From positions 27,105 to 91,104 of the forward strand of contig NW_022651115.1 in NCBI RefSeq assembly GCF_004027225.2: a stretch of DNA of 64,000 nt. Reading direction: 5' to 3'. Origin of the DNA: Strigops habroptila (taxonomy: Eukaryota; Chordata; Aves; Psittaciformes; Psittacidae). This document shows, one piece after another, positions 1-64,000 of the stretch. Position numbers and translations under genes: made by a program. Position 1 is the first letter of the stretch. The number at the start of each line of letters is the position of its first letter. The notes under the pieces are model-generated. The model had not been told where the DNA came from. It was given only the letters and a program-made list of their open reading frames with translations, and did no database searches.

Positions 1-40
1 CGAGGACAAGGAGGGGACATATGGGGCTAGGAGCACTCAC

Positions 41-18462
<18,422 letters not shown>

Positions 18463-18501
18463 CTGCGGGGGACGGCGGGGGGGGACACAGTGGGTGCCAT
18501 G

Positions 18502-19000
18502 NNNNNNNNNNNNNNNNNNNNNNNNNNNNNNNNNNNNNNNNNNNNNNNNNNNNNNNNNNNNNNNNNNNNNNNNNNNNNNNNNNNNNNNNNNNNNNNNNNN
18601 NNNNNNNNNNNNNNNNNNNNNNNNNNNNNNNNNNNNNNNNNNNNNNNNNNNNNNNNNNNNNNNNNNNNNNNNNNNNNNNNNNNNNNNNNNNNNNNNNNNN
18701 NNNNNNNNNNNNNNNNNNNNNNNNNNNNNNNNNNNNNNNNNNNNNNNNNNNNNNNNNNNNNNNNNNNNNNNNNNNNNNNNNNNNNNNNNNNNNNNNNNNN
18801 NNNNNNNNNNNNNNNNNNNNNNNNNNNNNNNNNNNNNNNNNNNNNNNNNNNNNNNNNNNNNNNNNNNNNNNNNNNNNNNNNNNNNNNNNNNNNNNNNNNN
18901 NNNNNNNNNNNNNNNNNNNNNNNNNNNNNNNNNNNNNNNNNNNNNNNNNNNNNNNNNNNNNNNNNNNNNNNNNNNNNNNNNNNNNNNNNNNNNNNNNNNN
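18502..19000. other. Assembly gap (499 N)
   Basis: An unbroken run of N. It separates the 5' part of COL11A2 from a mid-protein exon of WDR46, so at least the COL11A2 signal-peptide exon, both promoters and several WDR46 exons are unplaced. Confidence 1.
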
Positions 19001-22000
19001 GTCTACGACAACCAGGGGCTGGAGCTCAACGTCCTCAAGAGCTTCTCCAACGTCCTTCGCCTCCAGTTCCTGCCCTACCACTTCCTGCTGGCCACCGCCG
19101 TGCGTGCCGCGGGCTGGGTGTTCGGGGGGGGTTGGGGCTTCTGAGGTGGGTTTGGGGGGGTTTCAGGTATTCTGAGGTGGTTTTGGGGTGCGTTTGGGTG
19201 TTTCTGAGGTGGTTTGGGGTGGGTTTGGGTGTTCTGAGTTGGTTTTGGGGTGGGTTTGGGGGGTTCTGAGGTGGTTTTGGGGTGGGTTTGGGGTGATTCT
19301 GAGGTGGTTTTGGGGGGTTTTGGGGGGGCTTTGGGTGTTCTGAGGTGGTTTTGGGGTGATTATTGGTGTTCTGAGGTGGGTTTGGGGCGGGTTTGGGTGT
19401 TCTGAGGTGGTTTTGGGGCGGGTTTGGGTGTTCTGAGGTGGTTTTGGGGTGGGTTTGGGTGTTTCTGAGGTGGCTTTGGGGTGGTTTTGGGTGTTCTGAG
19501 GTGGTTTTGGGGTGGTTTTGGGTATTTTGAGGTGGTTTTGGGGTGTTTTGGGGTGGGTTTGGGTGTTCTGAGTTGGTTTTGGGGTGGTTTGGGGCGGTTT
19601 TGGGTGTTGTGAGGTGGTTTTGGGGGGGTTTTGGGTATTCTGAGGTGGTTTTGGGGTGGGTTTGGGTGTTGTGAGGTGGTTTTGGGGTGGGTTTGGGGTG
19701 TTTTTGGGTGTTCTGAGGTGGTTTTGGGGTGTTTTTGGGTGTTCTGAGGTGGTTTTGGGGTGTTTTTGGGTGTTCTGAGGTGGTTTTGGGGTGGTTTTGG
19801 GTATTCTGAGGTGGTTTTGGGGTGATTTTGGGTGTTCTGAGTTGGTTTTGGGGTGGGTTTGGGGTGGTTTTAGGTGTTGTGAGGTGGTTTTGGGTGTTCT
19901 GAGGTGGTTTTGGGGTGTTTTTGGGTGTTCTGAGGTGGTTTTGGGGTGGTTTTAGGTGTTGTGAGGTGGTTTTGGGGTGGTTTTGGGTGTTTCTGAGGTA
20001 GTTTTGGGGTGGTTTTGGGTGTTCTGAGGTGGGTTTGGGGTGTTTCTGAGGTGGTTTTGCGTGTTCTGAGTTGGTTTTGGGGTGGGTTTGGGGTGGTTTT
20101 AGGTGTTGTGAGGTGGTTTTGGGGTGGTTTTGGGTATTCTGAGGTGGTTTTGGGGTGGCTTTGGGTGTTCTGAGGTGGGTTTGGGGTGTTTCTGAGGTGG
20201 TTTTGGGTGTTCTGAGTTGGTTTTGGGGTGGTTTTAGGTGTTGTGAGGTGGTTTTGGGGTGGTTTTGGGTGTTCTGAGGTGGTTTTGGGGTGGTTTTAGG
20301 TGTTGTGAGGTGGTTTTGGGGTGGTTTTGGGTGTTTCTGAGGTAGTTTTGGGGTGGTTTTGGGTGTTCTGAGGTGGGTTTGGGGTGTTTCTGAGGTGGTT
20401 TTGCGTGTTCTGAGTTGGTTTTGGGGTGGGTTTGGGGTGGTTTTAGGTGTTGTGAGGTGGTTTTGGGGTGGTTTTGGGTATTCTGAGGTGGTTTTGGGGT
20501 GGCTTTGGGTGTTCTGAGGTGGGTTTGGGGTGTTTCTGAGGTGGTTTTGGGTGTTCTGAGTTGGTTTTGGGGTGGTTTTAGGTGTTGTGAGGTGGTTTTG
20601 GGGTGGTTTTGGGTATTCTGAGGTGGTTTTGGGGTGTTTTGGGGTGGTTTTGGGTGTTCTGAGTTGGTATTGGGGTGGTTTTAGGTGTTGTGAGGTGGTT
20701 TTGGGGTGTTTTGGCGTGGTTTTGGGTGTTCTGAGTTGGTTTTGGGGTGGTTTTAGGTGTTGTGAGGTGGTTTTGGGGTGTTTTGGCGTGGTTTTGGGTG
20801 TTCTGAGTTGGTTTTGGGGTGGTTTTAGGTGTTGTGAGGTGGTTTTGGGGTGTTTTGGGGTGGTTTTGGGTGTTCTGAGGTGGTTCTGGGGTGTTTTGGG
20901 GGCAGAACGCCCAAGGCTTCCTGCAGTACCTGGACATCTCGGTGGGGAAGGAGGTGGCGGCGCTGAGCACCCGCGGCGGGCGCCTGGCCGTGATGGCTCA
21001 GAACCCGGCCAACGCGGTGCTGCACCTGGGGCACGGCAATGGTGAGAGCTCCTGGAGCTTGGGGACCTCGCGGAACCCCCCCTTGAGCCCCCCTTTAGAC
21101 CCTTAGAACCCCCCCCCAGATCTTTGAACTCCCCTTTACATCCATGAACACAACTTTAGATCCTTCAACCCTCCATTAGATCCTTCAAACCCCCCCAAAC
21201 CCCAGGGAATACCCCAAAACCCCCAAGGAATCCCCCCTAGATCAGGGAACCCCCTTCCTAAATCCATCAAACCTCCATGAGACCCTTCAAACCAGCCCCA
21301 AAACCCAAGGAGCACCCCCCTAGATCCTTAAATCCACCTTTAGATCCTTCAAACCCTCCTTAGATCCTTGACACCCCCCAAACCCAGGGAGCCCCGTGTT
21401 AGATCAAAGAACTCACCCCAAAACCAAAGGAATCTCCTCCTAGTTCCTTGACCCCCCACTTAGATCCAACCCAACCCATTGCATGATCCCAAGGGTGCAA
21501 CCAGGTCCCTGCTCCCATCACACGGTGCTTTGTTGGTGCATCCAACTGAAGCCCAAGACCTAGACGAGCTTGAAGGTCCTTCCAAGCCAACCCATCCCAT
21601 GATCCTATGGGTGAAATCAAGTCCTAGATGGTCTTCAAGGTTCCTCCAACACAACCCACTCCATGATTGAATGATTCCATGACCCTATGGGTGACGCCAA
21701 GTCCCGTCTCCCACCACATGGCATCACCCAAGTGAAGCCCAACACCTCGATGGTCCTCAAGGCCCTTCCAACCCCGTGGTCCTATGGGTGAAACCAAGTC
21801 CCTGCTTCCATCCCATGGTCCCCTGTTGAAGGCCAACACCTCGCTGGTGCTGAAGGCCCCTCCAACCCACCCGCCCCGTGTCCCCCCAGGCACGGTGACC
21901 CTGTGGAGCCCATCGGTGCCGGAGCCCCTGGTGCGTGTCCTGTGCCACCGCGGCGCCGTGCGGGCGCTCGCCGTCGATCCCAGCGGCACGTAAGCGGATG

Positions 22001-23904
22001 GGGCGCCTCCAGGTGTCTCCTATGGGTGCTGTGGGGTGGCCGAGGGTGTCACCTGCATGGGGGGGTCCCCACAGGTACATGGCATCCGCCGGCTTGGACC
22101 GCAAGCTCCGGGTGTTCGACCTCCGCACCTACAAGGCGCTCCATGACCTGGTCCTGCCTTTGGGTGCCGCTCACCTTGACTTCAGCCAACGTGGGCTCTT
22201 GGCCGCCTCCTGTGGGGACGTGGTGCAGGTAAATCCCACCCCTAGACCAAGACCTAGATGGTCTTCAGGGCCCTTCAACCCATTCCACGATCCTTTGGGT
22301 GAAACCAAGTCCCTGCTCCCGCTTCATGGTCCCTTGTTGAAGCCCAAGAGCTCAATGGTCTTGAGGGTCCTTCCAACCCAACAACGTGGTGTCACCCACA
22401 ATCCTACGAGTGAAACCACGTCCCATCTCCCAACACAACCCATTGACCCCCCCAAATGACATGGGTGACCCCCCAAAAAGGTCTATAAGGAGGTGGGGAA
22501 GGAGCTGCCCACCCAGCCCTACCTGTGCCACCGGCCACCGCGGCCCCCCAGCGCCCTTCGCTTCTGCCCCTTCGAGGACGTCCTCGGCGCTGGTCACGCT
22601 CATGGCTTCACCAGCATCTTGGTGCCAGGTTGGTGACACCCCCAGCGCCACCCATGGGTGCTAAAGGGGGGGTCGGACACCCCAAAAGCACCCTTTGACC
22701 CCCCCATTTAGGGGCTGGTGAAGCCAACTTGGACGCGCTGGAGAACAACCCCTACCGCAGCCGGCGGCAGCGGCAGGAGTGGGAGGTGAAGGCGCTGCTG
22801 GAGAAGGTGAGTATTGAGGGGGGGACACCCCAAAAGTGAGGGGCAGGGACCCTGGAAGTGGAGCTGAGGGATGAGCTCTGCAGGGTGATGCTGGTGGCGC
22901 TCTCCAAGGTGCTGGAGGGGCCTCTGAAGCTGCGGGAGATGCCTCCAAAGCTCCTTGTGAACCCCCCAAAGCTCCTCCTGACCCCCCCAGATTGCTTCTT
23001 ACCACACTAAATCTGCTTCTGGTCCCCCCAAAACTTGTCTGATGCCCCCGACCCCCCCCGACCCCCCCCAAAACCTCTTTGTGCCTCCCCAAACCTCCTT
23101 CTGACCCCCCGAAACCCCTTTGTGACCACCCAAAGCTGCTTCTGACCTGCCAAAATTGATTCCTACACCCCTAAATCTGCTTCTGGTCCCACCCAAACCA
23201 CCTCCTGATGCCCCTAAGATGCTCCTCACCCCCCTTAATCTGTTTTTATGATCTCTCCAATTCCTTTCCTAACCCCCCCAAGTTGCTCCTGAACCCCCCA
23301 AACCTCCTTGTAACCCATCAAAAACCCTTTCCTGACCCCCTCAACCCCTTTGTGACCCCCCCAAACCCTTTTGTGGCCTTTGTCCCCCCCAGATCCCTGC
23401 GGAGCTGCTCACGCTGGACCCGTCCCTGCTGGGCCGCACGGACACGGCCACCCTGCAGCAGAAGCGGGACGAGCGCATCCAGCGCCTGGTACCACCCTGA
23501 TGGGAGAAAACACCCCAAAACCACCCTTTGGGGGGGGGCAACACCCCCATAACCCCCCGCAATGGCCTCTGTAACCCCCCCATAGGGCTTCGACCCTCAG
23601 GCCAAGGCCAAGTTCAAGCCGCGGCGCCGGGTGAAGGGCAGCAGCAGCCTCCACCGCAAGAAGAAGGTGGCCCATGAGGAGCAAAGGGTGAGTTTTGGGG
23701 ACCCCCCCGACCCCACTCATTCATGTAAAGGGGTCCCCATATCATAACCCTCCCCCGGCCCCCCCCCAGGCTGTGATCCAGCAGAGTGTGGAGCAGCGGG
23801 AGCAGGAGAGGAAGAGGGAGAGGAAGGCGATGAAGAAGACGGGGAAGAAGACGGGGGCCCCCCCCACCCCCAAGCGTGGGGCCCTCGAGCGCTTCAGGAG
23901 ATGA
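19001..23904 (+). CDS. WDR46: WD repeat-containing protein 46, C-terminal part (9 exons; 5' end lost in gap)
   Basis: WDR46 (yeast Utp7) is a nucleolar WD40 scaffold of the small-subunit processome needed for 18S rRNA maturation. Exons: 19001-19099, 20906-21041, 21890-21989, 22075-22228, 22481-22628, 22712-22806, 23393-23488, 23586-23687 and 23770-23904, with compatible phases and GT-AG borders. The product has [102 protein letters not shown] and [20 protein letters not shown], which follow human WDR46 in order. It ends in a lysine/arginine-rich tail stopping at 23904. About 354 residues are visible against about 610 in human, so roughly the N-terminal 40% is missing. The neighbour B3GALT4 is tail-to-tail. 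Confidence 0.95.
19120..20900. repeat. 1.8-kb G/T-rich minisatellite in WDR46 intron (GGTTTTGGGGTG units)
   Basis: Tandem and higher-order repeats of GGTTTTGGGGTGGTTTTGGG with GTGTTCTGAG spacers, G/T-rich on the coding strand. They fill the whole intron between WDR46 exons 19001-19099 and 20906-21041. No exon is hidden inside as far as I can see. Confidence 0.97.
21450..21870 (+). repeat. ~100-120-bp tandem repeat built from CR1 3'-tail sequence
   Basis: Four degenerate copies contain GGTCCTTCCAACCCAACCCA, CCCATGATCCTATGGGTGAA and AAGTCCCTGCTCCCATC motifs. The CCTTCCAACCCAACCCATTC / ATGATTCTATG pairing is characteristic of avian CR1 3' ends. It lies in the WDR46 intron 21042-21889. Confidence 0.7.
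22240..22445 (+). repeat. Second pair of the CR1-tail-like repeat
   Basis: Two further copies of the same unit (CTAGATGGTCTTCAGGGCCC, AAACCAAGTCCCTGCTCCC) in the next-but-one WDR46 intron. Confidence 0.7.
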
Positions 23905-23924
23905 TATGGGGGGGGGGGGGAACA

Positions 23925-24505
23925 TGGGGACACCCCCATGGGGGGGGCCCCAATGGGGGTGTGACACCATATTGGGGTCCCCCAGTGTGTGTCACCCCCA
24001 TATTGGGGTTCCCCAGTGGGTGTACCCCCATTATAGGGGTCCCCAATGGGTCCCTCCACCCCATATTGGGGGTCCCCTAGGTATCCCTACCCCATACTGG
24101 GGGTCCCCAGTGTGATATCCCCCCTTATGGGGGTCCCCAATGTGTCCCCCCTCATATTGGCAGTCCCCCAATGTGTCTGTCCTGTCCCCCCACCCCATTA
24201 TGGCGGTCCCCAGTGTGGTATCCCCTCTATATGGGGGTCCCCAATGGGTTCCTCCACCCCATATTGGGGGCCCACAATGCGTGTGTGTCCCCATTACAGG
24301 GGTCCCCATTGTTGTTTCTCCCCCCCCCCCATATTGGGGGGCCCTAATGTGGGGTTCCCCATTATAGGGGTTCCCAGTGTGTCTGTCCTGTGTTTCCTGC
24401 ATATCAGGGGTCCCCACTGTGTGTCACCCCCATTATGGGGGTCCCCTGGGTGCCCCCCACCCCATATTGGGGTCCCCCAACATTCCCTCCCCCTTCTGGG
24501 TGTCC
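23925..24505. repeat. WDR46 3'-UTR minisatellite (CATATTGGGGGTCCCCAATG units)
   Basis: About 18 units of 28-35 bp with palindromic GGGGGTCCCC cores between the WDR46 stop codon and its polyadenylation signal. If transcribed they would form long hairpins. Confidence 0.9.
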
Positions 24506-24518
24506 CCAACCCCCCTTT

Positions 24519-24524
24519 ATTAAA
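24519..24524 (+). terminator. Polyadenylation signal ATTAAA, WDR46
   Basis: ATTAAA about 615 bp after the WDR46 stop, followed by a T-rich stretch. The placement fits the gene end; no cleavage data are available. Confidence 0.65.
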
Positions 24525-24560
24525 GCCTTTTAGTGCCACCCCCGTTGTCCCTTTGTCACC

Positions 24561-24566
24561 TTTATT
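24561..24566 (-). terminator. Minus-strand AATAAA, candidate B3GALT4 polyadenylation signal
   Basis: TTTATT on the plus strand reads AATAAA on the minus strand, 910 bp past the B3GALT4 stop and only about 40 bp from the WDR46 signal. The two genes would be convergent with almost touching ends. Part of the implied 3' UTR is CR1-derived. Confidence 0.45.
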
Positions 24567-24574
24567 GACCTGGG

Positions 24575-24935
24575 GGGACCCGGGCAGGGGGTGGGACCGG
24601 CCTGGTTTGCACTGGGAGGTCCAACAGCACCAGGTTGCTCCAAGCCCCGTCCAACGTGGCCTTGAAGAGCACCCAAACCTCCTCCCTTCAACCCATTCCC
24701 GTGTCCCACCACCCTCCTGGCGAAGAACTTCACCCCAGTGTCCCATCCAGCTCTTCCCGCTGGAAGCCCCCAAACTCCCCATCCCATCCCTCCATCCGTG
24801 TCCAGGTCTCTTGTAGCCCCTTCAGGCACCGGGAGCTGCTCTGACGTCTCTATGGAGCCTTCTCCAGGCTGACGTGCTCCAGCCCTTGGAGCAGCTCCAG
24901 GGCCTCCTCTGGATCCCATCCCTCTGGATCCCATC
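24575..24935 (-). mobile_element. CR1 LINE 3' fragment
   Basis: Contains AGCACCAGGTTGCTCCAAGC, CAACGTGGCCTTGAAGAG and TCCAGCCCTTGGAGCAGCTC, which match the conserved 3' portion of avian CR1 in inverted orientation. It is degenerate, with no coding potential. The following stretch to 25478 shows no gene and may be further decayed CR1 or B3GALT4 3' UTR. Confidence 0.8.
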
Positions 24936-25478
24936 CCTCTGGATCCCATCCCTTGGCCTACATCATTCCCACTGTCCATGGTGCTGACCGGGAGTGTTGG
25001 CCATGACCAGCTGGTTCCGCACCCATCAAGTCCATGTCTCCCAGTTCAGGCGGACGTTGGGACCACGTCAAAGGCTCCACAGCCCGAGGATGCTCCAGGA
25101 TCACAGGGATGAGGCTGAGGCTGCTCCCAAGCTCCTTCCAACCCCTTAAACCCTTAAAGAGGGTGATGTTGTCCTGATGGGCACCAGGGACCTCGGTGTC
25201 CCCTCACCAGGGCTGGGATCTTGTGCTGATTGTCCCCCTGTGCACACTTGGCACCACGCGGTGTCCTCGTGTCCCTTGATCCCTTGGGAAGATGCATCCT
25301 GGAGCTGCAGGATCCTCATGGATACACCCAGCACCGTGCGGTGGCCTCGTGCGCTGAGCCCAGGGCTGCAGCGTCCCCTCGACCACGTGCAATGTCCTGG
25401 TGCCCGCTCCGCCGTGTCCTTGCGCTGATGCACCCCAAAACAGCACCTATCACCCCCAAAACAGCACCCATCACCCCC

Positions 25479-26888
25479 TCACCACCCTCCGCCCCCCCTC
25501 GCCGCCATCACCCTACACCTCAACACCCCAAACACCCTCCCCCACCCCCCGCACCCCCTTTTCTTCCCCCCGCTCCCCGTCAGCATCCCCCAAACCCTCC
25601 TCATGTCGTCGGGCCGCAGCCCGTGCGCGCTGAACAGCACCTCCCCATAGCAGCACCCATCGAGGGGCACCCGCATGGCACCCGCCACCCTGGCTGAGTG
25701 CCGCGGTGCCACACCGGCGCGCCGGGCGCACAGCCCGACCCACACATCCTCTGGGGCGACAAAGGGGACGTGTGGGGCAGCCGCCAGCACGGCCAGCGCC
25801 GCCTCGCGCGACAGCACGTAGGCCGTGCCGCTGCAGTACGGGGGGAAGCGGCCGGCGGGGTACAGAGCACCCGGTACGTGGTGCCGGCTCCGGGGGTCCC
25901 TGTTGGGGGGCACCCACCAGTGCACCCGCCCCAGGTACAGGCGCTGGGGGAGGTCGGGCGCCCGCAGGTGGCTCGTCAGGGACGGGACGTTGACGAAGAC
26001 ATCGTCGTCGGCCTTGAGCAGGAAGCGGGCGCCGGGGCAGCGCGCGGTCGCCCAGCGCAGCAGCAGCAGCGTCTTCAGGTTGAGGGTGGCGTAAGCGTCG
26101 GGGAAGGCGCCCTGAAGGACGTCCCCGTGGCGGCGGGACTCCTCCAGCAGGGCCGCGGCGGGCACGGAGCGCGGGGGCAGCCCCAGCACGAAAATGGTGC
26201 GGGTGGAGGGCGTCGAAACGGGTGTTTCGGGGCCGTTTTGGGGCGTTTGGGGGGCGTTTTGGGGCGTTTGGGGAGCGTTTTGAGGTATTGGAGCAGCAGC
26301 TTGAGGCATTTGGGGGGCGTTTTCAGGCGTTTTAGGGGCGTTTTCAGGCGTTTCAAGGCTGTTTTGGGCCATTTGGGCGGCGTTTTCAAGTGTTTTCGGA
26401 GGGTTTGGGGGTGTCGTCCCCCCCCACGTGTCCCGCACGGCTTGGCGCTGAGCAGCGTGTGCCGCAGCGCTGGGCACCAGGACCAACAGGAACGGGGAGT
26501 CGGGGCCGCAGGGCGCCGGGGACAGGAGGATGGGGATGGAGGAGGGATAAGTGGAAACGTTGGTGAGCGTCAGGAGCTCGGCAGCGTTCGGAACGCCGGC
26601 GGGGGCGTTCGAAGAGACCGAAACGCTCATGTCAAAGGCAACGCCTGCGGCGTTTGCGTGTCCAGCACCGTTTGAGCGCCCCGCAGCGTTTGCGGAGCCG
26701 GGAGGGGCTGCCCCGTTCGCACCCCCCGCGCCCTTCCCCGCGCCCCCGTCCCCGGCCCAAGCCGCCATCGCCGCCGCCAGCAGCTCCTCTCCGCCGCCCC
26801 CCCCGGCCAGCCCCAGCCCCAGCAGCGCCAGCGCCAGCGCCGCCGCCCGCCCCGCCCAGCGCCGGGCACGCGCGCAACGGCGGCGCAT
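25479..26888 (-). CDS. B3GALT4: Beta-1,3-galactosyltransferase 4 (single exon)
   Basis: A Golgi type II membrane GT31 enzyme; the mammalian protein adds beta-1,3-galactose to GM2/GD2-type gangliosides. I chose the ATG at 26888, giving 469 residues: a short basic cytoplasmic tail, a hydrophobic Ala/Leu anchor at about residues 15-29, a low-complexity stem, then RQAVRDTWGG (near 146-156), IFVLGLP (near 231), the metal-binding KADDDVF (DDD at 294-296), CSGTAYVLSREA and EDVWVGLCARRAGV (ED at 380-381). The frame stays open upstream only to a GTG at 27344 through promoter-like sequence, so that extension is rejected. Human B3GALT4 has about 378 residues; much of the excess is a roughly 70-residue NAPQTPQ-type insertion inside the catalytic domain. 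The context beside PFDN6 and WDR46 supports the paralogue call. Confidence 0.93.
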   Translation of the reverse strand: MRRRCARARRWAGRAAALALALLGLGLAGGGGGEELLAAAMAAWAGDGGAGKGAGGANGAAPPGSANAAGRSNGAGHANAAGVAFDMSVSVSSNAPAGVPNAAELLTLTNVSTYPSSIPILLSPAPCGPDSPFLLVLVPSAAAHAAQRQAVRDTWGGTTPPNPPKTLENAAQMAQNSLETPENAPKTPENAPQMPQAAAPIPQNAPQTPQNAPQTPQNGPETPVSTPSTRTIFVLGLPPRSVPAAALLEESRRHGDVLQGAFPDAYATLNLKTLLLLRWATARCPGARFLLKADDDVFVNVPSLTSHLRAPDLPQRLYLGRVHWWVPPNRDPRSRHHVPGALYPAGRFPPYCSGTAYVLSREAALAVLAAAPHVPFVAPEDVWVGLCARRAGVAPRHSARVAGAMRVPLDGCCYGEVLFSAHGLRPDDMRRVWGMLTGSGGKKRGCGGWGRVFGVLRCRVMAARGGGGW

Positions 26889-27556
26889 CGCGAACGGGGA
26901 ACGGGGCCCGCCCGGACGGGAACGGGCCCGCCCGAACGCTCCCCCCCCCGCCCGTTCCCGCCGCACGGTACCGGGAGCCGCGGCCTGAGCGGGCGCGCCG
27001 CAGGGGGCGGGGCTTGGCGGGAGGGGAGCGCGGGATTGGTCGAGAGCAGAGGGTGGGGGCGTGGCTTGGGGTTGGGGGCGTGGCTTAAGGCTCTGAGGGG
27101 AGGCCGGGGAGGGGGCGTGGCTTGAGTGGCGATGGACGCCTAGGGCTAATGGAGATGGGGGCACGGCTTGAGGTGGGGGCGTGGCTTGCTGCTGTGGGCG
27201 TGGCTTCGAGTATACGCAGCTGAATGGGAAAGGGGGCGTGGCTTGGTTATGGGGGCGTGGCTTCAGGCTGCCGTGGGGGGGGGAGCGGGGGCAGTAAGGC
27301 CCGCGCGTGCGCGGCGCTGGGGGGGGGAGTGGTTTGTGCGTCACGTGATCGGCGGGGGGGGCGCGGCCGCGGCCTCAGCGGCGTGAGGAGAGGTGGGAGG
27401 GGGCTGGGGTTTGGGGGGGTCTCCGTGGGTTAAGGGGGGTTTCTGTGGGTCAGGGGGGTGTCTGTGGGGTTTGGGGGGGTCTCTGTGGGGTTTGGGGGGG
27501 TCTCTGTGGGTTTGGGGGGTCTCTATGGGTCTCCTGCCCCCCCCCCAGCCCCCGCC
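26889..27556. promoter_or_regulatory. Divergent B3GALT4/PFDN6 promoter region with GC/CACCC-box array
   Basis: About 670 bp separates the two start codons. Seven copies of GGGCGTGGCTT lie at about 27057-27067, 27076-27086, 27113-27123, 27177-27187, 27196-27206, 27234-27244 and 27253-27263, plus GGGCGGGGCTT at 27005-27015. This core fits Sp/KLF zinc-finger sites. A palindromic TCACGTGA E-box is at 27341-27348. A non-coding PFDN6 exon probably ends at a GTGAGG donor at 27383, with the acceptor AG at 27547-27548. No TATA box was seen, as expected for a CpG-rich bidirectional promoter. Confidence 0.65.
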
Positions 27557-29238
27557 ATGGCCGAGCAGATCCAGAAGAAGCTTCAGGGAGAGTTGGAGAA
27601 ATACCAACAACTGCAGAAAGGTACCAAAAACCCTTCATGTGCACCCAAACCCCTTCATGTGCACCCAAAAACCCTTCATCTGCCCCCAAACCCCTTCATC
27701 TGCACCCAAAAACCCTTCATCTGCACCCAAACCCCTTTATCTGCACCCGAAAACCTTCATCTGCCCCCAAACCCTCCCTCTGCACCCCAAAATCACCCCT
27801 CTGCACCCCATAACCCCTCAGAACCCCCCTTCTCCCCCCTTTGCCCCCCAGTCCCCCTTTCCCATGGAGTGCCCATGTCAGTGCCATCACCCCGGGGTGG
27901 GGGGGCCCCTCTGACCCCCTGCTTTTGGGGTGTCCCCCCCCAGACCTGAGCCGGGCCGTGGCGGCGCGGCAGAAGCTGGAGGCTCAACTGACCGAGAACA
28001 ACATCGTGAAGGAGGTGAGAAACCCCCAAACCCCCCTAAAACACCCCAAAACCACCCCAAACCCCCCTAAAACACCCCCAAACCACCCCAAAACCCCCTA
28101 AAACACCCCCAAACCACCCCAAAACCACCTAAAACACCCCCAAAACCTCCTAAACCACCCAAACTCACCCCTAAAACACCCCCAAAACCCTCTAAACACC
28201 CAACCCCCCCAAACACCCCTAAAACACTACTAAACCACCCCTAAACACCCCTAAAACACCCCAACCCCCCCAAACACCCGCAAAACCCCCTAAAACACCA
28301 AAAAACCACCCAAAACCACCCATAAACCATCCCTAAATCCGCTAAAACGCCCCCAAACACCCCTAAAACACCAAAACCCCCCCAAAACACCCCTAAAACA
28401 CTCCTAAAACACCCCTAAACCCCCTAAATCACTCTTAAACTACTCCTAAAACACCCTACACCACCCCAACCCCCCCTAAAAGCCTCCAAAGCACCCCAAA
28501 AGCCCCCAAAACACCCTAAAAACTCCCAAAACTCCTGAAATACCCCCTAAAACACCCCGAAACCCCCCAATACACCCTAAAGCCCCCCCAACACTCCCCA
28601 AAAACCTGCCGAAAAACCCCAACACCCCCTAAAATTCCCCTAAAACCTGGCAAAACCCTTCAAAACCCCCCTAAAGCCCCCTAAAACACCTCAAAAACCC
28701 CCTAAAACACCCCGCAAAACCCCTGAACCACCCCAAAAACCCCTCCTGGCCCCCCCCAGTGCCCAGGAGCTGGAGCTGCTGGATGCCACCAACACCAGCT
28801 TCAAAACACCCCTGAAACCCACCTAAAAGCCCCCAAAAACCCCCAAACCCAGCCCCAAAAATTCCCCAACCCCCCCCAAAAGCCTCTAACCCCCCCAAAC
28901 CCACTCTCGTGCCCCCCAACCCGCAGGAGCTGGAGCTGCTGGACGCCACCAACACCATCTTCAAGCTGATGGGGCCGGTGCTGGTGAAGCAGGAGATGGA
29001 GGAAGCCAAGGGCACGGTGGGGAAGCGCCTGGAGTACATCACCGGGGAGATGTGGGTGCAGGGGGGCGATGGGGGGGGGGGCACCCCCCGACACCCCTGG
29101 ATCCCCCCCGACGTTCCCTGATCCCGCAGCAAACGCTACGAGCAGCAGATGCAGGAGCTGGAGCGACGCTCGGAGCAGCAGCGGGAGACGCTGGGGCGGC
29201 TGCAGCAGGAGCTGCAGAGGGGCCAGGGCAAGGGCTGA
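27557..29238 (+). CDS. PFDN6: Prefoldin subunit 6
   Basis: This is a beta-type subunit of hexameric prefoldin, the cytosolic co-chaperone that hands nascent actin and tubulin to the CCT chaperonin. Coding exons are 27557-27620, 27944-28014, 28927-29051 and 29130-29238 (122 residues; human about 129). The product opens MAEQIQKKLQGELEKYQQLQ and contains KLEAQLTENNIVKE, LELLDATNTIFKLMGPVLVK, GKRLEYITGEIKRYE and a C-terminal coiled coil with SEQQRETLGRLQQELQ, so both coiled-coil arms and the beta-hairpin core are present. The start has a good context (GCCATGG). A truncated copy of exon 3 lies in the intron before it. The gene is divergent from B3GALT4. Confidence 0.96.
28015..28755. repeat. AACCCCCTAAAACACCCC-type minisatellite, PFDN6 intron
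   Basis: A 740-bp C/A-rich array on the coding strand fills most of the intron between PFDN6 exons 2 and 3. It ends at the partial exon duplicate. Confidence 0.93.
28758..28805 (+). pseudogene. Truncated duplicate of PFDN6 exon 3
   Basis: Sequence from GGAGCTGGAGCTGCTGGATG to CACCAGCTTCAA matches the start of the real exon at 28927 with only a few changes (GGA-C to T, ATC to AGC), then runs into C/A repeat. It has a CAG just upstream but no matching donor, so it is probably a non-functional duplicate carried by repeat expansion. Confidence 0.8.
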
Positions 29239-29421
29239 GGGGGGGCCTCTGTGGGGACCCCCCCCATGGGGATCCCCCCTATGAGGACACCCCATTTATG
29301 GGGTCATTTCTGTGGGGACACCCCATTTATGGGGATAGCTCTATAGGGGCACCTCCCTATGGGGACATTTCTATAGGGACACCCCATTTATGGGGACCCC
29401 CCCCAGCCCCTATAATCCTTT

Positions 29422-29427
29422 AATAAA
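29422..29427 (+). terminator. Polyadenylation signal AATAAA, PFDN6
   Basis: A canonical hexamer 184 bp after the PFDN6 stop, followed by a T/G-rich stretch. Confidence 0.85.
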
Positions 29428-29459
29428 GGGTTAAAGCTGTTACTGACATGAGGGGTGTT

Positions 29460-29695
29460 GAGTTGGGGGGGTTGTGAGTGTGGGGACATGTTACATGCGT
29501 GTGGGGACGTGTTACATGCGTGTGGAGACGTGTGGGGACATGTCGTGTATGGGGGGCATGTTACATGTGTGTGGGGACATGTTAGGTGTACGGGGACGTA
29601 TTATGTGTGTGTGGGGACACATCACGTGTGTGTGGGGATGTGTCACGTGTGGGGACGTGTGTGTGCAGGGACAGGCTGGGGTGGGTCACTGGGGG
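29460..29695. repeat. GTGTGGGGACATGTTACATG-type repeat
   Basis: A degenerate tandem array directly downstream of PFDN6. Confidence 0.8.
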
Positions 29696-29714
29696 GGGAC
29701 ACTGCGATGTGCCA

Positions 29715-30515
29715 GCCCCCATGTCCCATATCCCCATGTCCTAGATCCCCATGTCCCACGTCCCATATCCGCATGTTCCCAATCCTAGATCTCCATATCC
29801 CATATCCCCATGTCCCCATATCCTAGATCCCCATATCCTAGATCCCCATATCCACATGTCTGCATATCCTAGATCCCCATGTCCCATGTCCCCATATCCT
29901 AGACCCTATATCCCATGTCCCATATCTGCATGTCCCCATATCCTAGACCCCATATCCCATGTCCCATATCCGCATGTCCCCATATCCTAGATCTCTATAT
30001 CCGCATGTCCCCATATCTTAGACCCCATATCCCATGTCCCATATCTGCATGTCCTCATATCCTAGATCCCCATAGCCACATGTCCCCATATCCACATGTC
30101 CCCATATCCCATATCCCATATCCACATGTCCCCATATCCCATGTCCCATATCCACATGTCCCCATATCCTAGATCCCCATAGCCACATGTCCCCATATCC
30201 GCATGTCCCCATATCCCATGTCCCATATCCACATGTCCCCGTATCCTAGATCCCCATATCCGCATGTCCCCATATCCACATGTCCCCATATCCTAGATCC
30301 CCATATCCTAGATCCCCATATCCACATGTCCCCATATCCCATGTCCCATATCCACATGTCCCCATATCCTAGATCCCCATATCCACATGTCCCCATATCC
30401 CATGTCCCATATCCACATGTCCCCATATCCTAGATCCCCATATCCACATGTCCCCATATCCCATGTCCCATATCCACATGTCCCCATATCCTAGATCCCC
30501 ATGTCCCATATCCCC
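29715..30515. repeat. CCATATCCTAGATCCCCATATCCACATGT-type minisatellite
   Basis: An 800-bp array built from CCATATCC, CTAGATCC and CACATGTC sub-units, with higher-order repeats of about 60 bp (for example 30290-30490). It is intergenic with no gene inside. Confidence 0.95.
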
Positions 30516-30794
30516 ACGTCCAGCCGTGGGTCACCAGCGTTCCCGCAGGGGCTGCCCCGTCCCATGGCCGGGGGGCGCAGGGGGGGGGTGACCCAGCCCC
30601 GGCTCCTCGGCCGCGGGAGCGGGGGCCGCACGGTCGCACCCTCTCGCTTGTGGTGCATCACGAGCTCCTCCGGACCCCCCATTCCTGTGCCCTGGCACTG
30701 GGGAGGGCTGCCTCCCCATCTCCCGCCTGAGCTTCCCTGCTCCGGTTGGAACCCAGCACCCCCCATCCCACCATCCGGTCCCCAGCATCCCTGT

Positions 30795-30870
30795 AGAGCC
30801 GTAGAGCAGTTATGGTTGGGAAGGACCTTGGGATCTCCTTGTTCCAACCCCTCCTCCTCGATCAGGTACC
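30795..30870 (-). mobile_element. Short CR1 3'-end fragment
   Basis: GTTGGGAAGGACCTTGGGAT followed by TCCTTGTTCCAACCCCTCC is the reverse complement of a CR1 3' terminus. Confidence 0.75.
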
Positions 30871-33800
30871 TGAAAGTCCAACCTGCTGCTTCCCTCCCCT
30901 GCGAAAGGGGGAGAAGAACAAGAGAGAAAAGCTCCGTTCTCCACCCGCGTCTCTGTGGGCAAAGAGGCTCATTCCCGAGGCGCTGGGAATGGTGGTGGTG
31001 GCACCATTGCGGAGCTCCCCGCGTGCAGGGGACGCCCAGCACCATCCTTCTGTCCTGGCGCTTGGGCGCTGGAGCAGGGGCCGGACATTGGCACCCTCGG
31101 ACGCGTGCTCCAGGACACCTGAGCACGGTCAGGGCAGGGGCAGGGTACGGATGGGGTTTAGGTGCCACATCCAGGAGGGGTTGCCGTGGTGGTGGCACCA
31201 TCCCAGAGCTCACGTTGTGCAGGTGATGGTGGGAGACCACGTTTGATGCTGGTTTGGAGCCCCACTGATCCCGGTTGAAGGTTTGAGCCAGGCTCAGCTG
31301 CTGTGGGCAGATGAGGAGCACGCGGCGAGCGCCACAACGGTGCCGCCAACACAGCAAAGGTTCGGTAACCACCACACATCAACAGCACAAACCAGCGCCA
31401 AAGGACCCAATAAACCCCAGAGAACTGACCCTGGCGAAGCCCAAGAGCTCAATGAGCAACTTAATGACCCATTGGGCCTCATACAGCCCAGGCAACACCT
31501 ACAACCCCTGGGGCAGGGGTAGGGAGAAGCACCAGGAGGGATAGAAGGGGCAGGATGAGCCACAGCCTCTTCTCTTTCATGTTTAATGTCTGTAGCACAC
31601 AAAGAGAGAAAATGATCGTTTTCTAAGGCTCAAACACCAGCACTTCCTCCAGGACTCCATCTGCTGCCTCAGGAATGGGATAGGGAGGTATCCGTGCAGA
31701 GGTCTCCATGGGTAGGTGATGCTCGGGACCAGCTTTCTGTCCTAGTTCGATGGGCATGGGAGGAGGAGCTGGACGTTGCATTGTTATCAGTGCTCCAGCA
31801 CAGCCGGTGCACCCAGAGGCTGAGCATGGCAATGGGGTTTAAGGTGGCAGACAAGGGTGGATGACCACGGTGCTGGCACCGTTCCGGAGGTCTCCATGTG
31901 TAGGAATGAAGTTGGTGTTTCCATAAGTCCTCATAAACCCACTGGGTTCTTTGTGGTGGGTTTCAGCTCCAGGATGAGCAGTGAGATGAGTGGGAGCAAT
32001 GCGCCCTCACCAGGCACCAGGAGGGTCTCTGAAGCTGTTGGTTGGGTTTGCAGAGGAAGGTGTGCAGGGAGCTGGGTTCATCCTGGGATGAACACTGTGA
32101 GTTGGATTTGGCTTTGCTTTGGGTTTGGTTGGAGTGCTGGGCTCTGCTGATGTCCGTGGGCTTCTCCTTGACTTCTCCACTTGCTGCCTTGAGCCTTCCG
32201 TGTGCTTCTGAGGGAGAGCTTAGTGCTGCCTTCTTCCTTGAGGACTAAGAGCATGGCAGGGAAAGGAGGTGAGGAGAACTGGCAGGGATTTGCGTGCTGC
32301 CCTTAGAGTGGGATGCACAAAGAAAGTTGGCTCTTTTCTGAAGGTCTGAAACCTCTGAGTGATGAGTTTGGCCTGAGGGTACCCAGTGAAGGTGCCCTTC
32401 TTGGAGCAGGGTTTCTCTGTGCCCTGTGCTGTGCTGTGGGTACCAGTAGGTTCTGCGCTTTGCTTGCTATGTTTTAGAGTCTGGTTGTGCTGCCCATTGT
32501 TGGTGTGAATGATGCTTTAGCGCCAGGCAATGCCCAAATGCATGTTGTGTCTTTGTTAAGAGATGCTTTTTGCTTTGCTGAGCGATCCCTGTTCCTTGCA
32601 CTGAAACACGGAGGAGCCGAAACCAACGACATCGGGCTCCGCGCCTGTCGTTGTTGCTAATGGCACTGACTTGCTGGCCCCAAAACCCCTTTTGCTCTAC
32701 CTCTCCTTTAAACAGCCCGTCTATTCTTTGGGCTATGCCTTGCTTAAGCACGCAGCAAGGACATGAGCTGTATCTAACCCTGATTTTGTGTTTCAAAGCA
32801 TCTCATGTGAGCATCCCTGTTGATAAGGAGGGAGAAACAAGCACAGAGCAGACAAATAACAAGATGGAAGGGTCAAAGCAAGTCCGTAGAGGGACTTAGT
32901 CTGAGGCTGAGACCTTTCATGAGTCCTGTGCCTCACCCGCGCTTGGTCTCAGCCCACCTTGGGCCCCCTTGCTCTGTCTGTGGGAGGGGAAACTGAGGCA
33001 CAGAGCTGCTGGGTCATCTCCAGGATGCAAGATCCCTGCTGGTGCAAGCATCAGGCAGACGCCTGTTGGAAACTGCAGCACTTCTAATGAAAGATACTGG
33101 GTGGCAGAGTAGGTCCTTGCTCACGTTGGGCATATATATACCACCAGTATATATATATATATATATACACACCATCTATATACCAGCAGGTATATTCCTG
33201 CAAACCCTTCATTTTGGGTCTTTGGATCAGAGGAAGATTGAGGTTGTGGCCTTTAAAGCCCTGCTCTGGGTCTGTTTCAAGCTCTTCAGCCCTTAGAGCT
33301 TTCCAGTCATCCATGCCTCAGTTTCCCTACCTGTCAACCAGGAAGAACAGCGATTTTCCCTGCTTTCTGGATTTTCCAATTTGGATTTCACCCCTCTCTA
33401 TGTTTCCTTGGAAAGCAGCTCCCGCTGGTAAGTACTAAATAGACCTTTTCAGGCTCGGGTTTGAGCCAGCGGCACAGGCAGCAGCCATTCTGTGCTGCAG
33501 CGAAAGGAGTGTGCTAGGAGCAGTCGGTAGCAGTAGTTTGGTGCTCCCTGATGTTCTGAGGAGCTTTGCTGATGCTGGATTGGATTAGCAAATAGGTTTA
33601 GACCGCTCCAGTGATGCTTTTGCTGGGCTAATGGTGTCAATTCTTGTTTGGTTTCCCTCAGCCTCGTTGCTGCTCTTGTCTGCGTGTGATCATCTGGAGC
33701 AAGATGAGAGGGAAGACTCCTGGAATCCCTTCCATCCTCTCCCTACGTACCAGAAACTTGATCATCTGACAGTAAGTCATATTTATGTGCTTTTGGGCAT

Positions 33801-34807
33801 CATACATAACCTGTAAAACTGCTTTAGTTCCAAGTTACCATCATGTGTTACCGTCACGTATCTGGAAAAGATGGTCATTCCCTCTGCTCCTGCTGAAGTG
33901 TGTTTAGAAGAGATCCCAAGCAAGGATGGCTTTGTCCAAATAACCAGTGTTATTAGTTTGGGACCATTTTATTCACTGGAGAGGCTTCTAAAGAAACGTA
34001 TTGGGAATCTGATGGGAGATGGAAAGGGCTTTGCTGATGTTTATTGGGACTTGAATGCTTGTGGTGGAAGGGGAACAAGAAAGAAGTTGTCACGTAGTTG
34101 CATGAGCTGAAGAAAGTGAGATGGTGCTTAGTAACTTGGAAAGGACTTTGAATCCTTCAAGTTTGTTCTGAAGGAAGTTTCATTGCTCTCTTTGGTTAAA
34201 AGACAGGTTTCTGTCAGCCTGGGAAAAGCATTTCTAAATGTTGAAGGAGCTGGTAACCCCGTGATTTGAAGCGTGGCACCTATCTACCTTCCCTTTCCCA
34301 GCAGTTCATCCGTTTGTTCTGGTCAAGCTTTGCCCTGGGACTTGCAAGCGATGTCCAGAGATGTCCGATCTGCCTCGCAATGATTTCTCTCTGTACTGGA
34401 AATGCAGAGGAGCGGCCGCTGCAGGTTGTAAGGGTTGCACTGGTAAGGCACGTTTTGTCCTGGTCGGTTGGAGGCTGAGTTGGGAGGAGGCAAACAGATG
34501 GAGTGATTGCTCATGAGCAAGAAAAGGGCTGATAACACCTCCTGTTCAAGGAGCTGCAAACAAGCTGAGGAATGGGGTTTTTTGATGGCAGATCCTTGTG
34601 TTGCTTTGGGTTTGATGCTGTGTTGTTTGAGGCTTCCTCTACTCTAGTTCTAGCTCTTTCCACAGAGCACACGGTGTAATGAAACGTGAAGGCTTGTGCT
34701 CTTTCCTAAACTGTTTAAATGACTTACTTAACATTGGATTTTACTGAGTGTGTCAGGACTGGAGACACACCATGAGGGAGAAATAGACTGGAATAGGAAG
34801 GAATAGA
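30871..34807. other. Intergenic sequence, no gene recognised
   Basis: About 3.9 kb of more balanced base composition. It holds a degenerate element present three times (GTGGTGGCACCATTGCGGAG near 30997, GTGGTGGCACCATCCCAGAG near 31187, GGTGCTGGCACCGTTCCGGA near 31879), an inverted pair GGGGAAACTGAGGCA / TGCCTCAGTTTCCC (about 32990 and 33314), and a short TA tract. The open frames are short and show no conserved domain I recognise. The roughly 60 bp before 34808 may be part of the retroviral insertion but does not match the other LTR. Confidence 0.6.
33128..33195. repeat. (TA)n tract with flanking inverted TATATACC
   Basis: CATATATATACCACCAG, a run of about eleven TA, then CTATATACCAGCAGGTATAT. 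It is a simple AT microsatellite able to extrude a hairpin. Confidence 0.85.
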
Positions 34808-35082
34808 CCTGCCCACGACCACCAGGAGGCACTGCGCAAGCGCAGAACATATGGAAATGACTTTTGTACTCATTATAATACGAAGCGGGGATAGGTCATG
34901 AATATGTATCAGCATAGTGGGAAAGGTGATGCATATGTAATACTTTACAGGATAAATTGTGAGCACGTTGTAACGGTCTTCGGAACCAGATTTGGGTGCG
35001 TACCCCTGGTTCCCGGGGCCTCGAAATAAAGCACCACATATAACCTCCTTAGAGTGGTTATGTGTTCTTCTCTCGGCTAACA
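34808..35082 (+). repeat. 5' LTR, U3-truncated
   Basis: Matches 39828-40102 at every position I compared, including an AATAAA at 35025-35030 and the terminal GGCTAACA. The first roughly 328 bp of the LTR present on the 3' side are absent. The left junction passes directly into unrelated sequence (AATAGACCTGCC). Confidence 0.93.
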
Positions 35083-35478
35083 GTTTTGGCGATTCTGGTG
35101 GGACCTCGCGGGCATTGCTGAGGCGGCTCGCGCATCGATCCAGCTCCAGCCGGCACCGAGTGATTCTCGGGGAGCCATCGACCGCGACCGACCTCCGGTG
35201 CTCTCGACGGACCAACGGCATTGGTAAGAGACGGTGCTTTATTATTTGATATTGGTACCATTTCCTGGTCTGGTAAAAGCCTGCCTGTTAGACACGGCGA
35301 AAGCTGTGCGTGGTTGGGCAACAGAGCTCCAAAGGAAAGCCTAGGCGCCGTCCGTCAGGCAGTGGCGAAAGCCCTGCAGGTTCAGCAACAGCGGTCTGGT
35401 CTGGTAAATTGGTTCGGTATATTTTTATATTTTGTAATTTAGTTTGTCTGTATTTGTCTGTATTTAAATAAGCTCAGA
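35083..35478 (+). other. Retroviral leader with primer-binding-site-like sequence
   Basis: TGGCGATTCTGGTGGGAC at 35087-35104 begins four bases after the LTR end with the TGG expected of a tRNA 3'-CCA complement. I cannot assign the tRNA with confidence. The rest is non-coding leader before the gag ATG. Confidence 0.6.
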
Positions 35479-35884
35479 ATGCCACCGATACCAAAGTCGT
35501 CGCCGTTAGGGTGTATTTTGAGTCATTGGAAGGAGGGACGGTTTGGACAAGAGACGCAAAAAGGGAAATTGATTGATTACTGTGATGTGTGGTGGATGCA
35601 ATATAAATTAGAGGATCAAGTCCGCTGGCCGGAGAATGGAACTTTAGATTATGATACGATTATGCAATTAATGTTATTTTGTAAACGGGAAGGAAAATGG
35701 GACGAGGTCCCATATGTGGAACTGTTCTTTATGTTAAGAGACAACGATGAATGGAGAAAGGCGTGTGGAATAATGGTTGTTAGTGCAAAATCGAGTGAAC
35801 AATGTAAAGGCTGTGTGGGTGAGAAGAAATGTATGGGATGCATGGCTGTGAATAATGTTTTGCTTTCCGGACCTTGTGGAGAAG
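35479..35884 (+). pseudogene. gag remnant (matrix-like N-terminus only)
   Basis: An ATG-initiated frame of about 135 viral-looking codons contains a Trp-rich, charged helical pattern (LSHWKEGRF, DYCDVWWMQY, REGKWDEVPYVELFF) of the type found in gammaretrovirus-related bird ERVs; that family link is from memory. Capsid and nucleocapsid motifs are absent. The frame runs on into the GC-rich block and stops at 36087. Confidence 0.7.
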
Positions 35885-36431
35885 GTACGGCGCGGCAGGA
35901 GGAACGGGGCGACTTTCAGGGCGCAGCCTTTACCGGCGGCAGCCCCCCACCTTGCCGCCCAGTCCCGCCGTGCTCCGCCGGGACACGCGGTGGCGGGTGC
36001 GCCCAGGGACACGCCGCCGGGATGGAAAAACGCCCGAGCGGCTGCGGCGCGGTGAAGTCCCGCGACCGGTTTGCATTTTCCCATTGAAAGCGCCGGGGAT
36101 GCCCGGTGTTGCCGGTGGGGAAGAGGGGAGGTAAACACAGAGGCGACCGCGGCGCGGGAGGCGCCGTCCGGCGGTGTGACAATCGCCCGCCGGTGTTGCA
36201 TCAGTCTGCGCCCCGCTATCGGGGCGGGGGGGGATGTGTCGGGAGGGCGCGGCGGTGCCGGTAGCTCCGCCGTGTCCGCGGCGTTCGGAGCGGGCCGTGG
36301 CAGCGGCAGCGCTCACGTCCCGTGCCCCGTCCCACACACACCGCGCCCCCCCCCCAACCCCGCCGCGGGTCCCACCTTTGTCCGCGCGCGCCCCCCCCGC
36401 CCCGCGCGCCTGGGCCACGTGACGTGGGTAT
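35885..36431 (+). other. CpG-rich segment of apparently non-retroviral origin inside the ERV
   Basis: About 550 bp with dense CpG, in sharp contrast to the AT-rich viral sequence on both sides. It has CpG-island character (multiple GCGC/CCGCGG, GCCACGTGACGT near 36412) and no recognisable gag, protease or RT coding. Viral pol sequence resumes at AAG 36432 (KVSREKAQ). No open frame inside resembles a known protein. Borders are estimates, good to about 10 bp. Confidence 0.75.
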
Positions 36432-37958
36432 AAGGTTTCGAGGGAGAAAGCCCAGATTGCCTGCACTACTGTAATGTATTTGGGCTGTGAAATCTCCCAG
36501 GGACAACGGAGGTTGGGAATTGATCGTATTTGTGCTATTCCAGAGCCTCGGAATTTACATGAACTGAGAACATTCCTTGGAATGGCGGGTTGGTGCAGGT
36601 TATGGATATCGGACTATGCACTGATAGCTAAACCTTTATATGAGGCACAGAAATCTCAGACCTTCGTTTGGGAAGGGTCCCAAAAGGAAGCTTTTAAAAA
36701 GCTAAAAGAAGCGTTAATAAAAGCACCCGCCCTGGGATTACCGGATTTAACCAAGGACTTCCAGCTGTTTGTGCACGAGAGACAGAGATTGGCATTGGGA
36801 GTCCTGACGCAGAGACTGGGAAGCTGGAAGCGACCAGTGGGATACTTCTCCAAACAGCTGGATCTGGTAAGTGCTGGATGGCCATCGTGCCTACGAGCAG
36901 TAGCAGCAACAGTGACATTAATACAAGAAGCAAGAAAATTGACCTTAGGAAAACATATTGATGTATATGTGCCACACATGGTAATGACTGTTTTAGAACA
37001 AAAAGGGGGGTACTGGCTATCCCCAAGTCGGATGATGAAATACCAGGCGGTATTAACTGAACAAGATGATGTGACTCTAAAGACAACTAACCTGTTGAAC
37101 CCAGCAGCTTTTCTAGGTACAAATACAGAGGACGGCATATTAGAACACGATTGTGGGGAGACGATTGAATATACATATGCGACGAGGGCTGATTTGAAGG
37201 ATGCCTCACTTGAGCAACCTGATGAGGAACTTTTTACTGATGGAAGCAGTTTTGTGGAAGGTGGGGTCCGTTATGCTGGATATGCAGTAACCACACAAAA
37301 CGCCCTAATAGAAGCAAAAGCTCTGCCCCCAGGGACTTCAGCACAACGGGCAGAGATAATAGCTCTCACCAGAGCTTTAGAACTGAGCAAAGGGAAGCGG
37401 GTAAATATATGGACAGATTTGAAATATGCATTCGGTGTGGTCCATATACACGGAGCTCTATGGAAGGAACGAGGGCTCCTGTCCTCACAAGGGACAAACA
37501 TAAAATACCAAGAGGAAATTCTGAATTTAATAACTGCTGTGCAATTACCAGAACAGGTGGCTATCATGCACTGTAAAGCGCATCAAGGAGGAAATTCTAA
37601 GATAGCCGAAGGAAATACATTTGCGGATCGGATGGCTAGACGAATTGCACGACAGGTACAGACTGTTATGGCCCTGGTACCAACAAAGGTGAGCCCATTA
37701 CAGAATTATATGAACAAAAAACCAGGATATTCAGAAGAAGATGTTAAATTGGCTGAATTAGTAAAGGCTCGATTGAACTCGGAAGGATGGTACGTAACCA
37801 CTACTGGACAAGTGGTGGTACCACCTGCCATCATGCGGACAATTTTACAAACCGAACATCAAAAATGTCATTGGGGGGGCAGAGGCATTGGTAACATATT
37901 TAAAACGAGGAATGATCTCTACACGGATGTTAACAATGGCAAAATCCATAGGATCTAA
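36432..37958 (+). pseudogene. pol remnant: RT thumb/connection, RNase H, start of integrase
   Basis: The frame is open from 36432 to a stop at 37956-37958. It begins in the RT thumb/connection (YLGCEISQGQRRLG, LRTFLGMAGWCRLW), so the RT catalytic YXDD region is missing. RNase H follows with its acidic residues visible (FTDGSSF, AEIIALTRALELS, WTDLKYAFGV, NTFADRMAR). The zinc-binding start of integrase (EHQKCHW) then breaks off. It is a pseudogene, not an active polymerase. Confidence 0.88.
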
Positions 37959-37984
37959 ATGTGAAATTTGTTTAAAAAAACAAT

Positions 37985-38398
37985 CCAGTAGTCAAGAGGA
38001 AAGTAGAAATGGGACATATCAGAGTAGGTATGGAGCCGGGTGACTATTGGCAAATTGATTTTGTGGAATTACCCAAGACACAGGGATACCGATACTTGTT
38101 AGTAGGGGTTGACACTTTTTCTGGATGGCCAGAAGCCTCTCCCTGTCGCACCAATCACGCTAAGGAAACAGTGAAATGGTTGTTGAAAGAGATCATCCCT
38201 AGATTCGGAGTCCCGTTGGGTATATCATCAGATAGAGGACCGCATTTTACAGCAACTATAGTTCAGGAAGTCAGTGAACTGTTAGGAATATCCTGGAATC
38301 TTCATACCCCATGGAGGCCACAGTCCAGTGGACAGGTGGAAAAGATGAATCAAACAATTAAACACATCTTGGTGTCTCAGGTGGACAGGGAAATATAA
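37985..38398 (+). pseudogene. Integrase catalytic-core remnant
   Basis: After a frame break the integrase core appears: the first Asp in YWQIDFVEL, the second in SSDRGPHF and the Glu in GQVEKMNQ. The catalytic triad residues are thus recognisable, but the zinc-finger domain lies in another frame and the C-terminal domain is deleted at about 38395, where env sequence begins. Confidence 0.85.
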
Positions 38399-38401
38399 TA
38401 T

Positions 38402-39455
38402 AGCAGGAAATATGAACCTGTTGTCATTAAACAGAGTCAGTCTAGATACTGTTAAAAATGTTCCTTGGTGGAATTGCACCAGGATAATAGATTGCGATAC
38501 TGATCCAGAAAACATTGCAATGCCCCCAATTAGAATTGCTTTAAAAGCAGGATGTGCATGCCGAGGATTTAAAGTTGGAGGAAAAACGATACAAGCCCCG
38601 GCTGATGGAATAAACTGCAGATATTTGATGATACATAGCATGGGACATCTTGTTTGGGCACTCAGTGATGGTACCTGGACCACCCACCTTCCAATAACAG
38701 GGCCAGTGCGGGAAATTACCTTGGGACTCCCCACTTTGTGTCCAATTTGGAAGCGTTCCCCATTCAGGGGCAAACTAGAAACTTTGCAGATTTGAACCAA
38801 AAGAAGTGTTGATGATGACATTGACAATATAGATGACACTTGGCAAGAGCCTGAGACAGGAGTGAAAGCAGGATGGGCACTCAAATCCCTTTTTGCTCAA
38901 ATAGCTGCATATCGCAATAGGGAAGTGATTTATAATTTAATTGGACAAACTGAGAGATTGGCCAAGGTGACTAAAAAAGGCTTTATGGATCTAAATTTGC
39001 AATTACAGGCGACAACCAAAATGACTCTGCAGAACAGAATGGCATTAGACACATTGCTGTTAAAGGAACATGGTGTTTGTGGATATCTCAAAGATAGAAT
39101 CGATCACTGCTGTGTACATATACCAAACGTAACTGCAGATATAGAATATGACATTGCTCAATTAGGGAAAATTGAAAAGGAAGCTGAAAAGGAAAAAGAA
39201 GAAATAAGTCAAAATTGGGTAGGAGCATTATTTGATGGATTGGGAATCCACCTTACTGGATGGATTCATTCCCTCATAGAGACAGTGTTTACTCTATTAC
39301 TTGTGTTCCTCGCAATCTATGTGGTATATTTTTGTATTCGAAGAGAAATAACCCGGAATACCAGTTGGACACATAAAATCATTGGAGCAGTGACTCGAGA
39401 ATATCCACGACACCCAATAACTCCTCCTCTTACCTATCAGGAAACTACTACATGA
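38402..39455 (+). pseudogene. env remnant (partial surface subunit and transmembrane subunit, frameshifted)
   Basis: 38412-38795 holds the end of a cysteine-containing surface-subunit-like frame. From about 38800 a second frame encodes a transmembrane subunit: a heptad-rich helix, a Cys...CysCys motif (CGYLKDRIDHCC), and a hydrophobic membrane span near 39280-39335 followed by a short cytoplasmic tail stopping at 39453-39455. A frameshift separates the two, most of the surface subunit is deleted, and no fusion-competent product can be made. Confidence 0.8.
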
Positions 39456-39487
39456 GTGAAAACACTTGCAAAAGATGAAGTATTTTC

Positions 39488-39499
39488 AAAGGGGGGAAA
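39488..39499 (+). other. Polypurine tract
   Basis: AAAGGGGGGAAA directly before the 3' LTR, where plus-strand priming takes place in retroviruses. Confidence 0.85.
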
Positions 39500-40102
39500 T
39501 GTTAGATATATAGAATAATTAGACTTGTGATTTGCTTGATTTATGTTCCGTTAAGCCTGTTGCTAAGCCAGAGAAGTTTGGTAACTAGGATGTGGACATA
39601 GATATATGAGACTATCCAAGCGAAACAGTACTCCCCAGATTACTTCAAAGCAGAACCTTTAAGATAAGAAATGAAGATGCATACCAGTACCAGTCAGAGA
39701 GAGATAAGGAGAATGCTGGTGCAAGCACCATCGTTGGAACCTATCCAGGACTCGAAAGGTGAAAAGTACACAGCGAGGAAGACGTCTTACTTCATCTGAG
39801 GAAGACTGCTTACTTCATCTTGAGACCCCTGCCCACGACCACCAGGAGGCACTGCGCAAGCGCAGAACATATGGAAATGACTTTTGTACTCATTATAATA
39901 CGAAGCGGGGATAGGTCATGAATATGTATCAGCATAGTGGGAAAGGTGATGCATATGTAATACTTTACAGGATAAATTGTGAGCACGTTGTAACGGTCTT
40001 CGGAACCAGATTTGGGTGCGTACCCCTGGTTCCCGGGGCCTCGAAATAAAGCACCACATATAACCTCCTTAGAGTGGTTATGTGTTCTTCTCTCGGCTAA
40101 CA
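39500..40102 (+). repeat. 3' LTR, complete (603 bp)
   Basis: Starts TGTTAG and ends CTAACA, a perfect 6-bp inverted terminal repeat with the TG...CA signature. It contains AATAAA at 40045-40050 and a TTATAAT at about 39894 that could act as a TATA box. Its last 275 bp equal the 5' LTR fragment. Confidence 0.93.
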
Positions 40103-42039
40103 AAGCTGTGAGATTAAAGCCAATGCGGTTTAGAACAGACAAATGCGTGGATGCACCGGGGAAGGAAATTACCACTTTCTTGTTCTGCTCCACCCTTCAA
40201 AAAGAGAAGAGGGCTTAAAAAACCTTAAAATTCCTCCCACCACTTGAAATTTTACAGCAATATTCAAACGCCATAATCAGTTTGGGTGAAAAGATGAAAA
40301 GGAATAACCAAGTGATGGGAAGGGATGGATGATGCGGCGGGGCGGTGTGGAGAGGGAGAGTCGGCTGGGGTTGAGGTGTCTGTAGCCCTGCAATCGATCG
40401 ATGGAATGTCTGAACGTATGCTCTGGGCTGTGGGAGTTCCCAGACTGTTTCCCTTGAAATGGAAGCAATTAAATCTTTAATAATGAAAGAGCAAACTGCA
40501 AACGGGACCCTCCGGCAGAGCAACGGGGCTGCGGTCCCGGGGGCAGACGCACACGCTCGCGTGACAACTGGGGCCATTAAAGAGTGCCAAGTGAGTTTTG
40601 GCGGTGGGTAGGAGCCCTTATTATGGTGGAAGGCATTAATATGGGAAGGAAAAAAGGGGGTGGAAGAATTGGCTGGTGACAAGGTGACGTGGGGCAGAGG
40701 AGCAGGGTCATTTTGCAGCCGTTCCAGCTACCTACTTCATTGCAAGGCAATGAGCCCGTTTAGTTTCGCAGGGATTTCAGCCCGACGTGTTTCGGAAGCA
40801 TATTAAAGTTGATAAAAGTGTCACTTCACTAACTTAGCATCCAGGATGCTGCTTAACTGCAATCTGAGCTGTTCTCTACTCACTCAGTTTGCTCTGTGGC
40901 TTTGCATTTGCAGCACAAAGTGGTGTTTTGCATACAGGTTCTCCTTTTTTTGATAAGAGTTTCTTCTTAGGGGTGTTTAAAATCTCAGCACTTGGTTTCC
41001 TCTCCATAGTCTTTGGGTGTGGGAAGCGTAAAACAGCATTAAAGGGTTATGGGAGCACTGACTGACCATTTAGGGAGCTCTGGGCCTCTACATTCAGTCT
41101 TCTCATGTGCCCTGTTGAACGCTGGTGCCAGACAGTGCCATGATCTTGCTGAGCACAAGAGATTCTAGCAGAGAGCTGTCACGGTTCCCCACCTCTATAA
41201 CGGAACTTAACTGGTGCAAAGGGTCTCGCAAGGTGCTACAAGTTGTGTAGAAGTTCCTGTGTTAGTATTGATGCACTAGACCTGTATTTCCAACTCTCTG
41301 AAGTTCAGTTTCCGTGCGCATCCCAACGCGAGGACAAATGACTTGTGAAATGCAATTTGGATCCGTGAAATACACAGTTCGCCCCCAGCACCTCTGCAGG
41401 CAGAGCTGAGCTCCAAGCACATCAACAAGCCCAGGGCCTCCTCCTCACCTCTCCCCTGCTCCTCCAGCTGGGATGGCACCAGCACATCTCCTGACAGCTT
41501 CTCCTCCCTTTAGAGCACGCACCCACAACGTGTTTCAAGCGAACACTAAAGCAGGATTGAAAAGTCAAAGAACACGTACCTGGATGCGCAGGGCAGCCAG
41601 GGGAGGTGCAGCCTCCCCAGGGAGGGGTCTCCTCTGCACTGGTTCCTGCAGGGCTCTCGCTCCTTAAATAGCCCACACTCACCGGGGGGGCCCCCGTCAC
41701 AATGGGCATCTCCACAGGGACCACCACAGCTTTGGGATGGCGGCAGCATCGTGCCCATGGCCACTGGGCACCCAGGGCTTGGGATGATGCTGGTGGATCT
41801 GAGTGGTCCTACAGGTCATAGAATCAACTAGGTTGGAAAAGACCTTTAGGATCATAAAGTTCAATGATGGTTGCCCTGAGTGGTCCCACAGATGTTGCTG
41901 GTGGCCATAGGTGATCCCACAGATAATGCTGGGTGGGTCTTGGGGTGGTGCTGGTGGCTATGGGTGATCCCAGCGATGGTGCTGGTGGCCCTGGGTAGTC
42001 CTACTACCCTAAAACCCATCTGGTACCCCCAAACCCAAC
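40103..42039. other. Intergenic sequence, no gene recognised
   Basis: Unique sequence of mixed composition to about 41800, then a CR1 tail and degenerate GGTGATCCCACAGATGATGC-like repeats. Open frames are under 110 codons with no domain I recognise. A TTAAATAG at about 41665 and several splice-like signals are not enough to propose a gene. Confidence 0.55.
41818..41878 (-). mobile_element. CR1 3'-tail fragment
   Basis: ATAGAATCAACTAGGTTGGA, then AAAGACCTTTAGGATCATAA: the typical inverted CR1 3' end. Confidence 0.85.
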
Positions 42040-42545
42040 AAGGGCCAGGAATCTCCATGTGTCCCAGCACCCCTGGTGCCCCTAAACCATCCCCAAACCC
42101 ACCCAGTGCCCCCCAAGCCCAGGCATCACCATCCCTCCCAACCCACCTGTGGCACCCTGGTACACTTGAAGCACCCAAACCCCCACCTGGTACCCCCAAA
42201 TGCACCCAGCCCCAGGCACCTGCATTGCTGCCAGTGCCCAGGGTACCCCTAAACCACCCTGGAACACACGTGGTGCACCAAAACCCAACCAACCCAGGCA
42301 TCTCCATCCCTCCCAGCACCCCTGGTACCCCAAAACCACCCAAACCCCACTTAGTGCCCCCCAACCCATGTAACCCCCAGCATTTCCATCCTTCACAGCA
42401 CCCCTGGTACCCCAAAACCACCCAAACCCCACTTAGTGCCCCCCAACCCATGACACCCCCAGCATCTCCATCCTTCACAGCACCCCTGGTACCCCAAAAC
42501 CACCCAAACCCCACTCAGTGCCCCCCAACCCATCTGACCCCCTTA
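42040..42545. repeat. Minisatellite (CCCTGGTACCCCAAAACCAC units)
   Basis: Units of about 60-110 bp containing CTGGTACCCC, CCAAACCCCACTTAGTGCCC and CAGCATCTCCATCCTTCACA. It runs up to the acceptor-like sequence of the candidate exon at 42557. Confidence 0.9.
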
Positions 42546-42556
42546 AAACGCCGCAG

Positions 42557-42669
42557 ATGGAGCTGGAGGGATGGGATGGATCCAGAGGGACCTGGACACC
42601 CTTGGGGTGCTCAGCGCCAGCCTCATGGAGCTCAACCAAGCCAAGCGCAAGGTCCTGCCCCTGGAGTGA
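42557..42669 (+). CDS. Candidate terminal exon of an unidentified gene
   Basis: A pyrimidine-containing stretch ending CGCCGCAG is followed by a phase-1-entry frame of 36 codons plus stop: GAGGMGWIQRDLDTLGVLSA and then SLMELNQAKRKVLPLE. Heptad-like hydrophobics suggest a helical C-terminus. It is a rare non-repetitive island between two minisatellites, and its composition is unlike them. I do not recognise the family and cannot see upstream exons; they may be short, off in the repeats, or absent. It could also be a chance frame or an exon relic. Confidence 0.3.
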
Positions 42670-43668
42670 CTGGGAGGGTGCTGGGGGCAACTGGGATGCA
42701 CTGGGAGCAAGTGGGACTGCACTGAAGGTGGCTGGGGTCACGCTGTGGGCAACTGGAGGTGACTGGGGGGGGGTGCAGAGGGCACAGTGGGAGGAACTGG
42801 GATCACTGGGTGGAACTGGGAATGACTGGGAGCATGCTGGGGGCAACTGGGGTGTGCTGGGGGCAACCGGGGCTGTGATGGCAGCAACTGGGAGTGACTG
42901 AAGGTGACTGGGTCCTCACTGGGGGCAACTGGGATATACTGGGGTCATACTGGGATATACTGGGGTCATACTGGGATCTACGAGGTCATACTGGGATCAC
43001 ACTGGGGTCACTGGGATCGCATTGGGGTCATACTGGGATGACCCTTGGGTCACACTGGGATCTTCTGGGGTCATACTGGGATGTACTGGGACATAGTGGG
43101 GTCATGCTGGGATATCTTAAGGATGCACTGGGGTCATACAGGGATCACACTGGTGTCATACTGGGATGTACTGGGATCACACTGGGGTCATACTGGGATA
43201 TACTGTGATCACACTGGTGTCATACTGGGCCACGCTGGGATATGCTAAGAGTATACCTGGGTCATAGTGGGATATACTGGGACATACTGGGATCACCCGG
43301 TGGTCATACTGAGATATACTGGCTCATACAGGAATCGCCCTGGGATCCCACTGGGATGTACTGGGACACACTGGGGTTGTATGGGGCCACGCTGAGATAC
43401 CGGACACACTGGGATATACCTGGACATACTGGGGTGATACTGGGATCACACTGGGATATACTGGGATGCACTGGTATCTGACTGGGTTATACTGGGGTCG
43501 CTCTGGGTTCACACTGGGATATACTGGGATCACACTGGGGCACACTGAGGGCACACTGAGATATACTGGAATATACTGGGATACACTGGGGATATACTGG
43601 GATATACTGGGATATACTGGGGACACACTGGGATATACTGGAACACACTGGGCTGGGCTGTGAGGGGC
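42670..43668. repeat. ACTGGGATATACTGGGGTCAT-type minisatellite
   Basis: A 1-kb array of 9-12-bp units (ACTGGGATCAC, ACTGGGGTCAT, ACTGGGATATA) on the 5' side of CENPA, with no gene inside. Confidence 0.94.
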
Positions 43669-44278
43669 ACTCAGCACCCAGCCAGGCCGTGCGGGGCTCA
43701 GCACCATCCGGGCCGTGCTGTGTGCTCAGCACCATCCGAGCCGTGTGGGGAGCTCAGCACCATCCAGGCCGTGCCATGTGCTCAGCACCATCCGAGCCGT
43801 GCCATGTGCTCAGCACCATCCGGGCCGTGCGGGGCTCAGCACCATCCAGGCCGTGCGGGGCGCTCAGCACCATCCGGGCTGTGCCGTGTGCGCAGCATCA
43901 TCCGGGCCGTGCGGGGCTCAGCACCATCCAGGCCGTGCAGGGCTCAGCACCATCCGGGCTGTGAGGGGCGCTCAGCACCATCTGGGCTGTGCCATCTGCT
44001 CAGCACCATCCGGGCTGTGCGGGGCGCTCAGCACCATCCGGGCCGTGCCATGTGCTCAGCACCCATCCGGGCTGTGCAGGGCTCAGCACCATCCGGGCTG
44101 TGCAGGGCGCTCAGCACCATCCGGGCCGTGCCGTGTGCTCAGCACCATCCAGGCTCTTCGATGGGCTCAGCATCCATCCGGGCTGTGTGGGGCGTTCAGC
44201 ACCATCCGGGCCGTGCGGGGCGCTCAGCACCATCCGGGCCGTGCGGGACGCTCAGCACCATCCGGGCTCCGGAGTCGC
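43669..44278. repeat. CTCAGCACCATCCGGGCCGTG-type minisatellite
   Basis: About 20 units of 27-33 bp, CpG-containing, ending about 210 bp before the CENPA ATG. Plus-strand frames of 250-290 codons here are repeat artefacts. Confidence 0.95.
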
Positions 44279-44289
44279 TCCGGGGTCAC

Positions 44290-44488
44290 TCCGGGTCTCC
44301 AGTACCATCGAGTCGCGGCCTCCGGCGGTGCAGAGCGGCCGCGCGGGCGCCCATTGGCTGTTTTGGGGGGGGGAGCGGAAGTGACGTTCGGAGCGGCGCG
44401 GCGCGGCGGGAGGTTTGAATCGCGCGGCGGCGGTTCGGGGGTCCCGCGCGTGACGGGACGAGGGGGCTTTGTGACGTCACTCAGCGCC
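44290..44488 (+). promoter_or_regulatory. CENPA promoter with CCAAT, ETS/CRE-like, CDE/CHR and palindromic CRE sites
   Basis: CpG-rich, no TATA box. An inverted CCAAT (ATTGG 44353-44357) is followed by GCGGAAGTGACG (ETS/CRE-like, about 44375-44386), then GGCGG at 44405-44409, four bases, and TTTGAA at 44414-44419, the spacing of a CDE/CHR tandem. A perfect TGACGTCA lies at 44472-44479, ten bases before the ATG. CDE/CHR and NF-Y sites are known to drive G2/M-phase genes; use here is inferred. Confidence 0.65.
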
Positions 44489-47400
44489 ATGGCCCGGCCC
44501 AAGCCTCGCGCCCCCCGGCGCAGGAGACCCCCCGAGGCCCCGCCCCCCCCTCCCGAGCCCCCGCGGCGCCGCCGTGAGTGACCCCACAGGGACCCATAGC
44601 GACCCACCGCGACCCATAGAGACCCCATAGAGACCCACCGCGATCAATAGAGACCCCAGAGAGACCCATAGACACCCATGGAGACCCCACTGGGACCCAC
44701 CGCGACCCATAGAGACCCCATAGAGACCTCACCGCGACCCACAGGGACACATAAAGACCCCATAGAGACCCCACCGCGACCCATAGAGACCCATGGAGAC
44801 CCCACTGGGACCCACCGCGACCCATAGGGACCCATAGAGACCCCATAGAGACCCAATAGAGACCCCACCGCGACCCATAGGGACCCATAGAGACCATAGA
44901 GACCCCACTGGGACCTATAGAGACCTCATAGAGACCCCACTGGGACCCATAGGGACCCATAGAGATCCCACTGGGACTAATAGAGACCCATAGAGACCAT
45001 AGGGACCGATAGAGACCCCACTGGGACCCATAGGGACCCATAGAGACCCCATAGAGCCCCCCATGGAGACCCCCCATGGATACCCCCTCCACCCCACCAC
45101 GTACCCTCCCATAGACACCCCCAATGGGATCCCCCCATGGACACCCCCCATAACCATCACCTCTATGGACCTGCCCCCGGCGATCCAGCCCTGCCCCTCT
45201 CCCAGCCCTAGAGATCCCCCCTGCGCCCTATAGAGCCTCCCCCACCCCATAGATCCCTCCCTGCACCCCACAGCTCCATCCTCCCCATCCCCCCCCCCAT
45301 GCTGGTGGCCTCTGACTCTGTCCCCTTGTCCCCTCTTGTCCCCCCATGTCCCCATGTCCCCCCATGTCCCCCGTGTCCCCCCCATGTCCCCATGTTCCCA
45401 TGTCTCCCCATGTCCCCCTGTGCCCCTCATGTCCCCCCATGTCCCCATGTCCCCATGTCCCCCGTGTCCCCCCGTGTCCCGCAGGGTTCCGTCCCGGGCA
45501 GCGGGTGCTGCAGGAGATCCGGCGGTACCAGAGCAGCACCCGGCTGCTGCTGCGCCCCGCGCCCTTCGCCCGCCTGGTGAGACCCCAAACCACCCCCAAA
45601 CCCCCCCACAACCCCCCCAAACCACCCCCAAAACCCCCCCAAACCCCCCAAGCCTCCCAAAACACCCCCAAAACAGCCCCAAACACCCCCAAACCCCTCC
45701 ACACCCCCCAAAACCCCCCCAAAACCCCCCCAAGCCCCCCAAAACACCCCCAAAACAGCCCCAAACACCCCCAACCCCCTCCACACCCCCCCAAAACCCC
45801 CCCAAAACCCCCCCAACCCCCCCCACAACCCTCCCAAACCACCCCCAAAACCCCCCCAAGCCCCCTCCACAACCCCCCCAAAACCCCCCCAACCCCCCCA
45901 AACCAGCCACAAACGCCCCCAAAACACCCCTAACCCCCCCAAAACCCCCAATCCTCCCAACCCCCCCAAAACAACCCCAAACCAGCCCCAAACACCCCCA
46001 AAACACCTCCCAACCCATGTCCCCATGTCCCCCCATTGCCCTCCATGTCCCCCCATGCCCCCCCCATGTCCCCCGTTTCCCCCTTGTCCCCCCACATCCC
46101 CTTGTTCCCTCATGTCCCCATGTCCCCCATGTCCCCCCATATCCCCCCATGTCCCCCATGCCTCCCATGTCCCCCCATGCCCCCCATGCCCCCCAATGCC
46201 CCCCATGCTCCCCATGCCCCCCATGTCCCCATGTCCCCCATACCCCCAATGCCCCCCATGATCCCCATGCCCCCCATGCCCCCCATATCCCCCCATGTCC
46301 CCATGCCCCCCCATGTCCCCATGTCCCCCATGTCCCCATGCCCCCCCATGTCCCCATGCCCCCCATGTCCCCCCATTTCCCTGTCCCCATGCCCCCCATG
46401 TCCATACCCCCATGTCCCCATGCCCCCCCATGTCCCCATGCCCCCCATGTCCCCCATATCCCCCCATGTCCCCATGCCCCCCATGTCCCCCCATGCCCCC
46501 CATGTCCCCCATATCCTCCCATGCCCCCCATGTCCCCAGGTGCGGGAGATCTGTCTCATCTTCACCCGTGGGGTGGATTACCGGTGGCAGAGCATGGCCC
46601 TGATGGCCCTGCAGGAGGTGGGTGCTGGGGGTCCCATGGGTGCTTGGGGGGCAGTGGGGGGGCTCTCATGGGTGCTGGGGAAGGGTGGGTTAGGGTCTCA
46701 TGGCCCGGTTTGGGGTGTTTTGGGGGTCCCACGGGGTGTTTCAGGATGGGTTTGGGGTTGGCATTGGGGTGTTTTGGGGTGGTTTGGGGGTTCCAGGGGG
46801 TGTTTTCATGTGTTTTGGGGCTCTCATTGTATGTTTTGGGGGCCTCGTGGTGTGTTTTGGGGTGATTTGGGGGGTGTTTGATGTGGGTTTGGGTCTCAAG
46901 GTGTATTTTGGGGTGGTTCAGGGTGTTTTGGCCATTGTTTTGGGGGTCTCTTGGTATGGTTTGGGGGTTCTGTGGGGTATCCTGCTTTATTTGGGGGGTC
47001 TCATGGGGTGGTTTGGGGTCTCCAGGTGTGTTTTGGGGTGTTTGGGGGTTGTTTTGGAGCTGTTTTGGAGGGGGTGGGGTGTTTCGGGATGGTTTTGTGG
47101 TTCCCTGGAGTTTTTGGGGTGTTTTGGGGGTGTTTTGGACCTGCTCGGGGGGGGGGTTGGGGTGTTTGGGGGTCTCCTGGGGTGTTTTGGGATGTGTCTG
47201 GGGCGTTTTGGGGGCCTCGCAGTGTGTTTTGGGGCATTTTGGGATGTTTCTGGGGTGTTTTGGAGTCTCACGGGGTGTTCTGTGGTGGTTTTGGGGTGTT
47301 CTGGGGTGTTTTGGGGTCTCGTGGGGTGTTCTAGGGTGGTTTTGGGGTGGTTTGGAGCTGTTTTGAGGTGGTTTTGGAGTGTTCTGGGGTGGTTTTGGGG

Positions 47401-48855
47401 TGGTTTGGGGTCTCACGCTGTGTTCTGGGGTGGTTCTGGCATGGTTTGGGGTTGTTTTGAAGCTCTTTTGGAATGGTTTTGGGGCGTTTTGGGGGTCTCA
47501 CGCTGTGTTCTGGGGTGGTTCTGGGGTAGTTTTGGACTGGTTTGGGCTGGATTTGGGCTGTTTTGGGCTGTTTTGAGCTGTTCTGGGCTCGATTTGGGCG
47601 GGTTTGGGCTGGTTTGGGCTAGATTTGGGCGGGTTTGGGCTGTTTTGAGCTGTTCGGGGCTCGATTTGGGCTGGTTTTGGGCTGTTTTGGGGCTGTTTTG
47701 GGCTGTTTTTGACCTGGTTTGGGCTGTTCTGGGCTGGATTTGGGCTGTTCTGGGCTGGATTTGGGCTGTTCTGGGGCTGTTTTGGGCTGTTTTGGGCTGG
47801 TTTTGAGCTCTTTGGGTCTGTTTTGGGGCTGTTTTGGGCTGTTTTGGGGCTGTTTGGGCTGGTTTGGGCTGGATTTGGGCTGTTCTGGGGCTGTTCTGGG
47901 CTGGATTTGGGCTGTTTTGGGGCTGTTTTGGGCTGTTTTGGGGCTGTTTGGGGCTGTTTTGGGCTGTCCTGGGGCTGTTTTGGGCTGTTTTGGGGCTGTT
48001 TTGGGGCTGTTTTGGGCTGTTTTGGGCTGGTTTTGGGCTGTTTTGGGCTTTTTGGGCTGGTTTGGGCTGGATATGGGCTGTTCTGGGGCTGTTTTGGGCT
48101 GGTTTTGGGCTGGTTTGGGCTGGTTTTGAGCTCTTCGGGTCTGTTTTGGGGCTGTTTTGGGCTGTTTTGGGCTGTTCTGGGCTGGATTTGGGCTGGTTTT
48201 GGCTGTTTTGGGCTGTTCTGGGCTGGATTTGGGCTGTTTTGGGCTGTTTTGGGGCTGTTTTGAGCTGTTTTGGGCTGTTTTGGGGCTGTTTTGGGCTGGT
48301 TTTGGGCTGTTTTGGGCTGTTCTGGGGCTGGTTTGGGGCTGTTTTGGGCTGTTTTGGGCTGTCCTGGGGCTGTTTTGGGCTGTTTTGGGCTGTCCTGGGG
48401 CTGTTTTGGGCTGGTTTGGGCTGTCCTGGGGCTGTTTTGGTCTGTTTTGGGATGTTTGGGCTGTTTGGGCTGTCCTGGGGCTGTTTTGGGCTGTTTTGGG
48501 CTGTCCTGGGGCTGGTTTGGGCTGGTTTGGGCTGTTTGGGGCTGTCCTGGGGCTGGTTTGGGCTGGTTTGGGCTGGTTTGGGGCTGGTTTTGGGCTGGTT
48601 TGGGCTGTTTTGGGCTGGTTTGGGCTGGTTTGGGCTGTTTGGGCTGTCCTGGGGCTGGTTTGGGCTGTTTGGGCTGCCCGGGCTGCGCGGTGCTGCGGGT
48701 GCCAGCGTGCCGTGGCGCAGGCGGCGGAGGCGTTCCTGGTGCGGCTGCTGGAGGACGCGTACCTGTGCTCGCTGCACGCGCGCCGCGTCACGCTCTTCCC
48801 CCGCGACCTGCAGCTCGCGCGGCGCCTGCGCGGCATCGAGGCGGGGGTGGGCTGA
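44489..48855 (+). CDS. CENPA: Centromere protein A (histone H3 variant)
   Basis: CENP-A replaces H3 in centromeric nucleosomes and specifies kinetochore position. Exons: 44489-44573, 45485-45576, 46540-46617 and 48721-48855, phases continuous, total 129 residues (human 140). The N-terminal tail is basic and proline-rich ([20 protein letters not shown]). The histone fold contains [60 protein letters not shown] and the [19 protein letters not shown] end, with loop 1 extended by Arg-Gly as in CENP-A rather than canonical H3. It ends GIEAGVG like vertebrate CENP-A, where the C-terminal tail recruits CENP-C. Each intron holds its own minisatellite. Start: the first ATG after the promoter, in GCGCCATGG context. 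Confidence 0.96.
44580..45130. repeat. GACCCATAGAGACCCCACCG-type minisatellite, CENPA intron 1
   Basis: An array of 10-, 15- and 20-bp units; the rest of the intron to 45484 is C-rich with CCCCATGTCCCC units. Confidence 0.93.
45580..46535. repeat. C-rich arrays in CENPA intron 2
   Basis: First AACCCCCCCAAAACCCCCCC units (about 45580-46015), then CCCCCCATGTCCCCATGTCC units up to the acceptor at 46539. The coding strand is almost free of G for long stretches in the first half. Confidence 0.94.
46640..48690. repeat. G/T-rich arrays in CENPA intron 3 (TTTTGGGCTG units)
   Basis: First degenerate TGTTTTGGGGTGGTTTGGGG units (about 46680-47520), then more than 100 copies of TTTGGGCTGGTTTGGGCTG-like units up to 48690. 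All long open frames here are spurious. Confidence 0.96.
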
Positions 48856-48867
48856 GGGACCCTCCCG

Positions 48868-49740
48868 GACCCCCGCACCCCCCCGGGACCCCCGCCCCCC
48901 CCGCGGGACCCCCACAGCCCCCCGGGACCCCCGCACCCCCCCGGGACCCCCGCACCCCCCCGGAACCCCAACACCCCCCCGGGACCCCCGCACCCCCCCG
49001 GGACCCCCGCCCCCCCCGCGGGACCCCCACAGCCCCGCGGGACCCCCGCACCCCCCCGGGACCCCCGCCCCCCCCGCGGGACCCCCACAGCCCCCCGGGA
49101 CCCCCGCACCCCCCCGGGACCCCCGCAACCCCCCGGGACCCAAACAACCCCCCGGGACCCCCACACCCCCCGGGAGCCCCGCACCCCCACGGGACCCCCG
49201 CACCCCCCCGGGACCCCCGCACCCCCCCGGAACCCCAACACCCCCCCGGGACCCCCGCACCCCCCCGGGACCCCCGCAACCCCCCGGGACCCAAACAACC
49301 CCCCGGGACCCCCACACCCCCCGGGACCCCCGCACCCCCACGGGACCCCCGCACCCCCCCGGGACCCAAACACCCCCCCGGGACCCTCGCAACTCCCCGG
49401 GACCCCCGCAACCCCCCAGGACCCAAACACCCCCCATGGGACCTCAAAACCCCCCCGGGACCCAAACACCTCCTGGGACCCCAGTACCTCCCATGGGACC
49501 CCAACATCCCCCCCATGGGACCCAAACACCCCCCCACGGGAGCCCAGCACCCCCATGGGACCCCAGCACCCCCTATGGGACCCCAACCCCCCCATGGGAC
49601 CCCAGCACCCTCCATGGGACCCAAACACCACCTAAGGACCCTCAGCACCCTCCATACCACCCCAATCCACTCCATGGGACCCCCGACACCCCCCACTGTA
49701 CCCGCAAACCCCCCAGGGACCCCCCTACACCCCCTTCATG
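48868..49740. repeat. CENPA 3'-UTR minisatellite (GGGACCCCCGCACCCCCCC)
   Basis: Starts 13 bp after the CENPA stop codon. Roughly 19-20-bp units with alternating CCCGGGACCC junctions; from about 49430 the units change to CCATGGGACCCCAGCACCCC. It mimics a proline- or glycine-rich protein in all frames but is non-coding. Confidence 0.93.
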
Positions 49741-49776
49741 CTGACAGAGACTCCCCTATGGGGATTCCCCCCTCCC

Positions 49777-49908
49777 ATTAAAGACCCCCCATAGCCCCCC
49801 CCTGACCCCCAACCTCCCCTTTGTGTCTCCCCTGGACACCCCCAAAGGGCCCATCCTCCTATTGGGGACCCCCCGTGGTCCCCCTGTTCTCCCCCTGCCC
49901 TCAATAAA
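49777..49908 (+). terminator. CENPA polyadenylation signals (ATTAAA 49777-49782; AATAAA 49903-49908)
   Basis: Two candidate hexamers about 0.9 and 1.05 kb after the stop, beyond the 3'-UTR repeats. The downstream AATAAA is followed by a GT-rich stretch and is the stronger one. Confidence 0.65.
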
Positions 49909-49924
49909 CATCCATTGACACCCT

Positions 49925-51001
49925 CGTGCTGCTGCCCCCCAGGTTCTGTGTCCCCCCCCAGCGGTGGCGGCCATTCTGGTGCCTGTACCGGTGTCACTGG
50001 TGTCTGTACTGGTGTCACTGGTGCCCTTACTGGTGTCACTGGTGTCTGTACCGGTGTCACTGGTGCCTGTACTGGTGTCAGTGGTGTCCTACTGGTGTCA
50101 CTGGTGTCTGTACCGGTGTCACTGGTGCCTGTACTGGTGTCACTGGTGTCCTACTGGTGTCACTGGTGTCTGTACCGGTGTCACTGGTGCCTGTACTGGT
50201 GTCACTGGTGTCTGTACCGGTGTCACTGGTGCCCCCCCCCGTGTGTCCCTTTGTGCCCCCCCATTGTCACCAGCTGCCCCCCCCCCAGGGACCAGCCCCC
50301 CCGATACCCCGTGTGGCAGCCGGGAGCTGGGACACGTGTGTGACACGTGTGTGTGACGTGTGTGGGACATGTGTGGGACATGTGTGACACGTGTGTGTGA
50401 CACGTGTGTGTGACATGTGTGTGTGTGTCACACACGTGCCTCAGCTGCAGGAGCTGCACCCACCGTCACACCAGGTACCGCCAGCACGGACCAGTACGGA
50501 CTGGTATGGACTGGTGTGGACCGGTATGGACCGGTATGGACTTGTATGGACTGGTGTGGACCGGTATGGACCGGTATGGACTGGTGTGGACCAGTATGGA
50601 CCGGAATGGACTGGTATGGACTGGTGTGGACCAGTATGGACCAGAATGGACTGGTGTGGACTGGTGTGGACCAGTATGGACCGGTATGGACTGGTATGGA
50701 CTGGTATGGACTGGTGTGGACCGGTATGGACCGGAATGGACTGGTATGGACTGGTATGGACCAGTATGGACCTGTATGGACTGGTGTGGACAAGTAGAGA
50801 CCATGTGGGTGAGCGCGTCCTAGTGCGAAACAGCCTCAACCCCTGGAGGCCGGTGGGACCCCCCGCACCCCCCGAACCCCCCCAGGTCCCAGTACACCCA
50901 GTACCCTGCCCCCTCCTGCCCCCTCCTGCCCCCTGTCCCCCCCCGCCCTCCTGGGTGCCCCCCCCCCCCAGCTGCACAGCGCGAGGGGGTTACAGGCAAC
51001 G
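49925..51001. other. Intergenic repeats between CENPA and TNXB
   Basis: Three arrays: GGTGTCACTGGTGTCTGTAC units (49970-50245), GACACGTGTGTGTGACATGT units (50330-50440), and TGGACTGGTATGGACCGGTA units (50485-50800). Between them, 50250-50330 and 50440-50480 have splice-like signals (for example CTGCAGGAGCTGCACC before CAGGTACC), but I recognise no protein. No CYP21-like sequence was seen. Confidence 0.6.
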
Positions 51002-51032
51002 TTTATTACCCCTCCCCATAGAAAAGTTTATT
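51002..51032 (-). terminator. Tenascin polyadenylation signals (two minus-strand AATAAA)
   Basis: TTTATT at 51002-51007 and 51027-51032 read AATAAA on the minus strand, about 540-570 bp past the tenascin stop codon at 51572. Confidence 0.7.
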
Positions 51033-51054
51033 CCTCCCCCCAAGTCCTGCCCCC

Positions 51055-51560
51055 TTCTGGGTACCCCGGATCCATGGGGTGCCCCCGGATCCATGGGGTG
51101 CCCGGATCCATGCGGTGCCCCCGGGCCCATGGGGTGCTCCCAGGTGCATGGGGTGCCCCTGATCCGTGGGGTGCTCCCAGGTCCATGGCACACCCCTGGA
51201 TCCATGGGGTGCCCCAGATCCATGGGGTGCCCCAGATCCATGGGGTGCCCCCGGATCCATGGGGTGCCCCTGGGTCCATGGGGTGCCCAGGTCCATGGGG
51301 TGCCCCCAGATCCATGGGGTGGCCCGGATCCATGGGGTGCCCGGGTCCATGGGGTGCCCCCGGATCCATGGGGTGCCCCTGGGTCCATGGGGTGCCCAGG
51401 TCCATGGGGTGCCCTGGGTCTATGATGTGCCCCTGGATCCACGGAGTGACCCGGGTCCATGGGGTGCCTGGATCCATGGGGTGCCCGGGTCCATGGGGTG
51501 CCTGGATCCATGGGGTGCCCAGGTCCATGGGGTGCCAGGGTCCATGGGGTGCCCTCCACG
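51055..51560. repeat. GGATCCATGGGGTGCCC-type minisatellite, TNXB 3' UTR
   Basis: About 28 units of 17-19 bp between the stop codon and the polyadenylation signals of the tenascin gene. Confidence 0.95.
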
Positions 51561-51571
51561 TGTGGGGCCCC

Positions 51572-54500
51572 TCAGTCACGCTGCGGCCGCAGCTTCATCT
51601 CGGTGAAGGGGATGGAGAAGCCAAAACCCTTCCAGGGGAACCAGGTGACGCCCTGGGGGGGGCCGGGGGGGGCCGTCAGGCCCCATAGAGCCCTATGGAT
51701 CCCACTGACCCCCCCAGACACCCCATAGGCCCCCCCATACATCCCCTCATAGGCCCCCGTAGTCACCCATAGGCCTCTATAGACCCCCATAGCTCCAGCT
51801 CTCCCCAGGGGCTCTCTCTAGGCCCCCCATGGCCTCTATAGGTCACACTGTGGCCCCTACAGCTCCCATCAAGTGCACTGGGGGTCCCATCACCCCCCAG
51901 CCCTGCCAAGGCCCCCATGGCCCCCACAGACCCCATAGCCCCCCATAGATCCCCATATTCCCCCCATAGACCCCTCCATAGACCCCCCATAGCCCCCATA
52001 GACCCCGCCATAGCCTCCCATAGCCCCTATAGCTCCCATACACCCCATAGCCCCCATGGCTGCCATGGCCCCCATAGCCCCCCATAGCCCCCATAGCCTC
52101 CATGGGCGCCATGGCCCCCATAGTGCCCCATAGCCCCCATGGCCACCATAGCACCCCATAGCACCCCATAGCCCCCAAAGCCCCCATGGCCCCCATAGCC
52201 CCTATAGCCCCCCATGGCCGCCATGGGCCCCATAGCACTGCATAGCACCCCGTAGCCCCCCATGGCCCCCATGGCCCCCGTGGGCGCCCTGGCCCGTGCC
52301 TGGTGGTGGTGGGGGGTCCCGTAGCGCCCGTTGAGGTTGGCGTAGTGGCAGTTGTGGTACCACCAGGCCCCGGTGTAGGCGACGGCGCAGGGGCGCGGGC
52401 GGCCCCGGGGGTCCCGGTCCCGCGTGGAGAAGGGGCTCCCGGCGTGGTAGGAGAGAGCGTCCCCTGCGGGAGCCAGCGCGCCCATGGGACACCCCCATGG
52501 ACCCCACAGGGACCCCCCCTCAGACCCCCCAGGGTCAAGGGACCCCCAGGACGCTCCAAAGCCCCCGCCGAGGAACCCCCCAAGACCCTCCCCAAAGTCC
52601 AGAGACCCCTAAAACCCCCCTAGGGACCCCCCCCCCCAGGAACCCCCACATGAGCTGGAGAACCCCAAGACCCCCACAGGGTCCCCCAGGAGTCAAAGGA
52701 GCCCAAAGATCCCCCCAGTCACCAACATGCCCCCATCAGGATCCTCCAGGACACCCTTAGACCTCCAGACACCCCCCCCGACGACCCATCCAAGACTCCT
52801 TTGGACCCCCCAGACCCTTCCAGACCCCCCAGGACCCCTCCAAGACACCTCCAGTAGCCTTGAGGACACCCCAAGACCCCCTTAGACCCCCCGAGATCCC
52901 TCCAAGACTCCTTTAAGACACCTCCCGAACCCCTCCAGGTCCTCTTGGGATCCCCCAGGACCCCCTTGGACCCCTCGAGACCTCCCAACACCCCAGAGGA
53001 ACCTCTTTCAATGGCCCAAGAGACCCCACGACCCCACCAGGACCCCCAGGGCCCCTCGCAGCCCCGCGCGGGCCCCCCCGCGCACCGGCGGTGCCGCTGT
53101 AGGCCCCCAGGCGCAGCCCGAAGTGCTCCTCGGCTCCGGCCACGCGGAAGTCCCGGTACCGGGCGAAGGCGGCGTCGCGGGGGGTGCGCAGGTCCACGCG
53201 CAGCTCCACGGGGGGGCCGCTGGTCAGAGCGTGCAGAGCCTCGTTCCCTGGCACCGACACACGGACACCGGGTGAGCGCGGGGACACACGGACATTGGGG
53301 TGAGCAACGGGACCCATCGGACACACGCACATTGGGGTGAGCACGGGGATTGGGGTGAGCACAGGGACCCATCGGGCACACGGACATTGGGGTGAGCACA
53401 GGGACCCGATGGACACAGGGACATTGGGGTGAGCACAGGGACCCATCGGGCACACGGACATTGGGGTGAGCACAGGGACCCAATGGACACAGGGACATTG
53501 GGGTGAGCACGGGGACCCAATGGACACACGGACATTGGGGTGAGCACAGGGACCCATTGGACACACGCACATTGGGGTGAGCACGGGGACCCGATGGACA
53601 CACGGACATTGGGGTGAGCACGGGGATTGGGGTGAGCACAGGGACCCATCGGACACACGGACATTGGGGTGAGCACGGGGATTGGGGTGAGCACAGGGAC
53701 CCATCGGACACACGGACATTGGGGTGAGCACAGGGAACCGATGGACACACGGACATTGGGGTGAGCACGGGGACACACGCACATTGGGGTGAGCACGGGG
53801 ACCCGATGGACACACGGACATTGGGGTGAGCAACAGGACCCATCGGACACACGGACATTGGGGTGAGCACGGGGATTGGGGTGAGCACGGGGACCCATTG
53901 GACACAGGGACATTGGGGTGAGCACAGGGACACACAGACATTGGGGTGAGCACAGGGACCCGATGGACACACAGACATTGGGGTGAACACTGGCACACAC
54001 GGACACCAGGTGAGCAACGGGACCCATTGGACACACGGATATTGGGGTGAGCACGGGGACTGGGGTGAGCACAGGGACCCATCGGACACATGGACATTGG
54101 GGTGAGCACAGGGAACCGATGGACACACGGACATTGGGGTGAGCACAGGGACCCAATGGACACATGGACATTGGGGAGAGCACAGGGACCCAATGGACAC
54201 ATGGCCATGGGGGTGGGACCCACCTGGGACCACCAGGGCATTGGGGTCCCTTCCCTGGTCACCCACCCGATGCCTGGGTGCCCCTTGGTGGGTCCCTCCT
54301 TGGAGCCCACCTCAGACCCAGAAGGACATCGGGGTCCCCTTCCTGGAGCCCCCCCCAACCCTGGGGTGCCCTCAAGGACCCCCCCAGCGCTCGGGGTCCC
54401 CCAGGCCCCGTGTCCCCGGCTCTCACCCAGCCAGAACTCGCCGCTGATGTTCCCGAAGCCCCTCACGTACTCGTCCCACCCGCGCCAGAAATCGGTGCCT

Positions 54501-57500
54501 CCGTCCTGGCGCCGCTGGAACACCTTGGGGGGGGGTCAGGGGCACCCCAACACCCCCCAGCCCCATAGAGAACCCCGGACCCCAGAGGGATCCTCAGGGG
54601 CACCCCAGCACCCCCCAGCCCCATAGAGACCCCCGGACCCCAGAGGGATCCTCAGGGGCACCCCCACTTCTCCCCAGACCTCATCACTGACCCCCAAGAC
54701 TCCTCCAGTCCCCCCCCAGCAAACCCTTCATATGACCCCCCAACCCCTCCCAGTGCCCCCCAGCTCCCCACCAGACCCCCTAGTGCCCCCCAACACTCCC
54801 TATTACCTGCCCAAGACCCCATTTATCACCCATAAACTTCCTATTTCCCCCCATAACCCCCTCGAGAAGCCCCCCAGCCCCTCCTGGTGCCCTCCCAGTG
54901 CTCCCAGCCCTCCCGCTGCCCTCAAGACCCCTCCAATGCTCCCCCAAACCCCCCATTTCCCCCGTAACCCCACCATAACTCCATATAGAAGCCCCCGGCC
55001 TCTCCCAGCGACCCCCAGCTCCCCACCAGGCCCCCCCAATGCCCTCCAGGACCCCCTATTGTCCCCCCAAACCAAATGCCCTCCCCATAACCCCCCCATA
55101 GCCCCCCTACACCGGCTGGCAGCCCCCCCGTGCCCCCGTTGCCCACCAGCCACCCGCCGCCGTCGGTGTCCATGTCGCAGAAGACGCGCAGGGGCCGCGC
55201 GGGGTCTCCCCCGAGGAAGATGAGGGTCTCGCGCGAAGGCCCCGGCCCATTGAGCTGCTCCTCGGCGCAGTCCCGGGGGTGCGGGTGGGGAAGGGGAGCT
55301 GGGGGGGACACGGGGGGGGGGGGGGACAGGGGGTGTGGGATCGGGGACCCCCACTCAAGGACTCAGCCCCCCAACACGAACCCAACAAGAACCCAGCATC
55401 CCCCCGTGCAAGGACCTGGTCATTCAGGTGCCCCCCCCACCAGGAACCCAACACCTCCCACCCAAGGACTTGGGTGTCCTGGTGCCCCCCTAGCAAAGGA
55501 CCCAATATCCCCCCATCACCCAAGGATCCAGGGGTCCAGGTGCCCCCACCCAAGGACCTGGGTGATCAGGGACCCCCCCCCCCCAGGGACTCAGCCCCAT
55601 CACCCAATGACCCAACATCCCCCACCAAGGACCCAATGATTTGGGTGCCCCCACCCAGGGGTTCATCCCCCCATCACCCAATGACCATGGGTCTGGGTGC
55701 CCCCCCCCTCCCCAAGGACTCAGGGGTCCAGCTCACGGGTGTCAAAGGTGGTCTCCAGGAGGGTGGGGGGGGTGTCTTCTCCCCGGCCCCGTAGCTGCAC
55801 CCCATAGCGCCCCGCGGGCTCCAGGCCCCACAGCTGATGGGATGTTGCCTCAGGGGGCAGCTGCAGTGTCTGAGGGGGGCACAGGGGAGGATTGGGGTGT
55901 CCCAAGAGAGTACTAGGGCGTCCCACAAGGGATATTGGGGTGCATGGGGAGATATTGTTGACCCAAGGGGTTGTTGGGATCCCACAAGGAATGTTGGGGT
56001 CCGCAAAGGGTTGTTGGTGTCCCAGAGGGAATTTTGGGGTCCCCAAGGGCTTATTGGGGGCAGAGGGGGTATTGGTGTCCCACAAGGAATTACGAGGTCC
56101 CTGAGGGGTTATTGGGGTCCCACAAGCAATTGTTGGGGTCTCCCAGGTCATTACTGGGGTCCCCAGGGGCTTATTTAGGTTTGGGGGGCACTGGGGTGCC
56201 CTAAGTGAGTATTGGAGGTCCCACAAGGCATATTGGGGTGCAACTGGGGGCTATTGGGGTTCCTGAGGGCTTATTTGGGCTGCACAAGGAATATTAGGGC
56301 CCCCAAGGGATCACTGGGGTCTATGGAGGTTGTTGTTGTCCCACAAGGAATGTCGGGGTCCCCGAAGGGGGTTCTGGGGTCGCTGGGGGGGTTCTGGGGT
56401 GCTCGGGGAGGGTGTTACCTGCTGGGCTCCTCCGGGGGGGCCGTAGATGAGGTTGTAGCCGCCGGGGGGAGGCCGGGGGGGGTCCCAGTGCAGGCGGGCG
56501 CTGCGGGGCCACACGGTTCCCACCCAGAGGGTCCCCGGGGCGCCTGTGGGAGGGGGCTGGTGGTGACTGTGCCCAATGGACAACCCAGACGCCCTCCAAG
56601 CACCCTTGGGACCCCCAAGCACAGACCCACCAGGAACAGCCCGAATCGGACCCCAGACAACGTCACCCCAATTGAACTGTCCAGGTGTTCAACCTTCAAC
56701 TGTCCAACCACCCAACAGTCCACCTGCCCATCCACGCACCTGTCAAACGGTGCAACCAGCCAATCATCCCTCCATCCATAAAAACACCCACCCACCATTC
56801 CAGCCATAAAAGCCATCCGTCTGTCCATCCATCCATCCATCCATCCATCCTCCATCCATCCATCCATCCATCCTCCATCCATCCATCCATCCATCCATCC
56901 ATCCATCCTCCATCCATCCATCCCTCCATCCATCAGTCCATCCTCCCTCCCTCCCTCCCTCCCTCCCTCCCTCCATCCATCCATCCATCCATCCTCCCTC
57001 CCTCCCTCCCTCCATCCATCCATCCATCCATCCATCCATCCATCCATCCTCCCTCCCTCCCTCCATCCATCCATCCATCCATCCATCCATCCATCCATCC
57101 ATCCTCCCTCCATCCATCCTCCATCCATCCATCCCTCTATTCATCCATCCATCCATCCATCCATCCATCATCCATCCATCCATCCTCCATCCATCCTCCA
57201 TCCATCCATCCATCCATCCCCCTATCCATCCATCCATCCATCCATCCATCCATCCATCCATCCATCCATCATCCATCCATCCATCCTCCATCCATCCATC
57301 CATCCCTCTATCCATCCATCCATCCATCCATCCATCATCCATCCATCCATCCCTCTATCCATCCATCCATCCATCCATCCATCCATCCATCCTCCATCCA
57401 TCCATCCCTCCATCCATCAGTCCATCCTCCCTCCCTCCCTCCCTCCCTCCCTCCCTCCCTCCATCCATCCATCCATCCATCCTCCCTCCATCCATCCATC

Positions 57501-60500
57501 CATCCATCCATCCATCCATCCCCCTATCCATCCATCCATCCATCCATCCATCCATCATCCATCCATCCATCCTCCATCCATCCATCCATCAGTCCATCCA
57601 TCCATCCATCCATCCATCCTCCATCCATCCATCCATCCATCCATCCCTCTATCCATCCATCCATCCATCCATCATCCATCCATCCATCCTCCATCCATCC
57701 ATCCATCAGTCCATCCATCCATCCATCCATCCATCCATCATCCATCCATCCATCCATCCATCCATCCATCCATCCATCCATCCATCCATCATCCATCCAT
57801 CCATCCTCCATCCATCCATCCATCAGTCCATCCATCCATCCATCCATCCATCCTCCATCCATCCATCCATCCTCCCTCCATCCATCCTCCATCCATCCTC
57901 CATCCATCCATCCATCCATCAGTCCATCCATCCATCCTCCATCCATCCATCCATCCATCCATCCTCCATCCATCCATCAGTCCATCCTCCATCCATCCAT
58001 CCATCCATCCATCCATCCATCCATCCATCCATCCAAACTACACCTCCTCCAGAGCCATGTGCCCTTCTACCTACCCACACATTCCTCTACCCATGGCTAC
58101 ATGGGTCTATGCAGCCAACCTTCCAACCCTACATCATCCATCCACCTATCCAACCACCCTCCAGTCTATCCACCCATTCAACAAAGCAACTAAACGTCCA
58201 TCCATCCATCCATCCATCCATGTATGCCACTCTCTCTCCCTCCATCCTTCCATCCAACCAATAAAACATCCATCGATATCCCTTTATCTCTTCAACTTTG
58301 CATGTTCCTGTAACCCCATCCATGCGTCCATCCATCTCTCCACCTTTCCAATCTTCCACCCACCCAACACTTGATCCTTGCAGGCACCATCCCATCACAA
58401 CACTCTTCACAGCACCCAAGAGATGCTCCCATTCCCCACCAAGGCCTGGGCCCTGTCCCAGCTCCTGCCCTGCTGCCAACCCAGTGCCCAAAGGGGCCAT
58501 GACTGGTGCCGGAGCCCCCTCACCTGTGACAGTGTCGGTGGAGACGGGGCCCAGCCGTGTGCGACCCCACAGCCCGTACAGGTTGAACTTGTAGCGGCGG
58601 GACGGGGACAGCCCCGGCACCGTCAGCGTGCGGGAACCCCCGTCCACGGGCAGCACCTGGGGCTGGCCTTGTGCATCCCGGTACTGCAGCGTGAAGGAGT
58701 CAAAGGTGCCCTCGGGGACGCTCCACTCCAGCTGCACGGAGTCAGATGTGACGTGAGGGGCCGTCAGCTCGCCCAGGCGGGGCTTGGTCAGTGGCTTCTC
58801 CTGTGAAGCTGGGGCTGTGATGGAGAGGCCACAATGCAGGAGATGAACATCAATCCACTGGTTTAATGACTGATTCAACATTCCCCTAACCCTCCATCCA
58901 TCCACCCATCCATCCATCCATCCATCCATCCATATCTTGTCTTACACAACATGAGGTCCATTCCATGATTCCATGACTCTCTGATCCATCAGTCACAACC
59001 TCAACAGAGAACAAGACATTCCAATAACAGGAGGTCAATAAAAAAATCCCCCCAACAGCCATCTCCTGCCTGGCTGTTGGTGACTTGGCACTGATGGGAA
59101 CCTCATTCTGAGCAGGATTCTTCTCAAAATGCCTCATCAGCAAAAGCCAGAACACCTCATACTGAAACCCATGGGAAGGACTTACAATGCAGTCACAGAC
59201 TGGTTTGTGTTGGAAAGGACCTTAAAGCTCCTCCAGTTCCAACCCCCTGCCACAGGCAGGGACACCTTCCACCAGAGCAGGTTGCTCCAAGCCCCTGTGT
59301 CCAACCTGGCCTTGAACACTGCCAGGGATGGGGCAGCCACAGCTTCTCTGGGCACCCTGTGCCAGCGCCTCAGCACCCTCACAGGGAAGAGCTTCTGCTT
59401 CAGAGCTCATCTCAATCTCCCCTCTGGCAGGTTAAAGCCATTCCCCTTGTCCTGTCCCTACAGGCCCTTGTCCAAAGCCCCTCTCCAGGTTTCTTCTTAG
59501 CCTCTTTAGGCAGCCACAGCTTCTCTGTTCAACCCCTCCCAGTATCCCACCACACTCATGGTGAAGAACAACTCTGTAATATCTCATCTACATCTCCCCA
59601 TGTCTGTTCAAAGCCACCCCTCCTTGTCTTTTAACACTTCTACCACATCCTTCACCACAACATGTGGCCTGCTCCAAACAGGGCTCCCCCGACACCCACA
59701 ATCACCCCAATGGATGAAACTAACCCAATAATGGACAGCCCAGTCATGTGCCTGGGCCAGGCAGGACCATCACCAGTCACATCATGCACCATCCCCGCCT
59801 GCAGCATCGTCATCAAAACCCCAGGCATTATTCTCGCACTGGAACTCCCAAACCAAACATGACATAACTCAACCAAAGCCGACCTGTGCTGCGTCTCTAC
59901 AGAGGGACACGTCAACCCCTAAAATATGGATTCAGCTCCACAGAACTCCTGACCAGTGGACAAAAAGTGGCCTCAGAGCTAATGGACTTCTCCAGGTATG
60001 AGAAAATAGACCATCCATCCATCCATCCATCCATCCATCCATCCATCCATCCCTCAACTTCTCCATTCATCCCACCATCTCTGTACACTCCCAGGTCTCC
60101 ATCCATCCTTCACTCAGCACACAAGAGATGTTCGAACTCACCCACAGGCCCAAGGCACCAGCAGGGGCCCTGCCCCACCAACTTCCCCACCTCAAACCCA
60201 GCACCCAAAGGGGACAAAGACGGACCCAGCAAAAACCTAATAACCTGTGATAGTGTCGAGGGAGATGGGGCCCAGACGTTTCTGCCCAAACACCCCATAA
60301 AGGTAGAAGTTGTAGCGGTGGGAAGGTGATAGACCAGGGACTGTCACTCTGCGGGACCCCCCGTCCAAGAGCAGAGACTCAGGCTGGCCTTGTGCATCCC
60401 GGTACTGCAGCGTGAAGGAGTCAAAGGTGCCCTCGGGGACGCTCCACTCCAGCTGCACGGAGTCCGATGTGACGTGAGGGGCCTTCAGCTCGCCCAGCAC

Positions 60501-63500
60501 TGGCTGTGGTGCTGCTTCCTCCTCTTGGGGAGCTGGGGATGCAACCGAGAGGAAACAATGCAGGGCATGAACAAGTGTATGTGCATCCATCCTTCCATCC
60601 ATCCATGCATGCCTCCATGCATCCATCCATCCATCCTTCCAGTCTTCCACCAACCCGCCCAACATTTGAACCTTGCAGACACCATCTCAACACAACACTC
60701 ATAGCAGCACACAAGAGACGTTCCCATTTCCAACCAAGGTGTGAGCCCTGTCCCAGCTCCTGCCCTGCTGCCAACCCAGTGCCCAAAGGGGCCATGGTTG
60801 GTGCCAGAGCCCCCTCACCTGTGACAGTGTCGGTGGAGACGGGGCCCAGCCGTGTGCGACCCCACAGCCCGTACAGGTTGAACTTGTAGCGGTGGGACGG
60901 GGACAGCCCTGGCACCGTCAGCGTGCGGGAACCCCCGTCCACGGGCAGCACCTGGGGCTGGCCTTGTGCATCCCGGTACTGCAGCGTGAAGGAGTCAAAG
61001 GTGCCCTCGGGGACGCTCCACTCCAGCTGCACGGAGTCAGACGTGATGTGAGGGGCTGTCAGCTCACCCAGGTGGGGCTTGGTCAGTGTCTTCTCCTCCT
61101 GTGGAGCTGGGGCTGTGATGGAGAGGCCACAATGCAGGAAATGAACATCAATCCACTGGTTTAATGACTGATTCAACATTACCCTAACACTCCATAAATC
61201 CATCCAGCCAGGCAGCAAGGCAGCCATCCATCCATCCATATGTCTGTCAGTCCGTACATACTTCAATTAAATAAGGCATCCCAGTATAAACCCATCCATC
61301 CATCCATCCATCCATCCATCCATCCTAGCAGCCAGGCATCCATCCCATCTGGCAGCCACGCTGCTATCAGGACCATTCAACCATTCAATCCATGATCAGG
61401 CACAAACTCCACCATCTGCCTTCTGTACTTTCAGTCATTGATTCAGCACAGTCAAACCTGGCTTTGAAGACTTTCAGGGTTGATGAAACATCCATCAACC
61501 CAATCATCTAATGGTGTATCCATTCATCCATTCAGCCCTCCATGCATTCCATAAGCATCCAGCTCTCCAGTCACTCAACAAACCATAGTTCTATTTATTC
61601 ATCCTTCTACTCATGAATCATTTCTTCCATCAATCCATCCATGCACCCACCCATCAACCATCCGTCCATCCATCCATCCATCCATCCATTCCTCTTCCTT
61701 AAATTCTCTCCTTCATTCCTCCATTACATCCTCCAACACCACAAACATTCATTTCATCCATCAACCTCCCAATTACCCGCCTCACTGTCCATCCAGCCAA
61801 CCATGGACGCGACCAAACATGTAAAGTGCAAGTCCATCAACTCATCTCTGCATCCAAACGGCTATCACTGCCATCGTTCATTGAGACAGCACATCGTCGA
61901 TCAATGCTCCGTACACATAAAGATTAATCCATGCATCCATCCATTCATTCATGCATCCAATCATCCATCCAACCATCCGTCCATCCATCCATTCATCCAT
62001 CCCTATGTCCATCAGTCCATACATCCTTCAATTCATTCATCCATCCATGCAGACATCTATCTGTCCAATCACCCATTCTCCATCCATCCATCAACCCATG
62101 CATCTGACCATCCTTCATGCAACCAGCCATCATAAATCAATACATCCATCCATCTATACTCAGCTACCCCTCCATCCTTCCAAACTATCACACACCCATC
62201 CTTCCATTGATCCATCCTTCCCCGCATCACCACCCACAACATTTCCTCCCTTGATCAAGGAACAAGCACGGGCCATGCCCAAGCTTCTGTCCACTACAAA
62301 ACGTTGTTCAGCAGGGCTGGTGCCGGAGCCCCCTCACCTGTGACAGTGTCGGTGGAGACGGGGCCCAGCCGTGTGCGACCCCACAGCCCGTACAGGTTGA
62401 ACTTGTAGCGGTGGGACGGGGACAGCCCCGGCACCGTCAGCGTGCGGGAACCCCCGTCCACGGGCAGCACCTGGGGCTGGCCTTGTGCATCCCGGTACTG
62501 CAGCGTGAAGGAGTCAAAGGTGCCCTCGGGGACGCTCCACTCCAGCCGCACGGAGTCAGATGTGACGTGAGGGGCCTTCAGCTCGCCCAGCACTGGCTGC
62601 GGTGCTGCTTCCTCCTCTTGGGGAGCTGGGGATGTAATTGAGAGGAAAGAATGCAGGGCATGAACAGGTGTATGTGCATCCATCCTTCCATCCATCCATC
62701 CATCTACCCATCTATCCATCCATTCAACCGTCTGTCCGTCCACCCATCCGTGTGTCTGTTCGTCCATCCATCCAACCTTCTGACCGTCCATCCATCCATC
62801 CATGCATCCATCCATCCGTCCATCCATCCATCCGTCAATCCATCGTTCCACCCATCATCCTCCCTTATATCTTTCCTTCCTGCCATGCACCTATAAAGTC
62901 CTATCAACCGCTCAAGACTGGATCAGTGACATACTCAAACATGCACCATTTCACCACTCTTGCATCGATGTATCTATTCATCCATCCAACCCTCAATGCA
63001 TCCCATTGGGATACAGCTGCTCAGGCATCCCGTATTCCCTGGCTCCATCTACTCATCCTTCTACTTTTAAATCCAAGTAGATCCATCCATCCATCCATCC
63101 ATGCACCCATGCTAAAGGCAGCCATTCTGCTATGAAGAGATTTCAACTGCTCAACACATGATAAGGCACAAGCTCCACCATCTGCTTCCTCTACATACAA
63201 TCACTGATTCAGCAAAGTCAAACCAGTCCTTGAAGACTTTCAGGGTCGATCAACCATCCATCAATCCAATCATCTATTGGTGTATCCATTCACCCATTCA
63301 GCCCTCCTGCATTCCATTAGAATCCAGCTCTCCAGGCATTCAAGAAACCATAGTTCTGTTTATTCATCCTTCTACTCATAAATCCTTTCTTCCATCCATC
63401 CACCCATCCACCCGTCCATCCATCCATCCATCCATCCATCCACCCATTCATCCATCCATCCATCCATCCATCCATCCATCCATCCATCCATCCATCCATC

Positions 63501-63974
63501 CATCCATCCATCTATACTCAACTACCCCTCCATCCTTCCAAGCTATCACACCCCCATCCTTCCATTGATCCCCACATCACCACCCACCACCTTTCCTCCC
63601 TTGCCAAAGAACAAGCACGGGCCCTGCCCAAGCTTCTGTCCACTACAAAACGCGGTTCAGCAGGGCTGGTGCCAGAGCCCCCTCACCTGTGACAGTGTCG
63701 GTGGAGACGGGGCCCAGCCGTTTGCGACCCCACAGCCCGTACAGGTTGAACTTGTAGCGGCGGGACGGGGACAGCCCCGGCACCGTCAGCGTGCGGGAAC
63801 CCCCGTCCACGGGCAGCACCTGGGGCTGGCCTTGTGCATCCCGGTACTGCAGCGTGAAGGAGTCAAAGGTGCCCTCGGGGACGCTCCACTCCAGCTGCAC
63901 GGAGTCAGGCGTGACGTGAGGGGCCTTCAGCTCGCCCAGCACTGGCTGCGGTGCTGCTTCCTCCTCTTGGGGAG
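51572..63974 (-). CDS. TNXB: Tenascin-X-like protein, C-terminal part (continues beyond right edge)
   Basis: A large secreted matrix glycoprotein of fibronectin type III repeats ending in a fibrinogen-related globe; in mammals tenascin-X organises collagen fibrils. From the right I read five single-exon FN3 domains (63687-63974, 62338-62625, 60819-61106, 60245-60532, 58524-58808), one FN3 split over 56419-56543 and 55737-55869, then five fibrinogen-domain exons (55147-55298, 54427-54523, 53086-53247, 52300-52463, 51572-51652). All phases join. The fibrinogen part has [64 protein letters not shown] and [24 protein letters not shown] is preferred over TNC or TNR because of the CENPA linkage. 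The N-terminal EGF repeats and most FN3 domains lie outside. Confidence 0.9.
51690..52275. repeat. CCCCCATAGCCCCCATGGC-type minisatellite, TNXB intron
   Basis: Units of 9-10 bp (CCCCCATAG, CCCCCATGG) fill most of the terminal tenascin intron, up to the GC donor. Confidence 0.9.
52500..53060. repeat. Degenerate CCCCCCAGACCCCTCCAAGA repeat, TNXB intron
   Basis: C-rich degenerate units with AAGACC and GGACCC cores between fibrinogen exons. No gene was seen inside. Confidence 0.75.
53260..54215. repeat. Minisatellite (CACACGGACATTGGGGTGAGCACAGGGACCC), ~35-36-bp unit
   Basis: About 26 units with deletion variants, between fibrinogen exons 53086-53247 and 54427-54523. Minus-strand frames up to 536 codons long are artefacts. 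Confidence 0.95.
54530..55100. repeat. C-rich degenerate repeat, TNXB intron
   Basis: Starts with two 80-bp copies (CCAGCCCCATAGAGACCCCC near 54560 and 54615), then degenerate CCCCCCAACCCCTCCCAGTG units up to the exon at 55147. Confidence 0.75.
55737..56543 (-). other. TNXB: Membrane-proximal-type FN3 domain in two exons
   Basis: 56419-56543 encodes the first half ([32 protein letters not shown]) and 55737-55869 the second ([32 protein letters not shown]). It is the last FN3 domain before the fibrinogen globe and is clearly divergent from the five upstream copies. Confidence 0.88.
55880..56415. repeat. ATTGGGGTCCCACAAGGAAT-type repeat, TNXB intron
   Basis: About 14 degenerate units of 30-40 bp within the intron that splits the last FN3 domain. 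A similar AAGGACCCAACATCCCCC repeat occupies about 55350-55730. Confidence 0.88.
56815..58035. repeat. (CCAT)n / CCTCCCTCC satellite-like array
   Basis: 1.2 kb of CCATCCATCC with interspersed CCTCCCTCC and CATCAGTCC variants and higher-order copies of about 130-250 bp. Shorter CCAT arrays recur in the other FN3 introns (about 58195-58230, 60010-60050, 61290-61325, 61660-61690, 63390-63510). The long His-Pro-Ser-Ile frames are artefacts. Confidence 0.97.
59186..59645 (-). mobile_element. CR1 LINE 3' fragment (~460 bp)
   Basis: Contains GTTGGAAAGGACCTTAAAGC, CCAGAGCAGGTTGCTCCAAG, CAACCTGGCCTTGAACACTG and CACAGCTTCTCTGGGCACCC: the best-preserved CR1 copy in the window, inverted, inside a TNXB intron. 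Confidence 0.92.
59646..60000. other. Non-repetitive intronic island with an 87-codon minus-strand frame
   Basis: Between the CR1 fragment and a CCAT array. On the minus strand, 59652-59915 is open and contains a hydrophobic Gly/Val/Ile-rich segment ([20 protein letters not shown]). I do not recognise it; it may be chance, an old pseudogene or part of another mobile element. Confidence 0.35.
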
Positions 63975-64000
63975 CTGGGGATGCAATCGAGAGGAAACAG

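Follow-up and report, generated by a model that had tools for sequence, protein, structure and literature searches.

An endogenous retrovirus (ERV) resembling gammaretroviruses captured part of the host gene SLC38A2 and carried it to at least 17 sites in the same genome, a reading of source and spread to which we assign a probability of about 0.85. One of these sites lies in the window, meaning the whole 64-kb stretch analysed here (C87:27105-91104 of its assembly). The initial annotation had described 35885-36431 as a CpG-rich, non-viral block inside a recent ERV, and the block is indeed a host segment. The window contains one defective ERV, composed in order of an LTR, a leader, MA, the block, a partial pol, a cut integrase, the C-terminal part of env, a polypurine tract and a second LTR. 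Its features are as follows.

34808..35082, plus strand: 5' LTR, last 275 bp only; 0/275 mismatches against the 3' LTR
35083..35478, plus strand: leader of the ERV (5' untranslated region); 16/16 other capture copies match it wholly or partly
35479..35861, plus strand: viral portion of the gag MA coding sequence; Pfam Gag_MA at E 4e-4, short of the gathering score
35862..35884, plus strand: captured 3' end of SLC38A2 exon 1; identical in the host locus (L018)
35884..35890, plus strand: SLC38A2 exon 1/intron 1 splice donor, G/GTACGG; GTACGG in 17/17 ERV copies and the host
35885..36426, plus strand: captured SLC38A2 intron 1 (CpG island), truncated here to its 5' part; placed by similarity to the host and the other copies
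36117..36131, plus strand: purine-rich motif GGGGAAGAGGGGAGG; exact in the host and 5/17 ERV copies
36178..36185, plus strand: CAAT-like motif GACAATCG; exact in the host (twice) and 4/17 ERV copies
36195..36204, minus strand: C/EBP-ATF (amino acid response) core, GTTGCATCAG on the plus strand and TGATGCAAC on the opposite one; identical in 17/17 ERV copies and the host
36425..36426, no strand: secondary deletion junction from host intron to RT thumb, about 2 bp of overlap; the viral match of the 16 other copies begins at 36425
36426..37958, plus strand: pol, RT thumb/connection and RNase H; Pfam RNase_H, E 8e-24
37976..38362, plus strand: integrase core, truncated; Pfam rve, E 7e-19
38349..39455, plus strand: env, C-terminal SU (38349-38795) and TM (38796-39455); TM matches Pfam TLV_coat, E 9.5e-8
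39488..39499, plus strand: polypurine tract AAAGGGGGGAAA
39500..40102, plus strand: 3' LTR, full length, 603 bp, TGTTAG...TAACA; the 3' LTRs of 15 other copies start at the same TGTTAGA

The 3' LTR opens with TGTTAGA directly after the polypurine tract, and a likely primer-binding site (TGGCGATTCTGGTGGGACC, 35087-35105) follows the 5' LTR. No target-site duplication was found for the window copy. Given this and the 275-bp 5' LTR, the left edge of the ERV at 34796-34830 has been lost or rearranged. After the block, pol reopens in frame at GYKVS. Its protein is 80% identical to a Pezoporus ERV pol protein, and its RT matches PDB entry 5dmq (RT/RNase H p80, E 1.6e-120) best, an enzyme that we take to be that of MLV; 3p1g, named XMRV, is also among the best PDB matches. 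The integrase is joined to env by an internal deletion that is also present in copy L004. The SU piece has no Pfam match and is named by position; co-linear matches in other copies put it next to TM. Class I (gammaretrovirus-like) features of the family comprise the 4-bp target duplication, the MLV-like RT and the gamma-type env TM (TLV_coat). An IMG/VR scan with pol gave 11 pattern matches with no relative among them, Rfam gave 0 matches over 34500-40300, and ARAGORN found 0 tRNAs in the window. Tandem repeats within 34000-41000 form short arrays only; dense ones flank the ERV at 28000-30500 and 42000-46000, on a contig that is small and GC-rich. The window also includes a 499-base N gap at 18502-19000.

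The composition of the block sets it apart from its surroundings. Its GC content is 0.748, with 82 CpGs and a CpG observed/expected ratio (o/e) of 1.07, against a GC content of 0.42 in MA and 0.45 in pol. Because CpG o/e also reaches 1.04 in the ERV MA and leader, the left edge is a jump in GC content and CpG density, not in CpG o/e. When two breakpoints are fitted to GC by maximum likelihood, they fall at 35888 and 36428 (log-likelihood gain 74). Judged against the host gene and capture-free ERV copies, host DNA extends from 35864 to 36425-36426, the right end being ambiguous, and the 'GC' at 35862-35863 is common to virus and host. On the right, host-like sequence runs through CACGTGACGTG, ending at 36426. 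The initial limits of 35885-36431 were thus accurate in their start, which is the first base of SLC38A2 intron 1 (AAG/GTACGG), and left 21-23 bases of exon 1 outside the left limit.

Other properties of the block agree with a non-coding CpG island. It lacks a TpG/CpA excess (o/e 1.05, versus 1.22-1.25 in the host flanks) and hence any sign of CpG decay; the ratio is also low in the ERV leader (0.98) and 3' LTR (1.09). Its trinucleotide profile lies at a distance of 0.33-0.50 from four other CpG islands of the window taken for comparison and farther, at 0.56-0.92, from the five remaining segments compared. No frame displays coding periodicity, GC1, GC2 and GC3 being nearly equal, and the six frames yield no Pfam match. 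Divergent gag, pro or pol sequence is rejected on the latter ground and on the peptide matches, which are weak and short (best E 0.010 in one-sequence searches of the six frames against 122 proteins). Host DNA local to the window is likewise rejected, as no significant match to the block occurs elsewhere in the window (best E 0.034). An IMG/VR scan with a 27-base piece of the block gave no match.

The source of the block was located by searching it against the window's own assembly (1,148,577,936 bases, 89 contigs), the check proposed in the initial annotation. The search returned 18 matches, and all 18 candidates were scored: the window, 16 other ERV copies (L002-L017) and a single non-ERV locus, L018 on C3. 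Counts from these genome searches are lower bounds. The 16 ERV copies match the full query at 95-97%, as they do the captured intron part of the window, and L018 matches query bases 1-529 at 92% with indels counted. Between the captured intron of the window and the host, 13/558 positions are substituted. Within the 3.5 kb examined around L018, ERV similarity is confined to the last 23 bases of the apparent MA. Downstream of the block, L018 continues with an intron ending CTCCGCAG, an ATG exon and further amino acid transporter exons, and a protein search with its concatenated exon peptides found 2,818 proteins. L018 is SLC38A2 (SNAT2), with the block as its intron 1 and 35862-35884 as the tail of its exon 1. 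A unique host CpG island, together with 16 other ERV copies sharing the 5' junction, bears out the earlier proposal that host DNA was transduced. As to the kind of host DNA, the suggestion of a promoter or first-exon segment survives in the exon 1 tail alone. A captured promoter or coding first exon is rejected: the piece starts in exon 1, consists almost entirely of intron 1 and has no coding periodicity. No ERV piece was found in 14.5 kb of the SLC38A2 locus, which leaves a resident provirus with read-through unsupported, although one could have been lost.

The junctions are shared. In each of the 17 ERV copies, MA meets exon 1 at one and the same 5' junction, preceded by LTR, leader and MA sequence (by an LTR end only in L006). 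The 16 copies besides the window also share the 3' junction, which lies in exon 2 and rejoins the virus at the same base. These copies hold the whole of intron 1 (657 bp in the host), the splice acceptor, the 5' untranslated part of exon 2 and the first 10 SLC38A2 codons. Their insert of 681-695 bp is sense-oriented and separates MA from the following gag segment, named p12 on position only. Substitution distances from ERV copies to the host are 1.7-4.1%, and six fixed substitutions and shared indels set all ERV copies apart from the host locus. The common junctions, fixed substitutions and indels point to a single capture event.

The site before capture is preserved in relatives. A genome search with MA gave 92 candidates, of which 40 were scored, so that at least 40 copies exist; the scored copies match at 94-100% and include all 17 with the capture. 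Since the block search found no further copies, the remaining 23 should be capture-free. In all five of these that were inspected, TTTTGC or TTCTGC is followed by other viral sequence where the window has the exon 1 tail, running straight into AACATCAG, the start of the next gag segment; the full landmark appears at the same 24-nt spacing in 4/5. Compared with these five, the capture is a pure insertion with no viral sequence lost. Virus and host share GC at the 5' end and CAACATC at the 3' end. The observed 3' junction, AACATTTCAG, is two bases longer than the empty site and therefore imperfectly templated. A protein search with MA found two relatives, neither with the junction.

Insertion interrupts gag. 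In all six copies with a located start codon (a fixed pattern located it in 6/17), the gag frame ends at a stop codon in the intron, after 190-223 nt of captured DNA. Capture-free relatives are present in the same genome, and their proteins probably mobilised the capture-bearing element, judging from this one broken frame. The splice donor is intact in 17/17 copies and the acceptor in all 16 that reach it. A genome search with exon 2 gave 16 ERV matches and one host match, adding no new places. As none of these 17 is an intron-less capture copy, there is no sign of reverse transcription of spliced genomes.

The spread of the capture family, to 17 sites or more, is very recent. Two measurable LTRs exist in 15/16 other copies, the exception being L006, where only LTR ends stand on each side in a short inverted and direct arrangement with no full LTRs (L041, L025). 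Pooled over the 15 pairs, LTRs differ at 22/10,297 aligned bases and seven pairs are identical, as expected of the recent element described initially. With rates of 1.9-4e-9 substitutions per site per year, an assumption of our own, these differences correspond to about 0.27-0.56 million years. Matching target duplications flank 14 of the 15 copies, being 4 bp long in 13 and an ambiguous CACACA within a CA repeat in L015; L005 has none. Among the 40 scored MA copies, 16 lie on C25 (37.4 Mb), which represents 3.3% of the assembly. This excess would be consistent with ERVs finding refuge on a W chromosome, C25 being a candidate W only.

Internal deletions differ among copies, and the same integrase-to-TM deletion recurs in 8/16. 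This group is a further reduced element that expanded very recently as a sub-burst. Its members are L007, L009-L013, L015 and L016 (with L026, L028-L032, L034 and L035); their LTRs are longer, at 715-741 bp, and the two LTRs of a pair differ at 0 or 1 base.

The window copy derives from a later event, a deletion that fused mid-intron 1 sequence (after CACGTGACGTG) to the RT thumb and took with it the remaining captured DNA along with most of gag, the protease and most of RT. The initial annotation correctly placed the block where the end of gag, the protease and most of RT should stand, with pol resuming in an open frame. Its further suggestion that this viral sequence was exchanged for host DNA in the capture does not hold, as the loss followed by later deletion and is absent from the 16 other copies and the five capture-free ones. 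The integrase-to-env deletion of the window has an unbroken match in L004 only (1/16; six are partial and nine lack it), and the unbroken match to 38349-38362 lies in L023, downstream of L004. In the tree of captured segments, the window stands apart from L004, with supports of 0.94-0.98 on the intervening branches. An L004-like deletion combined with a captured segment that does not group with L004 makes the window copy a mosaic and suggests recombination between ERV copies.

The cargo raises the question of function. Its ATF4-type motif, TGATGCAAC, fits TGATGMMAH and is present in all 17 ERV copies and the host. The purine-rich motif GGGGAAGAGGGGAGG is, on our assumption, part of the SNAT2 tripartite unit, and GACAATCG presumably represents a CAAT-like motif with a role near the response core. 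As stated in the excerpts available, TGATGMMAH is the consensus of the ATF4 response core (PMC3763548), and in mammals SLC38A2 intron 1 contains a tripartite domain that ATF4 activates when amino acids are scarce (PMC6456927, PMC4375474, PMC5808304). The SNAT2 core is given as ATTGCATCA in the excerpt of PMC3006201; the bird core TGATGCAAC lies one base from it, in the same sense-strand orientation in which that source writes it.

On these grounds, the captured intron is predicted to be capable of acting as an internal stress enhancer for the ERV, a prediction that we regard as tentative and rather unlikely. A broader proposal, to which we give slightly less credence, is that the captured SLC38A2 enhancer with its ATF4 site would have conferred transcription induced by nutrient stress and so driven the recent spread despite the broken gag. 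The likelier account treats the captured intron as a neutral passenger of a lineage that spread through good packaging or copying while the motif lay idle, which is compatible with capture by template switching. Two observations argue against a passenger: the longest run invariant over the 17 copies and the host (42 bp) spans the response core, and the gag-breaking insert is retained, never spliced, in all 16 ERV copies of the exon 2 search. However, such a run has P ~0.05 at the given position and P ~0.52 anywhere, so the conservation of the core is weak statistical evidence, and 31.8% of 10-bp stretches are equally invariant across copies. Erosion of the accompanying motifs, intact in 5/17 (purine-rich) and 4/17 (CAAT-like) copies, also favours a passenger. 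The same is true of the loose consensus, which is common in this DNA, with seven occurrences on both strands of the 64-kb window and five in the 14.5 kb of the SLC38A2 locus; for the captured 565 bp the expectation is about 0.06. One of the five is an exact TGATGCAAT in SLC38A2 intron 2 (L019/L020, C3), just upstream of exon 3, in the other orientation and outside the capture. The ERV LTR itself contains no response motif.

As the route of acquisition, we favour template switching by reverse transcriptase onto SLC38A2 pre-mRNA. The enzyme of a gammaretrovirus-like ERV would leave the viral RNA at CAACATC just past MA and switch to an unspliced SLC38A2 transcript at the identical heptamer in exon 2. 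It would then copy back via exon 2, intron 1 in full and the terminal bases of exon 1 before returning to the viral RNA at the GC beside its departure point, a step read from the junctions. We infer an RNA intermediate because of the microhomology, the sense orientation and the later spread. Such a near-exact return is unusual for template switching and counts against the proposed route.

Alternatively, the SLC38A2 piece may have entered one provirus at the DNA level, for example as filler in microhomology-mediated break repair, and then been retrotransposed. This would account for a pure insertion without viral loss, for microhomologies of 2 and 7 bases and for a captured piece that is genomic, intron included, and similar junctions would be expected if it preceded the spread. 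On the other hand, the sense orientation and a position wholly inside the transcribed unit fit an RNA template, and the seven shared bases where the minus strand would first have switched are in keeping with reverse transcription. None of these points is decisive, and we consider DNA-level insertion unlikely. A chimera of the assembly, which the small contig (164,872 bp) with its N gap at 18502-19000 and the truncated 5' LTR might suggest, is very improbable in view of the same 5' junction at 16 other loci on eight other contigs and of the separate target duplications at 14/15 measurable other loci. Those 16 copies equally dispose of a one-off post-integration insertion, the other alternative raised initially. 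The secondary junction of the window at 36425-36426 is the sole junction unsupported elsewhere and the sole one explicable by assembly error.

Retroviral captures of host genes usually come to notice once a protein has been selected for. Here, the cargo is putatively regulatory and is unspliced, and it would thus provide a natural test of pre-mRNA entry into virions and of the one-step gain of a stress-responsive enhancer. The host source, the empty site, the filled sites and a later deletion derivative occur in one genome, with microhomologies at both junctions, which renders the steps of capture unusually readable. Among the open-access matches listed, none reports capture of SLC38A2 or an ERV with a captured amino acid response element. 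The excerpt of PMC8498563 covers ERVs, ATF4 and the response element, without linking them as here.

Several known systems invite comparison. Like the mammalian SNAT2 intron 1 response domain, the captured bird intron carries a response core, TGATGCAAC; unlike ATTGCATCA as excerpted from PMC3006201, it differs at one base and belongs to an element that is putative in birds and in the ERV. Chicken ENS-1/ERNI (Soprano) is similarly an avian family of ERVs, present in many copies and with LTRs that are regulatory; the excerpts describe no host-derived non-coding capture in it (PMC3362752, PMC3958431). It was considered by description only as the identity of the window ERV and was dropped once genome copies explained the block.

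Most acute transforming retroviruses are replication-defective and require a helper, according to the excerpt of PMC4276931. As in those viruses, host sequence with a cellular counterpart stands in the provirus in sense orientation and breaks a viral gene. Unlike them, the present ERV carries no oncogene, its cargo being an unspliced first intron, otherwise non-coding apart from 10 SLC38A2 codons; no viral sequence was replaced at capture, and the result is a multi-copy germline family. The capture works like classical retroviral transduction and lacks two features of acute transforming viruses, the oncoprotein and the viral loss. The nearest germline cases found are crocodilian, where, as excerpted, captured mRNAs with conserved open frames encode KIT-ligand in CrocERV29 and nectin3 in CrocERV31 (PMC4299795). 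These are also germline ERV lineages that captured host sequence and then multiplied, and in CrocERV29 KIT-ligand was captured without loss of a viral domain. In contrast to both, the cargo described here is non-coding and has kept its intron.
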